Part shown: positions 1-64,000 of the stretch, piece after piece
Layout: every line of letters starts with the position of its first letter
Numbering within the stretch: the stretch's first letter is position 1
NCBI RefSeq assembly: GCF_003403295.1
Contig: NZ_QUWV01000014.1
Span: 1-64,000 of the forward strand
DNA from: Komagataeibacter melaceti
Lineage (GTDB): Bacteria > Pseudomonadota > Alphaproteobacteria > Acetobacterales > Acetobacteraceae
DNA: 64,000 nucleotides
Direction of reading: 5' to 3'
The notes under the pieces: model-generated
What the model saw: the letters and a program-made list of their open reading frames with translations, nothing else
The model's database searches: none
What the model was told of the DNA's origin: nothing
Position numbers and translations under genes: made by a program

Positions 1-218
1 GCATAGACCACCATCTGCCATGCCTCCTGCGTGCCCGCGCGGTGCGGGTGGGCATGGGTGGGGGGCAGGAGCTGCCCCTCGCTTGCAGCGATTTCCACCC
101 CGCAGCCCACGCAGCGGTAAATGCCTGAATGGGGAGCGACGGCACGGGGGGGATGGATCTTGTCGAATTCAGGGTCGGTCCATGTATCAATAAACTGCGC
201 GGACTGGTACAGGGCCAT
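1..218 (-). CDS. Small CxxC protein, left-edge partial
   Basis: The frame is open from an ATG at 218 leftward through the edge, giving at least 72 residues. It begins MALYQSAQFIDTW and carries a CVGCG motif near residue 37, followed by a His-rich stretch (PTHAHPHRAG). One CxxC knuckle with nearby His residues suggests a small metal-binding protein, but only two Cys are visible and no second knuckle is seen. No signal peptide or membrane segment is present. The end looks close to a natural C-terminus (WQMVVYA), so probably only a few residues are missing. I do not recognise a function. The gap to the next gene holds a 12-bp palindrome at 305-316. Confidence 0.55.
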   Translation of the reverse strand, partial: MALYQSAQFIDTWTDPEFDKIHPPRAVAPHSGIYRCVGCGVEIAASEGQLLPPTHAHPHRAGTQEAWQMVVY

Positions 219-304
219 CCCGTTACTCCATAATTTCCCATCAGTTGCCATACGCGGGGGCGGGACCGCAGGAACCCTGTCTGGCATGCATGATCTGGTA
301 CGCC

Positions 305-316
305 ACCATATATGGT
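305..316. promoter_or_regulatory. 12-bp perfect palindrome upstream of the edge gene
   Basis: ACCATATATGGT is self-complementary and lies about 90 bp upstream of the ATG at 218, in the only gap between two leftward genes. It could be an operator. No regulator gene is adjacent, and a palindrome this short can arise by chance. Confidence 0.2.
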
Positions 317-412
317 AACGACCCATGAGTTTCGCCATGGATCGTGCGCACAGGCAACGGATCAGGCAAGGGAAAGTACAGGATCGGCCAGATAATTAAA
401 TTGATGCAGCCC

Positions 413-1030
413 CTAATCAGGGGAGCGGAGCGTGACTGACTGATCAATTGTCTGTGTAACGATGGCGTTCAGCCCGCCATGGGCCGCCACCCACTGGAAC
501 GGGTCGGCATCGTTATTGAATGTCGGGTCAAGCTGGTCGTTATGGACCGTGGCATAGGCCTGGAAATATAGGTCGGGCCGGGCGGGAATGGTGTCCATTG
601 TCCACGTCCAGTCATCCGACAGCACGGCGGTCGCACCCAGTGTCGCGCAGGGATGCGCGTGGGACAGGGTAACGGCACCCGTGGTCATGAGGGCGGCCTG
701 CGGGCGGTGATAGCCGGGGTCCCCGCCAATATCTTCCATCTGGAGCTGCCGCCTGCGGGTTTCTTCCGCAGGCGATATGTCGCGCCAGCCATCGCCATCG
801 GGCATGGCATGCGCGCGGTCGAGCGGGTCGGATGCCGGGCCAAAGGCATGCCCGGCATAATTCAGCACCGTCCCGGCAGGCACCCGCACAGGCTGCCGTA
901 CCGGCGTATCCTGCACGAAGCTGTCTTCTACCGTATGGCGTTCCAGACAGAGCTGGATGGTCCCTCCCGCCCATGCGGGATGGGCGGCGATGGTAAGGCA
1001 CGCGCAGGCGGCCCCGAGGCGGGCCGCCAT
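413..1030 (-). CDS. Secreted protein of unknown function
   Basis: A 205-residue protein from the ATG at 1030. That start gives a clean signal peptide (MAARLGAACACLTIAAHPAWA, cleavage after AWA); a longer upstream frame would put an Arg-rich segment before the hydrophobic core. The mature part contains two Cys (about residues 28 and 128) that could form a disulfide in the periplasm, and it is rich in Asp, Thr and Pro with no known catalytic motif. It sits downstream of yfdX on the same strand with a gap of about 100 bp, so it may be co-transcribed. I do not recognise the family. Confidence 0.6.
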   Translation of the reverse strand: MAARLGAACACLTIAAHPAWAGGTIQLCLERHTVEDSFVQDTPVRQPVRVPAGTVLNYAGHAFGPASDPLDRAHAMPDGDGWRDISPAEETRRRQLQMEDIGGDPGYHRPQAALMTTGAVTLSHAHPCATLGATAVLSDDWTWTMDTIPARPDLYFQAYATVHNDQLDPTFNNDADPFQWVAAHGGLNAIVTQTIDQSVTLRSPD

Positions 1031-1137
1031 GCGCGACCACCTGCCGCGTATGGCATGGTCACACCGCCCCCCGGCAGGGAAGGCGGTGGACCGGGACCGA
1101 CATTGCATGACGAAGGACCGCCGGCAGGCCGGTTACT

Positions 1138-1833
1138 TTAGTGGGTGGCCTTTTTCTTGGGCGCGGTGGCAGGCGTGCCCGCCGGGGTGCCGACCATGTC
1201 TTCGGATACGAAGCGGATGGTGTTCTGCGCATCCTGCAGCGCGTTGTCGGCGCTCTTCACATCATTGCCTGCCAGCAGGTTGCTGGCGCGATAGACATCG
1301 CTGGCGCTGGCGTCGAGCGGGGCGATGGCCAGCACGAAGTCAACATCCACCGCCGCGACCTGCAGGTTCTGCGCCGCCTGTGCGGGCTTGCCCTTGTTCA
1401 GGCTGGCATTGGCGGTGGCGACCGCCGTGCTCTTGGACGAGGTGGGTTCGAGGTCCTCGGTCACGATGTATTCGCCATCAATCGGCAGCCAGGCAACCGG
1501 CTGGGTGGCGTTGGCGGCGGGCGGGTGCGCACCGGCCGGGGCCTTGCGGGGGGCGGTCAGCTCGGCTTCCGCCTTCATGAACAGCTTGTCGTCCTTCTTG
1601 GCGCGCGTCAGGGCGTTATTGGCGTCGGACAGCAGCTTGCGTGCGCCAGCGGTGTCGTTATTGGCCAGCGCCGTGCGGGCCAGGGCGATATCATCAAACG
1701 CGCGGCTGCCATCGGCCGACAGCTTGGCGAAGTCACGGTTGACCGCGCGCCCGGCGGAAGGGGTGGCGTGGGCGGCGCCGATTGCCGTGCCAAGCATGAG
1801 CAGGCCCGCAGGCAGTAAGGCGATTTTCTTCAT
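1138..1833 (-). CDS. yfdX: YfdX family periplasmic protein
   Basis: A 231-residue protein with a signal peptide (MKKIALLPAGLLMLGTAIGA, cleavage near residue 23). The mature protein is Ala/Asp/Lys-rich and helical, with the YfdX-type repeats of aliphatic and Ala residues (ALARTALANNDTAGARKLL, then ASLNKGKPAQAAQNLQVA). In enterobacteria YfdX belongs to the EvgA acid-stress regulon and its biochemical role is unresolved. Acetic acid bacteria often keep several copies, which would fit acid tolerance, but that is inference. A TGGAG ribosome-binding site precedes the ATG. The C-terminus ends in a basic PKKKATH tail. Confidence 0.8.
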   Translation of the reverse strand: MKKIALLPAGLLMLGTAIGAAHATPSAGRAVNRDFAKLSADGSRAFDDIALARTALANNDTAGARKLLSDANNALTRAKKDDKLFMKAEAELTAPRKAPAGAHPPAANATQPVAWLPIDGEYIVTEDLEPTSSKSTAVATANASLNKGKPAQAAQNLQVAAVDVDFVLAIAPLDASASDVYRASNLLAGNDVKSADNALQDAQNTIRFVSEDMVGTPAGTPATAPKKKATH

Positions 1834-2002
1834 GGATTCATACTCCAGTATCTGTCACATGCATCATTGCTTGCCCTTTCCCGTAACAAAAGATGTAGCT
1901 GCGCAATGCCGCTGCCCTGTCCCCGCATGTCAGGCCGGGCAGGCAGGTAATGCAAAATGCGGTCTGGTCATGTATTCGCCATGCGGTAGTATGAAGATGT
2001 GC

Positions 2003-2019
2003 CGTTCCCATCTGGAACG
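2003..2019. promoter_or_regulatory. Inverted repeat before the microprotein gene
   Basis: CGTTCC-N5-GGAACG forms a dyad with perfect 6-bp arms, ending 23 bp before the ATG at 2043. The position suits an operator or a 5'-leader element. Function is inferred from position and symmetry only. Confidence 0.3.
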
Positions 2020-2042
2020 TGCTGTCTATCAAGGAATGAACC

Positions 2043-2162
2043 ATGTCTGAATGTGCACCGAAATGTCCCGCCAAGACCCCCTGCCTGAAGGGGATTCTGG
2101 TTCTGGGCGCGATCACCGGCCTGATCGTGTATTTCCTCAAGAAGAAGAAGTGCAACGGCTGA
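2043..2162 (+). CDS. 39-residue Cys-rich membrane microprotein
   Basis: A short frame starting MSECAPKCPAKTPCLKG, then a hydrophobic helix (about residues 17-32, GILVLGAITGLIVYFL), then a KKKKCNG tail. Three Cys lie before the helix and one after it. The lysine run suggests that the C-terminus stays in the cytoplasm, which would place the CxxxCxxxxxC cluster on the outside. A good AAGGA ribosome-binding site lies 8 bp before the ATG and a dyad lies just upstream. The frame is independent of its neighbours, so I believe it is a real gene. Function is unknown; metal binding or a membrane-complex accessory role are guesses. Confidence 0.6.
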   Translation: MSECAPKCPAKTPCLKGILVLGAITGLIVYFLKKKKCNG

Positions 2163-2252
2163 TTGGCCATAATGCCGTGTCGGTCATGCCCCAGCGGGGC
2201 GTGACCGCACAGCCCCCGCGTGCCTGCGCGCATGGTGGCGCATAGGTCCGCC

Positions 2253-3338
2253 ATGACCGACCAGCAGGCCCATCGCCGCATTATCCATGTGGATATGGAT
2301 GCCTTCTATGCCTCGGTCGAACAGCGCGACAATCCCGCCCTGCGCGGCAGGCCGCTTGCGGTCGGGGGCAACGGGCGGCGGGGTGTCGTGGCCGCGGCCA
2401 GTTACGAAGCCCGGCGTTTCGGGGTCCGTTCGGCCATGCCATCGGTCACCGCGCTGCGCAAATGCCCTGATCTTGTATTTGTGCCGCCGCGTTTTGATGT
2501 GTACCGGGCCATCTCGGCACAGGTGCATGCGATATTTGCCCGCTTCACCACCCTGATCCAGCCGCTTTCGCTTGATGAAGCCTATCTGGATGTAACCCGG
2601 CCGCTCCAGCCCTTTCCTTCCGCCACCGCGCTGGCCACCGCCATCCGCGCCCAGATCCGCGATGAGACGGGGCTGAGTGCCTCCGCAGGCGTGTCCTACA
2701 ACAAATTCCTGGCCAAGCTGGCATCGGACTATCGCAAGCCCGATGGCCTGTTCGTGATTACGCCGCGCATGGGGCCGGATTTTGTGGCTGGCCTGCCGGT
2801 TGAGGAATTTCACGGCATCGGCCCCGCCACCGCCGCGCGCATGCACGCGCTGGGCATCCGCACCGGGCTTGACCTGCGCCGCCAGCCCCTGTCACGGCTG
2901 CTGCGGCATTTTGGCAAGGCGGCGGATTTTTACTACGGCATCGCCCGTGGCATGGATGACCGCCCCGTTGAACCCAACCGGCCGCGCCGCTCGGTGGGGG
3001 GAGAGCGGACATATGATGCCGACCTGCATGACTGGCCAGCGGTACAGGCCTGCATGACCGCGCTGGCGGAACTGGTGTGGGGGCGGTGCCGCGCACGCCA
3101 CCTGACGGGCGTGACCGTAACCATAAAGGTCAAATATAACGATTTCAGGCAGATCGTGCGCGGGCGCACGGCCACCGAGCCGGTGCGTGATGCCGCTGAC
3201 CTGGCGGATCGCGCCATCAACCTTCTGGCCCCGTGTTTTCCGGTGCCGCGCGGTATCCGGCTGCTTGGTGTTACCGTATCGGGGTTACGGGCGGCGGGCG
3301 ACGTGGCGGCTCCACGGCAACTGGCGCTGTTCAGCTAA
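2253..3338 (+). CDS. dinB: DNA polymerase IV (Y family)
   Basis: A 361-residue translesion polymerase, the usual length for DinB. Catalytic acidic residues are visible: Asp14 in HVDMDAFYAS, and Asp108 and Glu109 in SLDEAYLDV. The steric-gate aromatic follows Asp16. The palm, fingers, thumb and little-finger regions are all present (KLASDYRKPDG; FHGIGPATAARM; SVGGERTYDADL). The protein ends RQLALFS, a beta-clamp-binding motif. The ATG at 2253 is preferred over an in-frame start 33 bp upstream because the polymerase core begins ten residues after it. In other bacteria the enzyme extends mismatched or damaged termini at the cost of fidelity. No LexA box was identified upstream. Confidence 0.95.
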   Translation: MTDQQAHRRIIHVDMDAFYASVEQRDNPALRGRPLAVGGNGRRGVVAAASYEARRFGVRSAMPSVTALRKCPDLVFVPPRFDVYRAISAQVHAIFARFTTLIQPLSLDEAYLDVTRPLQPFPSATALATAIRAQIRDETGLSASAGVSYNKFLAKLASDYRKPDGLFVITPRMGPDFVAGLPVEEFHGIGPATAARMHALGIRTGLDLRRQPLSRLLRHFGKAADFYYGIARGMDDRPVEPNRPRRSVGGERTYDADLHDWPAVQACMTALAELVWGRCRARHLTGVTVTIKVKYNDFRQIVRGRTATEPVRDAADLADRAINLLAPCFPVPRGIRLLGVTVSGLRAAGDVAAPRQLALFS

Positions 3339-3357
3339 TACGCTCGCCAATACTATT

Positions 3358-3936
3358 CTATGGCGCGGGAAAAAGTGGCAGCGGCTGGGGTTTCAGGTCG
3401 GCGGGCAGGTATAGCGGGTGTTCCGGCCGGCCCGAGCGGCGGCTCAGGCGCATGGCGTTGACGGTAATGCCGTGCTGCTGGAGCATCCGCACCACTTCCG
3501 GCCCACGTGCCAGCAATCCCTTGAGCAACGGGGAGCCATAGGCCGCCACGACCATGTCGGCCCTGCGCGCCATGTCCAGCAGGTAGCAGTCATTATCGGG
3601 GCCGACGGGGTCGGGCACTTCCGTCAGGCGTTTCTGGTCGGTGCAGCGATAGGCGAAGGTATTGCCAACCAGAAGCGTGCCGTACCCCCATGCGCGGGCG
3701 TAACGCTGGCATTTGGCCACTGTCCGGTCATCGCCATCCTCCGTCGCGACGGAGGGGTTCATCATGAGCCACATGATCGCAGGGCGCGCCGGGTCCCATG
3801 TGCGGCTCAGGGTATAGCGGTAGCATTTGCCGGGGCCGCCGTAGATGGCGTGGCTGACCACATCATCCGACAGGCGGAGCGGGCGGGAATGGCCTACGTG
3901 GTGGCCGGGCGGCTGCTGGGCGTTCATGCGCCACAT
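3358..3936 (-). CDS. DUF1643 domain protein
   Basis: A 192-residue cytoplasmic protein containing the DUF1643 signature: IMWLMMNPSVATEDGDD near residues 53-69, followed by CQRYARAWGYGTLLVGN and FAYRCTD. The biochemical function of this family is unknown. It converges on dinB, with only about 20 bp between the stop codons. ATGs at 3936 and 3927 are both possible, and neither has a clear ribosome-binding site. There is no signal peptide or membrane segment. Confidence 0.8.
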   Translation of the reverse strand: MWRMNAQQPPGHHVGHSRPLRLSDDVVSHAIYGGPGKCYRYTLSRTWDPARPAIMWLMMNPSVATEDGDDRTVAKCQRYARAWGYGTLLVGNTFAYRCTDQKRLTEVPDPVGPDNDCYLLDMARRADMVVAAYGSPLLKGLLARGPEVVRMLQQHGITVNAMRLSRRSGRPEHPLYLPADLKPQPLPLFPAP

Positions 3937-4003
3937 TCATACGCATGGCCGCGCGGACGTCCAGCCCGCGCGGCCATGAATTACCTGCCGGAAACCGCAG
4001 GGA

Positions 4004-5290
4004 TCAGCGCGGCGTGCCGATCTTGTGCGGGGCCACCATCAGTTCACGGCCCTTGAGCATGCCATCCCAGTACAGGATCGGCATGACCCATTCCTTCAGC
4101 ATCCACGCCAGATGGGTGGGCTTGCGGCCATCAAGCAGCCACACCGGCAGGGTGGGTTCCAGCTTGCCGCCGTAACCGAATTCGGCCAGCACGATCTTGC
4201 CGCGTTCGACCGTAAGCGGGCAAGCGCCGTAACCATCGTAGTCGGCAACCATGGGGCGGTGGTCCAGCGTCGCCAGCACGTTGACCGCCACGACCGGGGC
4301 CTGCACGCGCACGGCGGCGGCGGTCTTGGCGTTGGATGTGCCCGCGACATCACCCAGCGCGAAGACGTTCTCGAACTTCAGGTGGCGCAGCGTTGCGGGG
4401 TCAACCGCCACCCAGCCGCCATCCCCCGCAAGCGGGCTGTTCCGCACCACGTCGGGCGCGCGCTGGGGCGGGACGACATGCAGCATGTCGAATTCCGTCT
4501 CGGACGTGGTCTTGGTGCCATCAGCCCCCACGTTCTCGAACGTGGCGACGCGGTTCTTGCCATCCACCTTCGTCAGGCGGGACTTGAGCTGCAGGTCAAT
4601 ATGGTAGCGCTTGATGTATTCCATCAGCGCCGGCACGAATTCCTTCACCCCGAACAGCCCCGGCGTGGCGGTGTGGAAGGAGACGTTGATGTTGTCAGCC
4701 AGGCCACGGCGGCGCCATGCGTCACAGGCCAGGTACATGGCCTTCTGCGGCGCGCCTGCGCATTTGATCGGCATGGGCGGCTGGGTGAATACGGCATTGC
4801 CGCGCCCCAGTGTCTGCACGAGCTGCCAGGTGTAGGGGGCAAGGTCGTAGCGGTAGTTGGAGGTCACGCCGTTGCGGCCCAGTGTCTCGCTCAGGCCCTC
4901 GATCCCGTCCCAGTCCAGTGTAAGGCCGGTGGCGACAACCAGTACGCTGTAGCGGATGGATGACCCGTTGGAGAGATGCACGAGGTTGGAGTCAGGCTCG
5001 AACCCGGTCGCCGCCGCCTGCACCCAGTCGGCCCCCGCCGGGATCAGCTTCTTTTCGGACCGCCGGGTCTGGGACTGTTTGAACACGCCGCCGCCCACCA
5101 GCGTCCAGCCGGGCTGGTAGAAATGCGAACCCGAAGGCTCGATGATCGCAACCGTAATGCCGCCACGGCGCTTGAGGATGCTGGCCGCAGTGGACAGTCC
5201 CGCCGCACCCCCGCCAACCACGACGACATCATAGGTCAGCCCCCGCGCGGAACTGGCCAGGTTGGGGGCGGATGGTTCGGTCTGTGTCAT
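4004..5290 (-). CDS. sqr: Sulfide:quinone oxidoreductase, mitochondrial (type II) kind
   Basis: A 428-residue FAD enzyme. The dinucleotide-binding loop GGGAAG is at residues 26-31, and a second FAD contact is FALGDVAGTSNAKTAAA near 310-326. Two Cys match the redox pair of the human SQOR type: Cys177 in PIKCAGAPQK and Cys357 in YGACPLT, followed by ILAEFGY-like sequence (here IVLAEFGYGG). The enzyme oxidises sulfide, passes electrons to the quinone pool and makes a persulfide. The C-terminal helices (HLAWMLKEWVMPILYW) would anchor it to the cytoplasmic membrane. It follows the persulfide dioxygenase-like gene on the same strand by 51 bp, so the two are probably one operon. GGAG precedes the ATG at 5290. 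Confidence 0.88.
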   Translation of the reverse strand: MTQTEPSAPNLASSARGLTYDVVVVGGGAAGLSTAASILKRRGGITVAIIEPSGSHFYQPGWTLVGGGVFKQSQTRRSEKKLIPAGADWVQAAATGFEPDSNLVHLSNGSSIRYSVLVVATGLTLDWDGIEGLSETLGRNGVTSNYRYDLAPYTWQLVQTLGRGNAVFTQPPMPIKCAGAPQKAMYLACDAWRRRGLADNINVSFHTATPGLFGVKEFVPALMEYIKRYHIDLQLKSRLTKVDGKNRVATFENVGADGTKTTSETEFDMLHVVPPQRAPDVVRNSPLAGDGGWVAVDPATLRHLKFENVFALGDVAGTSNAKTAAAVRVQAPVVAVNVLATLDHRPMVADYDGYGACPLTVERGKIVLAEFGYGGKLEPTLPVWLLDGRKPTHLAWMLKEWVMPILYWDGMLKGRELMVAPHKIGTPR

Positions 5291-5341
5291 GGTTGGTCTC
5301 CGTAATCAGGTATGAAATAGGGAATCGACGGCAAGGGACGG

Positions 5342-6265
5342 TCAGGATTTGCTGACCGGAATCTTGATGTAACTTACACCATTATCTTCCGGTTCGGGCA
5401 GATTGCCACCCCGCATGTTGACCTGCACGGAGGGCATGATCAGGTTGGGCAGGGAAAGCGTGGCGTCCCGCGCGGTGCGCATCTGTACGAAAGTGCTTTC
5501 GTCCACGCCGTCATGAACGTGGATGTTGCCACGCCGTTCCGCCCCGATGGTGGTCTCCCACGCGTATTCATCCCGCCCCGGCGCCATGTAATCGTGGCAC
5601 AGGAAAACGCGCGTCTCGTCCGGCAGGGACAACAGCCGCCGGATCGAATGGTACAGCGTGCGCGCGTCACCACCCGGAAAATCGGCGCGCGCCGTGCCGT
5701 AATCGGGCATGAACAGCGTATCGCCAATAAAGGCGGCATCCCCGATGATATAGGCCATGTCCGCCGGGGTGTGGCCGGGCACATGCAGGGCGATGGCGGG
5801 CAGGGAACCCAGCGTGAAGCGGGCGCCGTCATGGAACAGTTCATCAAACTGCGATCCGTCGCGCGCGAAGCGGGTGCCCGCGTTGAACAGTTTGCCGAAG
5901 ATGTCCTGCACGCGCAGGATGGCGTCCCCGATGCCAAGCCTGCCGCCCACGCGTTCCTGTAGCCATGGGGCGGCGGAAAGGTGGTCCGCATGCACATGGG
6001 TTTCGAGCACCCATTCCACCTTCAGCTTTTCGGCCGCGATGTAATCCACGATCTCTTGGGCGAGGTCATGGTCGGTCTTGCCCGATGCCGGGTCATAATC
6101 CATCACGCTGTCAATTATCGCGGCGCTACGGGTGGCCGGATCATGCACGACATGGGTGGCGGTAAAGGTTGGGTTGTCAAAAAATGTCCTGATAACAGGA
6201 ACATGACCGTTTGCACGGCACGTTGTGATCTGGCTGGCTGCTGCCGTTATGACGGGGTCTGGCAT
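5342..6265 (-). CDS. Persulfide dioxygenase-like metallo-beta-lactamase-fold protein (Blh/ETHE1 group)
   Basis: A 307-residue MBL-fold hydrolase. Metal-binding motif THVHADH is at residues 89-95, with a further His165 (HVPGHTPADM) and Asp182 (FIGDTLF), which is the set used by mononuclear-iron persulfide dioxygenases. It would oxidise glutathione persulfide to sulfite. It lies first in the leftward unit with sulfide:quinone oxidoreductase downstream, the standard sulfide-detoxification pairing. In Agrobacterium the equivalent blh gene is controlled by the ArsR-type repressor BigR; no such regulator is visible here. A strong GGAAGG ribosome-binding site precedes the ATG at 6265. Substrate assignment rests on context as well as motif. 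Confidence 0.82.
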   Translation of the reverse strand: MPDPVITAAASQITTCRANGHVPVIRTFFDNPTFTATHVVHDPATRSAAIIDSVMDYDPASGKTDHDLAQEIVDYIAAEKLKVEWVLETHVHADHLSAAPWLQERVGGRLGIGDAILRVQDIFGKLFNAGTRFARDGSQFDELFHDGARFTLGSLPAIALHVPGHTPADMAYIIGDAAFIGDTLFMPDYGTARADFPGGDARTLYHSIRRLLSLPDETRVFLCHDYMAPGRDEYAWETTIGAERRGNIHVHDGVDESTFVQMRTARDATLSLPNLIMPSVQVNMRGGNLPEPEDNGVSYIKIPVSKS

Positions 6266-6291
6266 GGAATGCCTTCCACAGTTTCGAAATT

Positions 6292-6308
6292 ACATAATAA
6301 ATGTATGT
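6292..6308. promoter_or_regulatory. AT-rich dyad in the divergent sulfide/peroxiredoxin promoter region
   Basis: ACATA-N7-TATGT lies in the 90-bp gap between the leftward persulfide dioxygenase-like gene and the rightward peroxiredoxin. The gap is much more AT-rich than its flanks. A shared operator for an ArsR-type sulfide or redox sensor encoded elsewhere is a reasonable guess. Confidence 0.3.
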
Positions 6309-6355
6309 TATAAGATGGCTTGCGTCAAGGCGCGGCAGATGCAAAAGGGCAGGAC

Positions 6356-7030
6356 ATGAATACTGAGGGCAGCATACCGGCAGCCGGCCATGTGATGGAC
6401 ATGCGCCCGTTGCGTATTGGCGACGTGGCGCCGGACTTTCAGGCCCGCACCACGAAGGGTGAGATACGCCTGTCGGATTTCCGCGGGCGGTGGCTGGTGC
6501 TGTTTTCCCACCCGGCGGATTTCACGCCGGTCTGCACCAGTGAATTCATTGCCCTTGCCCAGGCGACCGACCGCTTCGATGCGCTGGGTTGCGCGCTGCT
6601 GGGCCTGTCGGTGGACAGCCTGTACGCGCATCTGGCGTGGCTGGACGCGATTCAGGACCGCTTCGGCGTCGAGATTCCCTTCCCACTGGTCGAGGACCCC
6701 TCCATGGCGGTGGCCCGCGCCTATGGCATGCTGGACCCGACCGCCCAGAACAGCGCCACGGTGCGCGCGACCTATGTGATCGACCCGGAGGGGACGATCC
6801 GCGCCCTGCTGTGGTACCCCATGACCGTGGGCCGCTCGGTGGAGGAACTGCTCCGCCTGGTTGCGGCCCTGCGCCGCAGCGATGAAGGGGGGGTCATGAT
6901 CCCCGAAGGGTGGACGCCCGGCGATGACGTGGTCCAGCCTGTTCCGGTTACTCAGTCCGGGGTGCGCGCGGCGGGGGAAAGCTGGTTCTACAATATCTCG
7001 CCCGATACGGGCCACCCGCGCGCCCGTTAG
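6356..7030 (+). CDS. 1-Cys peroxiredoxin (Prx6 type)
   Basis: A 224-residue protein with the peroxiredoxin motif HPADFTPVCTSEF (catalytic Thr57 and Cys60). The long C-terminal extension (GWTPGDDVVQP and onward) is the mark of the Prx6 group. The ATG at 6356 is chosen because AGGGCAGGA lies just before it and the thioredoxin fold starts soon after. It reduces peroxides in the cytoplasm; persulfide or sulfenate chemistry next to a sulfide-oxidation unit is possible but unproven. It is divergent from that unit and followed 30 bp later by purU. Confidence 0.88.
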   Translation: MNTEGSIPAAGHVMDMRPLRIGDVAPDFQARTTKGEIRLSDFRGRWLVLFSHPADFTPVCTSEFIALAQATDRFDALGCALLGLSVDSLYAHLAWLDAIQDRFGVEIPFPLVEDPSMAVARAYGMLDPTAQNSATVRATYVIDPEGTIRALLWYPMTVGRSVEELLRLVAALRRSDEGGVMIPEGWTPGDDVVQPVPVTQSGVRAAGESWFYNISPDTGHPRAR

Positions 7031-7060
7031 CGCATCCGGCCAGCCAGCAGCAGGGAAAGC

Positions 7061-7942
7061 ATGTCCGAGTCTGTATCCACGCCCACCCGTTCCTATGTCC
7101 TGACGCTGTCCTGCCCGAACCAGCCGGGTATCGTGGCCACGATCAGCCGCGCGCTGTTCGAGCTGGGCGGTGATATTGCAGGCGCCCAGCAGTTTGATGA
7201 GCGCGAAAGCCGCGTCTTTTTCATGCGCATCGTGTTCAGCCTGCCCACCGGCGGGGCGGAACTGGAAACCCTGCATGATGTGCTGTCCGGCATCGCGGCG
7301 CGGCTGGACATGAAATGGGCCCTGCGTGAAAGTGCGCGCCCCACGCGCACCGTCATCATGGTCTCGCGTTTCGACCACTGTCTTGTGGACCTCCTGTACC
7401 GCTGGCGGATCGGGGAACTGGCCATCGAGCCGGTAGCCATCATCTCCAACCACCCGCGTGAGACATTCGCCCATATCAGCCTTGAGGGAATCCCCTTCCA
7501 TTACCTGCCGGTTTCCGCCGCGACCCGGGCCGAGCAGGAAGCGCGGATAGAACATGTGGTGCGGGATACCGGGGCGGAACTGGTGGTGCTGGCGCGCTAC
7601 ATGCAGATCCTGTCCGACCAGATGAGCGTGTGGCTTGCGGGGCGGTGCATCAATATCCACCATTCCTTCCTGCCCGGTTTCAAGGGCGCGCGGCCCTATC
7701 ATCAGGCCTTTGCGCGTGGGGTGAAGCTGATCGGGGCGACCGCCCATTTCGTGACGCCCGATCTGGATGAAGGCCCGATCATCGAACAGGATGTCGAGCG
7801 GATCACCCATGCCGACAGCCCCGATGACCTGATCCGCAAGGGGCGCGACATCGAGCGCCGGGTGCTGGCCCGCGCCGTGCGTTACTTTACCGAGCGGCGC
7901 GTCATCCCCAACGGCCACAAGACGATCGTGTTCAGCCCATGA
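7061..7942 (+). CDS. purU: Formyltetrahydrofolate deformylase
   Basis: A 293-residue enzyme with an N-terminal ACT domain (about residues 11-90, [24 protein letters not shown]) and a C-terminal formyltransferase-fold catalytic domain. The active-site region [20 protein letters not shown] is intact, as is the later [10 protein letters not shown]. It hydrolyses 10-formyl-THF to THF and formate, balancing one-carbon units. CAGGGAAAGC precedes the ATG. Its stop overlaps the mntR start (ATGA), so the two are translationally coupled. Confidence 0.95.
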
Positions 7943-8451
7943 TGTCCGACGGAAACGAAAGCCCCGCGTCACAGGATCATGACACCACGCGTACCGACGC
8001 CATGCCCGACCCGGACATGCAGTGCGCCGGCTTCCGGCAGGCGCGGCTGGCGCGCAAGACCGCGCTGATCGAGGATTATGTCGAACTGATCGACGACCTC
8101 CTCAATGATGGGCAGGAAGCCCGGCAGGTCGATATCGCCGCGCGGCTGGGCGTATCACAGCCCACCGTGGCCAAGATGCTGGTGCGGCTGGAGGCCGACG
8201 GGCTGGTCACGCGCCGCCCCTATCGCGGCATCTTCTTGACCGAGGCGGGCCATGACATGGCGCGGCAGAGCCGTGAGCGGCACCATACGGTCGAACGCTT
8301 CCTGCGCGCGCTGGGCGTGAGCGAGGCCAATGCCCGCATCGACGCCGAAGGGATGGAGCATTACGTGGGCACGGAAACGCTGGACGCCTTCCGTCACGCG
8401 CTGGATGCCGGGTTGGCCGATTTTCTGGAAAGCAGCCTGAAAAACAACTGA
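7939..8451 (+). CDS. mntR: Manganese-responsive regulator MntR (DtxR family)
   Basis: A 170-residue DtxR-family repressor. The winged-helix domain spans about residues 40-105 ([20 protein letters not shown] as recognition helix, then [21 protein letters not shown]). The dimerisation/metal region follows ([29 protein letters not shown]), containing the His and Glu expected for Mn binding. The first 30 or so residues form an Asp-rich, probably disordered arm. There is no SH3-like third domain, matching MntR rather than IdeR. It starts within the purU stop codon (ATGA overlap). Which Mn transporter it controls cannot be told from this window. Confidence 0.85.
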
Positions 8452-8545
8452 CTGATAAAAGTCATCAGGACTTCCGGTTTTTTACACAGATGACGTGTCC
8501 TGAAGTATTTTGAAAAAAGCTTCACCGGAAACTTCCTTATGATTT
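8452..8545 (+). repeat. Composite palindromic repeat, copy R1 (3' of mntR)
   Basis: It begins at the mntR stop and includes GAAG-N13-GCTTC at 8502-8523, followed by ACCGGAAACTTCCTTATGATTT, the same tail as copy R5. The left palindrome found in other copies is degenerate here. Orientation matches mntR. It probably acts as a transcription terminator or mRNA 3' end. Confidence 0.5.
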
Positions 8546-8611
8546 GCGGGATGTCCCAAAGGCAGGCCGGAAAGAAATGCCGCGACTGACCCATTGCCGG
8601 AAGGGGAGGCC

Positions 8612-9949
8612 ATGACCCGACGCGCAGGCTCCGCCGACCTGCCCCTGCATACGGGCCGCGTGCCCGCATGGCTTGGCCAGCGCATGGCCCGCCTTGGCGC
8701 GGTCATGACGCAGGCCATCATTCACCATTACGGGCGTGACGAGTTCCTGCGCCGCCTGGCACATCCGTTCTGGTTCCAGTCCTTTGGCGCGGTCATGGGC
8801 ATGGACTGGCATTCATCGGGCATGACAACCGCCGTGATCGGCGCGCTCAAGCGCGGGCTTGCGCCACTGTCGGATGAGCTGGGGCTGTATGTATGCGGCG
8901 GTCGCGGTCGCCATTCCCGCCGTACGCCTGATGAACTGCTGGATGTAGGTCACGCCACCGGCCTTGACGCGACCCCGCTAGTGGCGACGAGCCGCATGGT
9001 GGCCAAGGTGGACAGCGCCGCCGTGCAGGACGGGTTCGACCTGTACCTGCATGGCTTCGTGGTGGCGGCGGACGGGCGGTGGACGGTCATCCAGCAGGGC
9101 ATGCACACCGGGCGGCGCATGGCCCGCCGCTATCACTGGCTGTCCGAAGGGCTGGACAGTTTTGTCGAGGCCCCGCATGCCGCCATTGATGGCCGCGCCA
9201 CGGGCAGCGCGATCCTGAACCTGACGGACAGGCGGGCCGGGGCCTCACGCCAGGGGCAGATGACCGTCCTGCACGAGATGGGGCCGGACCGGCTGACCCA
9301 TGAGCTCATGCGGATCGAGGGCGTGCCCCCGCCGCCCGCCCCGGCGCAGGGGGAACTGCCGCACCTGCTGATGCCCGCCCGCCATGATGTCCGGCCGGTG
9401 GATGTGAACATGCGCCGCCTGCATGGCGCGCTGGCGGCGGCGGCGGAAGCCGGGCCACGGGATTTTTCCGACCTGCTGCGCGTGCCGGGCGTGGGTGCCC
9501 GCACCGTGCGGGCGCTGGCGCTGGTGGCCGAGGTGGTGCATGGCGCGCCGTGCCGCTTTTCCGACCCGGCGCGGTTTTCACTGGCGCATGGGGGCAAGGA
9601 TCGCCACCCCTATCCGGTGCCGGTTGCGGTTTATGACCGTACCCTGTCGGTCATGAAGGCGGCGGTTACGGCGGCGCGGCTGGGGCGGGAGGAACGGCTG
9701 GACGCCATCCGGCGCCTCGACAGTGCGGCAAGGCGGCTGGAGCGGGATGCAACGGGACCATCCTTCGCCACCGTGATGGCCGATGAGCGCGCCCGTTCGC
9801 ACGAATATGGGGGGCGATCGGTCTTCGGTTATGAACCACCGCCGCCCCGCCCGGTTTCAGAAGGGCAGGTGGACTGGGTCATGCGCCATGATGGCAAGCC
9901 ACGCGACCAGAAGGAATCCGACCACGATGCGCGCCATAAGGCGGGGTAA
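8612..9949 (+). CDS. DUF763 domain protein
   Basis: A 445-residue protein from the ATG at 8612, which has AAGGGGAGG just before it. The DUF763 signatures are clear: RRAGSADLPLHTGRVPAWL at the N-terminus, DWHSSGMTTAVIGALKRGL near residues 65-85, and GRHSRRTPDELLDVG. A helix-hairpin-helix-like segment (LLRVPGVGARTVRALALVAEVVHG, about residues 285-310) suggests nucleic-acid contact. DUF763 proteins are found in archaea and some bacteria, and their function is not established; a nuclease or DNA-repair role is a guess from the HhH element. It stands alone after the R1 repeat. Confidence 0.8.
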   Translation: MTRRAGSADLPLHTGRVPAWLGQRMARLGAVMTQAIIHHYGRDEFLRRLAHPFWFQSFGAVMGMDWHSSGMTTAVIGALKRGLAPLSDELGLYVCGGRGRHSRRTPDELLDVGHATGLDATPLVATSRMVAKVDSAAVQDGFDLYLHGFVVAADGRWTVIQQGMHTGRRMARRYHWLSEGLDSFVEAPHAAIDGRATGSAILNLTDRRAGASRQGQMTVLHEMGPDRLTHELMRIEGVPPPPAPAQGELPHLLMPARHDVRPVDVNMRRLHGALAAAAEAGPRDFSDLLRVPGVGARTVRALALVAEVVHGAPCRFSDPARFSLAHGGKDRHPYPVPVAVYDRTLSVMKAAVTAARLGREERLDAIRRLDSAARRLERDATGPSFATVMADERARSHEYGGRSVFGYEPPPPRPVSEGQVDWVMRHDGKPRDQKESDHDARHKAG

Positions 9950-10060
9950 GGGGGCATGTGACATGCGGGTATGATACCGGGGCAAATGCGGCGGAACTGC
10001 GGTTGACCCAGCCCGCCAGCCCGAACAGCCCAGCGCCATGCCAGAGAGGCCGCATTATTC

Positions 10061-11890
10061 ATGACACCACCCGACAACAGCCTGCCCACGCCCCCGCAGC
10101 CAGCCCATACGGCCGATACGGGGCGTGAGGCCGCGCTGCACCGTTACCGCCGCAGGCCCATTGCCTTCATGCTGCATTACGTGCGGCGGCATGGCCGGGG
10201 TCATGCCACCATCATCGGTGCGATCATGGTGGCGGTTGCGTGCAACGTGGGCATATCCGCCATCATCCGCCACCTGGTCAACGGTATGTCGGAAGGGCAG
10301 CAGGGGCGCGAGGCCATATGGGTTTCCATTGTCCTGTTCTGCCTGACCATCATCTGTGACAACGCGGCCTGGCGGCTGGCGGGGTGGACGGCATCAGGCG
10401 TGATCGTGCGGGTTGGCGGTGATGTGCGCCATGACCTGTTCCGCTACCTGACGGGGCATGCCAGCACCTATTTTGCCGAGCGGCTGTCCGGCGCGCTGGC
10501 GGCGCGGGTCTCGGCTGCGGCGGCGGCCGTGGAATCGCTGGAGAACATGGCGGCGTGGAACCTGTTGCCCGCCGGTCTGAACCTGCTGCTGGCCATTGCG
10601 ACGCTGGGCACGGTCAGCCCGTGGATGGCGCTGGCGCTGGTGGCCATGACCATGGGGGTGGGGTTCGTGATCTACCGTCTGGCCGGGCGCGGGCAGGGGC
10701 TGCACCTGTCCTATGCCCGTGAGGCGGCGGAGGTGGATGGCGAGATGCTTGACGTGGTGCAGAACCTGCCGCTGGTGCGCGCCTATGGCATGATCGGTGC
10801 GGAACACGCCCGCATGCGCCAGCGCATTGGCGGTGAGACCGGCATGCACACCCGCTCGCTGCGCTACATGGAAAAGCTGCGCATGATCCATTCCTTCGTC
10901 ACCGCGTTCATGACCACGGGGCTGCTGGTATGGGCCGTGCTGCTGTGGCGCATGCACCGCGCCACCACTGGCGATGTGGTGATGGTGACGACACTGGGCT
11001 TCCTGATCCTGAACTGCACGCGCGACTTCGCCTTTTCCATGGTGGAGGCCATGAAGCACGTCACCCGCCTGGCGGAGACGCTGGATCACCTGCTGGCCCC
11101 GCACGAGCGCAGCGGGGTGGCGGAGACGGTCATGCTGTCCCCTGCCGGGGGGCGGGGGCATGTCCGGCTGCGTGATGTCAGCTTCGCCTATCCCGGTGGC
11201 GCGCCCGTGCTGTCGCATTTCAATCTCGATATCCCGGCGGGCGCCCGCATCGGGCTGGTGGGGGTGTCCGGTTCGGGCAAGAGCACCGTGCTGGCCCTGC
11301 TGCAGCGCCAGCGTTTCGTGCAGGAAGGCGCGGTCGAGATTGATGGCGTCAATATCCTTGAACTGGATGACGCCAGCCTGCGCGCCAGCATGGCGGTGGT
11401 GCCGCAGGATGTGTACCTGCTGCGCCGCTCCGTGCGCGAGAACATCCGCTACGGTCGCCCCGATGCGACCGAGGCCGAAGTCACGGCGGCGGCGGAGGCG
11501 GCGGGCTGCGCCAGTTTCATCGCGGCCATGCCCGCCGGGTTTGATACGATCGTGGGGGAACGCGGGGTGATGCTGTCTGGCGGGCAGCGCCAGCGCATCG
11601 CCATTGCAAGGGCGTTCCTGCGCAATGCGCCGGTACTGATCCTTGATGAGGCGACCAGCGCGCTTGATGGGGAAAGCGAGCGCCATGTCCATGCCGCGCT
11701 GGAGCGGCTGATGGTGGGGCGCACCGTCATTGCGGTTGCGCACAGGCTGTCCACCCTGCGCGGGTTTGACCGGATCGTGGTGATGGAACAGGGGCGCATT
11801 GCCCAGCAGGGCAGCATGGCGGAACTTGAACGCGTACCCGGCCCCTATCGTGACCGGCTGCTGGCCGGTGCGCGCACCCTGCCGGGTTAA
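10061..11890 (+). CDS. ABC exporter half-transporter (fused TMD-NBD)
   Basis: A 609-residue protein: a six-helix type I exporter domain (about residues 40-340) followed by an ATPase domain. Walker A is GVSGSGKST at 401-409, the signature LSGGQ at 505-509, and Walker B VLILDEAT with Asp529 and Glu530; the H-loop AVAHRLS is also present. It works as a dimer in the cytoplasmic membrane. Substrate is unknown; related half-transporters export lipids, peptides or drugs. Its TAA stop overlaps the TAA of the convergent downstream gene within a single TTAA. No accessory adaptor is adjacent. Confidence 0.9.
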   Translation: MTPPDNSLPTPPQPAHTADTGREAALHRYRRRPIAFMLHYVRRHGRGHATIIGAIMVAVACNVGISAIIRHLVNGMSEGQQGREAIWVSIVLFCLTIICDNAAWRLAGWTASGVIVRVGGDVRHDLFRYLTGHASTYFAERLSGALAARVSAAAAAVESLENMAAWNLLPAGLNLLLAIATLGTVSPWMALALVAMTMGVGFVIYRLAGRGQGLHLSYAREAAEVDGEMLDVVQNLPLVRAYGMIGAEHARMRQRIGGETGMHTRSLRYMEKLRMIHSFVTAFMTTGLLVWAVLLWRMHRATTGDVVMVTTLGFLILNCTRDFAFSMVEAMKHVTRLAETLDHLLAPHERSGVAETVMLSPAGGRGHVRLRDVSFAYPGGAPVLSHFNLDIPAGARIGLVGVSGSGKSTVLALLQRQRFVQEGAVEIDGVNILELDDASLRASMAVVPQDVYLLRRSVRENIRYGRPDATEAEVTAAAEAAGCASFIAAMPAGFDTIVGERGVMLSGGQRQRIAIARAFLRNAPVLILDEATSALDGESERHVHAALERLMVGRTVIAVAHRLSTLRGFDRIVVMEQGRIAQQGSMAELERVPGPYRDRLLAGARTLPG

Positions 11891-12954
11891 GGTGGCGGCG
11901 GCGCGCCGTCAGGCCGGGCGGGGGGCGTGGCATCGGCGGGCGGGCTCATGTCGATCAGGCGCGCAACGGCGGTGCGGGTGCTGAGCAGCCCGTGCGTGGC
12001 CTGCCCCCGGTCATCGGGCATGGCCTGCTGCGGGGTCATGAACAGCATGCCCTGCGGGAAGGCGAGCAGGATACGCCTGCGGCGCAGGAAGTTCATGCCC
12101 AGCACGTTGTAGGTGGTCTTCTCGATATTGACATCAAGCGGCAGGTCACGCCACGCGCCGATCGTGACATTGTCAAAATGGTGCCGGTGCCCCGTCAGGA
12201 TACGCCCTGCGTTGGTGCGCACGTTCATGTCCTGATGGAGGATCGCCCCGCTCAGCCCGATCGTGCGCGCGACCTTGCGCGTGAGGGAGGACATGTCCGC
12301 CCCCGGCTCGATTTCCATCCGCACCGGATGCTCCCCGATCTGTACGGTAATGCCGGTCAGCCGTCTGGTTGTGTCAGGCAGCAGGGGGGTGCCCATGGCG
12401 TCCGCGCCCAGCCAGTTTGCGTTGGGTGTACATTCCGGCGTGTCCGTGGTCAGGAACAGGACCATCCGCCGGGCGGGAAAATCAAACAATACGTTGTAAT
12501 TGCTTAATATATCATACCCGATAATGCCAAGAACCGGCTGGTCGTTGATCTGGGGCCTGCCTATGCCCTCCATCACGGCGGGTATGCCCTGCGCGGTGCC
12601 GTTGCTTATGCGCAGTTCGTTCAGGACCGTGGTGTAGGTCTTGCCCGTGCCCGCGATGGTCTGGATGCGGATTGTGGATTCCACGGGGAAATCATAGGGG
12701 GAACCGGCGTAAACGCCCATCCGCCCCTGTGTCACGCTGACATAGGACAGCCCGCTTGTAGCGTTGAATGTGGCGGGAATGATGGGGCTGCCGCTGTTGG
12801 TCAGCAGGGGGGCTGCGATGACATGCGCCAGGCAGGCTTCCGGCAGGCCATAGAGCTGCGCGGGCGCTGGCGGGGTGGCATGGCGTGGGGCGGCGTGCGC
12901 GGGCGGGCAGGCCAGAACCGTCATGGCCAGAGCCAGCAGGGCCAGCGCGGCCAT
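11887..12954 (-). CDS. Secreted pepsin-fold protein, probably catalytically inactive
   Basis: A 355-residue exported protein; the ATG at 12954 opens a signal peptide (MAALALLALAMTVLACPPAH, cleavage after AHA). Two retropepsin-like halves are recognisable from hydrophobic patterns such as GIIGYDILSNYNVLFDFP and VLGMNFLRRRRILLAFP, which in active members follow a DTGA catalytic motif. The expected Asp motifs are replaced: NATSGLS in the first half and EPGADMSS in the second. It is therefore likely a binding or structural protein. It lies 25 bp after the KirBac gene and may be co-transcribed with it. The Pro-rich C-terminus (ARPDGAPPPP) is low complexity. Confidence 0.6.
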   Translation of the reverse strand: MAALALLALAMTVLACPPAHAAPRHATPPAPAQLYGLPEACLAHVIAAPLLTNSGSPIIPATFNATSGLSYVSVTQGRMGVYAGSPYDFPVESTIRIQTIAGTGKTYTTVLNELRISNGTAQGIPAVMEGIGRPQINDQPVLGIIGYDILSNYNVLFDFPARRMVLFLTTDTPECTPNANWLGADAMGTPLLPDTTRRLTGITVQIGEHPVRMEIEPGADMSSLTRKVARTIGLSGAILHQDMNVRTNAGRILTGHRHHFDNVTIGAWRDLPLDVNIEKTTYNVLGMNFLRRRRILLAFPQGMLFMTPQQAMPDDRGQATHGLLSTRTAVARLIDMSPPADATPPARPDGAPPPP

Positions 12955-12979
12955 GGGGCGGCTGACAGGGGTGGCGGCG

Positions 12980-13945
12980 CTAGCCGGGCTGGCCCGCCGT
13001 GGTGCCCGTGTGCCCGGTCTGCGTGTCAGGCGGGGCTTCAGTGTGGTCAAAGCGGCTGTAATCAACGGTTATCCGCCCATCCGGCCCTGCGTTTATGATA
13101 TCCACGAAACGGTGATTATACAGCATGCGGTCAAATCCGTAAGCCGAGCGCGCGAATACACTCTGGCCCGAGGCTTCGTCCGTTCCGGTCAGGCTGACGA
13201 TGATTTCAGCCTCCTCGGCCGAAAGGTCATGTTCCGTCATGCCATAAAGCGGGCTGTGTTCATTGATGATGTGGGTGGGCGTGCAGGTAAAACGCAGCAC
13301 GGGAATATGGGACTGTTGCAGCGGCAGCGGGTCGAACTGCCGCACCACCCGCCCGCTGGGCGTGCGGATGAGCCGGGCCAGCGCGAATTCCACATCAACC
13401 GACAGGATCGGGCTGCGCCTGCAGTTCGCGATGCGGATGTCGAGGTGAAGCTGGCTTCCCTCGGCCAGGATTAGCGCCTTGCGGCTGAACATGACCCGGG
13501 CGCGGGGGCGCGAAAAGCGTGCGAAGATCAGCCCCGTAGCCAGGGCATTGATCATCATGCCCCCCAGCACTTCCACCGTCGCCAGCAGGTTGGCGGTGTG
13601 GCTGACAGGGGTCATGCCGCCATAGCCCACCGTGGAGAGCGTCTGCACGCTGAAAAAGAAATAATCGGCGAAGTTGCCGGGGTGCGCGCCGGTTATGCCG
13701 CTGCCATCGGCCATGTAGAGCAGGGCGAACACCAGATTGACCCCGACATACAGGATCAGGGAGCCATAAAAGAATGTACTCCATGGGGCGGTGAGCGCGT
13801 GATGGTAGAAATCCGACCAGATCCGGTCCACCTGCCCCACGCGTATGATGGCGTCATGCCCGTGATCTTCCACCCGGTGGGCACGGAATGGTCGTGCCCC
13901 CGCCGGGCCGGTAGATTCGTGGGGAGGCGCGGCATTCCGGGCCAT
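12980..13945 (-). CDS. Inward-rectifier-type potassium channel (KirBac family)
   Basis: A 321-residue protein. A slide helix and TM1 (about 55-80), pore helix and selectivity filter TVGYG at 105-109, and TM2 (about 118-140) are followed by an immunoglobulin-like cytoplasmic domain of about 170 residues, the KirBac layout. The filter is canonical, so K+ selectivity is expected; it should form a tetramer in the inner membrane. The N-terminal 30 residues are Pro/His/Arg-rich. AGGAA precedes the ATG at 13945. It is divergent from the exonuclease gene across a region with a nested dyad. Confidence 0.9.
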   Translation of the reverse strand: MARNAAPPHESTGPAGARPFRAHRVEDHGHDAIIRVGQVDRIWSDFYHHALTAPWSTFFYGSLILYVGVNLVFALLYMADGSGITGAHPGNFADYFFFSVQTLSTVGYGGMTPVSHTANLLATVEVLGGMMINALATGLIFARFSRPRARVMFSRKALILAEGSQLHLDIRIANCRRSPILSVDVEFALARLIRTPSGRVVRQFDPLPLQQSHIPVLRFTCTPTHIINEHSPLYGMTEHDLSAEEAEIIVSLTGTDEASGQSVFARSAYGFDRMLYNHRFVDIINAGPDGRITVDYSRFDHTEAPPDTQTGHTGTTAGQPG

Positions 13946-13989
13946 GGTGTTCCTGTCCGCACATCATGAGGCATCAGGATCATGCTGAC

Positions 13990-14022
13990 CTGACAAGTTT
14001 TGTAATATTACAGATGTGTCAG
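13990..14022. promoter_or_regulatory. Nested inverted repeats between divergent genes
   Basis: A 12-bp perfect palindrome TGTAATATTACA (14001-14012) sits inside a second dyad CTGACA ... TGTCAG (13990-13995 and 14017-14022). It lies between the leftward KirBac gene (start 13945) and the rightward exonuclease (start 14101), so it could control both. The regulator is not identifiable here. Confidence 0.4.
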
Positions 14023-14100
14023 TGGGGCAATGTGCCCGGTGATGGACAGGGCCGTGCGGGATTTGCATATCCATGCCATCTGGCAGGCAGGAGGGAACAC

Positions 14101-15000
14101 ATGACGGAACTGACGCCCGAACGGATGGAACATATGGCCACCACGCTGGAGGGGAGCGGCCGCTACCGCGTCCTGCGCCCGCTGGAGGCACGGGTGCTGG
14201 ACGCTTACCCATCCACACCGGGCACGCGGCTGGGCATGTTCCTTGACCTTGAGACAACGGGCCTGAGCGCGGCGAAGGACGAGATCATCGAATTCGGGAT
14301 CGTACCGTTCGTCTATACGCTGGAGGGGAAGATCCTCGGGACGCTGGAGCCTTTCAGCCGCCTGCGCGAACCGTCATGCCCCATTCCCGCGCAGATTACG
14401 GCGCTGACCGGCATCACCCCCGAAATGGTGGCGGGCCAGTCCGTCACGCCCGAGGAAGTGGCGGGATTTGTCGCGCCCGCCTCCCTGATTATCGCACATA
14501 ATGCATCTTTTGACCGCAAGTTTGCCGAGCGGTTCAGCCCCGTCTTCACCACCAAGCCATGGGCATGTTCCATGCGGGATGTGGACTGGGCGGCGGAGGG
14601 GTACGAAGGGCGCAAACTGTCCTATCTAGGCATGCAGGCGGGGTTCTGGTTCGACGGGCATCGCGCAACGGATGACTGCCAGGCGGGCATTGCCATACTT
14701 GACCGGGTCCTGCCGGTTTCGGGCCGCCCGGCGCTGGCGGCGCTGCTGGAAAATGCGCGGCAGATACGCTGCCGCATCTGGGCTGAAAATGCGCCCTATG
14801 AATACAAGGACATGCTGCGCCAGCGTGGCTACCGCTGGAATGATGGAACGGATGGCAACCCGCGCGCATGGTCGATCTCCCTGCCCGAAGCGGAGGTGGA
14901 GGGGGAGCTGGCCTTCCTCTCGGCCGAGGTGTACGCGCGCCCCGTCGAACTGCCGGTAACCCGCATTACCCCATGGGACCGCTTTTCCACTCGGTGCTGA
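14101..15000 (+). CDS. DEDDh 3'-5' exonuclease (DnaQ-like)
   Basis: A 299-residue protein from the ATG at 14101, which has an AGGAGG site 8 bp upstream. ExoI is Asp49 and Glu51 (FLDLETTG), ExoII includes Asp138 (HNASFDRKF) and ExoIII is His187 and Asp192 (GHRATDDC), so the DEDDh active site is complete. A C-terminal domain of about 90 residues (ARQIRCRIWAENAPYEYKD and onward) is seen in stand-alone members of this group. It likely trims DNA or RNA 3' ends; the exact substrate is unknown. It is not the replicative epsilon subunit by length and context. Confidence 0.85.
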   Translation: MTELTPERMEHMATTLEGSGRYRVLRPLEARVLDAYPSTPGTRLGMFLDLETTGLSAAKDEIIEFGIVPFVYTLEGKILGTLEPFSRLREPSCPIPAQITALTGITPEMVAGQSVTPEEVAGFVAPASLIIAHNASFDRKFAERFSPVFTTKPWACSMRDVDWAAEGYEGRKLSYLGMQAGFWFDGHRATDDCQAGIAILDRVLPVSGRPALAALLENARQIRCRIWAENAPYEYKDMLRQRGYRWNDGTDGNPRAWSISLPEAEVEGELAFLSAEVYARPVELPVTRITPWDRFSTRC

Positions 15001-15109
15001 GGGGAGCGGGCGCGCCTGAAAACTCTTTTTTCATATTTTCATGAAACAACGTGAGCTACGGAAAACGGTGCGGGATGCCCGGGCTGGCGCGCGTATGGGA
15101 ATGTGAAAA

Positions 15110-16861
15110 ATGAGCAACCTTGGGAATGCGTATTTTGATACAGGCAATACGATCACGCAAAGCGGGTCGTACACGCTGGCGCCAGTTGCGATTCTGGGCG
15201 CTGCGGGAAATGCCGAGGTTGATATCACCTCCGCCGATGGCAGCCCGGTTACGGCGAGCGTCTCCCTCAACGGGCTGCTTGATACATCCGTCACGGCGCT
15301 CAGCACCTATACCGTCACGGCGGAAAAGAACACATATGTCACGGTCACGACCGGTGCCGTGTCCCTTGGCACCCATGTTGTCGTAAATGCCGATGGCGGC
15401 AGCGCCAACCTGGCCGGTGGCCTGCTGGAGGCCGTGTCGGGCATTACGGTCAACATATCCAATGGCGGGATGTTTGACGGTAACGGCATGATTTCAGCCG
15501 CCAGCGCGCTGACACTCAACTTTCAGGATGGTGGCGGCACGCTGAACCTCGTGGGGTCCAGTGACGGGCTGGCGCTGCTTGACGGCGCCAGCATAAACGG
15601 GTTTGGCGCCGGGGATAACATCATTGTTGAAAGTAACGGCGCCACGGCCACCATATCGGATGTCAGTTATGACGGCCTGTTCAATACATCCACCATAACA
15701 TTCTCCAACGGCGATACGCTGGAACTGAACGGGGAATATCAGGATACCGACCCCGATGCGGACAACTACCTTGCAACCGTTGCGGACACCCAGGGCATGG
15801 GCACGGTCCTGGTGTGTTTCCTGCCCGGCTCCATGGTCCGCACCGCGCGTGGCGAGGTCGCCATTGAAGACATCAGGGTAGGGGACGAGGTTCTTGTCCT
15901 GGAGGAAGGGGCGGAGGTTTTCCATCCCGTAAGCTGGGTGGGCATGCAGTCGGTAACCGTGCGGCCGGGGCTTTACCCCGATGAGGCCGGTTATCCCGTG
16001 CGTATTGTTCGCGACGCGATTGCCGCGGGCGTTCCGTACAAGGACATGCTGGTTACGCCCGAACACTGCCTGTTCATGCAGGGGCGTTTTGTTCCGGTCC
16101 GCATGCTGGTCAACAACCGCACCATTTATTATGACCGGGATATTACCTCATATACTTACTACCATCTGGAAACGGGGCATCATTCCGTCATCACGGTGGA
16201 TGGTGTCCTGACTGAAAGCTATCTGGATACGGGTAACCGCCATGGTTTCCGGCAGCCGGGGCCGGTTGTGGGCTTTCCGGGGCGGGAGAAGACATGGGCT
16301 GCGGATAGCGCCGCGCCGCTGGATGTGTCGGCCGGTTTTGTCAGGCCGATCTTTGACGCCATTGCCGCGCGTGCGCGCGACCATGACATTGCCCCCCATG
16401 GCCCGGCCATGGAAACCACGGCGGATGCCGACCTGCATCTTGTAACGGATTCCGGCACGGTCCTGCGCTGCATGCACCATGCAAGCGGATTTGCCTTTTT
16501 CATGGTCCCGCCCGGCGTGCAGATGGTGCGGGTCATGTCACGCACCAGCCGCCCGTCCGATACGGTTGGCCCCTATGTGGATGACCGCCGTCATTTTGGT
16601 GTGCTGATACAGGATATACAACTGTTTGAAGGCAATGTCGGGCGTTCCATCGCAACGCATCTTGCACCCGACGTGCCCGATGGATGGTACGCAGGCGAAA
16701 GCACGGCCAGCCGCTGGACCAACGGGCGGGCATTGCTGGAACTGGGGCCGCGTTATCCGGCATCCATCGGCCTGCTCTGCATGCAGGTGCGTGTTGCCGG
16801 TCCCTATCCCCTTGTGGTGGAGGGGGAAGCGGACGATGGCCTGACACGCCTTACGGCCTGA
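15110..16861 (+). CDS. Hint-domain surface-type protein (Hint_2)
   Basis: A 583-residue protein. Residues 1 to about 230 are Gly/Ala/Thr/Asn-rich, with short beta-repeat-like segments as in autotransporter or adhesin passengers, and no classical signal peptide. A Hint_2 domain starts at Cys236 (CFLPGSMVRTARGEVAIED) and includes LVTPEHCLF, the YYHLETGHHSV block and LTESYLDTG. Such domains can cleave the chain at the Cys, so release of the N-terminal part is possible but unproven. The remaining 190 or so residues form a C-terminal domain I do not recognise. The glycosyltransferase gene follows on the same strand. Confidence 0.75.
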   Translation: MSNLGNAYFDTGNTITQSGSYTLAPVAILGAAGNAEVDITSADGSPVTASVSLNGLLDTSVTALSTYTVTAEKNTYVTVTTGAVSLGTHVVVNADGGSANLAGGLLEAVSGITVNISNGGMFDGNGMISAASALTLNFQDGGGTLNLVGSSDGLALLDGASINGFGAGDNIIVESNGATATISDVSYDGLFNTSTITFSNGDTLELNGEYQDTDPDADNYLATVADTQGMGTVLVCFLPGSMVRTARGEVAIEDIRVGDEVLVLEEGAEVFHPVSWVGMQSVTVRPGLYPDEAGYPVRIVRDAIAAGVPYKDMLVTPEHCLFMQGRFVPVRMLVNNRTIYYDRDITSYTYYHLETGHHSVITVDGVLTESYLDTGNRHGFRQPGPVVGFPGREKTWAADSAAPLDVSAGFVRPIFDAIAARARDHDIAPHGPAMETTADADLHLVTDSGTVLRCMHHASGFAFFMVPPGVQMVRVMSRTSRPSDTVGPYVDDRRHFGVLIQDIQLFEGNVGRSIATHLAPDVPDGWYAGESTASRWTNGRALLELGPRYPASIGLLCMQVRVAGPYPLVVEGEADDGLTRLTA

Positions 16862-16991
16862 AAGCGCGGGTTGCCGTGTTCCATGCGGGGATTTGTGGTC
16901 CATCCCCTGGCTGGCGGCAGGATTAAAGCCGTAACCTCATTTCTGACAGGAGATCGGGCAGGTAAATCGTATTACAGGGTCAAGGGTTGAA

Positions 16992-18323
16992 ATGAAGCGT
17001 TATAATTGCTCGGTCGTGGTCTGCGCCCGGTGGGAAAAGCCATATATACTTGAATGGATCACCTATTATAAATCCATCGGCTACGATCACATCTACCTGT
17101 ACTGCAATGATGACAGCCCGGAGGAACTTTATCGGGAGATCCTGCCGTTCATTGTGGGGCGCGACCCCTTTGTCACCTTCATACATTTCAGGGTGCAGGG
17201 CTTCCAGCAGCAGATGTACCTGCATTTCCTGACCAATTACCACCATGAAACGGAATGGGTCAGTTTTTTCGATGTTGATGAATTCCTGACCATTCCCGCA
17301 TTCCGTGATGTTGATGATCTGGTCGCCCATTACCCGGAGGCTGACTGCATCCTGTTTTACTGGATCGTGTTCGGCCATAACGGCCATGAAACCAACCCGC
17401 CGGGGTCTGTTCTGGAAAATTACAGGCGCAGGGCCACCGGTGTTAATGAATACACCAAGTATATATGCCGCACGGCATGCCTGCTGGATGACAGGATTTT
17501 CTCACCCGAGGGGTTCGGGTTCTGGCACAACCCGGCCAGCCACGCCTATGGGGAGATCAGGGTCGTGGATGTCCTGCACCGGCGGGATACCAGCGTAAAT
17601 ACCCTGTCCGCCCGGGAAATGGAGCTTGTTGAACATACGGCCAGCGTCCATCACTACATGATCAAGTCACGCGATTACCTGAAACACCGCATACGGCGTG
17701 GAACAGGTGGCGCGTTTTCCGGTCAGGTCATATGGGATGAAACGGAACAGGGCAGGAAGGATGCGCTGGAAGACTCCCTGCGCCGGTTCAATGCGGCGGA
17801 AAATACATCGCTGTGCAATTACTGGCATGACATGGCCCGCAGCGCGGGGGACATAACGGTGCCCCCCATGGTGGCGGGCAGGATCATTTCCGTAAACAGG
17901 CCGTGCGAGCAGAGCAGTACCAGCGCATGGTCCATTGGCGATGATACCCGATCTGATGCGGGCAACGCCGTCAACGGCGTTATCAACGGCCTTGCGAAAT
18001 TCCATACGGATATTGAAGAAAATCCATGGTGGCAGGTCGATCTGGGGGGCCTGTACAGGATCGAGGACATACTCATTTACAATATCATCGCCCCCCCACG
18101 GCAGCGGTGCCGGAATATCCGCATGGAATATTCCGGCGATGGTAAGAATTTCCGTTTCGGGTTTGAAAAAATGGATGACTGCCCCGTCGGGAACCTGGCG
18201 ACGGGGCCGTACCATGTGCGGACATCCCTTACGGCCCGCTTCATCCGCCTGACCCTGATCGGGCGGGATTTCTTCCATCTCGACCAGGTCGAGATATATG
18301 GGGAGCCATGCGGGGCGGCCTGA
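16992..18323 (+). CDS. Glycosyltransferase (GT2/GT92-like) fused to an F5/8 type C domain
   Basis: A 443-residue protein with two parts. Residues 1 to about 285 form a glycosyltransferase-A fold of the family-2/family-92 kind: VVVCARWEKPYILEWITYY at the start and the metal-binding FFDVDEF at 92-98. Residues from about 300 to 440 match a coagulation-factor 5/8 type C (discoidin) sugar-binding domain: AWSIGDDTR, AVNGVINGLAKFHTD, PWWQVDLGGLYRIEDILIYN and a final FHLDQVEIYG. No signal peptide is seen, so the enzyme is probably cytoplasmic. It likely glycosylates a cell-surface polymer or protein; the neighbouring Hint protein is a candidate by position only. Confidence 0.78.
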   Translation: MKRYNCSVVVCARWEKPYILEWITYYKSIGYDHIYLYCNDDSPEELYREILPFIVGRDPFVTFIHFRVQGFQQQMYLHFLTNYHHETEWVSFFDVDEFLTIPAFRDVDDLVAHYPEADCILFYWIVFGHNGHETNPPGSVLENYRRRATGVNEYTKYICRTACLLDDRIFSPEGFGFWHNPASHAYGEIRVVDVLHRRDTSVNTLSAREMELVEHTASVHHYMIKSRDYLKHRIRRGTGGAFSGQVIWDETEQGRKDALEDSLRRFNAAENTSLCNYWHDMARSAGDITVPPMVAGRIISVNRPCEQSSTSAWSIGDDTRSDAGNAVNGVINGLAKFHTDIEENPWWQVDLGGLYRIEDILIYNIIAPPRQRCRNIRMEYSGDGKNFRFGFEKMDDCPVGNLATGPYHVRTSLTARFIRLTLIGRDFFHLDQVEIYGEPCGAA

Positions 18324-18409
18324 CGTAAGGCAATCCCGCCGCTCCCCTTTGCCAATACGCGCGGCATGGCAGGTCAGGGGAGTGTTCCGTCCCTGCCATG
18401 CGATGTGCC

Positions 18410-19996
18410 TTATCTTTCCAGTGTGGGGGACATGATGGGGCGTGTCAGGTTCTCATCAGGGTCGGGTCCGTGGGTGTGGGGCGGGGGCACGTCCCCTGTG
18501 GCGGGGGCATTATGCAGCCCGGAATACTGGAGCGGATCGACCGAAAACAGGCTGTTGGGGGCCGGAAGCCGCGTTGCGTCCCATCCACCGCCACATGCCC
18601 GGATCAGCCCGACCTGTGCCTGCAGGTAGCGGGTCTGGACCTCCACCTGCTGTATGCGGGCGTCAAGCGTGCTGACCTGCGCGATCAGCACGTCCAGATA
18701 GCTGGCAAGCCCACCCTTGTACAGGTTCATCGTAATGTCCTGCGTCTGGCTGGCGGCCCCCACGGCCGCGCGCAGGCGGTTGTTTTCACTATCAAGCCGG
18801 TTGGTGCGCGACAGCCCGTCCTCCACATCACGGAAGGCGGTCAGTACCGTCATGCGGTAATGGTCGCGTGTCTCACGGTAGGCGGACCAGCTCTGTTGCA
18901 GTTCGGCCCGGCGCAGCCCGCCTTCGAACACCGGCATGGTCACCGTCGCGCCATAGGTCCACATGCTGTTGGCAAGGTTGGCCAGATTGAACCCGTTGTC
19001 ACTGAACCCGCCATCCATGTGAAAGGAGACATGCGGGTAAAAGGATGCCCGCGCGATCCCGATGGCCCGGTTGGCCTGTGCCATCTGCCGTTCCGCCATG
19101 GCGACATCCGGCCTGCGCTCCAGCAGTTCCGATGGCATGCCCGTTTTCAGCGCGAAGCGGTTGGTGTTCAGGTGGCTGTCCGGCTCGATGTGGAAGGATG
19201 AAGGGGCGACATTGACCAGCACGGCAATGGCATGTTCCATCACCTCACGCTCGGCCTGTATATCGAGCAGGCGGGCCTGCGTGGTGTAGAGCTGGTTTTC
19301 GGCACGCGCCACATCCAGCCGCGATGCCGCCTGATCGGCCAGGCGTGTCTGCGTCATCCGCAGGGAGTCCTGATAATACCCGATCGACTGGCCATAGATG
19401 GCCGCCTGCGCATCAAGCCCGCGCAGGGTGAAATAATCACTGGCCAGCTCGGCCTGCAGGCTGAGCCGCGCATTGGCGTATTCGGCGGCCTGTTCCTGTG
19501 CATAATCCTTCTGCAACCGTACGCGGTTACGGATGGAGGACCAGAAATCAGGCTCCCACGACGCCATGCCGCCATAGAATTCGTCTGAATCGGTAATGGG
19601 GCCTTTATAGCGGAACAGCCGCTCGGCCGAGCTTTTGTTGTTGCTGCCGCCAAAGGCGATCCCGAAATGCGGCAGCAGGTCGGCCCGTGCCTCGCTTACG
19701 ATGGTGCGCGCCTGCACGAAGCGTTCGGCGGCCGCCTGCAGGTCTCCGTTATGTTCGGTGGCCTGTGCCTCCAGCGTGTCCAGTTGCGGGTCAGCAAAGG
19801 TTGTCCACCAGTCGGGGCGGATGCTGTCATCCATCGGGTGCGCCACCGCGAACGGGGCCTGCCCCTGCCATGTGGCGGGAATGACATAATGCGGCGCGTG
19901 ATAGACGGGTGCCAGGTCGCACCCCGCCAGTGACAGCAGTGAAAGGACACAGGCCCCGCCCATGGGTACGGAGCGGCGGATGTCTGGCGCCATCAT
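18410..19996 (-). CDS. Outer-membrane efflux lipoprotein (TolC/NodT family)
   Basis: A 528-residue outer-membrane factor with a lipoprotein signal ending LSLAGC (lipidated Cys26). Typical OMF motifs follow: PDWWTTFADPQLDTLEAQA, TLRGLDAQAAIYGQSI, and RRPDVAMAERQMAQANRAIGIARASFYP. It forms the trimeric exit duct of the pump encoded by the two preceding genes. Its start overlaps the adaptor stop (ATGA), showing translational coupling. The tail after about residue 480 (Pro/Asp-rich, GDVPPPHTHGPDPDE) is an unusual low-complexity extension. Confidence 0.92.
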   Translation of the reverse strand: MMAPDIRRSVPMGGACVLSLLSLAGCDLAPVYHAPHYVIPATWQGQAPFAVAHPMDDSIRPDWWTTFADPQLDTLEAQATEHNGDLQAAAERFVQARTIVSEARADLLPHFGIAFGGSNNKSSAERLFRYKGPITDSDEFYGGMASWEPDFWSSIRNRVRLQKDYAQEQAAEYANARLSLQAELASDYFTLRGLDAQAAIYGQSIGYYQDSLRMTQTRLADQAASRLDVARAENQLYTTQARLLDIQAEREVMEHAIAVLVNVAPSSFHIEPDSHLNTNRFALKTGMPSELLERRPDVAMAERQMAQANRAIGIARASFYPHVSFHMDGGFSDNGFNLANLANSMWTYGATVTMPVFEGGLRRAELQQSWSAYRETRDHYRMTVLTAFRDVEDGLSRTNRLDSENNRLRAAVGAASQTQDITMNLYKGGLASYLDVLIAQVSTLDARIQQVEVQTRYLQAQVGLIRACGGGWDATRLPAPNSLFSVDPLQYSGLHNAPATGDVPPPHTHGPDPDENLTRPIMSPTLER

Positions 19997-21180
19997 TCAT
20001 CGTCCTTTTCGGATACGTCGTTGCTGTATCCGGCCATGGGCTGGACAACATGCACCTTTTCGCCCTCCAGCAGGTCGGCGGGCGGGTTGTCGATGATCCG
20101 GTCGGCAGGCGTGATGCCGGAGAGGACCTGCGTCGCCCCATCGCCCATGCGGCCCACCGCAATGTCACGGAAATGCGCGACATTCTGCCCATCGACCACC
20201 GCGACCTGCATGCCGTGTTCCTGAAACACCAGCGCGCCGGTGGGAATGCTCAGGTGGCCCCCCTGCTCGGGCGCGCTCAGGCTCACGGCGGCAAACGTGC
20301 CCGGCCACAGGGCGTGGTCGGTGTTGTCGATAATGAACTCGCTTACACTGGTGCGGGTATCAGGGTCATAGCCGCCCGATACGGTCAGGAAGCGGGCTTC
20401 AAACACCCGGTCGGGAAACTGCGGCACATGCACGCGCGCGCGCAGGCCGGGCTGTAGGATGTAGGACATGTTTTCCGGTATGGAGACGAACAGCCGCATC
20501 TGGTGCGTGTCCGCCACGCTGAACAGTTCGCTGGCCCCGCCATTGGCGTTCAGGTTGCCGCCGCCTTCATGCACGTAGTCACCCACGTTGATGTCACGCT
20601 CGGTCACCACCCCGTCAAAGGGGGAGACGATGATCTTGAAGCGTTCAAGGGCGGCGTAGCGGTCAAGGTTGTGGCGCGCGGCTTCAAGGTCGGCCGCGGC
20701 GGATTTCTCGTTGGCGTCCTGAACCGAGACCGACTGCCCCGACACGGCCTGTGACTTGCCCATGAGCCGCCAGCGCTGGGCGGTGACTACGGCCAGGTCG
20801 TATTTCGCCTGCGAGGACTGGAGATCCGCCTGCGCCTGCGCGAACTGGGCGTCGAGGCCGGGAGTATTGATTTCAGCCAGCACGTCCCCGCTGGAAACAT
20901 GCGCGCCGTAATCCTTGTACCACATCCGCACATAGCCCGAGACCTGCGGGTAGATCGGCGCTTGGTACCATGCGTCGATCGTGCCGGGCAGGTCGAGGTT
21001 GACCTGCCGTGCCTCGGCATGGGGGATGATGACCATGACATCGGGTATGGCCGCCGCCATGGCGTCCCGGCGCAGGGCGGCGGCATGGTGCACGCGCCCG
21101 ACCAGCAGGTAGCCGCACCACCCGGCAAGGAGTGCCGTTCCCGCCATGATTATGGTTCTTGATGAAGTTCTGGTGGCCAT
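19993..21180 (-). CDS. RND efflux periplasmic adaptor (membrane-fusion protein)
   Basis: A 395-residue HlyD/AcrA-type protein. The ATG at 21180 is preferred over an earlier in-frame start because GGGAGGAAA precedes it. One N-terminal anchor helix (IIMAGTALLAGWCGYLLVG), then a barrel-sandwich half-motif (PQVSGYVRMWYKDYGAHVSSGDVLAEI), a coiled-coil hairpin (about 110-175) and a second half-motif (PFDGVVTERDINVGDYV). It bridges the inner-membrane pump and the outer-membrane duct. It starts 5 bp after the pump stop codon and overlaps the next gene, so the three genes form one operon. Confidence 0.93.
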   Translation of the reverse strand: MATRTSSRTIIMAGTALLAGWCGYLLVGRVHHAAALRRDAMAAAIPDVMVIIPHAEARQVNLDLPGTIDAWYQAPIYPQVSGYVRMWYKDYGAHVSSGDVLAEINTPGLDAQFAQAQADLQSSQAKYDLAVVTAQRWRLMGKSQAVSGQSVSVQDANEKSAAADLEAARHNLDRYAALERFKIIVSPFDGVVTERDINVGDYVHEGGGNLNANGGASELFSVADTHQMRLFVSIPENMSYILQPGLRARVHVPQFPDRVFEARFLTVSGGYDPDTRTSVSEFIIDNTDHALWPGTFAAVSLSAPEQGGHLSIPTGALVFQEHGMQVAVVDGQNVAHFRDIAVGRMGDGATQVLSGITPADRIIDNPPADLLEGEKVHVVQPMAGYSNDVSEKDDE

Positions 21181-21184
21181 GGGG

Positions 21185-24100
21185 TCATTTCCTCCCGGCG
21201 GGGGCGGGGCGGTTGTGCAGGATTGCGTAAACACAGGGCACGAACAGGAGCGTGGAGACGGTAGCCACCAGCAGGCCGCCGATGACCGCGCGCCCCAGCG
21301 GCGCGTTCTGGGAGTTGCTCATGGCCATCGGCACCATGCCGATCACCATGGCCAGCGCCGTCATCAGCACGGGGCGGATGCGGCCGTACCCGGCCTCCAC
21401 CGCCGCGCGCAGGGCGTCGCCATGTTCCTCGATCCGTTCACGCGCGAACGAGACGACAAGGATCGAATTGGCCGTGGCCGTGCCCATGCACATGATCGCG
21501 CCCGTCAGCGCCGGCACGGACAGGCGCGTATGGGTCAGGAACAGCGCCCATGCGATCCCCGCCAGCGCGCCGGGCAGGGCGGTGATGATGATGAAGGGGT
21601 CAAGCCATGACTGGAAATTGACCACGATCAGCAGGTAGATCAGCAGGACCGACACCACCAGCCCGAACACCAGTTCCGTATAGGAATGGCGCATGGTCTC
21701 GGTCTGGCCACGGATCACCACGGCGGCGGTGGAGGGCACCATGGATTCCGTCTGGCGCAGCACGCGGCGCACGCCCGCGGTGACCTGCCCCAGATCGGCC
21801 CCTTCGGCGGAGATGTAGATATCGACCTCCGGCATGGAGTTGAAATGCGAGACCTGACCCGGCGTGCCGGTGGCCATGACATTGCTGATCCCGCCCAGAA
21901 GCTGCATGTGCCGCCCCTGCGGGTCGCCATCACCCTTGTCCACCGGGATGGTCATGAGGTTGTTGAAATGGGTGAGCTGGTCCTGTGAGACATAGACATT
22001 GAGCGGGAAGGTGATGCCGGTCTGCGGGTCCAGCCAGTATTGCGGGTCCACCGTCTGGCTGCCCGACAGGGTCATGAGTTCGTTATTGGCCAGGTCCGCT
22101 TCCGTCATGCCGGTGGCCTGGCCGAAGGTGCGGTTGCCCTGCACGAACAGTGTCGGGGTTTTCATGGTCTGCTGGATCGTGACATCTGCCGCGCCGGGCA
22201 CGTGGCGCAGGCGGTTGACCAACTGGCGGGCATATTCGTAATTGTCGCGCAGGTCAGGGCCGGAAATCTGCACGTCGATGGGGGAAGGCGAGCCGAAGTT
22301 CAGGATCTTGGCGGTCAGGTCGGCAGGCTGGAACGTAAACACCGTGCCCGGAAACCGTGCTGACAGGTCGCGGCGCAGGGTGGCGCGGTAATCCCACACC
22401 GGCGTTTCCTCATCCTTCAGCGCGATGGTGATGTCACAGTCCTGCGTGCCGATGGTGGGCGTGGGAATGAACGCCTGGTTATGCGCACCTTCGGGCAGGC
22501 CGCAGTTCTCGATCATGGTATCGACCTTGCCGGGAAAGAGGGCGTTGATGCGGTCTTCCACCAGCGAGGCCTCACGCCCCGCCACCTCGATACGCGTGCC
22601 CAGTGGTGCGCGCATGTGCATCTGGAGCGTGCCGGATTTCGTTTCTGGAAAGAAATCACGCCCGGCCATGAAGTACAGGCCCATCGAGCACACCGAAAGC
22701 CCGAGGAACACCGCGACAAACCGCTGCCGCCGCGCAATCGCCCGGCGCAGCACGCTGGCGTACTGCTCGCGGAAGGTATTGAACCCGCGCTCGAACGCCT
22801 GCTGGAAGCGTTCGGGCAGGCGGCGGGGATATTGCAGTTTATGGACCTGCGGTTCGCAGTGGTGGGAATCCCCATGCCCCGCCACGCTGTGCCCGGCCAG
22901 AAGGTATTTGGCCATGGTCGGCACCAGCGTGCGCGACAGGATGAAGGACGCGATCATGGCGAAGATGATGGCCTCCGCCATGGGCATGAACAGCCAGCCC
23001 GCAACCCCGCTCAGCCCGAACAGCGGCAGCCAGACGATGCAGATGCACGTGGTGGCGACAAAGGTGGGAATGACGATCTGGTTCGCCGCGTCAATAATGG
23101 CAAGTTCCAGATGCTTGCCCATTTCCAGATGCGCGTCGATGTTCTCGATCATGACCGTGGCGTCATCCACCAGGATGCCCACCGCCAGCGCCAGCCCGCC
23201 CAGCGTCATGACATTGATGGTCTGCCCCGCCCAGTGCAGGCCGATGATGGCGCACAGTATGGCCAGCGGGATGGAGGTGGCGATGATGACCGTCGGCCGC
23301 CACGACCCCAGGAACAGCAGCACCACCATGCCGGTCAGGGCGGCGGCGGTCAGCATTTCGCGCACCACGTCGAAGATGGAATCCTTCACGAAGATCGAGG
23401 CGTCACCCAGGATGCTGACCTTCACATCCGGCGGCAGCAGCTTCTGTATGCGCGGCAGCAGCGCCTTGGCCCCCGCCACCACGTCCAGTGTCGAGGCGTC
23501 GCCACTTTTCATGACCACGATCTCCACGCCCTGCCTGCCCTTGACCAATACGAGGTTCGTCTGCGGGCGGCCGCCGCGATACACCTCCGCCACGTCATGC
23601 ACGTAGATCACGGCATTCCCCACCCGCTTGACCGGAATATCGCCCAGTTCCTTCATGGAGCGCGGGGTGGCGTTGGTCTGGACCATCCAGTCCGTGGCCG
23701 CGATCTTCTGGTCACCCGCGGGCAGCACGATGTTCTGCCCGCGCAGGGCGTTCTGCACATCCATGGCGGAGAGGTGATGCGCCTGGAGCTGCTGCTGGTT
23801 GAGCGAGACCATGACGAAACTGTCCATGCCGCCATAGGCCTGCGGCACCACGGCGCCCGGTACGGTCACCAGCAGCGGGCGCACGCGGATCATCGCCAGC
23901 TTGAACAGGTCGGATGGCGTCTGCCGGTCGGACGTGACCTGAAGGGTCAGCACCGGCACGGACGAGGCATCAAGGCTCATGACCATGGGGGAGGGGATGT
24001 TTTCGGGAAGCTGCTTGATCACCGTCTGTGAAATGGCGGTGACTTCGGCTTCGGCCTTGCCAATATCCGTTCCGGGCTGGAAGTATATGTTGACGATGCC

Positions 24101-24370
24101 GCGACCGTAATACGAACTGCTTTCCATATGTTCGATGCCCTCGACTGTCGAGGTCACCATCAGTTCGTAATTATAGATGATACGGCCCGCGAATTCCTCC
24201 GGCAGCATGCCGCCATAGGTCCAGACAACGGACACGACCGGAATGCGGATGTTGGGGAATACATCGGTTGGCGTACGGAATACCGACATGATGCCAAAGA
24301 CCACGATCAGGATCGACAGCACCACGAAAGTATAGGGCCGACGCAGCGCGGTGACTACGATGGCGTTCAT
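21185..24370 (-). CDS. RND efflux pump, inner-membrane permease
   Basis: A 1061-residue resistance-nodulation-division permease with 12 predicted helices and two large periplasmic loops. The TM4 Asp pair is present (GILVDDATVMIENI). The TM10 motif, however, reads MGTATANSILVVSF, putting Ala where AcrB has the proton-relay Lys940. This variant recurs in a distinct RND group as I remember it, so it may still couple protons differently. Substrates are unknown. It is the first gene of a leftward three-gene operon; no local repressor is adjacent, but dyads lie in the upstream gap. Confidence 0.93.
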   Translation of the reverse strand: MNAIVVTALRRPYTFVVLSILIVVFGIMSVFRTPTDVFPNIRIPVVSVVWTYGGMLPEEFAGRIIYNYELMVTSTVEGIEHMESSSYYGRGIVNIYFQPGTDIGKAEAEVTAISQTVIKQLPENIPSPMVMSLDASSVPVLTLQVTSDRQTPSDLFKLAMIRVRPLLVTVPGAVVPQAYGGMDSFVMVSLNQQQLQAHHLSAMDVQNALRGQNIVLPAGDQKIAATDWMVQTNATPRSMKELGDIPVKRVGNAVIYVHDVAEVYRGGRPQTNLVLVKGRQGVEIVVMKSGDASTLDVVAGAKALLPRIQKLLPPDVKVSILGDASIFVKDSIFDVVREMLTAAALTGMVVLLFLGSWRPTVIIATSIPLAILCAIIGLHWAGQTINVMTLGGLALAVGILVDDATVMIENIDAHLEMGKHLELAIIDAANQIVIPTFVATTCICIVWLPLFGLSGVAGWLFMPMAEAIIFAMIASFILSRTLVPTMAKYLLAGHSVAGHGDSHHCEPQVHKLQYPRRLPERFQQAFERGFNTFREQYASVLRRAIARRQRFVAVFLGLSVCSMGLYFMAGRDFFPETKSGTLQMHMRAPLGTRIEVAGREASLVEDRINALFPGKVDTMIENCGLPEGAHNQAFIPTPTIGTQDCDITIALKDEETPVWDYRATLRRDLSARFPGTVFTFQPADLTAKILNFGSPSPIDVQISGPDLRDNYEYARQLVNRLRHVPGAADVTIQQTMKTPTLFVQGNRTFGQATGMTEADLANNELMTLSGSQTVDPQYWLDPQTGITFPLNVYVSQDQLTHFNNLMTIPVDKGDGDPQGRHMQLLGGISNVMATGTPGQVSHFNSMPEVDIYISAEGADLGQVTAGVRRVLRQTESMVPSTAAVVIRGQTETMRHSYTELVFGLVVSVLLIYLLIVVNFQSWLDPFIIITALPGALAGIAWALFLTHTRLSVPALTGAIMCMGTATANSILVVSFARERIEEHGDALRAAVEAGYGRIRPVLMTALAMVIGMVPMAMSNSQNAPLGRAVIGGLLVATVSTLLFVPCVYAILHNRPAPAGRK

Positions 24371-24429
24371 GGGATGGGGGATTCCCTATATTAAGATAAC
24401 CATATCCTGATCGCTGACCAGAAATATTT

Positions 24430-24468
24430 ATGCGCCGTATTACGCTTGGTTACACAATAACGGCGCAT
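24430..24468. promoter_or_regulatory. Inverted repeat 60 bp upstream of the RND operon
   Basis: Perfect 9-bp arms ATGCGCCGT and ACGGCGCAT (24430-24438, 24460-24468) flank 21 bp. Position just upstream of the pump ATG at 24370 suits a repressor operator or a leader hairpin controlling the efflux genes. Confidence 0.4.
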
Positions 24469-24639
24469 GAGTGTGGGGCTGTTACGGAACGGGGTCGGTA
24501 TTGACTGCAAAGGGCATAATAAACCACTCCGGCATGATTGGGTGCAGCCTGCCGCTGCGGATTCCCGTGGCGTCTGCTCAGGCGAGAGATAGCGTGTTTT
24601 TTTACAAAGTATGAACGGATAATATTTAAAATAATTTTT

Positions 24640-24655
24640 CATTACATGCGTAATG
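24640..24655. promoter_or_regulatory. Short dyad in the AT-rich part of the RND/SulP gap
   Basis: CATTAC-ATGC-GTAATG, perfect 6-bp arms, begins 12 bp after a possible -10 hexamer (24623-24628). An operator for the SulP side is plausible; evidence is symmetry and position only. Confidence 0.25.
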
Positions 24656-24895
24656 CACGGTTATTACATGGACTTAATAAAGTAATTTTTAAGGGATCTT
24701 TTGCCTGTCATGTAAAACACGCGGCTGCGCGCGGTCATGTGCGCCGGGGCGGGCTGCATGGCGGGGTCAGCGTATTGCGATTGGCGCGGGGACTGCATCC
24801 TCCCTATATGTTGGCAGCAGTCGCCACATGCCGTGGCGTGATCCGGCCCGTCTTTTCGGTCTGGTTACAGGGATCGGGAGAACAGGACCGGCATT

Positions 24896-26596
24896 ATGGA
24901 AGCCAGTAAGAACGGCGCGGGCACCGCCACGCAGGGGGCAGGGCAGACCGCAGGCGGGTTGCGCGGGCGCATGCGCGATATCGTGGCTGGCCTCACCCTT
25001 GCGTCCATGAACATCCCGCAGGTGCTGGGTTATACGCGCATCGCGGCCATGCCTGCCGTCACCGGGCTTTACACGGTCCTGCTGCCACTGGTGGCCTTTG
25101 CGTGCTTCGGGGCGTCAAGGCACCTTGTCGTTGCCGCCGATTCCGCCACCGCCGCCATTTTTTCCAGTGCGCTGGGGCGCATGGCCCCGCCGGGCAGCCC
25201 GCATTACATGGCGCTGGTCAGCATGGTGGCCCTGCTCAGTGCCGGGTTCCTGCTGGTGGCGCGGCTGTTCCGGCTGGGGTTCCTGGCGGATTTCCTGTCA
25301 CGCACCGTGCTGGTGGGTTTCATGGCCGGGGTGGGCATACAGGTCGCGCTGGCCATGACGCGCGACATGCTGGGCATTGTCACCACTGCTCATAACCCGT
25401 TGCTGCAACTGGCCCAGACACTGGCGCACCTGCCACAGGCCAACGTGCCCAGCGTGATGCTGTCCCTCTGCGTGGTGGGGCTGATCATGGCAGGCGACCG
25501 GCTGGCCCCGCGTGCGCCGCTGGCGCTGGTCACGGTTGTGGCGGCGATCGTGGCCAGCATGACCCTTGGCCTGTCGCGTTACGGGATCGAGACCATCGGC
25601 CCGATCGAAAGCGGGCTGCCGCACCTGCGCGTGCCGGATGTTTCATGGAACGACATGCTGGCGCTGCTGCCGGTCAGCACATCATGCGTGTTTGTCATTA
25701 TTGCGCAGAGTGCCGCGACATCCCGCGCCTTCGCCCTGCGCTTTCATGACCCGATGAACGACAATGCCGACATACTGGGCCTGAGCGCGGCAAATGCGGT
25801 GGCGGGGCTGAGCGGCACCTTTACCGTCAATGGCAGCCCGACCCAGACCGCCATGGCCGTGCGCGCGGGGGCGCGCAGCCAGGTGGCACAGTTGACCTTT
25901 GCCGCCGTCACCCTGTTCGTCCTGCTGTTCCTGACAGCCCCGCTGCATTACCTGCCGCGCTGCGTGCTGGCCTCCATCGTGTTTACCGTGGCGGTGGGCA
26001 TGATCGACCTGCGGGCCATGCGGGCGATCCGGCGCGAAAGCCCCGGTGAGTTCGGGCTGGCGCTGGTGACGGCCGCCGCCGTGGTGGGTGTCGGGGTGGA
26101 ACAGGGCATCTTTCTCGCCATCGCGCTCTCCCTGTTCCGCCATGTCCGCCACAGCTATGAACCCCATACGATGGTCCTGCGCTATGATCCCCATTCGGGC
26201 CTGCTGGAGCCTGACAGTGTTGCCGCGGGCCAGCAGACCGCGCCGGGGCTGATTGTCTATCGCTTCTGCGCGGACCTGTTCTACGCCAACTCCGCGCGCT
26301 TTGTGGGCGATGTGCGGCTGTTGCTGGAGCACCCGCCCGTGCCGGTGGTCTGTCTGGTGATTGACGCAAGTGCGATCACGGATGTTGATTTCTCGGCCGC
26401 GAGTGACCTGCGTGACCTGTTCACGGCGCTGAAGCAGCACGGTGTCAGCGTGATCTTTGGCCGCGTCAGCCCGTACCTGCGGGCGGATATGGATCGCCAT
26501 CGCATTACCCCCATTGTGGGGGCGGGCAATATCCACGCCCAGCTTCACACCGCCATTGCGGCGGCGAAGGCCATCATGCACCCGCATCACGATTAA
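24896..26596 (+). CDS. SulP family anion transporter with STAS domain
   Basis: A 566-residue protein with about 10-12 membrane helices (residues 20-420) and a C-terminal STAS domain (about 445-560, containing VVCLVIDASAITDVDFSAASDLRDL). The N-terminal SulP region MNIPQVLGYTRIAAMPAVTGLYTVLLP and the later NAVAGLSGTFTVNGSPTQTAMA are typical. Family members move sulfate, bicarbonate, C4-dicarboxylates or other anions. There is no carbonic anhydrase next to it, so the substrate is open. It shares a terminator with the convergent FUSC gene. Confidence 0.88.
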   Translation: MEASKNGAGTATQGAGQTAGGLRGRMRDIVAGLTLASMNIPQVLGYTRIAAMPAVTGLYTVLLPLVAFACFGASRHLVVAADSATAAIFSSALGRMAPPGSPHYMALVSMVALLSAGFLLVARLFRLGFLADFLSRTVLVGFMAGVGIQVALAMTRDMLGIVTTAHNPLLQLAQTLAHLPQANVPSVMLSLCVVGLIMAGDRLAPRAPLALVTVVAAIVASMTLGLSRYGIETIGPIESGLPHLRVPDVSWNDMLALLPVSTSCVFVIIAQSAATSRAFALRFHDPMNDNADILGLSAANAVAGLSGTFTVNGSPTQTAMAVRAGARSQVAQLTFAAVTLFVLLFLTAPLHYLPRCVLASIVFTVAVGMIDLRAMRAIRRESPGEFGLALVTAAAVVGVGVEQGIFLAIALSLFRHVRHSYEPHTMVLRYDPHSGLLEPDSVAAGQQTAPGLIVYRFCADLFYANSARFVGDVRLLLEHPPVPVVCLVIDASAITDVDFSAASDLRDLFTALKQHGVSVIFGRVSPYLRADMDRHRITPIVGAGNIHAQLHTAIAAAKAIMHPHHD

Positions 26597-26613
26597 CCCC
26601 CGCCACCGGGGGT
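26596..26613. terminator. Bidirectional hairpin between SulP and FUSC genes
   Basis: ACCCCC-GCCACC-GGGGGT lies exactly between two convergent stop codons, followed by TGTTGT on the + side. It is short but GC-rich and suits termination from both sides. Confidence 0.5.
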
Positions 26614-26617
26614 GTTG

Positions 26618-28501
26618 TCATGGCTGGATGTGTGCAATCACCTTCAGCGCACCCGCAAGGCGCGTGGTTTCCGGGGTGGTCCCGTCCTGCCAGGCGGGGT
26701 CACGCAGTATGACGCGGGCCATGGCCTGCGTGCTGGCGTCATGGTTTTTCCATGCCCGCAGGAAGACCCGCAGCCTGCGTTCCAGCCAGTCGGGCAGGGT
26801 GCCGGAACGGACCATATCCCTGATGGTGATGACTTCGGTGCCCACCGTCATGGCGTTGAGCCGCATCTGGATATGCGCCAGCACGACGGAATGTGCCACG
26901 CCCTGCGCGTTGCGGACGGAGCGGACCATGCTCTCAGCATTTTCCAGCAGCCACTGATAGGCGGAAAGCGGATTGCGCGGGTCGGCCAGCGCCGCAAGCC
27001 GCCGCTGCGTCCAGGCTTCGGTCCGCTGGATGTGCGAATCAGGCCGGAAGGGCAGGACCAGCCGGAACGTCCACCATGCGAACAGGACCGCGCCGAGGAA
27101 GGCGGATGTCCCGTTGAAGAAGGCAACCTCGTCATAGCGCGCCTGATTGGCCGGGCCGATCAGCACGGGCAGGAACATGTTGAATGAAAAGGCATACCCC
27201 GCCGTGGCGGGCGTGCGCGCCGCCAGCCCGCCAATGGTCATGGGGATGAGCATCAGCAGTACCAGCACCTCCGGCGCGGTGATGGCGGGCATGACCAGCA
27301 GCACGAACACGGCCGCCACCACCGCGCACCACACGGCCCCCTTGAAAAAGGGGCTGGAGGCGAGGAGCGGGTTCTCCCGTGTTGCCAGCAGTCCGTACAC
27401 AAGGGAGACGAACGATACGAACGCCGCCCCGGCGGGCCAGCCCGTTACCTCCCAAAACAGCCATGCGGCCAGGATGCCGGCGGCGGCGCGGATGCCATTT
27501 TCCGCCGCCTCCACCGCCAGCCTGCGCGAACGCAGGGCAAAGCGGAAGCGGTCCCCCGCCACGGGTGTCTCGCAGGCAAGGATATGGTTTTGTGCCGCCG
27601 CAAGGTCGGATGCGATGGCGGCATGCACGCTTTCCTGCGCCATCGTGCCCGTAATCGCCAGTGCGCGTGAACGCGCCACCGCCATCATCAGGTCCGCCAG
27701 CGCCGCACGGGCATGGTCCGCGACCCGGCGGGCCTGCGGGCCCATTTCCAGCGTGTCGTATTCCACGCGCCCGTTCGCGCCCACCAGTTCACCCAGCAGC
27801 CGTTCCTGCGCCCCCATGTCAAGCCGCCCGGCCGCCAGCGGCCCCATGCTGGCCGAAACCGCGCCCCATACCGTATTGAGCCGGCCGAGCAGGCGGGTGC
27901 GCGCCTGTTCGTGCAGGGCGGGGATAAACAGCGCCGCCAGCGTTGCCTCGCACACGATGCCCAGCACGATATAGGACCCGCGTGAGACGGCGATGTTGAA
28001 TACGTCATCCGGGGCGATGATCGCGCCCGTGGCCACGATGGCGGAGGTAAAGCTTGTGACCAGCAGGCCGTAGGAACGGTAGCCGTCAAAAAAAGTGGCG
28101 CAGCCGCAGCACAGCCCGATCCACAGCGCCAGCCCCGCAAAGAACAGCCCCGGCGCCTGCGGGAAGGCCGCGATCAGCGCGACCGCCGCCGCGCAGCCGA
28201 TCAGGGTACCCGCGATGCGCCACCGCGCCTTGGACAGGGATTCGCCGCGTGATGACTGCGCCACCACCCATACCGTCAGCGGCGCCCATTGCGGGCTGTC
28301 CAGTTCCATCCACATCGCGATCAGGAGCGAAAGCGCTGCTGCAAGTGACGTGCGGACGGCAAACATCACATCCGCCGTGGAGGGGGCAAGCAGCCAGCGC
28401 AGTTTCACCCGCCACCGGGCCACGAGCTCATGGCCGGGACCGGACAGGGCGTACAGCAGTGTCCGCGCCGGGGCTGCGGCGGCATTGGTCTCGGCATTCA
28501 T
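26618..28501 (-). CDS. FUSC family transporter (aromatic-acid-efflux type)
   Basis: A 627-residue inner-membrane protein of the FUSC/YccS/AaeB family. Two clusters of membrane helices (about 45-195 and 335-470) each begin with a conserved unit: DVMFAVRTSLAAALSLLIA with SPQWAPLTVWVVAQ in the first, and AENGIRAAAGILAAWLFWEV with GAAFVSFVSLVYGLLATREN in the second. Between and after them lie helical cytoplasmic regions. AaeB exports hydroxybenzoates in E. coli; the substrate here is unknown. No AaeA-like adaptor is adjacent, and it converges on SulP. Confidence 0.85.
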   Translation of the reverse strand: MNAETNAAAAPARTLLYALSGPGHELVARWRVKLRWLLAPSTADVMFAVRTSLAAALSLLIAMWMELDSPQWAPLTVWVVAQSSRGESLSKARWRIAGTLIGCAAAVALIAAFPQAPGLFFAGLALWIGLCCGCATFFDGYRSYGLLVTSFTSAIVATGAIIAPDDVFNIAVSRGSYIVLGIVCEATLAALFIPALHEQARTRLLGRLNTVWGAVSASMGPLAAGRLDMGAQERLLGELVGANGRVEYDTLEMGPQARRVADHARAALADLMMAVARSRALAITGTMAQESVHAAIASDLAAAQNHILACETPVAGDRFRFALRSRRLAVEAAENGIRAAAGILAAWLFWEVTGWPAGAAFVSFVSLVYGLLATRENPLLASSPFFKGAVWCAVVAAVFVLLVMPAITAPEVLVLLMLIPMTIGGLAARTPATAGYAFSFNMFLPVLIGPANQARYDEVAFFNGTSAFLGAVLFAWWTFRLVLPFRPDSHIQRTEAWTQRRLAALADPRNPLSAYQWLLENAESMVRSVRNAQGVAHSVVLAHIQMRLNAMTVGTEVITIRDMVRSGTLPDWLERRLRVFLRAWKNHDASTQAMARVILRDPAWQDGTTPETTRLAGALKVIAHIQP

Positions 28502-28708
28502 GGCGGCACCCTCCCGGTCAGGAAAAGTGCAGGCTGCGAGAATGGGTTGCCTACGTCCAAGTCTTTATGATGATCTTGTCATAAGCAGAAGTTATGATGC
28601 AGATGACAACCTGCCGCGCCAGCATGGCAGGCGCTACGTGTGGGCACTGGTTTTCCGGCTTTTGAACCCATAATGGCGGGGAAGATCATTGATCAGGGGC
28701 AAAAGCAG

Positions 28709-29647
28709 ATGAAGACGGCCTTTCTTTCCTCTGGCATGGCGCTGGCCTTTGCGGCGTTTTCCTCGTTTTCGATCAGCGATGCGTATTCCAAACTGCTCGC
28801 GGGCCAGCTTGATCCCTTTGAGGTCGCCTTCTCCGGTGGTGTGTTCGGCTTCCTGATCATTCCCTTCATCCGCCGTCCCTCGGAATCCTATGCGGACATC
28901 TTCTCGCCCCGCCAGCCGGTCATGTGGCTGGTGCGGGCGGTGTCCATATTCGCCGCGACTGCCGCCAGCGTCGAGGCCTTCATGCTGCTGCCCATGCCCG
29001 AGGCGCTTTCGCTCATGTTCCTCATGCCGCTGTTCGTGACCATCCTTTCGGTCATCCTGCTGCATGAAAAGGTATCGGGCTGGGCGTGGCTTGCGGTCAT
29101 CCTTGGCTTTGTGGGGGTGCTGATCGTGCTGCGCCCCGGAGTGCGCGCGCTTCATTTCGGGCATCTGTGCGCCCTGATCGCGGCGGTGGCCAACGCGGTT
29201 GGTGTGATCGCCTACCGGCTGGCGGGATCGAACACGCCCCGGCTTTCCCTGTTCGGTTCCAGCCTGTTCGGCCCGCTGGTGGGGGATGGCGCGCTCATGC
29301 TGGCCCATGCCCACTGGCCGCACGGGGCCAGGACGTGGCTGTTCCTGTTCGGTTATGGCTTTCTGGCGGCGCTGGGCCAGCTTTTCATGATGATGGCGAC
29401 CGCGCGCGCGCCTGCCAACCGTGTGGCCCTGCCGCAGTACAGCCAGATGCTGTGGGCCGTGGCGTTCAGCTATTTCCTGTTCCACCAGCCGCTTGATGGC
29501 TGGACGTTCGTGGGGATTACCGTCGTGACCTGCTCGGGCATGCTGAACTGGGTGCGCCAGCGCATCCGCTACGAACGCATGGCCATGAAGGAACGGCGGG
29601 CCGCGAAACTGCGCGCCCGCACGCTGCCGGGGTCCACCAGGGGTTAG
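28709..29647 (+). CDS. EamA-type DMT transporter
   Basis: A 312-residue protein with ten predicted helices arranged as two EamA repeats (about 1-145 and 155-290). The ATG at 28709 is chosen because AGGGGC lies upstream and the first helix begins a few residues later; earlier in-frame starts lack a ribosome-binding site. Typical features are LMPLFVTILSVILLHEKVSGW at the end of repeat one and the basic C-terminal tail (RQRIRYERMAMKERRAAKLR). These exporters move amino acids, nucleosides or other metabolites; the substrate cannot be told. Confidence 0.85.
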   Translation: MKTAFLSSGMALAFAAFSSFSISDAYSKLLAGQLDPFEVAFSGGVFGFLIIPFIRRPSESYADIFSPRQPVMWLVRAVSIFAATAASVEAFMLLPMPEALSLMFLMPLFVTILSVILLHEKVSGWAWLAVILGFVGVLIVLRPGVRALHFGHLCALIAAVANAVGVIAYRLAGSNTPRLSLFGSSLFGPLVGDGALMLAHAHWPHGARTWLFLFGYGFLAALGQLFMMMATARAPANRVALPQYSQMLWAVAFSYFLFHQPLDGWTFVGITVVTCSGMLNWVRQRIRYERMAMKERRAAKLRARTLPGSTRG

Positions 29648-29702
29648 GGCCTGTCAGCTTTAAAATGATGGCACGGCCTGCATGGCCGTTTGTGGGGAAC
29701 GT

Positions 29703-29730
29703 GATGCCGCCTGCCTTTTCTGGCGGCATC
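29703..29730. terminator. Hairpin between convergent EamA and DUF1501 genes
   Basis: GATGCCGCC-N10-GGCGGCATC, perfect 9-bp arms. The stem resembles the left palindrome of the composite repeat family but lacks its flanks. It is placed to terminate both convergent genes. Confidence 0.5.
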
Positions 29731-29753
29731 AGGGCAGTGCGAAATGGCGGGCG

Positions 29754-30971
29754 TTACGCCCGGCGGAGCAGCCCGTGCAGGGGGGCAGGTGTCGCACCGG
29801 GAAAGACCGTGGCCATTTCCCGCTCCGCCAGCCCCAGATGATCACATAGCAGCCCCGCCGCGACCGTGCGCAGGTCAGTTGTTGGTGCGAGATCCCGGTT
29901 TTCAAAAAGCTGCGTGGGGCGCAGGCCCGGCCATGTGGCCATGACCCGCCCCCCGGCCACGGGGCCACCTGCGACAAAGGCGACCGTGCCCGTGCCATGG
30001 TCCGTGCCCCCCGTGCCGTTTATGCGCACGGTGCGGCCGAACTCCGTCATTGCCAGCACCACCGTGTGTGACCATGCCGGGCCAAGACTGTCACGCAGGG
30101 CAGCCACCCCCCGGTCCAGTTGTGTCAGGGGGTGGCCAAGACGCGCCACCTGCCGGGCATGCGTATCCCATCCTCCGATTTCCAGGGCTGCGATGCGCGG
30201 GCCTTTCCTGTCCGCCAGCATGCGGCCCGCGGCGGCGGATAGCACCATGAACGGGTCGGGCTTGCCGCCCTTGTGCGGTGCTGTGATGGAAGCTCGGTCT
30301 CCTTCCATCACGGCATCTGAAAATCCGCGCGCCTGCAACGCATCGCGCAGGGCGGGGCCGGTCACCGGGTCATCCGCATTGAGGGCCACGATCTGGCGAT
30401 ATAGTTCCGGATCGGGATGATGGGCGCCAGCAGGGGCGTAACTGCCGACAGACGCAGGCCCACGGAGCAGGAGCGGCACCGTCAGCCCCATGGCGAGGCC
30501 ATACCCATCCGGCCCGGCATTGCGTTGCGGCAGGCATGACACCGCGCGGTTGAGCCAGCCGCTGTCCATGCGTTCATCCGCCCCGCTTTCAAGGTAATCC
30601 TGTGCCTCGAAATGCGAGCGGCTGCGGTAATGGCCCGCCACGGCATGAATGGGCAATAACTGCCCCGCCGCATAAAGGTCGTGCATGTTCTGGAGGGCGG
30701 GATGCAGGCCATAAAAGCCGCCCAGATCCAGCAATCCGTCCTGTGCCCCCGGTTCGGGCAGGACAAGGGCCTGACGGCAGGTGGCAAGGTCGGGGTCACC
30801 ATAAGGCGTTACGGCAGCCATGCCATCCAGCGCGCCACGCAGGATGATGACAACCAGACGCGGGTCATCCGCATGCCCCGCGGGTGATGTTGCGGCAAGG
30901 GCCAGTGCTGAGCTGCCCATTACCCAGCTTGTGGCAAGGCCGAGCAGGGCCGCGCGACGACGGATGATCAT
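29754..30971 (-). CDS. DUF1501 protein, probably Tat-exported
   Basis: A 405-residue protein with an N-terminal MIIRRRAALLGLATS and hydrophobic stretch, consistent with a Tat signal. The DUF1501 pattern is clear: LVVIILRGALDGMAAVTPYGDP, FEAQDYLESGAD, and EFGRTVRINGTGGTDHGTG near the C-terminus. The family belongs to the alkaline-phosphatase-like superfamily in fold; its substrate is unknown. It starts 3 bp after the stop of the DUF1800 gene, so the two are one operon, as they usually are in Proteobacteria. The pair probably acts together in the periplasm. Confidence 0.88.
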   Translation of the reverse strand: MIIRRRAALLGLATSWVMGSSALALAATSPAGHADDPRLVVIILRGALDGMAAVTPYGDPDLATCRQALVLPEPGAQDGLLDLGGFYGLHPALQNMHDLYAAGQLLPIHAVAGHYRSRSHFEAQDYLESGADERMDSGWLNRAVSCLPQRNAGPDGYGLAMGLTVPLLLRGPASVGSYAPAGAHHPDPELYRQIVALNADDPVTGPALRDALQARGFSDAVMEGDRASITAPHKGGKPDPFMVLSAAAGRMLADRKGPRIAALEIGGWDTHARQVARLGHPLTQLDRGVAALRDSLGPAWSHTVVLAMTEFGRTVRINGTGGTDHGTGTVAFVAGGPVAGGRVMATWPGLRPTQLFENRDLAPTTDLRTVAAGLLCDHLGLAEREMATVFPGATPAPLHGLLRRA

Positions 30972-30974
30972 GAC

Positions 30975-32282
30975 TTAACGTCTCTGGAATTCAGGGGATG
31001 AGAACAGGAGCGCCAGTGCATCCTGTCGGGAGCCTGCGCGTTGCATGGCGGTCATGGTCGGCTGGCGCAGCGCGGGCCCAAGCACGGCATGGGCGATATC
31101 GAGCGGATCGCCGCTGCCCTGATAGGCCGCCATCCGCCATGACCAGTCGGTCCGGGCCAGCATGTCCGCCGGGGCGACCCAATCGGCTGCCCGGTCCCCC
31201 CATCCATTGGGCAGCGGTGCCGTCCATAACGGCTGGCCCAGCGTGGCAAAGCCCGTAAACAGCATATAGGCGGGCGAATGTGGGTCATCAGGTCGGCTGG
31301 GCGTGTCCCCCATTGACAGGGCGCGCATGACAGCCGTGGCATAATCCATCGGTGAACGGAATTTCCCGGCCCCCGATGTCGCCCCGGCAAGGGTGGACAG
31401 TGCGAGCGCCGCCTCTGCCAGATCACCATCCGTATCGTGCAGCACGCGGTTGATATGCATGATGTCCTGCTCATCCGGTGTGTCGGCAATGAAATGCGTC
31501 ACCATGCGGGTGGCGATATGGCGGTACGTGGCCGGATGCGTGCCCAGAAAATGCAGCGCCTGCAGGCCACCTTCCTGCCCCTCGGCAAAGCGGCGGCCCA
31601 TCAGGACCTTCTCGCCGGGTTCATGCGCGTTGGCGCGGAATGTAAAACCGGGGTGGTCGCTTTTCATATCCACTCCCCAGCCTGTAAGGATGGCGGCGAA
31701 CGCCGTTACGTCGGCCTGCGTGTAGCCCCCGCGCGGCGAGAGGGTATGAAGTTCAAGACATTCGCGTGCCAGATTCTCGTTCAGGCCCCGGTGTCCCTTC
31801 CGCCCGGCAGGACTGTCAGGCCCGATGGATGAGGCATTATCAAGGTACATCAGCATGGCCGGATGCTGCATGACGGCATTCAGCATATCGACAAAGCGCC
31901 CGGTCACATGCGGGCGTATGGCCTCACGCATGTAGGCGCCAATGATCCCGCGCGTGCCGCCCTGCCGCAGGCTTACGGTAAAATGGTTGAACCAGAACCA
32001 GGCCAGACGCTCACGAAAGGGTTGCGGGGTCACGAGCAGGTTGTTCATCTGGGCCGTGACCTCGGCCAGGAAGATTGGCTTGACCAGCGGGTCGCCCTGC
32101 ACCTTGTTCATGCGCTGCGTGTGCAGCGCGATCAGGCCATCGGCGGTGGTGCCCACATTGGTAAAGCGGGCGGCATCAGGCTCACGTATCTGGCGCGCCA
32201 GCCAGTCACGCGGCAGGTCCCGTGTCGTTTCGTTTCCCCTTACCCCCCAGCCGAATCTGTTCATGGTTTCCACGGATTGCAT
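30975..32282 (-). CDS. DUF1800 protein
   Basis: A 435-residue protein starting MQSVETMNRFGWGVRGNE, with CAGGAA before the ATG. DUF1800 marks are RLAWFWFNHFTVSL, ECLELHTLSPRGGYTQADV, and LMGRRFAEGQEGGLQALHFLG followed by MVTHFIADTPDEQD. No signal peptide is visible, which is odd for a partner of an exported DUF1501 protein; co-export is one explanation. The function is unknown. It is the first gene of a two-gene leftward operon. Confidence 0.86.
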   Translation of the reverse strand: MQSVETMNRFGWGVRGNETTRDLPRDWLARQIREPDAARFTNVGTTADGLIALHTQRMNKVQGDPLVKPIFLAEVTAQMNNLLVTPQPFRERLAWFWFNHFTVSLRQGGTRGIIGAYMREAIRPHVTGRFVDMLNAVMQHPAMLMYLDNASSIGPDSPAGRKGHRGLNENLARECLELHTLSPRGGYTQADVTAFAAILTGWGVDMKSDHPGFTFRANAHEPGEKVLMGRRFAEGQEGGLQALHFLGTHPATYRHIATRMVTHFIADTPDEQDIMHINRVLHDTDGDLAEAALALSTLAGATSGAGKFRSPMDYATAVMRALSMGDTPSRPDDPHSPAYMLFTGFATLGQPLWTAPLPNGWGDRAADWVAPADMLARTDWSWRMAAYQGSGDPLDIAHAVLGPALRQPTMTAMQRAGSRQDALALLFSSPEFQRR

Positions 32283-32553
32283 GAAATTCCTGACCCGATG
32301 ATGGAAAAGAAAAGCCCGATCCTGTTACGCAACAGGGACTGGCGGCCTGTGTAAATATTCTGCCGCTGGTGCGCATAGCACCCCATTATGTCGCGTTTTG
32401 TGGAATATTTATGAAGTTTACATCATGCTGTGTAATGTATGCCGGGTCCGCTGCTGGAGTGATCGCGCAGCTACCACAATGCTGACATTTGTATCTGTCT
32501 TGAGAACCCGTGGGCAGGGCTGAAAGTAATTGCGGTTTTCCTTTCTGCCATAG

Positions 32554-32591
32554 CAGACTACCCCAAGGCCTGATGGCCTTGGGGTGGTCTG
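32554..32591. terminator. Long GC-rich hairpin
   Basis: 17-bp arms (32554-32570 and 32575-32591) around a TGAT loop pair with one G-T mismatch. It lies about 140 bp beyond the SDR stop, in the direction of SDR transcription, and could be a back-up terminator. A + strand TTT follows it. The stem is unusually long and strong for a simple terminator. Confidence 0.45.
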
Positions 32592-32620
32592 TTTGGGACT
32601 GTCTGAAAGGGGAGGCAGGG

Positions 32621-32705
32621 GCAGTTTCTGGTGCCGACTATTTTCAGGAATGCGGCGGTATCTGAAGCTTTTTGGAAAAAGCTTCACCAAAAAACCTTTT
32701 TCTGT
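32621..32705 (-). repeat. Composite palindromic repeat, copy R2 (3' of the SDR gene)
   Basis: Contains a near-perfect palindrome TGAAGCTTTTT-GG-AAAAAGCTTCA (32663-32686) and a distal part shared with R3 (TTTCTGGTGC, TTTTCAGGAATG). Read on the minus strand, it begins about 27 bp after the SDR stop in the same orientation as that gene. Confidence 0.6.
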
Positions 32706-32732
32706 TTGCCGGGATTTTTTTTGGGCGGCTGT

Positions 32733-33494
32733 TTACAGCTTCATCCCGCCTGAAGCCTCGATGCGCTGGGCATTGATCCAGCCGGTATCGGGGCCAAGCA
32801 GCGCGGCGACCACCCCGCCAATATCATCCGGTCGGCCCGCACGGCCCAGTGCCGTGACGGAGGCGATATAGCCATTCACCTCCTTGTTGTCGCGCACCGC
32901 GCCGCCGCCAAAATCGGTCTCGATCGCACCGGGGGCCAGCGTGTTGACCGTAATGCCACGGGCCGCGAGTTCCACGGCCTGATAGCGTGTCAGCACCTCG
33001 ATCGCGCCCTTTACCGAAGCATAGGCCGCATATCCCGGCAGGCAGAAGCGCGTCAGTCCCGTGGAGATGTTCAGGATACGCCCGCCATCGACCATGCGGG
33101 GCACGAGTTTCTGGGTCAGGAAAAAGGTGCCCTTCAGGTGGATGTTGACCAGTGTGTCAAACTGCTCCTCCGTCGTTTCCATAAGCGGGGCATGGATGCC
33201 GACGCCAGCATTGTTGACCAGGAAATTGAAGCCCTCGGCCTTCCACTCCTTCAGGACGGTGGCGAGGTTTGTGGCAAAGCCGTCAAATGTCGCGACCTTG
33301 GCCACATCGAGCTGGAGCGCATGAGCCCGGCGGCCCATCTGCTTGAGTTCCTGCTCCACGGCGCGCGCGCCCTCAAGGTTGTTCCGGTAGGTCAGGATGA
33401 TGTCCACGCCATGGCGCGCCAGATGCCGGACCATGCTCAGCCCGAGCCCACGGTCAGCCCCGGTTACAAGTGCGATGGGTGTGTCATTGGCCAT
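32733..33494 (-). CDS. Short-chain dehydrogenase/reductase
   Basis: A 253-residue classical SDR. The cofactor loop is TGADRGLG near residues 11-18, the NNAG motif is at 94-97, and the catalytic Ser144 (NISTG), Tyr158 and Lys162 (YASVK) are all present. The sequence after beta-2 (TYRNNLEGA) suggests NADP preference. The substrate is unknown. It is divergent from a TetR-family regulator, whose likely operator lies in the shared gap, a common layout for an inducible reductase. Confidence 0.88.
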   Translation of the reverse strand: MANDTPIALVTGADRGLGLSMVRHLARHGVDIILTYRNNLEGARAVEQELKQMGRRAHALQLDVAKVATFDGFATNLATVLKEWKAEGFNFLVNNAGVGIHAPLMETTEEQFDTLVNIHLKGTFFLTQKLVPRMVDGGRILNISTGLTRFCLPGYAAYASVKGAIEVLTRYQAVELAARGITVNTLAPGAIETDFGGGAVRDNKEVNGYIASVTALGRAGRPDDIGGVVAALLGPDTGWINAQRIEASGGMKL

Positions 33495-33820
33495 TATTGT
33501 TCTCCCTTACCTTCTGGTGGGTGCAGTGTACAGGGCGATGGGGGCCGGATAATCAGGCCGGTGGCGATTACACATGTCGGGAATTGCGAACAATCCATGC
33601 CCGATATTCACCCTAACGGGCATGGAAAATATGGGTTGCCGGACCAGCGCCAGTGCGCCGGGGCGGGGCGTGTCCGGTTTCACCTTTTGTGTCATATATT
33701 GACATGATACGATCGGCCCGTACGGCTGCAGGCCGCTGCCTGGTGGGAGCCATCGTTCTCTCGCGCCTTGAATGATCCCGATGCCCTGCGGCATGATGGA
33801 TGTGGACAAGAGGAGAATGA
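33495..33820. other. 326-bp divergent promoter region (SDR / TetR)
   Basis: It separates the leftward SDR gene from the rightward TetR regulator. It contains the dyad at 33690-33704 and no convincing small gene. The regulator is preceded by AGGAG at about 33810. Confidence 0.4.
33690..33704. promoter_or_regulatory. Candidate TetR-type operator
   Basis: TGTCA-TATAT-TGACA, perfect 5-bp arms, between the SDR gene and its divergent TetR regulator. The half that reads TTGACA could also be a -35 element, so repressor binding would block the promoter. Inferred from symmetry and context. Confidence 0.4.
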
Positions 33821-34468
33821 ATGAAGCCCGCCACCACCACCGAGCCCCCCCGGCAGGGGCTGCGCGAACGCAAGCAGGCCCGTGTGCGGAGCATGATCAT
33901 TGCACAGGCCATGCGGCTTTTTTCCGCGCAGGGATATGACCAGACAACCGTGGATGAAGTGGCCGAGGCGGCCGAGATCTCACGCCGCACCCTGTTCCGC
34001 ATGTTCGAGACAAAGGGCGACATCGTTCTTGCCTGGACAAAAGGCATGACCCAGGCCCTGACCGAGGCGCTGGAAGCCTGCCCCAAGGGCACGCCCCCGG
34101 CAGATGCGATGATGCACGCCTTCATCTCCCTTGTGCCGCGCATCGCCGCCAACCGGCAGGATACCTATGCCTTTGTCTATCTGATCGAGAAGACGCCCTC
34201 GCTCCAGACGGTCAGCCTGCAGAAATACGGGAAATGGGAAGACTGCCTGGCGGAGGGGCTGCTCAAGCGCATAACCGAGCGCCGGAATCGCAAGAATGCG
34301 GCGCGCCTCATGGCGCGTGGCGGCATTGCCATCTTCCGTACGGCGCTGGATGAATGGATACGGCTCAAGGGGCGGCCCGCGCTGGTGCCGCTGTTGCAGA
34401 AGACCTATGCCCTGCAATCATCATTATGGACCCAGCCGGAGGCTACGCAGGCCGATAACGCGGCCTGA
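33821..34468 (+). CDS. TetR family transcriptional regulator
   Basis: A 215-residue protein with the TetR DNA-binding domain at about residues 17-75: ARVRSMIIAQAMRLFSAQG, then TTVDEVAEAAEISRRTLFRMF as helix-turn-helix. The remaining helices form the ligand-binding and dimer domain. The N-terminus (TTTEPPRQGLRERKQAR) is basic. A clear AGGAG lies before the ATG. It probably represses the divergent SDR gene and itself; an effect on the aldehyde dehydrogenase to the right is possible but less likely. Confidence 0.88.
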   Translation: MKPATTTEPPRQGLRERKQARVRSMIIAQAMRLFSAQGYDQTTVDEVAEAAEISRRTLFRMFETKGDIVLAWTKGMTQALTEALEACPKGTPPADAMMHAFISLVPRIAANRQDTYAFVYLIEKTPSLQTVSLQKYGKWEDCLAEGLLKRITERRNRKNAARLMARGGIAIFRTALDEWIRLKGRPALVPLLQKTYALQSSLWTQPEATQADNAA

Positions 34469-34524
34469 GCGGGCGCATATGGCGCGATGCCCCGCCCATG
34501 CGGGCGGGGTACCGTGCTGGTGGA

Positions 34525-36036
34525 TCAGAAGAAGCCGCGACTGTTCTCGCTATAGCTGACCAGCATGTTCTTGGTCTGCTGGTAGTGTTCCAGCACCATC
34601 TTGTGGGTCTCACGACCAATGCCGGACTTCTTGTATCCGCCAAACGCCGCATGCGCGGGATAGACGTGGTAGCAGTTGACCCACACGCGACCGGCCTCCA
34701 GCCCACGCCCGACCCGGTAGCAGGTATTGGCGTTACGGCTCCACACACCCGAGCCGAGGCCGAAGGGGGTATCGTTGGCAATGGCCAGCGCTTCTTCTTC
34801 CGTCCTGAAGGTCGTCACGGCCAGAACCGGGCCAAAGATTTCCTCCTGAAAGATGCGCATACTGTTGTCGCCCCTGAATACGGTCGGCTGCACGTAGCAT
34901 CCGTTATTCAGTTCGCTGCCCAGATCGGGGCGGCCGCCGCCAGTCAGCAGTTCAGCACCTTCGTCCCGGCCGATTTTCAGGTACGACAGGATCTTTTCCT
35001 GATGCCCGACCGAATTCTGCGCGCCCATCATGGTCTCGGGGTCAAGCGGATGACCCTGACGGATGGCTTTTACACGCGGCAGGGCGCGTTCCATGAACTT
35101 TTCATAGATTGATTCATGGATCAGTGCCCGGCTGGGGCATGAACAGATCTGGCCTTGATTGAGGGCGAACATGGTGAAGCCCTCGATCGCCTTGTCCAGA
35201 TAGGCATCATCATGGTCCATCACATCGGCAAAGAAGATGTTGGGCGACTTGCCACCCAGTTCCAGCGTAGCCGGGATCAGGTGTTCAGCCGCCGCATGGG
35301 CAATCATCTTGCCGGTCGGCGTGGAGCCGGTGAACGCGATCTTGGCGATACGGTCGCTGTTGGACAGGGCAGCACCCACATCTTTGCCAAGGCCGTTGAC
35401 GATGTTCAGCGTTCCGGGCGGGAACAGGTCACCGATCAGTTCCAACAGCACCAGCATGGATGCGGGCGTGCTTTCGGCAGGCTTCATGACCACGCAGTTA
35501 CCGGCCGCCAGTGCCGGGGCCAGCTTCCATGCCCCCATGAGCAGCGGGAAGTTCCACGGAATGATCTGCGCCACGACGCCCAGCGGCTCATGGAAATGGT
35601 AGGCGATGGTGGTGGCGTCGATCTCGCCCAGCGTGCCTTCCTGCGCGCGGATGCAGCCTGCGAAGTAACGGAAATGGTCAATGGCCAGTGGAATGTCCGC
35701 GCCCAGCGTTTCACGGATGGGCTTGCCGTTGTCCCATGTCTCGGCCCGCGCCAGCAGGTCGAGGTTCTTTTCCATGATATCCGCGGCGCGGAGCAGGATC
35801 AGCGCGCGATCAGCGGGGGCGGTATGTGCCCAGCCTGCCCTGGCCCTGTGTGCGGCATCAAGGGCCAGTTCCACATCGGCTGCGGTGGAGGCGGGCACTT
35901 CGCACAGCACGCGGCCATCCACGGGGGAAGTATTGGTCAGGTAATGACCATCGACAGGGGTGACCCACTCTCCGCCAATGTAGTTGCCATAACGGGTTTT
36001 GAACGGCGGTGGCGCCGAACGGTTATCTGGTGACAC
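34525..36036 (-). CDS. Aldehyde dehydrogenase (AldB/ExaC-like)
   Basis: A 503-residue NAD(P)-dependent enzyme. Catalytic Glu259 (LELGGKSPN) and Cys298 ([11 protein letters not shown]) are present; the CxC arrangement and the C-terminal [21 protein letters not shown] match the AldB/ExaC/AcoD acetaldehyde dehydrogenases. It would convert acetaldehyde or similar aldehydes to acids in the cytoplasm, complementing the membrane-bound enzymes of acetic acid bacteria. The start is GTG at 36036, with AAGGAA 9 bp upstream; no ATG fits. The long AT-rich upstream gap probably holds its promoter. It converges on the TetR gene. Confidence 0.9.
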
Positions 36037-36817
36037 GGGGGATGTTCCTTCGGGAGAAAGCAGTCCGCATCAATGAACGCGTGGCAGATACTGTCATTGT
36101 CCGGTATTATCTGTGCGGCATTGGTGCGGTTACAGTCAAAACAGGGCGCATGTGGTCTGGTACTATCCATTCCGTCGGATGATCGTTCCGGTCATGCCGA
36201 AGTCACCACGCGTAATCCTGTGGAACATGTGGGTGTAATCTCCGCGCAGACTGAACAGAACCGTGACATAAGCCGGGGGAAAGGCGGGAAGCCCTATGTA
36301 TTTTCGGATATATAGGCGCAGCGACGCCCGCAAGCGCACAAGAGTAACGTAATCGTGAGCAATACATCCTGTGCCATTATTTGTGCGGGGTCGGGCATGC
36401 ACTGTCATATTGGCATGTTATTCATAAATATAGGTTTTAGGGCTTTATGCCGTCGGTTTAGGTCATATTTCCGGGCATATCAGTCTATATGTCATAACAT
36501 AACAGAAATGACTATTCATAATGTCCTGATCTGTCTGGATAGCTGTGCGAATCAGGAAGCATTGACTGTCATAAATACAGTATATTTTAAGTACTGTTAG
36601 TAATGCGACAAAATAGACGAAATACGACAATGTCGTGTCGGATCACGGGCGCGCATTCGGGGAACCCGCCGGAAGGCTGTTTGGAAAGCGGCCCGAGGAA
36701 TATTTCTACAGTAAAAAAGAAAATTTCTGGTGCGGATTTTCAGGAATGTTCAGATAACACCGCCTTTTTGAAAAAAAGGCGGCACCCAAAAACTTTTATT
36801 GTTTTTAAGGAAGTATC
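36037..36817. other. 781-bp AT-rich intergenic region
   Basis: The longest gap in the window, between the start of the aldehyde dehydrogenase gene and the stop of the small lipoprotein gene, both leftward. From about 36300 to 36620 it is markedly AT-rich. It holds a 13-nt dyad ACGACA-A-TGTCGT (36624-36636) and repeat R3 (36722-36810). Short open frames exist (for example 36355-36600), but none has a ribosome-binding site or typical codon use. A regulatory RNA or a decayed gene cannot be excluded. Confidence 0.4.
36722..36810 (-). repeat. Composite palindromic repeat, copy R3 (3' of the lipoprotein gene)
   Basis: Read on the minus strand it is almost identical to R6 over about 40 nt (AATAAAAGTTTTTGGGTGCC, then a GCCGCC/GGCGG stem, 36760-36782) apart from one T. 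Its distal half shares TTTTCAGGAATG and TTTCTGGTGC with R2. It starts about 8 bp after the lipoprotein stop, in that gene's orientation. Confidence 0.65.
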
Positions 36818-37078
36818 TTAACGACCGCCCCAGAATTCATCCCCCAGATAGTCCGGCGGTCCGCCATCCAGCCCTTCGGACTGGAAGCCATCATCATACG
36901 GGCCGGAATAATACCCCATGCCATAACCGTGTTCGTTCCAGTCATTATTGGCGATCGGGGGGCCATCCATGCCGGTGGGTTCCGGCCCGGTGGGGCCTGT
37001 GCATGCCGCAAGCAGGCCCGCAAGGCCGAGCAGCGGCAGCATTGCACGCAGGCATGGATGGCGTCTCTTTCCCCTCAT
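36818..37078 (-). CDS. Small Gly/Tyr/Asp-rich lipoprotein
   Basis: An 86-residue protein with a basic N-terminus, a hydrophobic core and the lipobox LLAAC (lipidated Cys26). The mature 60 residues are rich in Gly, Pro, Asp and Tyr (NEHGYGMGYYSGPYDDG) and end FWGGR. There is no recognisable domain. The ribosome-binding site GAAGGA lies in the short gap after the amidohydrolase stop, so the two form an operon. It should sit in the inner or outer membrane facing the periplasm. Function is unknown. Confidence 0.7.
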   Translation of the reverse strand: MRGKRRHPCLRAMLPLLGLAGLLAACTGPTGPEPTGMDGPPIANNDWNEHGYGMGYYSGPYDDGFQSEGLDGGPPDYLGDEFWGGR

Positions 37079-37085
37079 ATCGGTA

Positions 37086-38495
37086 TCAGTCCTTCAGGGC
37101 AGGCTGTGTGGTCTGGCCTGCAAGTGGTCCGGGCACCAGGCGGCCACGGTGCCAGACCTGACTCATGTGGTCGAGTGCGCGAATATCCTGCGCAGGGTTT
37201 CCATCCACCACCAGCAGGTCAGCCAGTTGCCCCGGTGCGATCGTGCCCCGATCCGATAGTTGCATGAGATGGGCGGCGCTGCCGGTTGCGAGCGTAATGG
37301 CCTGAAGTGGCGTCAGCCCCGCCATGACCGACAGCCGCAGTTCCCTGTGTTCCGCAAAGCCGGGAATACGGGTGGGGGTCGCGCCGGAATCCGTGCCAAA
37401 GCCAATGGCTATGCCCGCGTGGTACAGGGTCATGAGATTGGCCATGTTCATGGCCAGTGCCTTGCGTGATGCCGCCGTAAGCGGGGCCGCCAGCACTTTC
37501 TGCCGCCATGCGGGATCGGCAAACTGCTGGCGCAGGGCGGGGGAGAGGCCGTAGGCGAAGAACGGGTCATCCAGCCATTCGGGATGCTCGGCGAAAATGT
37601 AGTTGGCCTCATCCAGGTCAAGGGTCGCGATATAGCTGGTGCCCTGCTGCTTCATGGTGGTGATCAGCGCCGCATCAACGGGTCTGTCGCGCACGCCATG
37701 GGCCAGGATATCCACCCCGGCGGCCACAAGCGCGCGGGCGTCGGACAGGTCATGGATGTGTGCCGCCACCCGCTTGCCGCGCAGATGGGCCTGTGCAATG
37801 GCCGCGCGGTATATGGCGGGCTGCATCTTGGGCAGGCCATGCGCCCCGGGCACGCCGTTGCGGAAGTCATCCACCCACAGCTTGATCAGGTCCGTGCCTT
37901 CATCGGCCATCCTGTCCACGGCTGCGCGGGCTTCCTCGGGGGTAGTAGGGCGGAAGACCTGATCGGCGCCAAGGTGGAACATGTTCTCCGGTGGCACGCC
38001 ATCGGGCGCGCCGATGCCCTGGTCCACACCAAACAGGTCCGCGCCCGGGTTGAGCGCGGCATGCTGTTCGCGGCGCATATCGTCAAACAGGGGCGAGCGG
38101 TTCAGCCCCAGCGCCGTTACGGTCAGCACGCCATAATGCTCGTACTGTGCCAGCGCGGACAGGATATTCGCACGGGTATAATTGACTTCCCCGTTCTGGG
38201 TGCCGCTGACCTGCCCCACATGGCTGTGGTCGGAAATCAGCCCCGGCACGACCGTCCGGCCCGACAGGTCCACCAGCCGGGTATGGGCGGGGATATGGAG
38301 GTTGTGGCCGGTTGCGGCGATATGTCCGTCACGGATCAGGATGTCGGTATCATCGCGGGGTGCTGCACCCGTGCCATCAATGACAGTGGCATGACGCAAC
38401 AGGACGGGCCTGTTGTCGGTTGCGGCATGGGCCACGCCATAAACAGCCATAAGGCTGGTCAGGGCAGCAGCCAGGGTATGACGGCACTGTGGCAT
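37086..38495 (-). CDS. Secreted amidohydrolase family enzyme
   Basis: A 469-residue protein starting at ATG 38495 with TTGGAG upstream, then a signal peptide (MPQCRHTLAAALTSLMAVYG, cleavage near AHA). The metal-dependent amidohydrolase motifs are present: HSH in LISDHSHVGQ, His in VAAHIHDLSDARAL and in DILAHGV, and Asp in FGTDSGATPT. The C-terminal small domain closes with GTIAPGQLADLLVVDGNP. Similar exported members act as imidazolonepropionase-like or Xaa-Pro dipeptidase-like hydrolases, but the substrate is not clear. A lipoprotein gene follows 7 bp later. Confidence 0.85.
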   Translation of the reverse strand: MPQCRHTLAAALTSLMAVYGVAHAATDNRPVLLRHATVIDGTGAAPRDDTDILIRDGHIAATGHNLHIPAHTRLVDLSGRTVVPGLISDHSHVGQVSGTQNGEVNYTRANILSALAQYEHYGVLTVTALGLNRSPLFDDMRREQHAALNPGADLFGVDQGIGAPDGVPPENMFHLGADQVFRPTTPEEARAAVDRMADEGTDLIKLWVDDFRNGVPGAHGLPKMQPAIYRAAIAQAHLRGKRVAAHIHDLSDARALVAAGVDILAHGVRDRPVDAALITTMKQQGTSYIATLDLDEANYIFAEHPEWLDDPFFAYGLSPALRQQFADPAWRQKVLAAPLTAASRKALAMNMANLMTLYHAGIAIGFGTDSGATPTRIPGFAEHRELRLSVMAGLTPLQAITLATGSAAHLMQLSDRGTIAPGQLADLLVVDGNPAQDIRALDHMSQVWHRGRLVPGPLAGQTTQPALKD

Positions 38496-38578
38496 GTAAA
38501 ACTCCAACCTGCGGCGCGGCAGTGTTGACCGTGGCTGGCCCCTGCGTCCAGTCACGTCTGCGCCGGGGGTGGAACGGT

Positions 38579-38908
38579 TCAGCGGGGCAGGGCCGTGGCG
38601 CCGCCTTCCGTCAGGTCCGTAAATGCTTCGGCCACGTCACCACTTTCGGGAAAGCAGACAAGAACGTCATCACTTTCGGTCTTGTTTTCTCGCGCAGGTG
38701 TGATGACGCTGTTCCATTCCCGTGCAAGGGACGTGACGGTGCCGATTTCAGGCTCCAGAAACTGCCATGACCCACCATTGGCAGTGGAGCCCATGACGGT
38801 GGTCAGCAGAAAGATGCATGCCTGTGGCGGCAGTGGCGAGGGGACGCGCCGGAACTGGTAGATTGTACCGGATTTTCCAAACAATGTGAATGACGTCCAC
38901 GGTTCCAT
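38579..38908 (-). CDS. Hypothetical protein, 109 residues
   Basis: A 109-residue protein from the ATG at 38908, which has a consensus AGGAGG 7 bp upstream; the open frame extends further but only this start has a ribosome-binding site. It begins MEPWTSFTLFGKSGTIYQFR and is a mixed hydrophobic/polar chain with two Cys and no signal peptide. The segment ACIFLLTTVMG may be a buried strand. I do not recognise the family. It is followed by the amidohydrolase start 83 bp downstream on the same strand. Confidence 0.55.
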   Translation of the reverse strand: MEPWTSFTLFGKSGTIYQFRRVPSPLPPQACIFLLTTVMGSTANGGSWQFLEPEIGTVTSLAREWNSVITPARENKTESDDVLVCFPESGDVAEAFTDLTEGGATALPR

Positions 38909-39213
38909 GGGCCTGTTACCTCCTCGGTCTGGTGGCGCATCATGCCATATTTCCGGGTGGGGGTGAGATGGGACTAATCTGTCTGCCTGCCATGCGTTCC
39001 CCGGTCCGCCGTTTCCGTGCGCCCCAGAGCGGGTACGGTTGGCAAATACAGCAATCCTGATTTTGGGGGACTGGGGCGGCATTTCAATGATTCCGCCTTT
39101 CTTTTCCGGTGCGGGTGCTGCACTGTGCCGGTCCTGTGGTTCTCGTGGTGCTGCCTGTTCGGCATGTATGGGGAGCGAATATTTCAACAGATAGAAGTAA
39201 ACAGAACATATCC
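38909..39213. other. 305-bp divergent intergenic region
   Basis: It separates the leftward 109-residue gene from the rightward YkgJ-type gene. No dyad, repeat, RNA or small gene stands out. The ribosome-binding site AGGAGG of the left gene is at 38916-38921. Confidence 0.35.
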
Positions 39214-39894
39214 ATGCAGAATAAAGAAACATCCCTTCAGAAACGTTCCCCGCTTGAGTATATGCGTGAAAAAATGGCGCAGGCGGACAGCATGTTCAGA
39301 AGTGATCTTTCTACTGCTTCGGATGATGCCGCCATTGTCGGCCTTGCCGGGAAAATCCTTGCCCTGTGCAATGAAGTGGCCGGCGAACTCCAGAAACTGT
39401 GCCCGGTCCGGCCCGTGGCCTGTCATGACGGGTGTGATACGTGCTGCCACAGCCTTGTGCAGGTCAATCCCGTTTTCGCAGCCCTTGCCGTGGAAGAAGC
39501 GCGCCGGAGCTTTGATGCGGAACAGTTCGCCATTCTGCGTGACAGACTGGCTTCCCCGCCCCGGTTCTGCCCCTTCCTGTTTGATGGGAAATGCTCAATT
39601 TACCAGAGCCGCCCCATGGTATGCAGGGGATATTACAGTTTTGATGTGGAACTCTGTAAACAGGGTGATTTTTCTGAAAAGAGCATGGGGTATCAGGGAG
39701 ATGATGCCCATGCGGCGCATCAGTACATGATTTTCCTGTTTGTTCTTGAAAAACGTATTGAAAGTATTGAGCAGGAAATGGGGCTGGATGCTGGCCCTGT
39801 CTTTTTGCACGATGCGGTGCGGGCATTGCTGAAAGACCCGGCGACCCTCGATCTATGGCGCACGGGTGGGCGTGATCTTTTTGCCGGGGCCTGA
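39214..39894 (+). CDS. YkgJ-family Cys-cluster protein
   Basis: A 226-residue protein with the zinc/iron Cys-cluster signature: CHDGCDTCCHSLVQVNP near residues 69-85, then FCPFLFDGKCSIYQSRPMVC (about 110-130) and a further Cys in DVELC. Eight or more Cys in this pattern define the YkgJ/CxxCxxCC family, whose metal and role are not established; Fe-S or Zn binding is likely. It is cytoplasmic, with no signal peptide. The ATG at 39214 is chosen by alignment with the coding core; its ribosome-binding site is weak. Repeat R4 follows. Confidence 0.75.
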   Translation: MQNKETSLQKRSPLEYMREKMAQADSMFRSDLSTASDDAAIVGLAGKILALCNEVAGELQKLCPVRPVACHDGCDTCCHSLVQVNPVFAALAVEEARRSFDAEQFAILRDRLASPPRFCPFLFDGKCSIYQSRPMVCRGYYSFDVELCKQGDFSEKSMGYQGDDAHAAHQYMIFLFVLEKRIESIEQEMGLDAGPVFLHDAVRALLKDPATLDLWRTGGRDLFAGA

Positions 39895-39959
39895 TGGCAG
39901 TAATGGCTTTCCGATTTTCTAAAATTATGTGCGGAATTACTTCGAGAGGACGCCTGAAA

Positions 39960-40003
39960 AAGTAAAAGTTTCTGGATGCCGCCTTTTTTTAAAGGCGGCA
40001 TGT
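39960..40003 (+). repeat. Composite palindromic repeat, copy R4 (3' of the YkgJ gene)
   Basis: AGTAAAAGTTTCTGG followed by a perfect hairpin GCCGCCTTT-TTTT-AAAGGCGGC (39978-39999). Only the left half of the composite is present. It lies 66 bp after the YkgJ stop in the same orientation. Confidence 0.6.
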
Positions 40004-40137
40004 ATCCATCCGAAACGGTCGGCTCTGGCTCAACCACCACCATTAATGTGATACTGACCTCTTGGAGACCCGGTGGGGGATGAAATTTACATCATCAGTC
40101 CCACGTATCAGGATGCATCCGTAACGGGAGACGCACC

Positions 40138-40518
40138 ATGAACCCAGCCCTGTTGGCCATTGCCGCTGGCCTTGCCCTGCTGCCCCTGACAGCCCGTGCG
40201 CAGTCTTTTCCCATGGGGAGCGTTCAGGGCAACTCTGCCACCACATCCCGTGAACCGACCGTGCCCGGCGGTATGTATGGTCTGGGTGGGCCTTCAATGA
40301 TGCCCGGTGGCTATGGCATGCCATTTCCATATATGTACAGCCCCTATGTTTCCTACGGTCCGGGTGGCATGGGGGGCGATTACGGCATTGGCTCCGGGCC
40401 TTACCCTGCGCAGACCTATGGGCCGGGCAGTCAGGTCATTGTTGATGGGAAACCCGGCTTTCCCCAGAATGGTCCCCAGCCCCCTTGGGGCAGCCGGGTA
40501 ACGGTTGATGGGAAGTAG
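40138..40518 (+). CDS. Secreted Gly/Pro/Tyr-rich protein
   Basis: A 126-residue protein with a signal peptide (MNPALLAIAAGLALLPLTAR, cleavage after ARA or so) and GGGAG before the ATG. The mature part is dominated by Gly, Pro, Tyr and Met (MYGLGGPSMMPGGYGMPFPY) and carries two related copies of a V-VDGK segment (QVIVDGKPGF and RVTVDGK). It has no Cys. It looks like a flexible exported or surface protein. I do not recognise the family. Confidence 0.6.
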   Translation: MNPALLAIAAGLALLPLTARAQSFPMGSVQGNSATTSREPTVPGGMYGLGGPSMMPGGYGMPFPYMYSPYVSYGPGGMGGDYGIGSGPYPAQTYGPGSQVIVDGKPGFPQNGPQPPWGSRVTVDGK

Positions 40519-40762
40519 GGAGTTGCTTCATGGAGCGATGCACCGCACCTGTCGCATCTTATGCTCGCGATAATGCCACCGTGCGGACTGCATTTTCCAG
40601 CATGGGCAATATTTATGGCTGACCATCAGGCTTCTGTGCCTGTGCGTGCCGACATATTCAGATTTTAGGAAGAAATCCGTTATTTCTTATGTAATGCTTG
40701 AGCATACCGCATGAAGAAAAGCCGGATATAGCCTGTTATCAAATCAATCACTCGAAAGCGAT

Positions 40763-40838
40763 TGGCGTCCCGTACGGGATTCGAACCCGTGTTGCCGCCG
40801 TGAAAGGGCGGTGTCCTAGGCCTCTAGACGAACGGGAC
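40763..40838 (-). tRNA. tRNA-Glu (anticodon TTC)
   Basis: Read on the minus strand: acceptor stem GTCCCGT/ACGGGAC, anticodon arm CCGCC-CTTTCAC-GGCGG with anticodon TTC, and T arm with GGTTCGAATCC. The 3' CCA is encoded (40763-40765). Confidence 0.95.
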
Positions 40839-40905
40839 TAAAGGCGTGAGCGGTAAGTATCCCGACAGGCGGTGGCGGTCAACCCCTCAATGTGAAAATA
40901 TTGAA

Positions 40906-42753
40906 TTATTGGACGATTGCCACGTCACGGATGAAAAAAGTGGCGGACTTCCGGCCATTCCAGCTTTCCGCACGCAGCCAGCCCGCCATGTGCAGCGGCG
41001 GTGCGTCACGATCTTCCAGCACGGGGGCCAGCGGGCTTTCATTGGCGCGGAACACCAGCGCCTTGAGCCGGGGGCCACGGCCCTCGCCCTGCAGGGTCAG
41101 GCGCAGGGTGTTGCCTTCGCGGCCAATCCGCTCGGCATAGGCCACACGTACGCGGGGCAGGGCGATCAGGGGTTCGTCATTTCCCGCGCCGAACGGTGCC
41201 AGGCGGTCCATGTCGGTAGCCAGTGCCACATCGGCGGCGGCAACATTCACCACGGCATCAATGGTCAGGTCCACGGCATCGGGCAGGTCGGCGGCGGTGG
41301 CCAGGTGGCGATCGAGAAAATCATGCAGCGCCGGGATTCCATCCGCAGGCAGACCGAATCCCGCCGCCATCGCATGTCCCCCGCCGGAGGTGAGCAGCCC
41401 CGCCTGTCGCGCCGCGATGATCGCCCCGCCCAGATCCTGCCCCGGCACGGACCGGGCGGAACCTTTTACGCTGCCATCCTCCAGTTCCGCGCCGACCAGA
41501 ACGGGGCGATTGAATTTTTCCTTGATGCGCCCGGCCACGATACCCACCACGCCGGGGTGCCAGTCGCGCCCGCTCAGCACCAGCACGGCATGGCCCTGCT
41601 CGCGCTGCCGGGCCGCCTGCTCCATGGCGCGGTCCAGAATCCCGGCCTCGACACCCTGCCGGTTGTGGTTGACGGAATTCAGGCGCTCGGCCAGCGTCTG
41701 GGCCTCGGCCGCGTCATCACATAGCAGCAGGCGCAGCCCCATGCCCGAATCCGCGATGCGCCCGCCCGCATTGATGCGTGGCCCAAGCGCGAAGCCACAG
41801 GTAAAGGCGGAAAGCGGGTCCCGCGCGCCCGCCGCGTCCAGCAGGGCCGAAAGGCCGGTGCGCTGCCTGCGCGCCATGATTTTCAGCCCCTGCGTGACAA
41901 AAGCGCGATTGAGGCCGCTCAGCGGCATCACGTCGCATACGGTGGCCAGGGCAACCAGATCGAGGCTGTCCATAAGCTGGGGTTCGGGGCGGGAATCAAA
42001 CCAGCCCTCCCCCCGCAGGATACGCACCGTGGCCACGACGGTAAGGAAGGTGACCGCTGCGGCACAGATGGTGCGCAGGCCCGAGGCACAGTCCGGCCGG
42101 TTGGGGTTGACCGTGGCCAGCACGCGCGGCAGCGCGCCCTGCACCTGATGGTGGTCAAGGATGATGACATCCCCCCGCACGCTGGCTGCTTCCAGCACGT
42201 CCACCGCCGCCGTGCCGCAGTCCAGGCAGACGATCAGGCTGGCCCCCCTGTCCATCATGGATTCGATGGCGGGCGTGTTGGGGCCGTAGCCCTCTGTCAT
42301 GCGGTCGGGAATGTGGGTGATGACCGTGCAGCCCATGCCGCGCAGGAAATCGGTCATGAGGGCGGTGGAACACGCGCCATCCACGTCATAATCCCCGAAC
42401 AGGCCCACCGTCTCGCTGTTGCGGATGGCGGTGGTCAGGCGCGCTGCCGCCGTGTCCATGTCCGCACAGGTGGAGGGATCGGGCATCAGCGCCCGCAATG
42501 TGGGGGTCAGGTAGGTGGCGACATCTTCGGGGGCGATGCGGCGCAAAGCCAGCATGCGGCCCACGATTTCGGGCAGGCCGGTCTGCTGGGCAATGGCCAT
42601 GCCCATGCGGTCGGTATGGCTGGCCTGGCCACCTTCGCGCCAGTTCCACCGCCGCCCCGTTACGCTGCGGGTAACCCCCAGCACGGCTGGTTCCCCCGCT
42701 TCAGGCGCGGAAAGGGATGCCGGGGCGGGGGAGAGCAGGTCAGCGGCGGACAT
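40906..42753 (-). CDS. recJ: Single-stranded-DNA-specific exonuclease RecJ
   Basis: A 615-residue DHH-family nuclease. Motif I is LFGDYDVDGACSTAL (near residues 118-132), motif II is VCLDCGTAAVD, and motif III is IILDHHQV, with the later DHHA1 glycine motif SGGGHAMAAGFGL. It degrades 5' ends of single-stranded DNA in recombination, mismatch and base-excision repair. It is a little longer than E. coli RecJ because of a Pro/Ala-rich N-terminal arm. It lies 27 bp after the homoserine dehydrogenase stop on the same strand and ends a short leftward unit. Confidence 0.95.
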   Translation of the reverse strand: MSAADLLSPAPASLSAPEAGEPAVLGVTRSVTGRRWNWREGGQASHTDRMGMAIAQQTGLPEIVGRMLALRRIAPEDVATYLTPTLRALMPDPSTCADMDTAAARLTTAIRNSETVGLFGDYDVDGACSTALMTDFLRGMGCTVITHIPDRMTEGYGPNTPAIESMMDRGASLIVCLDCGTAAVDVLEAASVRGDVIILDHHQVQGALPRVLATVNPNRPDCASGLRTICAAAVTFLTVVATVRILRGEGWFDSRPEPQLMDSLDLVALATVCDVMPLSGLNRAFVTQGLKIMARRQRTGLSALLDAAGARDPLSAFTCGFALGPRINAGGRIADSGMGLRLLLCDDAAEAQTLAERLNSVNHNRQGVEAGILDRAMEQAARQREQGHAVLVLSGRDWHPGVVGIVAGRIKEKFNRPVLVGAELEDGSVKGSARSVPGQDLGGAIIAARQAGLLTSGGGHAMAAGFGLPADGIPALHDFLDRHLATAADLPDAVDLTIDAVVNVAAADVALATDMDRLAPFGAGNDEPLIALPRVRVAYAERIGREGNTLRLTLQGEGRGPRLKALVFRANESPLAPVLEDRDAPPLHMAGWLRAESWNGRKSATFFIRDVAIVQ

Positions 42754-42780
42754 GGGTGGAACCTTTGTAATGGGCGGGCT

Positions 42781-44115
42781 TCAGCCCGCGTCGATACGGA
42801 TCAGGACGGGTTCGTCCAGCACCGCGGACAGTTCGGCAATATGATGCAGGGCATGCTGCATCGCCGCTTCCGATGTCTTGTGCGTCAGCAGCACCAGCGG
42901 CACGGCGCGGGTGCCATCGGGGCGGACCTCATGCGCATCGGCATGCTGGAGCATGCTGCGCAGGGACACGCCATTGTCACGCAGCACGGCGGTGATGTCC
43001 GCGATCACGCCGGGGCGGTCCTCCACGTTCAGGCGCAGGTAATATTCGCCCGTGAACGACTTGCTGGGCAGGGCCACGGCCTGTGTCAGGCTGTCCGCAT
43101 TGCAGCCCCATACGGGAATGGCGGTGCCACGGGCAATGTCGATCAGGTCGGCGCAGACGGCGGTGGCGGTCGGGCCTTCGCCCGCGCCGCGCCCTTCGAG
43201 CATCAGGCGCCCGACAAAGGCCCCTTCCGCCACCACGGCGTTGAATACGCCGTTCACCTGCGCGATGGAGGCATCCTGCGGCACAAGGCAGGGATGGACC
43301 CGGGCCTCGATCCCGTTTTCATGCTGGCGGGCAATGCCCAGCAGCTTGATGCGGTAGCCCATCTTGCGGGCGAACTGCAGGTCCAGCGCGCCGATGCGGC
43401 GGATACCCTCGATATAAAGGGAGGCGAACACGACCGGCCGCCCGAAGGCCAGCCCCGCCAGGATCGCCAGCTTGTGGGCGGTGTCGATTCCATCCACGTC
43501 GGTGGAGGGATCGGCCTCGGCGTAGCCCAGCTTCTGCGCGTCGGCCAGGATCTCGGCAAAGTCCCGGCCGGTTTCGTGCATGACGCTCAGGATATAGTTG
43601 CACGTGCCGTTCAGGATGCCGCCGATCTTGAGGATACGGTCAGCCGCCAGCCCTTCGCGCACGGTCTTGATGGCGGGGATGCCACCGGCAACCGCCGCTT
43701 CGAACATCAATGGCACGCCCGCTTCCTGCGCGGTGCAGGCCAGTTCGGCGCCGTGAATGGCGATCAGCGCCTTGTTGGCCGTGACCACGGGCTTGCGGTG
43801 TTCCAGCGCGCGGCTGACCGTCAGCCGCGCCGGGCCTTCCGCCCCGCCGATCAGCTCGGCCACCACGTCCACATCCGGGTGGGCGGCCAGTTCCTCGGGC
43901 GTGTCGCACCACGCCACGCCGGACAGGTCGATCCCGCGTTCGCGCGTGCGGTTGCGGGCGCTGACGGCGGTCACCACCAGTTCACGGCCCGCGCGGGCGC
44001 GGATCAGCGCCGCGTTTTCGTGCAGCAGCCTGAAAACGCCCGTGCCAACCGTGCCCAGCCCGGCAATGCCGATGCGCAGGGGGCTGGGTGCAGGGGTGGA
44101 TTGGGTAGGAGTCAT
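42781..44115 (-). CDS. hom: Homoserine dehydrogenase
   Basis: A 444-residue enzyme from the ATG at 44115, which has ACGGAAAAG upstream; a start at 44145 that overlaps the aminotransferase stop (ATGA) is the alternative. NAD(P) loop GIAGLGTVGTGVF is near the N-terminus, the catalytic region contains VVTANKALIA and GGILNGTCNYIL, and a C-terminal ACT domain (about 350-440, LNVEDRPGVIADITAVLRDNGV) senses threonine. It reduces aspartate semialdehyde to homoserine. The upstream aminotransferase and downstream recJ suggest a leftward transcription unit. Confidence 0.94.
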   Translation of the reverse strand: MTPTQSTPAPSPLRIGIAGLGTVGTGVFRLLHENAALIRARAGRELVVTAVSARNRTRERGIDLSGVAWCDTPEELAAHPDVDVVAELIGGAEGPARLTVSRALEHRKPVVTANKALIAIHGAELACTAQEAGVPLMFEAAVAGGIPAIKTVREGLAADRILKIGGILNGTCNYILSVMHETGRDFAEILADAQKLGYAEADPSTDVDGIDTAHKLAILAGLAFGRPVVFASLYIEGIRRIGALDLQFARKMGYRIKLLGIARQHENGIEARVHPCLVPQDASIAQVNGVFNAVVAEGAFVGRLMLEGRGAGEGPTATAVCADLIDIARGTAIPVWGCNADSLTQAVALPSKSFTGEYYLRLNVEDRPGVIADITAVLRDNGVSLRSMLQHADAHEVRPDGTRAVPLVLLTHKTSEAAMQHALHHIAELSAVLDEPVLIRIDAG

Positions 44116-44141
44116 TTCTTTTCCGTCAACCGATAGGGCAG

Positions 44142-45383
44142 TCATGAATGGGCGGAGTGGGTGTCGTGCAGGGGGGCGGCCTGCTGTGTGGTCGGGCTGG
44201 TGCCGCCGTGTTCCGTCATGAAATGGCGGATGGAGCGGCAGGCCTGCCGCAGGCGCTGGGTGTTTTCCACCAGGCCGATGCGCACGAACCCTTCGCCATG
44301 TTCACCAAAGCCCAGTCCGGGGGCCACGGCCACGCCCGCTTCCTTCAGCAGCAGCTTCGAGAAATCGACGCTGCCCAGATGGCGGAAGCGTTCGGGAATC
44401 GGCGCCCATGCGAACATCGACCCCTCGGGCGAGGGCACGTCCCACCCCGCCGCGTGCAGGCCCTGGATCAGCACGTCGCGGCGCTTGCGATAGATGTCGC
44501 GAATTTCGGCCACGCAGTCCTGCGGGCCGCTCAGCGCGGCCACGGCGGCGACCTGGATGGGGGTGAACGCGCCATAGTCCAGATAGGACTTGATGCGCGT
44601 CAGCGCCGAGATCAGGCGCGGATTGCCCGCGGCAAACCCCATGCGCCAGCCCGCCATGGAATAGGTCTTGGAAAGGGAGGTGAACTCCACCGCGATGTCC
44701 TTCGCCCCCGGCACTTCCAGGATGGAGGGGGGCACGTTGTCGCCAAAATAGATTTCGGCATAGGCAAGGTCGGACAGGATCCAGATTTCGTGCTTGCGGG
44801 CGAAGGCCACCAGCTTGCGGTAGAAATCAAGGTCAGCAAGGTAGGCGGTGGGATTTGACGGGAAGTTGACGATCAGCGCCGTGGGCTTCGGCACGGAATG
44901 GCGCACCGCGCGGTCCAGTGCTTCAAGCATTTCGTCATCCGGCGTCGCGGGAATCGAGCGCACGGACGCCCCGGCGATGATGAAGCCGAACTGGTGGATC
45001 GGGTAAGACGGGTTGGGCACCAGAATGGTGTCGCCCGGGCTTGTCACGGCGGAGGCGAGGTTGGCCAGCCCTTCCTTTGAGCCAAGGGTCGCGATCACTT
45101 CCGTTTCCGGGTCCAGCTTCACGTTGAAGCGGCGTTCGTAATATCCCGCCAGCGCCCGGCGCAGGCCGGGGATGCCACGGCTGACGGAATAGCGGTGCGC
45201 GCGCGGGTCGGACACGGTTTCCACCAGCTTCTGCACGATGTGCGGCGGGGTGGGGGTGTCCGGGTTGCCCATGCCCAGATCGATAATATCCTCCCCCCGC
45301 GCTCGGGCCTGGGCCTTGGCCTTGTTGACTTCGGCGAAGACATAGGGCGGCAGCCGGCGGATACGATGGAATTCTTCGGTCAT
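44142..45383 (-). CDS. Class I/II aminotransferase (AlaC-like)
   Basis: A 413-residue PLP enzyme. Substrate loop DLGMGNPDTPTPP is near residue 38, NFPSNPTAYLADLDFY near 170, and the PLP Lys lies in SLSKTYSMAGWRMGF (about residue 234). It resembles AlaC, glutamate-pyruvate transaminase, and LL-diaminopimelate aminotransferase relatives; linkage to homoserine dehydrogenase, as in several alphaproteobacteria, favours an amino-acid biosynthetic role. The C-terminal 20 residues (GGTSPTTQQAAPLHDT) are low complexity. The ribosome-binding site before the ATG is weak. Confidence 0.88.
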   Translation of the reverse strand: MTEEFHRIRRLPPYVFAEVNKAKAQARARGEDIIDLGMGNPDTPTPPHIVQKLVETVSDPRAHRYSVSRGIPGLRRALAGYYERRFNVKLDPETEVIATLGSKEGLANLASAVTSPGDTILVPNPSYPIHQFGFIIAGASVRSIPATPDDEMLEALDRAVRHSVPKPTALIVNFPSNPTAYLADLDFYRKLVAFARKHEIWILSDLAYAEIYFGDNVPPSILEVPGAKDIAVEFTSLSKTYSMAGWRMGFAAGNPRLISALTRIKSYLDYGAFTPIQVAAVAALSGPQDCVAEIRDIYRKRRDVLIQGLHAAGWDVPSPEGSMFAWAPIPERFRHLGSVDFSKLLLKEAGVAVAPGLGFGEHGEGFVRIGLVENTQRLRQACRSIRHFMTEHGGTSPTTQQAAPLHDTHSAHS

Positions 45384-45470
45384 GGGACGCTCTGTTGAGG
45401 GCGCGAAGCTGTGCGCCGGGTTAAAAATCGGGTCGTGACAGCCCGCGCGGGGCGCGGGTGCCGGGGCACT

Positions 45471-46481
45471 CTAGCGCACGATGGCAATTCTTGCACCATT
45501 GCCAAAGGCATGGGCGTGTACTGCAATGCGGGTGGCTGGCACGCCACGCGCCACAAGCAGGCGGGTCAGGGTGCGGGTGCGCAGTATGGCCAGGTTCAGC
45601 GCCGCCGCCTGGCCCTCGGCCGTGGCGGTCGCGGCGTTGCCGTACCCGTTCACGATCACGAAGCGGTTGCCACGGTCGTTTATGATGGAAGTGACCACAT
45701 CTTCCTCGCCCGGTTCGATCTGGTCCGATCCGGGCAGGAAGCGCACGTCTTCCCCATCATCAGGGCTGGCGAGGTTGTACGATGGCAGGTCCATGCCATC
45801 CCGCTTCGCATTGTCCGGCACATCAATTCCGGCAATGGCGGGCAACGGCGGCGGGCCATCGGCCATCTGTGGCAGGTTGGCGGGCATGGCCTCGGGGTTG
45901 TCCGGCACGGTGGTCGTGACTTCGGGCATGACAAGCTGGCCCCGGCTGTCCCGCACGGGGGCGGCCTGATGGGTCATGCCCGGCGGGGCGGTGCGGGCGC
46001 TGCCGGATGTGGCTCCGGCCGACGGTGTGCTTGCGGGCGGTGGCGCGCCATCCGCCGCCCTGAGCGATGCGGACTGCGTACCCTTGCCCGTGCGGGCGGG
46101 CACCGGCGGTACATCCGCGAGCGAGGGCATGGTCCCCATGATCGCATCCTGCCGCTGGCTGAGTTCGTGCTGGGCCTCCAGATCGGCGGTAATGTCCGCG
46201 CGCAGGTCGGGCGAGGGGAGTTCGGGCGCCCCGTGCGGGCCAAGCCCGATCTTGGGATAGGGCTGGTGCGCGCCGGGTGGTGGCGGGCGCTGCTGGCCGA
46301 TCACGCCACCCTGATAGTTATGGTACCAGTCGGTTACGGTGTCGATCGTGTCCTGATGGTGGGCGCATCCGGCCATGCCCGTTGCCAGCAGGGCGAGCAG
46401 CGCCGTCCCGATGGGGCGGGCGAATCCGGTAGGCGGAAAAAAAAATCTTCCCGGACTTGGCGATGGTGCCGGCTTTCCCAA
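45471..46481 (-). CDS. OmpA-like lipoprotein
   Basis: A 336-residue exported lipoprotein with lipobox TGMAGC (Cys39). A long Pro/Ala/Thr-rich linker (about 60-220) joins it to a C-terminal OmpA-type peptidoglycan-binding region (FVIVNGYGNAATATAEGQ, then RTLTRLLVARGVPATRI). The start is TTG at 46481: GGGAG sits 7 bp upstream and no ATG lies between it and the lipobox. It probably tethers the outer membrane to the cell wall. It is preceded by the divergent ClpP-type gene. Confidence 0.72.
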   Translation of the reverse strand: MGKPAPSPSPGRFFFPPTGFARPIGTALLALLATGMAGCAHHQDTIDTVTDWYHNYQGGVIGQQRPPPPGAHQPYPKIGLGPHGAPELPSPDLRADITADLEAQHELSQRQDAIMGTMPSLADVPPVPARTGKGTQSASLRAADGAPPPASTPSAGATSGSARTAPPGMTHQAAPVRDSRGQLVMPEVTTTVPDNPEAMPANLPQMADGPPPLPAIAGIDVPDNAKRDGMDLPSYNLASPDDGEDVRFLPGSDQIEPGEEDVVTSIINDRGNRFVIVNGYGNAATATAEGQAAALNLAILRTRTLTRLLVARGVPATRIAVHAHAFGNGARIAIVR

Positions 46482-46686
46482 TTTCTAGCTCCCGTGGCCC
46501 TTTGCGGCCCTGCAGTACGACATGGCCGGGGCAAACTAGCCTGCAATGTCGATCTTAGCGAGGGGGGCGGGCGCATCGCGCCGGGATCATCACGTGCCGA
46601 TTGTCAGGTCGGGACTTGGCACCGGACGCAAGGCGGCGCAGGATAAGGACATGACTAGGCCAGTCCCGGAGAAAAGGGAGAACCCG

Positions 46687-47361
46687 ATGAACGGCATGCA
46701 GCCGAAACACCGTGTCCGCATGGATGACGAAGATCCGAGAGATCCCGATATTCCCGAACCCCAGGGCCCGGAAACCGAGGAGCCGGATCGCAACCGTACC
46801 CTCTCATCCCCCATTGGGGAACTGGAAAGCCGCCTGTTTGACCAGCGCAAGGTGCTGGTGTTCGGCCCGATCAATGACAAGATCGCCCGTGACGTGACCG
46901 GCCGCCTGCTCGCGCTGGCGGGCACGTCGGACAAGCCGATCGATGTGTACGTGAACTCGCCCGGTGGCCATGTCGAAAGTGGTGACACGATTCACGACAT
47001 GATCCGCTTTGTCGATTCGATCGCCCCGGTCAACGTGATCGGCACAGGCTGGGTCGCCTCCGCCGGTGCGCTGATTTTCGCGGCGGGGAACAAGGACCGG
47101 CGTTTCTGCCTGCCCAACACCCGCTTCCTGCTGCACCAGCCCATGGGCGGCGTGCGCGGTCCCGCCACCGATATCGATATCGAGGCACGGGAGATCATCA
47201 AGATGCGCGAGCGTCTCAACCGGCTGTTCGCCGATGTGACGGGCCAGCCTTATGACAAGGTGCGCAAGGATACGGACCGCAACTACTGGATGGGTGCGGC
47301 CGAGGCGATCGAGTACGGGCTGGTTACGCGCGTGATCGACAAAATCTCCGACCTGCATTGA
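46687..47361 (+). CDS. ClpP-family serine protease with acidic N-terminal extension
   Basis: A 224-residue protein from the ATG at 46687, chosen because AAGGGAGAA precedes it. Residues 1 to about 40 are Asp/Glu/Pro-rich (DDEDPRDPDIPEPQGPE), an extension not found in standard ClpP. The ClpP fold follows with Ser125 (GWVASAGAL), His150 (FLLHQPMGG) and an Asp near 195 (KDTDRNY), so the triad is intact. The Ser motif is WVASAG rather than QAASMG, marking a paralogue; the main ClpP is probably encoded elsewhere next to clpX. Which ATPase it serves is unknown. Confidence 0.85.
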   Translation: MNGMQPKHRVRMDDEDPRDPDIPEPQGPETEEPDRNRTLSSPIGELESRLFDQRKVLVFGPINDKIARDVTGRLLALAGTSDKPIDVYVNSPGGHVESGDTIHDMIRFVDSIAPVNVIGTGWVASAGALIFAAGNKDRRFCLPNTRFLLHQPMGGVRGPATDIDIEAREIIKMRERLNRLFADVTGQPYDKVRKDTDRNYWMGAAEAIEYGLVTRVIDKISDLH

Positions 47362-47411
47362 TCCAGGGCAAGGCGCAGCTCTCGGCACGTTCATAAAATC
47401 TGGCATTACCA

Positions 47412-47444
47412 TTTGCGGGGACCACCTCTGGCGGTCCCCGCAAA
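47412..47444 (+). terminator. Hairpin after the ClpP-type gene
   Basis: Perfect 12-bp arms TTTGCGGGGACC / GGTCCCCGCAAA around a 9-nt loop, 50 bp beyond the stop. No U-tract follows, so it may be a rho-independent-like or processing hairpin. Confidence 0.55.
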
Positions 47445-47578
47445 TTCCAGATAACAGTTCTGCACTTCTTGTTGACTATGATTGAATAAGTGGACCGGCA
47501 ATGGGATGTCAGGCTGTTTTGAAGAACGCCCCATCGGCCGGCGTACCCACGTGACACCGTTCCGAGCAGCGAGCCGAT

Positions 47579-48583
47579 ATGACGAAATCACTTTCTGAAA
47601 TCTATACCAGCCTCCCTGAGGCCCGGGACCCGGGTGCCGCCACGCCAGATGCGGTGGCAAAGGCCGATTTTAACGCCCGTCACTGGTCCAGCCCTGTTCC
47701 CGGTCCGCTCAAGCCCGGCTCGGCGGAGCACAAGCGGGCGGTTGCGGAAATGTTCCGTGATACCTTCAATCCGTACAAGCCTTCGGTCATTGAATGGCCC
47801 AAGCTGGATGCCGAGACGCTGCGGCGCGTGACCTCTCTGCCCATATGGGATATCGCGGTACAGACGGAAGGCAAGGCCCGGCTGCGCATGGCTGCCTACG
47901 CCCGCCTGGTTGAAGACCCGGACATGAAGGACGCCCTGTCGCGCAATGCGTGGGAGGAGAACCGCCACAAGGAGGTTCTTGCCAACATGGTCGCGGCCTA
48001 TGGCATCCCGCTGGCGTCCGAACCCCCCTACATCGAACCGCGTGATGTGGAATGGGCCTATATGGTCACGGGCTTTTCGGAATGTGTGGACAGCTTCTTC
48101 GCGTTCGGCCTGTTCGCCATCGCCCGCAAGTCCGCTTTCTTCCCGCCCGCGCTGATCGAGACGTTCGAGCCGGTCATGCAGGAGGAATGTCGCCATATCC
48201 TGCTGTTCGCCAACTGGCTGGCCTGGTACCGCGCCACCATGCCACTGTGGCGCAGGCCGTGGTTTGAACTGCGCGTGCTGGGTGTGTGGCTGTTCCTGCT
48301 TTATGAACGCATCGGCATGGTCACGACCTTCGATGCGGACGGGAACAAGCACCAGCAGGATAACAACTTCACCGTGCATGGCACGAAGGATGTCGCCAAT
48401 GTCGATGTTCCCCTGCGTGACATGATCGACATGTGCCTGATCGAGAACGAGCGTCGTTTCGCCGGTTACGATCCGCGCCTGCTGCGGCCGAAGCTTGCGC
48501 CCAACCTTGCGCGCTTCCTGCGTTTCTTCCTGCGTCGTACGCCCAATTCCGCCATGCTGGAAAGCCAGCCCGGCGCGGCCTGA
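47579..48583 (+). CDS. Diiron ferritin-like-fold protein of unknown function
   Basis: A 334-residue protein whose helical core has a complete carboxylate-bridged diiron pattern: Glu98, Glu127-x-x-His130 (WEENRHKEV), Glu168 (FSECVDSFF) and Glu203-x-x-His206 (QEECRHILL). That E / ExxH / E / ExxH layout is the ferritin/RNR/desaturase-like signature. Length and residues beyond the core suggest an oxidase or oxygenase rather than an iron store. A Trp/Leu-rich helix (about 230-260, LRVLGVWLFLLYERIGM) could touch the membrane. There is no neighbouring reductase or ferredoxin. I do not recognise a specific substrate. Confidence 0.7.
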   Translation: MTKSLSEIYTSLPEARDPGAATPDAVAKADFNARHWSSPVPGPLKPGSAEHKRAVAEMFRDTFNPYKPSVIEWPKLDAETLRRVTSLPIWDIAVQTEGKARLRMAAYARLVEDPDMKDALSRNAWEENRHKEVLANMVAAYGIPLASEPPYIEPRDVEWAYMVTGFSECVDSFFAFGLFAIARKSAFFPPALIETFEPVMQEECRHILLFANWLAWYRATMPLWRRPWFELRVLGVWLFLLYERIGMVTTFDADGNKHQQDNNFTVHGTKDVANVDVPLRDMIDMCLIENERRFAGYDPRLLRPKLAPNLARFLRFFLRRTPNSAMLESQPGAA

Positions 48584-48593
48584 CATCTCGTGT

Positions 48594-48624
48594 GGTGCCC
48601 CCTTCCGTTGCGGCAGGGGGCACC
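48594..48624. terminator. Bidirectional hairpin after the diiron gene
   Basis: GGTGCCCCCT-N11-AGGGGGCACC, perfect 10-bp arms, lies between the convergent stops of the diiron gene (48583) and the 172-residue gene (48632). It is placed to terminate both. Confidence 0.6.
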
Positions 48625-48631
48625 ATGCCGA

Positions 48632-49150
48632 TTAGCCCAGCGTGGGTGCGACCGGCCCCGCGCCAAAGTCGAGCTGGCCCAGATAGGCCACGCGGGTAGC
48701 GGGGATGATGTCCCCGATCCGGCCGCCCTCGATACGGGCATAACCGTAAACCTTGCTTTCTTCCTCGTCCGACCCGATGGCAAGCCCGGCGAACTGCCTG
48801 CCCGCGCCGTCCTTGAGCTGCCAGATGTCACCACGGACGACCGCATCATATTTATAGCGGAAGCCCGGAACGATCTTGGTCAGCAGCAGGGGCATCGCCT
48901 CCGTCACATCCACGGCGGTGCGCACGAACTGCGTGCAGTCCTGATCCGGGGCGAAATAGCCGCGCATGTCCTTGGTCATCAGGATCAGGCCGGGGCGGAT
49001 GCCCTCGTTTGATACGAGGCGGCTGCGGATGACGATTTTCTGGTCATCGCGCGAAATTTCCGAGGCCAGCATCACGGTCCCGACTTCTGCTTTCAGCAGG
49101 TCGGGCACCACGATCATCTGCGTCAGGGGAAGTGTGGCGAGCGTGGTCAT
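48632..49150 (-). CDS. Hypothetical protein, 172 residues
   Basis: A 172-residue protein from the ATG at 49150. It begins MTTLATLPLTQMIVVPDLLK and is rich in beta-type stretches (KIVIRSRLVSNEGIRPGLILM; VPGFRYKYDAVVRGDIWQLK). It has one Cys, no signal peptide and no membrane helix. A start five codons earlier exists, but GGAG fits the chosen ATG better. I do not recognise the fold; the pattern of strands would suit a small beta-barrel. It converges on the diiron gene. Confidence 0.55.
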   Translation of the reverse strand: MTTLATLPLTQMIVVPDLLKAEVGTVMLASEISRDDQKIVIRSRLVSNEGIRPGLILMTKDMRGYFAPDQDCTQFVRTAVDVTEAMPLLLTKIVPGFRYKYDAVVRGDIWQLKDGAGRQFAGLAIGSDEEESKVYGYARIEGGRIGDIIPATRVAYLGQLDFGAGPVAPTLG

Positions 49151-49470
49151 CTCTCTATTCTCCATCAGGACATTACCGGGGCGGATGATGCAGACTGTGC
49201 GCTCCGTTTGATGTCATGACAACCGCATGCCGGTCATGATGTTCCATGGGGCCATGGCACCCGCGCGCCTGCCGCGTGGCACGATGGCCGTGGCAATAAC
49301 CGGAATGGGGACGAACCGGGCCACGGTGGCTGACGTGGCAGCACAAAGTGGATGGCAAGGTCGGTCCGTTCCTGCAACAATGTGTGGCTGGTGCAGGATG
49401 TGGCGTGCCTGATGCGGCGCGTTCGTCCCGGCCCTTGGTGACCTGCCTTCATGAATGATAGGTGATCGGC
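49151..49470. other. 320-bp intergenic region before cytochrome b561
   Basis: A divergent gap. It contains one 10-bp palindrome TGTCATGACA (49212-49221). No RNA, repeat or small gene stands out; base composition is like the flanking genes, so a decayed gene is possible. Confidence 0.3.
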
Positions 49471-50028
49471 ATGACCGTCATTTCTTCCCCCCAGTCCCCC
49501 ATGCCTGCCCATTACAGTTGGGAGACGCGCTGGCTGCACTGGATTACGGCCGTGCTGGTGGTCGAGCAGTTTGTGGTGGGCCAGGTCGGCTGGCATTTCA
49601 TGGAACGCACCGCGCCGATGCGGCCCCTCATGGTGGTGACGCACACATCGCTGGGCGTCCTGCTGGCCGCCGTGTTCCTGACGCGCGTGGCCTGGGGCAT
49701 GACAGGGGGGCGGGCGATCCGCTTTCCCGTCGTGACGGCCCAGGACCGGGCGGCGAAGGGTGTCCACCATCTGCTCTACATGCTGCTGGGGGGTGAGATC
49801 GTGCTGGGCTATATGGCGCGCTGGTCCACCGGGCGGCCCATAATTGCCTTCGGCATGCCGATCAACTCGCCATTCCCCGCCATGTCATCCGCGACGCACC
49901 ATTTTTTCTCATGGTTGCACCACTGGGGGGCGTGGCTGCTGTTCTGGGTGGCGCTTTTCCATGCCTGTGCCGGACTTTACCACCTGCTGTTCTGCCGGGA
50001 CCGGGTTTTCCAGCGCATGTTACCGTAA
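49471..50028 (+). CDS. Cytochrome b561-type membrane haem protein
   Basis: A 185-residue inner-membrane protein with four predicted helices. Likely haem ligands are His23 (RWLHWITA), His58 (VTHTSLGVL), His150/His151 (WLHHWGAW) and His164 (LFHACAGLYH), the two-haem b561 layout. AGGTGA lies before the ATG at 49471, which is preferred to a start three codons upstream. It probably moves electrons between quinol and a periplasmic or membrane acceptor. It lies just upstream of the c-di-GMP gene pair on the same strand; a redox link to the haem-PAS protein is speculation. Confidence 0.85.
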   Translation: MTVISSPQSPMPAHYSWETRWLHWITAVLVVEQFVVGQVGWHFMERTAPMRPLMVVTHTSLGVLLAAVFLTRVAWGMTGGRAIRFPVVTAQDRAAKGVHHLLYMLLGGEIVLGYMARWSTGRPIIAFGMPINSPFPAMSSATHHFFSWLHHWGAWLLFWVALFHACAGLYHLLFCRDRVFQRMLP

Positions 50029-50137
50029 TGATGGATATATGCCTGCTGAATAGTCTGTCCGGGCTGCTGGACAAGCCAGAACATCATGCTCTGCCGGGAA
50101 GTATAAAATAGGAAAAAAAACCTAAATGTGATAATTT

Positions 50138-50155
50138 TGCATGTTGTATCATGCA
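50138..50155. promoter_or_regulatory. Inverted repeat TGCATG-N6-CATGCA
   Basis: Perfect 6-bp arms with a 6-bp spacer, 56 bp to the left of the 24-bp palindrome. Two symmetric sites at this spacing in one control region suggest paired operator sites. Confidence 0.3.
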
Positions 50156-50210
50156 TATCCTTGGGAATATCTGTATATTCACAGGCTTGGGATTGAGCGT
50201 GAGGATATAT

Positions 50211-50234
50211 AGAAATCATACATGTATGATTTCT
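50211..50234. promoter_or_regulatory. 24-bp perfect palindrome
   Basis: The sequence from 50211 to 50234 equals its own reverse complement: half-site AGAAATCATACA followed by its exact complement. It lies 190 bp before the ATG at 50423, in an AT-rich gap. Perfect symmetry over 24 bp is very unlikely by chance and fits a dimeric repressor site or a cruciform-forming element. Confidence 0.6.
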
Positions 50235-50422
50235 GTTGCATCTCCTCTGGGTGTTTATTAGTGTTAACCCAATATCAGCAAACGTAAATAAATAGCTGAT
50301 AACCTTATTGGAACATCCCTGCTGCACGCGGTTGATGCCTGATAATTTTTCCACATTCCTGCGTGTGGAGCCGGTTATATGCCTGCGTTATACCAGTAAT
50401 TGGATGGTATTGATCGTTCAAA

Positions 50423-52561
50423 ATGGAATCTATGAGCAATCCTGTCTATGAGCTGAAGGTTTATAGCCCCTTCCTTTTAATCGGTGCATTTATTGTCTGT
50501 ATAATGGGCGCGTGGGTTACCATGCGCCTCGTCACCCGTATTTCCGAAACACGCGGCGGGCAGCGCATCGGCTGGTACCTGATGGCAGCCGTGGCGGGCT
50601 CCACCTTTGTCTGGTGTACGCATTTCGCCAGCATGCTGGCCTATCATTCCGGCGCCGGGGGGCATCTGGCCCCGATCAGGACGGCCCTGTCGCTGCTGGT
50701 CATCTTTGTGGCCATACCCTGCGCGGTGGGGGCGGCCATCAGGCTGCGCGGATGGGGCGGCTGCCTGACCGGGGGCACGATCCTGGGCCTTGGCATCGCG
50801 GGGATGCATTATACCGGCATGGCGGCCTACCGGCTGGATGCGCCGGTGGTGTGGAACACGCCGCTCATGGCGCTGTCCATCGGGATCGGGATCGGGCTGT
50901 CCACGGTTGCGCTAAGGCTGGCGCTACAGCCCGCCGGTCTGCGGCGTGAGATTGAAATGACGCTGGCCATGGCGGGCGCCGTGGCCGGACTGCATTTTAC
51001 CGGCATGGCGGCCATGCATGTGATCATGCGGGCGCATATGGGCGCGATGCACGACAACCAGCAGTTCCAGATGATCGGATTCGCGGTGCTGGGCGGTTCG
51101 CTGCTGACCATCATCACCGGCATCGCCAGCTATGTCATTGATGGCAGCCTGCGCCGGGAATCGTATGGCGAACTGCATCGCATGGCGATGTCCGACGCGC
51201 TGACGGGCCTGCCCAACCGCATAAGCTTCAACGAACGACTGGCCGAGGAAGTGGCGCGGTCTGACCAGCGCGACCGGCCCTTTGCCATGATCGGCATCGA
51301 TCTGAACAAGTTCAAGGAAATCAATGACACCCGGGGCCACGCCGCGGGTGATACGGTACTGGTGACCCTGGCGAAACGGTTCTGCGCCCTGCTGGGGGAA
51401 GGGGAATTTGTTGCCCGTCTGGGCGGTGATGAATTCGTAGCACTTCACCGCATGGTGGATGACAGGGAACTGCATGGTTTCGTGAAGCGTATCCAGCAGG
51501 CGCTCAACCAGCCCATCCAGATTGATGACTACATGGTCACAAGCGGCGGCAGCATTGGCGTGGCGGTCTATCCCATTGACGCCAGCGATGGCGAGACCCT
51601 GATTTCACGCGCTGACATGGCGATGTACCGCGCCAAGAGCGACCTGCATCAGAATGTCTGGTTCTATGAAAGCTCACTCGACCAGAACGTACGTGAACGC
51701 CGTGCGCTGTGTGAGGACCTGAAGCAGGCCATGGCGAAGCAGCAGCTTTCGCTACACTATCAGGTGCAGACCGTGGTTGCGACAGGCGAGGTCTCGGGCT
51801 ACGAGGCGCTTCTGCGGTGGAACCACCCCACGCGCGGTTCCGTGCCGCCGCTGGAAATCCTTGAACTGGCGGATGAAAGCGGCCTGATCATTCAGCTTGG
51901 CGAATGGGTGCTGGAGCATGCCTGTCAGGCCGCTGCGGGGTGGGAGGGAAATATCTGCGTCGCGGTCAACATGTCGGCCTCGCAGTTCCTTGAACCCCGC
52001 TTTGTCGAGACCGTGCGCGGGGTCCTGGAGCGTACGGGCCTGCCAGCCAGCCGCCTTGTGATTGAAATTACGGAAGGCACCGTGCAGCGCGACCGGACCC
52101 GTGCGCTGCTCATGGCGCAGAAGCTGCATGCGCTCGGGGTCCGTTTTGCGCTGGACCAGTTTGGCGGGGAGAATTCCGTCCTGGCCGCGCTGTGTGATTT
52201 CCCCTTTGACAAGATCAAGCTCGACCGCCTGGTCATGCAGCAGGTCACGACCGACCCCCGCGTGGCGGAGCTGGTCCGTGCTGTCACGATTGCCGGTCAC
52301 GCCCTGCACATATCGGTTCTGGTGCAGGGGATCGAGACGGGTGACCAGCTCGCCCTTGTTTATTCCGAGGGGTGTGACGAAGGGCAGGGTTACCTGCTTG
52401 GCGCTCCCGGCCAGACCATTACAGGTGCGGCAGTCCGCCATGTAGGCGGGGGACAGACCCCACGCCTGCAGCAGGCCGGACAGAAAAGCCGCCGATTTCA
52501 TTCTTCTCCTTATTTTGTCCCGCGATTTGAGAGCTCTGGAATCCGTTATGAAACAGTATGA
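50423..52561 (+). CDS. MHYT-GGDEF-EAL protein (probable diguanylate cyclase)
   Basis: A 712-residue membrane protein. MHYT sensor motifs lie in its first 240 residues: WCTHFASM (His67), GMHYTGMAAY (His129) and LHFTGMAAM (His191). GGDEF is intact (RLGGDEF, 333-338), with the usual DLNKFKEIND motif, so cyclase activity is expected. The EAL domain has Glu461, Asn516, Glu548, Asp578 and Lys597, but Gln579 replaces the second metal Asp and Gln635 replaces the catalytic Glu of the EGVET motif. It is thus likely inactive as a phosphodiesterase. MHYT domains are thought to bind copper and sense O2, CO or NO. It overlaps the next gene by 14 bp. Confidence 0.9.
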   Translation: MESMSNPVYELKVYSPFLLIGAFIVCIMGAWVTMRLVTRISETRGGQRIGWYLMAAVAGSTFVWCTHFASMLAYHSGAGGHLAPIRTALSLLVIFVAIPCAVGAAIRLRGWGGCLTGGTILGLGIAGMHYTGMAAYRLDAPVVWNTPLMALSIGIGIGLSTVALRLALQPAGLRREIEMTLAMAGAVAGLHFTGMAAMHVIMRAHMGAMHDNQQFQMIGFAVLGGSLLTIITGIASYVIDGSLRRESYGELHRMAMSDALTGLPNRISFNERLAEEVARSDQRDRPFAMIGIDLNKFKEINDTRGHAAGDTVLVTLAKRFCALLGEGEFVARLGGDEFVALHRMVDDRELHGFVKRIQQALNQPIQIDDYMVTSGGSIGVAVYPIDASDGETLISRADMAMYRAKSDLHQNVWFYESSLDQNVRERRALCEDLKQAMAKQQLSLHYQVQTVVATGEVSGYEALLRWNHPTRGSVPPLEILELADESGLIIQLGEWVLEHACQAAAGWEGNICVAVNMSASQFLEPRFVETVRGVLERTGLPASRLVIEITEGTVQRDRTRALLMAQKLHALGVRFALDQFGGENSVLAALCDFPFDKIKLDRLVMQQVTTDPRVAELVRAVTIAGHALHISVLVQGIETGDQLALVYSEGCDEGQGYLLGAPGQTITGAAVRHVGGGQTPRLQQAGQKSRRFHSSPYFVPRFESSGIRYETV

Positions 52562-54806
52562 GGACGCGACCACTCCGCCCGGAATGGACGGAAAAACGGA
52601 TACCAGACTGGCGGACCGGGCTACGGGAATGACGGCGGATGTCAGCCTTGAACTGCTGGAGCAGGCCACGGACGGCATCGTGATCATCAATGAACGTAAC
52701 GAGGTGATCTTCTTCAACCCGGCGGCGGAAAAGCTGTGGGGCTTTGCCGAAAGCGAGGTGCTGGGACAGAATGTGAGCCGCCTCGTCCCCTCGGTCTATC
52801 GCCCCGACCATGACAGCTACATCGACCGGAACCGTGAGAGCGGCATGGACCGGATTGTCGGCACATCGCGCGAGGTCACGTTCGAGAACAAGGCCGGCGA
52901 CTACATTTCAGGCGAGATGTCGATCTCGACCGCCGTGCTGGGGCCGGAAAAGAAACGCTACTACATGGCCATCATGAAGGGCGTGACCGAGGAGAGCCAC
53001 CGCCGCAAGCTGCATGACCTGCAGAACACGGTGTTCGAGGCCATCTCGAACGACATGATGATCCCCGATGTGGCCGACCTGATCTGCCGGGAGGTGGAAA
53101 GCTTCGTGCCCAACACGGTGGCTGTCCTTATCCTGCTGGGGGACAACAACCGACTGCATATCCTGTCGGGTCCGGGCCTGCCGCGCCATTACGCCACGGC
53201 GCTGGAAAATGTGGAACTGAGCGAGGAAGACCTTGCCACCATCGCCCGTGATCCGCAGGCGGTCGGGCGCATCGTGTGGGACAGCTACAGCTCGCTTGGC
53301 ATCTCGCTGGGGCTGCACAACTGCTGGGCTTCGGCCATCAAGTCACGCAATGGCCGGATTTCGGGCATTTTCGCCCTCTATTCACGCAATCAGTACAAGC
53401 TGAGCGACTGGCCGCAGAAGATCGTGACCGGCTCCGTCTCGTTCTGTGGCGTGGTGATCGAGAATTACGAGGCACAGCAGCATATCTCCCAGCTTGCGAA
53501 CTATGATTCGCTGACCGGGCTGCTCAACCGCTCCGCCATTCACAAGGTCATCAGGTCGATGATCGACCTGCCGGGGGACAATAATTTCGCGATCTTCATG
53601 GTCGATATCGACCGTTTCCGCGATATCAATGACACGCTGGGCCACATGAATGGCGATGCCTTCCTCAAGGCCATTGCCCACAGGCTCAAGACCCTGTCGC
53701 GCACCAACTATATCATCAGCCGGTCGGGGGGAGATGAGTTCGTCATCGTGCTGCCCGACACGAATGAGGCGCGGGCCGTGATCTTTGCTGACCGGCTGAT
53801 CAAGGGCATGCAGGAGCCGGTCGAGATTGCGGGCAACCTGCTGGTCGTATCACTGGGTATCGGGATCAGCATTTTCCCTGAAAACGGCCCCGATGGGCAG
53901 TCCCTGCTCAGCCATGCCGAAAGCGCCATGCGCCGGTGCAAGAAGGAAGGGCGCGGGGGATACTGCGTGTCCAGCACGGCGGATAACCGCGCGGCGGAAG
54001 ACCGGCTCCTGCTGGGGTCCGCGCTGCGTGATTCGCTGGCCCGTGGCCTTTTGAACCTGCACTACCAGCCCCAGATCGATATCCGCACCGGCAAGCTGTA
54101 CGGGGCGGAGGCACTGTCGCGGTGGAACCACCCCACGCTGGGCAACATCTACCCCTCACGCTTCATCGCGGTGGCGGAGGATACCGGGCAGATCGAGACC
54201 ATCGGCGCGTGGTCGCTGGAGGAAGCGGTCAGCCAGGTCGTGCGTTGGGACAAGGAAGGGCTGCATGTGCCCGCCGTGTCGGTCAACCTGTCGGCGGTGC
54301 ATTTCTGCAACCGGGACCTGCCGCTGCTGATCGAACGTATCCTCAAGGAACATGGCGTGGCCCCCAGGCGGCTGACCGTTGAGATAACGGAAAGCGTCAT
54401 GATGGGGGAGAACGAGGAAACGATGCGGGGGCTGTCCGCGATCCGTGCCCTTGGTGTCGGGCTGTCGATGGATGATTTCGGCACGGGGTATTCGTCCCTG
54501 TCCCGTCTTACGCGCCTGCCGCTGACCGAAATCAAGATCGACCGCACGTTCATCATGAACCTTGAGCAGGATGCCAATGCGCAGGCGGTCACCACCGCGG
54601 TCATCGGCATTGGCAACCGGCTGAACATGACGGTCGTGACCGAAGGGGTCGAGACGGAGGCGCAGCTCAAGCTGCTGCAGGGCCTGAACTGTGACGTGGC
54701 GCAGGGCTACCTGTTCGCGCGGCCCATGACACCGGATGACGTGCTGGCCTGGTCGCGTGAGCCGCATCCATGGCGGCCGGACCCGCTGCCTGCACCCCAG
54801 CCGTAA
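52548..54806 (+). CDS. PAS-GAF-GGDEF-EAL c-di-GMP phosphodiesterase (DosP/PDEA1-like)
   Basis: A 752-residue soluble protein. The PAS domain (about 30-150) closely resembles the haem-PAS of E. coli DosP: His88 in RPDHDSYIDRN matches the proximal ligand, and Arg108 in SREV the distal Arg. Thr106 stands where DosP has its distal Met95. A GAF-like segment (160-320) follows. GGDEF is intact (394-398) without an RxxD inhibitory site. The EAL domain is complete: Glu521, Asn580, Glu612, Asp642-Asp643, Lys663, Glu699. It resembles the O2-sensing PDEA1 of cellulose-producing Komagataeibacter. It starts inside the preceding gene's end. Confidence 0.9.
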   Translation: MKQYEDATTPPGMDGKTDTRLADRATGMTADVSLELLEQATDGIVIINERNEVIFFNPAAEKLWGFAESEVLGQNVSRLVPSVYRPDHDSYIDRNRESGMDRIVGTSREVTFENKAGDYISGEMSISTAVLGPEKKRYYMAIMKGVTEESHRRKLHDLQNTVFEAISNDMMIPDVADLICREVESFVPNTVAVLILLGDNNRLHILSGPGLPRHYATALENVELSEEDLATIARDPQAVGRIVWDSYSSLGISLGLHNCWASAIKSRNGRISGIFALYSRNQYKLSDWPQKIVTGSVSFCGVVIENYEAQQHISQLANYDSLTGLLNRSAIHKVIRSMIDLPGDNNFAIFMVDIDRFRDINDTLGHMNGDAFLKAIAHRLKTLSRTNYIISRSGGDEFVIVLPDTNEARAVIFADRLIKGMQEPVEIAGNLLVVSLGIGISIFPENGPDGQSLLSHAESAMRRCKKEGRGGYCVSSTADNRAAEDRLLLGSALRDSLARGLLNLHYQPQIDIRTGKLYGAEALSRWNHPTLGNIYPSRFIAVAEDTGQIETIGAWSLEEAVSQVVRWDKEGLHVPAVSVNLSAVHFCNRDLPLLIERILKEHGVAPRRLTVEITESVMMGENEETMRGLSAIRALGVGLSMDDFGTGYSSLSRLTRLPLTEIKIDRTFIMNLEQDANAQAVTTAVIGIGNRLNMTVVTEGVETEAQLKLLQGLNCDVAQGYLFARPMTPDDVLAWSREPHPWRPDPLPAPQP

Positions 54807-54832
54807 GAAATTGCCCTGACATAACAGGTTGA

Positions 54833-54930
54833 TAGGTAATAAAAGTTTTCAGATATCGCCTTTTTTCCAACAAGGCGATGTTCTTTAAGGCTTTTCGGGA
54901 AAAGCTTCTCCAGAAACTTCTTCATGATTT
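54833..54930 (+). repeat. Composite palindromic repeat, copy R5 (3' of the phosphodiesterase gene)
   Basis: TAATAAAAGTTTTC, a left stem ATCGCCTT/AAGGCGAT (54855-54879), a right stem around CTTTT-CGGG-AAAAG, and the tail GCTTCTCCAGAAACTTC, then TTCATGATTT. This is the fullest two-stem copy. It begins about 26 bp after the stop codon and reads in the gene's direction. Confidence 0.62.
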
Positions 54931-55074
54931 CCAGCCGGGGCGGTTTGCATGGCAGGGCGCGCATGTCCTACATCGGGGGAAAGACGTGTGGGCACTGCTT
55001 GGCCCGGCACGATGTTTCCTGCCCCAGCTTCCGTTCGGTAACGGTTGGCGGGCACATGGCCACAGGATAGTCCC

Positions 55075-56421
55075 ATGACCTTACCCGTTTTTGATCTTTG
55101 TCTGAAAAATGGCAGTGTCGTCCTGCCAGATGCCACGGTCGTGACCGATGTGTATGTGCGCGACGGCCGTATTGCCCGACTTGGCGGGCAGGGCGATGCC
55201 GGCAGGGTCATTGACTGTACGGGCCTGACCATCCTGCCCGGCGTGATTGATACGCAGGTCCATTTCCGTGAGCCGGGCCTGACCGGGGCGGAGGATCTGG
55301 CCACCGGCAGCATGGCTGCCGTGATGGGCGGCGTGACCGCCGTGTTCGAGATGCCCAACACCCGCCCCGCCACCGACTGCCCGGAAGCGGTGCTGGACAA
55401 GCTTGAGCGCGCACGTGGGCGCATGTGGTGTGACCATGCCTTCTACGTTGGCGCGACCACCGACAATGCGGACCGCTGTGGTGAGCTGGAAATGCTGCCG
55501 GGTACGGCAGGCATCAAGATTTTCATGGGTTCATCCACCGGCAACCTGCTGGTGTCGGATGACCGGGTGCTGGAACGTGTGCTGCGCTCCGGCCGCCGCC
55601 GCGTCGCCATCCATGCTGAGGATGAAACCCGTCTGCAGGAGCGCCTGTCCGAGCGGCAGGCGGGCGATCCGTCCTCCCACCCCGTATGGCGCGATGAGGA
55701 GACGGCCCTGCGCGCCACGCAGCGCATCGTGCATCTGGCGCGGCGCACGGGGCGGCGTATCCATGTCCTGCATGTCACCACGCCCGCAGAGCTGGAATTC
55801 CTTTCGGCGCATAAGGACATCGCCAGTTGCGAGGTCACGCCCCAGCACCTGACCCTGGCGGGGGAAGACGCCTATGCCGAACTTGGCACACTGGCGCAGA
55901 TGAACCCGCCCATCCGTGGCCGCGAATGGCGTGACGGGCTGTGGTACTGGATGGACCAGCGCGTGCCCGACATCATCGGCTCCGACCATGCGCCGCATAC
56001 GCTGGAAGCCAAGCAGCGTGCCTATCCCGATTCGCCTTCCGGTATGCCGGGCGTGCAGACGCTGCTGCCGCTGATGCTCGATCACGTGGCCCATGGGCGG
56101 CTGTCACTACGCCGGGTGGTGGACATGACCTCCACCGGGCCGCAGCGCCTGTTCGGACTCGTGGGCAAGGGGCGTATTGCGGTGGGGTTTGATGCCGATT
56201 TCTCGGTCGTGGACCTTGGTGCCCGCTGGACGGTCCAGCAGGACTGGCTGGCCTCGAAATGCGGGTGGTCGCCTTTTGTCGGGCGTGAACTGACGGGTCG
56301 CCCGATTGGTACGGTCATTCGGGGTAATGTCGTGATGTGGGAAAATGAACTGGCGCCCACCGCACAGGGTGAACCCCTGCGCTTTGAGGCAACGGACCGC
56401 CCGCAGGGTTCTGAAGCCTAA
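55075..56421 (+). CDS. pyrC: Dihydroorotase, class I
   Basis: A 448-residue amidohydrolase from the ATG at 55075. Metal and catalytic residues include His63 and Arg65 (TQVHFREPG), Asn95 (EMPNT), Lys148 (GIKIFMGSSTG), His180 (AIHAEDE), His233 (LHVTTP) and Asp304 (GSDHAPHT). Gln61 replaces the first His of the usual HxH pair, a variant I recall from other alphaproteobacterial and Bacteroidetes enzymes. It closes carbamoyl-aspartate to dihydroorotate in pyrimidine synthesis. It follows repeat R5 and is followed directly by R6. pyrB is not in view. Confidence 0.88.
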   Translation: MTLPVFDLCLKNGSVVLPDATVVTDVYVRDGRIARLGGQGDAGRVIDCTGLTILPGVIDTQVHFREPGLTGAEDLATGSMAAVMGGVTAVFEMPNTRPATDCPEAVLDKLERARGRMWCDHAFYVGATTDNADRCGELEMLPGTAGIKIFMGSSTGNLLVSDDRVLERVLRSGRRRVAIHAEDETRLQERLSERQAGDPSSHPVWRDEETALRATQRIVHLARRTGRRIHVLHVTTPAELEFLSAHKDIASCEVTPQHLTLAGEDAYAELGTLAQMNPPIRGREWRDGLWYWMDQRVPDIIGSDHAPHTLEAKQRAYPDSPSGMPGVQTLLPLMLDHVAHGRLSLRRVVDMTSTGPQRLFGLVGKGRIAVGFDADFSVVDLGARWTVQQDWLASKCGWSPFVGRELTGRPIGTVIRGNVVMWENELAPTAQGEPLRFEATDRPQGSEA

Positions 56422-56492
56422 AAATAAAAGTTTTTGGGTGCCGCCTTTTTTCAAAAAGGCGGCGTTACCCCAATCTTTTTGAAGTTTTGGGG
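56422..56492 (+). repeat. Composite palindromic repeat, copy R6 (3' of pyrC)
   Basis: Starts directly after the pyrC stop: AATAAAAGTTTTTGGGTGCC, stem GCCGCC/GGCGGC (56440-56463), then a second hairpin CCCCAA/TTGGGG (56468-56492). Almost identical to the inverted copy R3 over its first 40 nt. The placement strongly suggests that it terminates pyrC transcription. Confidence 0.65.
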
Positions 56493-56705
56493 AGGCCACC
56501 GGCCCGGCTGCAAAGCCGGGTCTGGCAGGCAAAAGCGGCATGATGGATCATTGCCGCAGCAGGTCGGAATATGGGCCTGCGTCGCGTGCCCTCTATTCCC
56601 ACGATGGCGAAAATCACCGGAATTCCGGGAAAGTGGATGCGAACAGAAAACCACCCCGATGTATCAGGTGAAATTCCAGCACATATTCATTTTTAAGGGA
56701 ATGAA

Positions 56706-56781
56706 TGGTGCCCAAGGGCGGGATCGAACCACCGACACTGCGATTTTCAGTCGCATGCTCTACCAACTGAGCTACTTGGGC
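56706..56781 (-). tRNA. tRNA-Phe (anticodon GAA)
   Basis: Minus strand: acceptor GCCCAAG/CTTGGGC, D arm GCTC-AGTTGGTA-GAGC, anticodon arm TGCGA-CTGAAAA-TCGCA with anticodon GAA, T arm GGTGG-TTCGATC-CCGCC. The 3' CCA is encoded (56706-56708). Confidence 0.95.
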
Positions 56782-56840
56782 ACCGGGCCGTTGTCCGGCG
56801 CATCACGGTGGTCTGTGCCTCCGTGACGGTGGACAAGCGT

Positions 56841-57047
56841 TTAACCTACCTCATCGTCGGGATCAACCCGTCTTGTGTATTTTTCATCCGCGTCGGGTGC
56901 GATCTCTGTCGATGGCACGCGGTACTGCCCCGAAAACCAGCGACCAAGATCAACATCGGCGCAGCGGCGTGAGCAGAATGGCCGGTAGCGGGCCTGCGCG
57001 GGCTGGCCGCAGATGGGGCAGGGCGGCAGGGTGGATGGTTCAGTCAT
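56841..57047 (-). CDS. yacG: DNA gyrase inhibitor YacG
   Basis: A 68-residue zinc-finger protein with CPICG and FCSRRC (four Cys, C-x2-C-x15-C-x3-C spacing), then the conserved DLGRWFSGQYRVP. In E. coli YacG binds GyrB and blocks supercoiling. The ATG at 57047 overlaps the RNase E/G stop by 8 bp and has GGAG upstream. It ends the leftward infA-maf-RNase-yacG run, an order common in alphaproteobacteria. Confidence 0.9.
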   Translation of the reverse strand: MTEPSTLPPCPICGQPAQARYRPFCSRRCADVDLGRWFSGQYRVPSTEIAPDADEKYTRRVDPDDEVG

Positions 57048-58158
57048 GGTCAAATCTCCAGCCATTGGCGGGCAGGGTCTGATCCGGGACAGGCTGGAGC
57101 ATGCGGCCGGTCAGGCGCATGAAATCCTCCATCCAGGCGGGATGGTCCTGCAGGATCTGCATGATACCATATCCACATTCCAGCCTGACAGGCCGACCAT
57201 TGGGCGGCATGCCCCGGTCTGCCTGCATCCGCACCCGCAGTGCGCGCAGCAGGCGGCCCGCGCGGGAGTTCAGCAGTTCATGCAGTGGCGGATGCACGCG
57301 CGGCCGCACGATCTCGGCCAGCCCCAGCGCCGTAAAGCCCAGAAAGCGCGGGCGCAGCGGGTCAAGCGCCAGTGCGGCCCCGATCGTCTCCCCGAGCGCC
57401 CTGCGCTTGCGGATGGCCAGACCCGCTACATCCACGATAATCGCGCCAGACAGGTTGCGCAGCCGCAACTGGTGCAGCAGGTCGGGCAGGGCATCACGGT
57501 TGGCGGCGAACTGGGCGGTCTGCTTGGGGCGCCTGTCCGCGCTGGCTGCCCCGCCATCCATGTCAATCGCCACCAGCGCCGGGGTGGGGGTGATGCTGGC
57601 CGACATGCCGCCGGGCAGGGCCACGACGGGGTCTTCCAGCGCATCGGCCTGCGCGCGCAATTCACTGTCAAAGGCAGAGTTGACGCGCGTAAGCCGGGGG
57701 TGGAAGGCAGCAGGGATCAGGGTTGCGATATTTGCGTCATCAATCACGATGGGCGCATCGGGATACTGCCGGGCAAGGCGTTCCAGCGGTGTCGGGCCAC
57801 GCCGCAGCAGTTGTGGCTCAGCCCCGCCGGGCAGGTTGGAGGGCAGGTTGCGCGCGCCCAGCCGCACGCCCTTGCCGCCCTGCGCGCTGCGGGTAACGGT
57901 CACAAGGACGCTCTGCCCCTGTGTCAGCGGGCCAAGCCCCTCGGAATCAGGCAGGAAGCCCGCCTGTTCCTGTCCGGGCAGGGTGATGAAGGTACCGCCA
58001 AGGGCGGGCACGTGGGCGCTGACGGGCGCGCGATAGATGTCACCCACCCCGTCGGCCATGTCAGGCCGCCACAGGGTGAAATCCAGCAGTTGCCCGTTGC
58101 CGGTTACGGCAAGGCGGATTTCCCCCGGCCCGCTGCTGGCGCAGATGCGCGTGTTCAA
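57040..58158 (-). CDS. Ribonuclease E/G family protein, short form
   Basis: A 372-residue protein from a TTG at 58158 that overlaps the maf stop (TTGA). An N-terminal S1-like region (DIYRAPVSAHVPALGGTFI, then GQEQAGFLP) precedes the RNase E/G catalytic domain. The two expected metal Asp residues are in GAIIVDVAG and ALALDPLRPR, followed by the GLAEIVRPR core. The CPxC Zn-link that normally joins subunits is missing; after PRV comes HPPLHELLNSRAG. Thus it is likely an RNase with altered assembly. The first 25 residues (NTRICASSGPGEIRLAV) replace the usual start. Confidence 0.82.
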   Translation of the reverse strand: MNTRICASSGPGEIRLAVTGNGQLLDFTLWRPDMADGVGDIYRAPVSAHVPALGGTFITLPGQEQAGFLPDSEGLGPLTQGQSVLVTVTRSAQGGKGVRLGARNLPSNLPGGAEPQLLRRGPTPLERLARQYPDAPIVIDDANIATLIPAAFHPRLTRVNSAFDSELRAQADALEDPVVALPGGMSASITPTPALVAIDMDGGAASADRRPKQTAQFAANRDALPDLLHQLRLRNLSGAIIVDVAGLAIRKRRALGETIGAALALDPLRPRFLGFTALGLAEIVRPRVHPPLHELLNSRAGRLLRALRVRMQADRGMPPNGRPVRLECGYGIMQILQDHPAWMEDFMRLTGRMLQPVPDQTLPANGWRFDHD

Positions 58159-58784
58159 CGGAGCCAGTTCCCCTTCTGCCCGCGCAGCATCTGCGCCGTC
58201 TCGAACAGGGGCAGGCCCACGATGCCGGTGTAGCTGCCCGACAGGAACCGCACGAATGCCGCCGCGTGCCCCTGTATGGCGTAACCGCCCGCCTTGCCGT
58301 TCCAGTCTCCGGCGGCAAGAAGTGCCTCGATCTGTGCGGGGGTCAGGCGGGAAAACGTCACCGTGCTGGTAACAAGCCGGTTGCCCGCACGTCCCTCGCG
58401 CCATGCGGCGGTGGGGCGGATGGACACGGCCGTATGGACGCTGTGGCGGCGGCCGGACAGCAGGTTGAGGCAGGTGCGCGCGGTCTGCGCGTCCTCGGCC
58501 TTGGGCAGGATGCGCCGCCCGAGTGCGACAACCGTGTCGGCAGCGATGACGAGTGCCGGAATATCGAGTGCGGCCGCCACATGGTCCGCCTTTTCAGCGG
58601 CCAGCCGCTGGGCATAGGGGCGGGGCAGTTCGTCGCGGCGGGGTGTCTCGTCAATATCGGCGGGATATATGCGGTCCGGGACGATCCCGATCTGGCGCAG
58701 GAGTTCCTGCCGCCGGGGGGAGGCCGAGGCAAGGACCATCCGCGCGCCCGCATCCACCCCCGCCGGGGTGGGGGCTTCGGTCAT
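58155..58784 (-). CDS. maf: Maf-like nucleotide pyrophosphatase
   Basis: A 209-residue protein with the Maf signature ASASPRRQELLRQIG near residue 20, DETP, KADHVAA and ADTVVALGRRILPKAED. The family hydrolyses non-canonical or pyrimidine nucleoside triphosphates and is linked to division control. The ATG at 58784 is preferred to an upstream TTG. It lies 17 bp after infA and overlaps the RNase E/G gene, so the run is probably co-transcribed. Confidence 0.93.
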   Translation of the reverse strand: MTEAPTPAGVDAGARMVLASASPRRQELLRQIGIVPDRIYPADIDETPRRDELPRPYAQRLAAEKADHVAAALDIPALVIAADTVVALGRRILPKAEDAQTARTCLNLLSGRRHSVHTAVSIRPTAAWREGRAGNRLVTSTVTFSRLTPAQIEALLAAGDWNGKAGGYAIQGHAAAFVRFLSGSYTGIVGLPLFETAQMLRGQKGNWLR

Positions 58785-58801
58785 GACCGACAATGCGCGG
58801 C

Positions 58802-59020
58802 TTACTTGAAGCGGAAGGTGATGCGACCCTTTGTCAGGTCATAGGGCGTCATTTCCACATTCACGCGGTCCCCCGCGAGGACACGGATGCGGTTCTTGCG
58901 CATCTTGCCGCTGGTATGCGCCAGGATGGTATGCTCATTATCCAGCGTGACGCGGAACATGGCGTTGGGCAGCAGCTCGGTTACCGTGCCGCTGAATTCA
59001 ATCATGTCTTCTTTAGACAT
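58802..59020 (-). CDS. infA: Translation initiation factor IF-1
   Basis: A 72-residue S1-fold protein beginning [20 protein letters not shown], the exact length of the family. The [16 protein letters not shown] and [12 protein letters not shown] motifs are intact. GAAGGA precedes the ATG at 59020; an in-frame ATG four codons earlier is less likely. It binds the 30S A site during initiation. It heads the leftward maf-RNase-yacG run. Confidence 0.97.
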
Positions 59021-59107
59021 CGTGTCCTTCAATCATTGGAGTTGCCGTTTTGCTGCGGGCCCGCAGCGCAGTACGGTTGGTTTATGTGGGGGTGCGGGCG
59101 GCGCGGG

Positions 59108-60421
59108 TCAAGCTCCATCATGCGCGCGGTCAAGTGCGGCAAGCCTTACGGCCACGCTCAGGGCATGCGCATCAAGCCCTTCCGCCTCCGCCAGGCTTAC
59201 GGCGGCGGGGCCGATTTCACGTAGCGACTCGGCCTGCGCCTCGATGAACGTGGTGCGCTTGATGAAGTCGAACACCGACAGCCCGGACGAGAAACGCGCC
59301 GTGCGGCTGGTCGGCAGCACGTGGTTGGGGCCACCCACGTAATCGCCAATGGCCTCGGGGCAGTACCGCCCGACAAAGATGGCCCCGGCATGGCGCACCC
59401 GGTCGAATACCGGAGTGGGCGCATCGACCATGAGTTCCAGATGTTCCGGCGCGATCTCGTTTACAAGGTCCGCCGCCTCATCAAGGTTGCGCACGGTAAT
59501 GATCGCCCCGTGCGTATCCCAGCTTGTGCGGGCGATTTCGGCACGCGGCAGGGTCTTGAGTTCGGTTGCGACCGCCTGTTCCACCTTTGCCGCCATCTCC
59601 GCATCGGGCGTGATCAGGATGGACTGGGCCATGGGGTCGTGTTCCGCCTGCGCCAGGAGGTCGAGGGCGATGGCGCGCGGGTCGTTATTGCCATCCGCCA
59701 CCACGACCACCTCGGACGGGCCGGCGATGGAGTCGATTCCCACCGTGCCGAACACCTGCCGCTTGGCCTCGGCTACATAGGCATTGCCCGGACCCACTAC
59801 ACGGTCCACCGGGGCGATGGTGGCGGTGCCATAGGCCATGGCCCCCACCGCCTGCGCGCCACCCACGCGGTAGATTTCGGTCACGCCAGCGCGCCGTGCC
59901 GCCGCCAGCACCAGCGGGTTGAGCACGCCATCGGGCGTGGGCACGCACATGGCGATGCGCCGCACGCCCGCCACATGCGCGGGGATGGCGTTCATCAGCA
60001 CGGAGGAGGGATAGGCCGCCTTGCCACCGGGCACGTAAAGCCCGACCGAATCCAGCGCCGTCCAGCGCATGCCCAGCGTAACCCCGGCGGCGTCGGTATA
60101 GCACAGGGACTCCGGCATCTGTGCCCTGTGGAACGACTCGATGCGGGTGGCCGCGAGGTCCAGTGCCGCCAGCAGTTCGGCCGAAACACTGGCGCAGGCG
60201 GCCTCGATCTCATCCGCCGTGATGCGCAGGCCCGCGGGCGTTACGTCCATGCGGTCGAAGCGGCGGGTGAACTCACACAGTGCCTCATCCCCACCGGCGC
60301 GTACGGCGGCGAGGATTTCAGCCACCGGGGCGTCCACGCTGGCGGTGTCACTGTCCCGCTCGGCCAGCAGGCTTGTGAACTGCGCGCGGAAATCGGGCTG
60401 TGTAATGTCGAGACGCTTCAT
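59108..60421 (-). CDS. hisD: Histidinol dehydrogenase
   Basis: A 437-residue enzyme of normal length. Diagnostic stretches are YVPGGKAAYPSSVLMNAIPA, GGAQAVGAMAYGT, GPGNAYVAEAKRQVFG and IAGPSEVVVVAD, with GGPNHVLPTSRTARFSSGLS near the C-terminus containing a Zn/catalytic His. It oxidises histidinol to histidine in two NAD-dependent steps. Its start overlaps the hisG stop (ATGA), so the two are translationally coupled. Confidence 0.96.
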   Translation of the reverse strand: MKRLDITQPDFRAQFTSLLAERDSDTASVDAPVAEILAAVRAGGDEALCEFTRRFDRMDVTPAGLRITADEIEAACASVSAELLAALDLAATRIESFHRAQMPESLCYTDAAGVTLGMRWTALDSVGLYVPGGKAAYPSSVLMNAIPAHVAGVRRIAMCVPTPDGVLNPLVLAAARRAGVTEIYRVGGAQAVGAMAYGTATIAPVDRVVGPGNAYVAEAKRQVFGTVGIDSIAGPSEVVVVADGNNDPRAIALDLLAQAEHDPMAQSILITPDAEMAAKVEQAVATELKTLPRAEIARTSWDTHGAIITVRNLDEAADLVNEIAPEHLELMVDAPTPVFDRVRHAGAIFVGRYCPEAIGDYVGGPNHVLPTSRTARFSSGLSVFDFIKRTTFIEAQAESLREIGPAAVSLAEAEGLDAHALSVAVRLAALDRAHDGA

Positions 60422-61158
60422 GCCGTGTGGTCCTTGGCTTGCGCCGGAGGGGAGGCCAGCGCCGTACGGAAACGGTTGATAAGGGCGGTGATACGCTCGG
60501 GCTGGGTCTTCAGCGCCGTGCGGTTCACGATCAGGCGGCTGGTGACATGGGCGATGACGTCGGTTTCCTCCAGCCCGTTGGCGCGCAGGGTGGAGCCCGT
60601 ATCGACCAGATCCACGATCAGGTGCGACAGGTCCAGCACCGGGGCCAGTTCCATCGCGCCATGCAGGTGCACGATGCTGGCGTTGATGCCGCGCGCCGCG
60701 AAATGCCGCCGCGTGAGGGAGGGGTACTTCGTCGCCACCCGCACCTGTGACAGGCGGTTGGGATTATCCTCCTGCCCGCTCCGGTCACGGGGCTGGGCGA
60801 TGGAAATGCGGCAGCCGCCAATACCCAGGTCAAGCGGGGCATAGATTTCGGGGTAGTCGAATTCCATCAGCACGTCGGCGCCGCATATGCCGACCTGCGC
60901 ACCGCCGAAGGCGACGAATGTCGCGACATCGAACGAGCGCACGCGCACTACGTCGATACCGGGGTCATTGGTTTCAAAACGCAGCAGACGGCTTTTTTCG
61001 TCGTTGAAATCCGGGCCGGGCACGATGCCCGCCCTATGCAGAAGCGGCGCCGCGGCTTTGAGGATACGGCCCTTGGGCAGGGCCAGTATCAGCGGACTAT
61101 CCGTTTCCGGGGCGGGGGGCTGGGCCGGTGACAGGGCGGTCAATGCATTCTCCGACAT
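60418..61158 (-). CDS. hisG: ATP phosphoribosyltransferase, short form
   Basis: A 246-residue enzyme starting at ATG 61158. The core is LILALPKGRILKAAAPLL, FVAFGGAQVGICGADVLMEF and VDLVDTGSTLRANGLEE. It ends soon after the core, without the C-terminal ACT-like regulatory domain of long HisG, so it must be the short form that works with HisZ. No hisZ is in the window. It catalyses the first step of histidine synthesis. The first 20 residues are a Pro/Ala-rich extension. Confidence 0.94.
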   Translation of the reverse strand: MSENALTALSPAQPPAPETDSPLILALPKGRILKAAAPLLHRAGIVPGPDFNDEKSRLLRFETNDPGIDVVRVRSFDVATFVAFGGAQVGICGADVLMEFDYPEIYAPLDLGIGGCRISIAQPRDRSGQEDNPNRLSQVRVATKYPSLTRRHFAARGINASIVHLHGAMELAPVLDLSHLIVDLVDTGSTLRANGLEETDVIAHVTSRLIVNRTALKTQPERITALINRFRTALASPPAQAKDHTA

Positions 61159-61261
61159 GAGAGCAGGCGCGCCCCGGCGGGCAGGGCGCTTTTTCGTGAC
61201 ATGCGCGCATACCACATTCAGCCATCATGCAGGAAGGGCGCTTTTCCGGGGGCAGCCGTGA

Positions 61262-62524
61262 CTAGCCGGATACGCGCTCGATATGCGCGCCGCACTGGGC
61301 CAGCTTGCGTTCCACCGCCTCGTAACCACGGTCAAGGTGATAGACGCGGCTCAGGATCGTCTCGCCATGGGCGGCAAGCCCCGCCAGAATGAGCGAGAAC
61401 GATGCCCGCAGGTCCGTCGCCATAACCGGCGCACCGGACAGGGAATGCACGCCACGGATGATGGCGGACGACCCATGCACGTTGATGCGCGCGCCCATGC
61501 GGTTGAGTTCGGGCACATGCATGAAGCGGTTTTCAAAAATGGTTTCGGTCACCATGGACGCGCCTTCGGCCACCGACAGCAGCGCCATGAACTGGGCCTG
61601 CATGTCCGTGGGGAAACCGGGATAGGGCTCGGTCATGATATCGACGCCGCGCAGCGCGCCGGTGCGCTGGACCCGGACCGCCCCGTCCTCCTGCACCATT
61701 TCCACGCCCGCTTCCTCCAGCGCGCGCACTACCGCGCCCAGATGCTCGACCTGGCCGCCGACAAGGCGCAGTTCCCCGCCGGTAATGGCGGCTGCACAGG
61801 CATAGGTGCCACATTCGATGCGGTCGGGCATGACGCGGTACCGCGCGCCATGCAGTTCCTCCACGCCATCAATGACCAGCTTGCCGGTGCCCACGCCGGT
61901 AATGCGGGCGCCCATGGCGTTGAGGCAGCCCACCAGATCACCGATTTCCGGCTCACGCGCGGCGTTGACGATCTCGGTCCGCCCCTTGGCCAGGCAGGCG
62001 GCCATGAGCAGGTTTTCCGTCGCCCCCACCGAGGCGAAGGGCAGGATGACCCGCTCCCCCTTCAGCCCGCCGGGGGCGGAGGCATGGATATAGCCGTTTT
62101 CCAGCGTGATCCTGGCCCCCAGCGTTTCCAGCGCCTTGAGGTGCAGGTCAACGGGGCGGGTGCCGATGGCGCAGCCGCCGGGCAGCGATACGCGCGCCTC
62201 CCCACACCGGGCCAGCAGCGGGCCGAGCACAAGGATCGAGGCCCGCATTTTGGAGACGATGTCGTAGGGCGCTTCCGTGTTGGTGATGCTGCCGCCCACC
62301 GCCAGCGTGCCGCCATCACCGTTCACATCCTCTACCGTCAGGCCGTGCTGTTCGAGCAGGCGGCGCATGGTGCGGATGTCGGCAATGCGGGGCACGTTGT
62401 CCAGCACGAGCCGTTCGGAGGTGAGCAGTCCGGCAACCAGCAGCTTCAGGGCCGAATTCTTCGCCCCCCCGATAATGATGTCGCCACGCAGCGGGTGCCC
62501 GCCGTGAATGATGAAACGGTCCAT
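61262..62524 (-). CDS. murA: UDP-N-acetylglucosamine 1-carboxyvinyltransferase
   Basis: A 420-residue enzyme. Lys22 ([12 protein letters not shown]) and the catalytic Cys118 ([15 protein letters not shown]) are present, so fosfomycin sensitivity is expected from residue identity. It makes UDP-GlcNAc-enolpyruvate, the first committed step of peptidoglycan synthesis, in the cytoplasm. The gene lies 18 bp after dcd and about 100 bp before hisG on the same strand. Confidence 0.96.
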
Positions 62525-62542
62525 GCCCTGTTTTCCCTGCCC

Positions 62543-63097
62543 TTACATACGTGGCGGGGCGACGCCGACCTGCCCCATGTATTTGCCATTGCGGTCGGCG
62601 TAGCTGGTCTCGCACGGGGATGCGCCCTGCAGGAACAGGAACTGGCAGATCCCCTCATTGGCGTAGATGCGCGCGGGCAGGGGGGTGGTGTTGCTGATCT
62701 CGATCGTGACCTGCCCTTCCCATTCCGGCTCGAGCGGGGTCACGTTCACGATGATCCCGCAGCGGGCATAGGTTGACTTGCCCAGGCAGATGACCAGCGT
62801 GTCACGCGGTATGCGGAAATATTCGACCGTATGCGCCAGCACGAAGCTGTGCGGCGGGATGGTGCAGCAGTCGCCCCGGCGGGTCACGAAGCTGTTTTCG
62901 GCAAAGTTCTTGGGGTCCACCACCGCGTTGTCCACGTCGGTGAAGATCTTGAACTCGCTCGCCACGCGCGCATCGTAGCCGTAGGATGACAGGCCGAACG
63001 AGATGACCCCGCTGCGGTTCTGCTTCTCCACGAAGGGTTCGATCATGCCATGTTCCGTGGCCATGCGACGAATCCACGTATCAGGCATTATTGGCAT
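62543..63097 (-). CDS. dcd: dCTP deaminase
   Basis: A 184-residue enzyme with [12 protein letters not shown] at the nucleotide site, [21 protein letters not shown] (catalytic Glu in LEPEW) and the C-terminal [10 protein letters not shown]. It converts dCTP to dUTP for dTMP synthesis. The ATG at 63097 opens [13 protein letters not shown], the usual start. murA follows 18 bp downstream. Confidence 0.95.
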
Positions 63098-63193
63098 GGT
63101 GTCCCTTCCTTCGGCATTGATGGCGCACGGGCATGAAAGCTGCCCGTCGCTGCGCGACCACTAGCGAAGTGACCAGCCGACCGCAACCGGCAA

Positions 63194-63397
63194 TCACCTT
63201 TCGTTGCCGGATATGTCGCTTCCGCTGTGTTCGCCCCCGCGGCTGTCGGGTGTGTCATCGGGGGTGCTGCGCGCGCGGCTCTGCTGCTTGCGGCGGCGCA
63301 GGTTGGCGCGCAGGGCCGCGGCTTCGCGCTCAAGGCGCTCACGGCGGGCAGCCTCGGCCCGGTCGGTCAGGCGGGGGGTGTCAGGCCGTTCGGTCAT
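63194..63397 (-). CDS. Small basic, charged protein, 67 residues
   Basis: A 67-residue Arg/Glu/Asp-rich chain (AEAARRERLEREAAALRANLRRRKQQSRAR in substance), with one strong helical, coiled-coil-like segment and a Ser/Gly/Asp tail. No Cys, signal peptide or membrane helix. Similar short proteins occur before dcd/murA in related bacteria as I remember them. Function is unknown. It sits 97 bp before dcd. Confidence 0.5.
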   Translation of the reverse strand: MTERPDTPRLTDRAEAARRERLEREAAALRANLRRRKQQSRARSTPDDTPDSRGGEHSGSDISGNER

Positions 63398-63427
63398 GGT
63401 CGTGTTTCTTGGGGCAGGAATGAATAT

Positions 63428-63455
63428 CCGCCCGCCCCGGTTACGGGGCGGGCGG
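63428..63455 (-). terminator. GC-rich hairpin before the 67-residue gene
   Basis: Perfect 11-bp arms CCGCCCGCCCC / GGGGCGGGCGG around a 6-nt loop, about 20 bp beyond the stop of the right-edge gene. On the minus strand GATATTCATT follows. Likely a terminator of that gene. Confidence 0.6.
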
Positions 63456-63475
63456 GGCCATTACACTACAGGGTG

Positions 63476-64000
63476 TCAGGCCGGCTTCTTTTCGGGCTCG
63501 GGCGCGGGCTTTACGTCCTGCGGGCAGCCGCAGCGGACCAGAAGCTCACGCAGTTCGCGCACGATGGGGAAGATTTCCACATTGCGGTCATAGCCGACCT
63601 CGTTCCACGCAGCCTGCTCCATTTCCACAATGTCCTTGTCTTCAAGGAAGATGCGGTTGGTGAACCAGCCCAGCACCGGCCAGATCACGTCGATCAGCAG
63701 CGGGGTCTTCGGGCGCAGCACGGACAGCAGGCCGAAGGATTGGGTCACGCGCTGGTCCTTGTCCACCGGCACGTAGGCCGCCCACAGATCCATGATCAGG
63801 TCACCGTCCTTGTCGGTGATGCGCAGGGTCTGGTACGGATATTCGGTGCGGATGGTCACGACCTCCTCAACGGGCTGTTCGCGGCCGTTGAGGTCCTTGT
63901 GCTTGCCAAAGATCAGCCGTTCGGCCAGCGGCTGCTGGCCACCGCTGCGCATGAAGCTGTAGCGGGCCTCAATGAAGTCCTCGCCACGGTCCTGCCCCAG
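63476..64000 (-). CDS. C-terminal part of a Rieske-type oxygenase-like protein (right-edge partial)
   Basis: The frame is open from the right edge to the stop at 63476, giving 174 residues; the ATG at 63952 is internal, since sequence before it (LGQDRGEDFIEARYSF) continues in frame. The visible part has LMDLWAAYVPVDKDQRVT-like strands, and a C-terminal FLEDKDIVEMEQAAWNE and FPIVRELRELLVRCGCP, which I associate with the C-terminal domain of ring-hydroxylating oxygenase alpha subunits. The Rieske and mononuclear-iron motifs would lie outside the window, so the assignment is tentative. A hairpin follows the stop. Confidence 0.5.
   Translation of the reverse strand: MGQDRGEDFIEARYSFMRSGGQQPLAERLIFGKHKDLNGREQPVEEVVTIRTEYPYQTLRITDKDGDLIMDLWAAYVPVDKDQRVTQSFGLLSVLRPKTPLLIDVIWPVLGWFTNRIFLEDKDIVEMEQAAWNEVGYDRNVEIFPIVRELRELLVRCGCPQDVKPAPEPEKKPA

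Follow-up and report, generated by a model that had tools for sequence, protein, structure and literature searches.

The window analysed in this study, a stretch of 64,000 nucleotides from Komagataeibacter melaceti (contig 74 of a 3.49 Mb genome in 248 contigs), contains two adjoining rightward genes whose best explanation, which we hold to be probable, is a conserved operon of two to three genes that sets the level of c-di-GMP with opposed enzymes. A predicted cyclase followed by a predicted hydrolase is a well-supported description of the pair by its motifs. The pair is real and is conserved in the genus, but it is a variant of a theme already represented by the dosCP and cdg operons. The domain make-up, motif states, conservation, synteny and constraint described below are read directly from the sequences. 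The features of the locus, in coordinates of the window, are as follows.

50211..50234, no strand assigned: perfect 24-bp palindrome, AGAAATCATACATGTATGATTTCT, just ahead of the GTTGCAT block
50235..50302, + strand: block common to the genus in a 14-sequence alignment, with an invariant GTTGCAT and then less strictly conserved stretches; candidate promoter or operator
50423..52561, + strand: gene 1 (712 aa), MHYT-GGDEF-EAL, predicted membrane diguanylate cyclase with a non-catalytic EAL
50462..51142 (approximate limits), + strand: MHYT membrane sensor of gene 1, motifs WCTHF, MHYTGM and LHFTGM (Pfam, motifs)
51185..51643, + strand: GGDEF domain of gene 1, active-site motif GGDEF intact (Pfam, motifs)
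51713..52408, + strand: EAL domain of gene 1, loop 6 and EGxE degenerate (Pfam, motifs)
52548..52561, + strand: 14-bp overlap of the gene 1 end and the gene 2 start, only in the window genome
52548..54806, + strand: gene 2 (752 aa), PAS-GAF-GGDEF-EAL, DosP/PDEA1-like predicted c-di-GMP phosphodiesterase
52653..52976, + strand: haem-type PAS of gene 2 with His88, Thr106 and Arg108 (alignment, fold)
52983..53489, + strand: GAF-fold domain of gene 2 (predicted fold, not Pfam)
53496..53954, + strand: GGDEF domain of gene 2, SGGDEF intact (Pfam, motifs)
54021..54725, + strand: EAL domain of gene 2 with all inspected catalytic motifs (Pfam, motifs, fold)

Both open reading frames of the preliminary description were confirmed on the + strand, together with the 14 bases that they share, ATGAAACAGTATGA, at 52548-52561. 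The start of gene 2 is the conserved ATG at 52548, and the mechanical open reading frame begins instead at a TTG at 52515. An alternative start of gene 1 at 50432 instead of 50423 is possible, because ATGAGCAATC is invariant in the 14 aligned sequences and an invariant AAAATGGAA lies ahead of it. The neighbour upstream of the pair is a cytochrome b561 gene (49462-50028), and the neighbour downstream is an amidohydrolase gene (55045-56421). The overlap itself, which had been presented as a meaningful feature, was not upheld as one: 14 bp is found in the window genome alone and in no fetched relative. The nearest relative (genome G060) has a 4-bp overlap, and the remaining 16 of the 17 fetched relatives have gaps, which measure 16-20 bp in 14 of them and 67 and 102 bp in L082 and L086. 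A conserved overlap that acts as a coupling device was therefore rejected, and the conserved feature of the junction is closeness. Such a close junction would favour coordinated expression of the two genes, presumably from one transcript.

Three domains, and only these, are assigned to gene 1 by Pfam at E-values far beyond chance: MHYT (5.7e-24), GGDEF (3.8e-40) and EAL (3.6e-59); no globin is among the Pfam domains of the protein. The MHYT domain scores 84.3 bits against a cut-off of 21, its three Met/His motifs are all present, each with a histidine that is invariant in an 11-row alignment, and a crude count of four hydrophobic stretches is consistent with a membrane protein. In CoxC, the MHYT domain responds to CO and O2 by way of copper (PMC11347149), and that of gene 1 is probably a copper-based sensor of a diatomic gas or of redox state. 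The GG(D/E)EF motif of a diguanylate cyclase is intact in all 17 unbroken rows of gene 1, and no RxxD I-site was seen in its GGDEF domain. By this motif, gene 1 would make c-di-GMP at the membrane, with the MHYT input controlling the GGDEF domain.

The earlier statement that gene 1 joins an intact GGDEF to a compromised EAL holds for both domains and can be refined for the second. The EAL signature (EALLRW) is retained, as are the N, ExxE, K and Q motifs; the losses are confined to loop 6, which reads DQFGGE for DDFGTG, and to the first glutamate of EGxE, which is replaced by Gln (QGIE). Both aspartates of DDFGTG bind catalytic metals (PMC5301497), and gene 1 thus lacks the loop and the EGVE glutamate by which a catalytic EAL phosphodiesterase is recognized. 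The second Asp is absent and QGIE is present in 18/18 gene 1 rows of the genus, and the copy in L085 (G210) has lost further EAL residues. Among the best 80 of at least 588 confirmed MHYT-GGDEF-EAL loci in genome_contigs, 77 keep both motifs; gene 1 itself, from Komagataeibacter, accounts for the three exceptions. The domain may have been retained as a non-catalytic regulatory or nucleotide-binding domain. The loss of EAL activity in this way is not new in the genus, because in K. xylinus the absence of EAL activity from a GGDEF-EAL cyclase has already been attributed to a degenerate loop 6 (PMC10333796). Gene 1 of G060 carries a frameshift within its GGDEF motif, at a run of 7 G, and the GGDEF motif of gene 2 reads GADEF. 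Because of these two changes, either the cyclase half has been lost there while the phosphodiesterase stays, or the assembly is at fault; the frameshift may stem from a homopolymer sequencing error. Phase variation at the GGDEF codons, a possibility raised by this genome, was rejected, as the window reads GGCGGT and has no G run.

Gene 2 likewise contains domains that Pfam detects far beyond chance, namely PAS (8.4e-11), GGDEF (1e-37) and EAL (2.1e-72). Its PAS domain matches the haem PAS of DosP (1vb6) with a structural Z of 17.3 and 44% identity, and the alignment places in it the proximal His and distal Arg of a haem PAS: His88 corresponds to His77 of DosP, Arg108 corresponds to Arg97, and Thr106 stands for Met95 (Arg97 of DosP was placed via the R97A chain and His77 via counting). 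The haem His and the Thr are each found in 18/18 gene 2 rows holding the PAS. In addition, all of the motifs of a catalytic EAL domain (EAL, N, ExxE, DDFGTG, K, EGVE and Q) are present and are intact in 19/19 rows, and the GGDEF motif is intact in 18/19. The claim that gene 2 combines a complete EAL with a PAS matching DosP was thus borne out in its motifs and its fold. The PAS-GAF make-up stands for the GAF domain by predicted fold and not by Pfam: the stretch (mean pLDDT 83.5) matches 3ci6 with Z 15.3 and rmsd 3.0 over 152 aligned residues, and Pfam finds nothing there at E <= 10 save DUF7738 at 0.023. The fold of full-length gene 2, which is moderate (mean pLDDT 70.6, pTM 0.44), was used for the DosP and GGDEF-EAL matches only. 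We consider gene 2 to be a putative soluble phosphodiesterase of the DosP/AxPDEA1 kind, in which the haem PAS and the GAF would control the EAL and the GGDEF would be a regulatory, possibly active, domain.

Gene 1 was found at E <= 1e-110 in 18 of the 19 Komagataeibacter genomes, unbroken in 17 and split in G060, and gene 2 was found in all 19; the exception for gene 1 is G184, which gives no match and in which gene 2 is cut by a contig end, with the amidohydrolase gene beside it. Wherever gene 1 occurs (18/18), gene 2 lies downstream of it on the same strand. Four flanking genes (two upstream genes without a family, the cytochrome b561 gene and the amidohydrolase gene) accompany the pair in 16/17 fetched relatives, and L078 has three of the four because its contig ends. 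A third gene lies 3′ of the pair in 16/19 genomes, as 15 whole copies and one, in G202, that is truncated at the edge of its contig. The window genome, G060 and G184 lack it and have the amidohydrolase gene directly after gene 2. In the 15 whole copies of gene 3, the GGDEF motif reads GSNEF or GPNEF and the EAL motifs are intact, and only two have a His at the haem column, within a shortened stretch. Furthermore, the genus carries many GGDEF-EAL genes, and 10 Komagataeibacter genomes as well as Novacetimonas cocois possess a second pair of MHYT and DosP-like genes away from the present locus. The MHYT protein of this second copy keeps DDFG and EGIE in 11/11, although its gene is frameshifted in G213; the haem His of the DosP-like partner is missing in 3/11, and adjacent residues vary in more. 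In an MHYT tree of 25 rows, the window-type and second-copy proteins form one group (99/97) that excludes the 15 other rows.

Outside the genus, 200 Acetobacteraceae genomes were surveyed with five candidates scored in each, along with the 19 Komagataeibacter genomes and four genomes of the genus g73. In the genomes surveyed, the pair of an MHYT and a DosP-like gene occurs only in Komagataeibacter and in one of the four g73 genomes (N. cocois). Conservation across the Acetobacteraceae, which the preliminary description had proposed to check, therefore extends to these genomes and was seen nowhere else among those surveyed. The GGDEF-EAL neighbour is more widely distributed in the family than the haem partner, because followers with another N-terminus occur elsewhere. 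A GGDEF/EAL gene lies within 600 bp in 15 of the best 80 MHYT loci, two of them with it on the opposite strand and four of them outside the Acetobacteraceae. In five Gluconacetobacter and Acetobacter garciniae loci and in L107 and L108, the MHYT gene is followed by a gene for a GGDEF-EAL protein of 764-786 aa, with a junction overlap of 4 bp in 5/7; the first 340 residues of the three followers examined are without a Pfam domain and have 4-5 hydrophobic stretches. No GGDEF-EAL follower was found in L109-L112 or in Nguyenibacter L154, the last of which is a short contig.

The constraint on each domain was estimated as dN/dS by a simple Nei-Gojobori count over related, non-independent pairs with dS often 0.5-0.9, from which pairs with dS outside 0.05-1.5 were dropped; on this basis, the medians for gene 1 (17/18 rows, the split one being dropped) are 0.203 for MHYT, 0.084 for GGDEF, 0.182 for EAL and 0.554 for a tail that rests on 79/136 pairs. 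For the second-copy MHYT protein (9/11 rows, the frameshifted L105 and N. cocois being dropped), the medians are 0.078 for MHYT, 0.060 for GGDEF and 0.062 for EAL, values that differ little in this protein, whose EAL is intact. Gene 2 (13/18 rows with PAS) gives 0.033 for PAS, 0.035 for the GAF stretch, 0.114 for GGDEF and 0.086 for EAL, and gene 3 (11/15 whole rows) gives 0.166, 0.056, 0.062 and 0.031 for the same four domains. These medians suggest that it is the GGDEF for which gene 1 is kept, the EAL being relaxed but not free, that gene 2 is kept most strictly for its sensor half, and that gene 3 is kept for its EAL. The dead GGDEF of gene 3 is nevertheless well constrained, which counts against the main reading. 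Moreover, sensing by the MHYT domain is the weakest step of that reading, because the MHYT of gene 1 is as loose as its degenerate EAL.

Several other readings of the locus have to be weighed against an operon of opposed enzymes. Because the GGDEF motif of gene 2 is intact in all rows but one, this protein could also be a cyclase, and a bifunctional enzyme, switched by its haem PAS between synthesis and hydrolysis, would make the pair something other than a simple couple of synthase versus hydrolase. SGGDEF and the complete EAL motifs are both kept, as in dual-function GGDEF-EAL proteins that have been reported, such as CdgB. However, the GGDEF is the least constrained domain of gene 2 and reads GADEF in one genome, and the paralogous gene 3 lost its GGDEF yet kept its EAL; we therefore regard a bifunctional gene 2 as unlikely. 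An EAL domain that has lost two catalytic motifs and yet remains under purifying constraint, as a binding domain would, suggests in turn that gene 1 might be a c-di-GMP receptor or scaffold like the degenerate GGDEF-EAL proteins of the LapD/FimX type rather than a cyclase. LapD and FimX are degenerate in both domains, whereas no unbroken copy of gene 1 has lost its GGDEF motif and that domain is strongly constrained, so that a receptor is quite improbable.

The operon could also reflect descent only, with members of an expanded GGDEF-EAL family sharing a promoter and having neither functional coupling nor opposed sensing. Such an origin would agree with the abundance of GGDEF-EAL genes in the genus, the low frequency of GGDEF/EAL neighbours among the best 80 MHYT loci (15, of which only four are outside the Acetobacteraceae), an overlap that is not conserved and gives way to gaps of 67 and 102 bp in two relatives, and the loss of members in relatives. 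The unchanged order of the two genes in every genome that has gene 1 and the presence of a second MHYT and DosP-like pair elsewhere in 10 genomes of the genus and in N. cocois argue against it, and we judge descent alone to be possible but somewhat unlikely. At the other extreme, complementary losses among GGDEF-EAL paralogues may have produced a division of labour, in which a copper-MHYT cyclase without EAL activity, a haem-PAS phosphodiesterase and a third phosphodiesterase without GGDEF or haem would form one complex that compares membrane-side with cytoplasmic gas signals and sets c-di-GMP for cellulose synthase; the lineage of the window would run this operon without its third member. This proposal is speculative and, on balance, rather unlikely.

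An operon in which a cyclase is opposed by a haem-type phosphodiesterase is not without precedent, and here the preliminary description overlooked its closest model. In E. coli, dosC-dosP (dgcO-pdeO, yddV-yddU) encodes a cyclase and a haem-PAS phosphodiesterase in one operon (PMC8846402). The present locus has the same arrangement, with the predicted cyclase gene first and the predicted haem-PAS phosphodiesterase gene second, close together on one strand, and gene 2 aligns with DosP across the PAS, part of the pre-GGDEF domain, the GGDEF and the EAL. DosC senses through a globin, whereas gene 1 has a membrane MHYT, a degenerate EAL and no globin-coupled cyclase architecture. In gene 2, a GAF fold comes after a single PAS where DosP has two PAS domains, Thr106 replaces Met95, the sixth haem ligand of DosP, and the score of 642.2 bits against the DosP equivalog NCBIfam NF008467 falls below the required 857.

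Within the genus, the cdg1-3 operons (AxPDEA1 with a haem PAS, AxDGC2 with a flavin PAS) also place opposed enzymes in one operon, with pdeA upstream of dgc (PMC6559022). Four cdg-type PdeA proteins show 55-57% identity to gene 2 and have the same haem His and Thr. The order of the present pair is reversed, however, and an MHYT protein of 674-724 aa takes the place of the GGDEF-EAL cyclase of 574-585 aa, so that the pair does not show the cdg arrangement of pdeA upstream of a cyclase of ~575 aa. The cdg-type pairs sit at other loci: G135, a complete relative, has three pairs in which a PdeA-like gene precedes one for a 574-585 aa GGDEF-EAL cyclase-like protein, none of which is the present locus, and the window genome has one cdg-type pair (contig 175) and two further cyclase-like genes (contigs 219 and 43). 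In the gene 2 tree (31 rows, with a root for drawing only), a split supported at 100/99 separates two groups: the four cdg-type PdeAs and four longer paralogues form one, and the other comprises gene 2 together with gene 3, the partner from the second copy, three g73 genes and one further G135 gene. The distinction from the pdeA-then-dgc operons drawn by the preliminary description is thus sound in both order and partner.

MHYT combined with GGDEF-EAL, as in gene 1, is reported for MucR and NbdA of Pseudomonas aeruginosa and for CdgB of Azospirillum. The MucR EAL ranks in the top ten PDB matches to gene 1; it is a phosphodiesterase domain (structure 5m1t), whereas gene 1 lacks the loop 6 motif and the EGxE glutamate. 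In Kosakonia, KoBdcA/KoBpdA are described as an opposed DGC-PDE pair that senses oxygen in a haem-dependent manner and controls cellulose (PMC13141831). The cyclase of that pair is of the PAS-PAC-GGDEF type and is encoded beside the bcs operon; here the cyclase is an MHYT protein, and the sole match to BcsB, a cellulose synthase subunit, in the window genome is on another contig. With respect to the signal, O2 is reported to inhibit AxPDEA1 but to stimulate E. coli DosP. By inference, we favour inhibition of gene 2 by O2, because its PAS is nearer to the cdg-type PdeAs (50-56%) than to DosP (43-46%) and because these PdeAs share its His and Thr. By analogy with its nearest kin PDEA1, O2 would inhibit gene 2, and c-di-GMP and cellulose would rise in air. 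That the two proteins respond oppositely to O2, as previously proposed, is hypothetical, and the sequence gives no evidence of direction.

Komagataeibacter is the genus in which c-di-GMP was discovered (in K. xylinus), and the control of a c-di-GMP phosphodiesterase, PDEA1, by O2 through haem was first found there too. In the literature consulted, which consisted mostly of papers outside subscription journals, we found no description of the present operon. A comparison of 20 genomes reports up to seventeen GGDEF/EAL proteins per genome (PMC6528568), and its section on c-di-GMP contains no account of the operon. A 2026 study of K. intermedius reports an insertion junction between a DGC/PDE-type 'putative signaling protein' gene and dosP_3 (PMC13068021), which may be the present locus, and the same paper cites Zhang et al. 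(2025, J Agric Food Chem) for tandem GGDEF-EAL proteins in K. xylinus 2955, among which the present genes may well be included. Members of the gene family are known under the name 'dosP', since two studies annotate 7 to 9 such genes in Komagataeibacter genomes. In 2019, direct evidence for the setting of cellulose by O2 through c-di-GMP was still called missing (PMC6559022). A putative operon of a sensor-bearing cyclase and a haem-type hydrolase that is syntenic in 18/19 genomes and lies apart from the cdg-type operons offers a concrete target, open to deletion, both for this question and for the engineering of strains.

With regard to regulatory signals, a sigma-70 scan of 49900-55100, in which 2.6 promoter-like sites would be expected, gave a single one, which lies on the opposite strand, and nothing in the 50235..50302 block; terminator-like sites in the same interval numbered 4 against 4.2 expected, and no Rfam family reached its gathering score in 49900-55200. 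The conserved upstream block is nonetheless evident in the alignment of the window with 13/17 fetched relatives. The palindrome ahead of this block is its own sole match in the genome even with <=2 mismatches and is absent from this position in 12 of the 13 aligned relatives; in the remaining one, G060, it occurs with a matched change on both arms.

In the relatives of the window genome, we consider four features alongside the gene pair that consists of an MHYT-GGDEF-EAL gene (gene 1) and a DosP-like gene (gene 2).
L092:7456-9678 (fetched locus), and equivalents in 16 of the 19 genomes compared in Komagataeibacter: a PAS-GGDEF-EAL gene, third in the predicted operon
L094:6940-7090, minus strand: frameshift in gene 1 of G060, the nearest relative
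L198:5452-7674: further PAS-GGDEF-EAL paralogue in the genome of a relative, G135
L096-L106: second pair of an MHYT gene and a DosP-like gene, present in N. cocois and in 10 genomes of Komagataeibacter

The third gene, which among the 19 Komagataeibacter genomes compared is absent from the window genome, G060 and a further member of the genus, G184, has a dead GGDEF motif (GPNEF or GSNEF), a degraded haem site and an EAL domain under very strong conservation. In G060, the frameshift of gene 1 sits exactly at the GGDEF codons, in a run of 7 G, and the corresponding motif of gene 2 reads GADEF. Either the cyclase half is decaying in this genome or the frameshift is a homopolymer error. In the G135 paralogue, the GGDEF pattern that we used gave no match and CQGVE occurs where EGVE is expected; judged from these motifs, both halves of the protein are perhaps inactive. 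The second pair reverses the pattern of erosion observed at the window locus: the MHYT protein has kept its EAL domain, whereas the haem PAS of its DosP-like partner is eroding.

An MHYT gene may also be followed by a different gene, and other features lie beside the pair itself.
L107, L108, L122, L130, L133, L139 and L151 (fetched loci): MHYT gene, then GGDEF-EAL gene
Window 47579-48583 and 48632-49165: two flanking proteins
Window 50211-50234: perfect palindrome of 24 bp in the upstream region of gene 1

The hosts of the seven loci are Gluconacetobacter, Acetobacter garciniae and two further genomes, and the two genes overlap by 4 bp in five loci. The first 340 residues of the follower, examined in three of the seven, contain no Pfam domain and look membrane-bound. 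Both flanking proteins stand beside the pair in all 17 fetched relatives (72-96% identity); at E 0.001, neither matches a family of Pfam or NCBIfam. The palindrome, which may be an operator or an element of the transcript, occurs once in the window genome by a genome-wide count. In the upstream alignment, it is absent at the corresponding place in 12 other relatives and is perfect in G060, with a compensating change across both arms. When folded as RNA, the palindrome region does better than its 200 shuffled versions (z -3.9).
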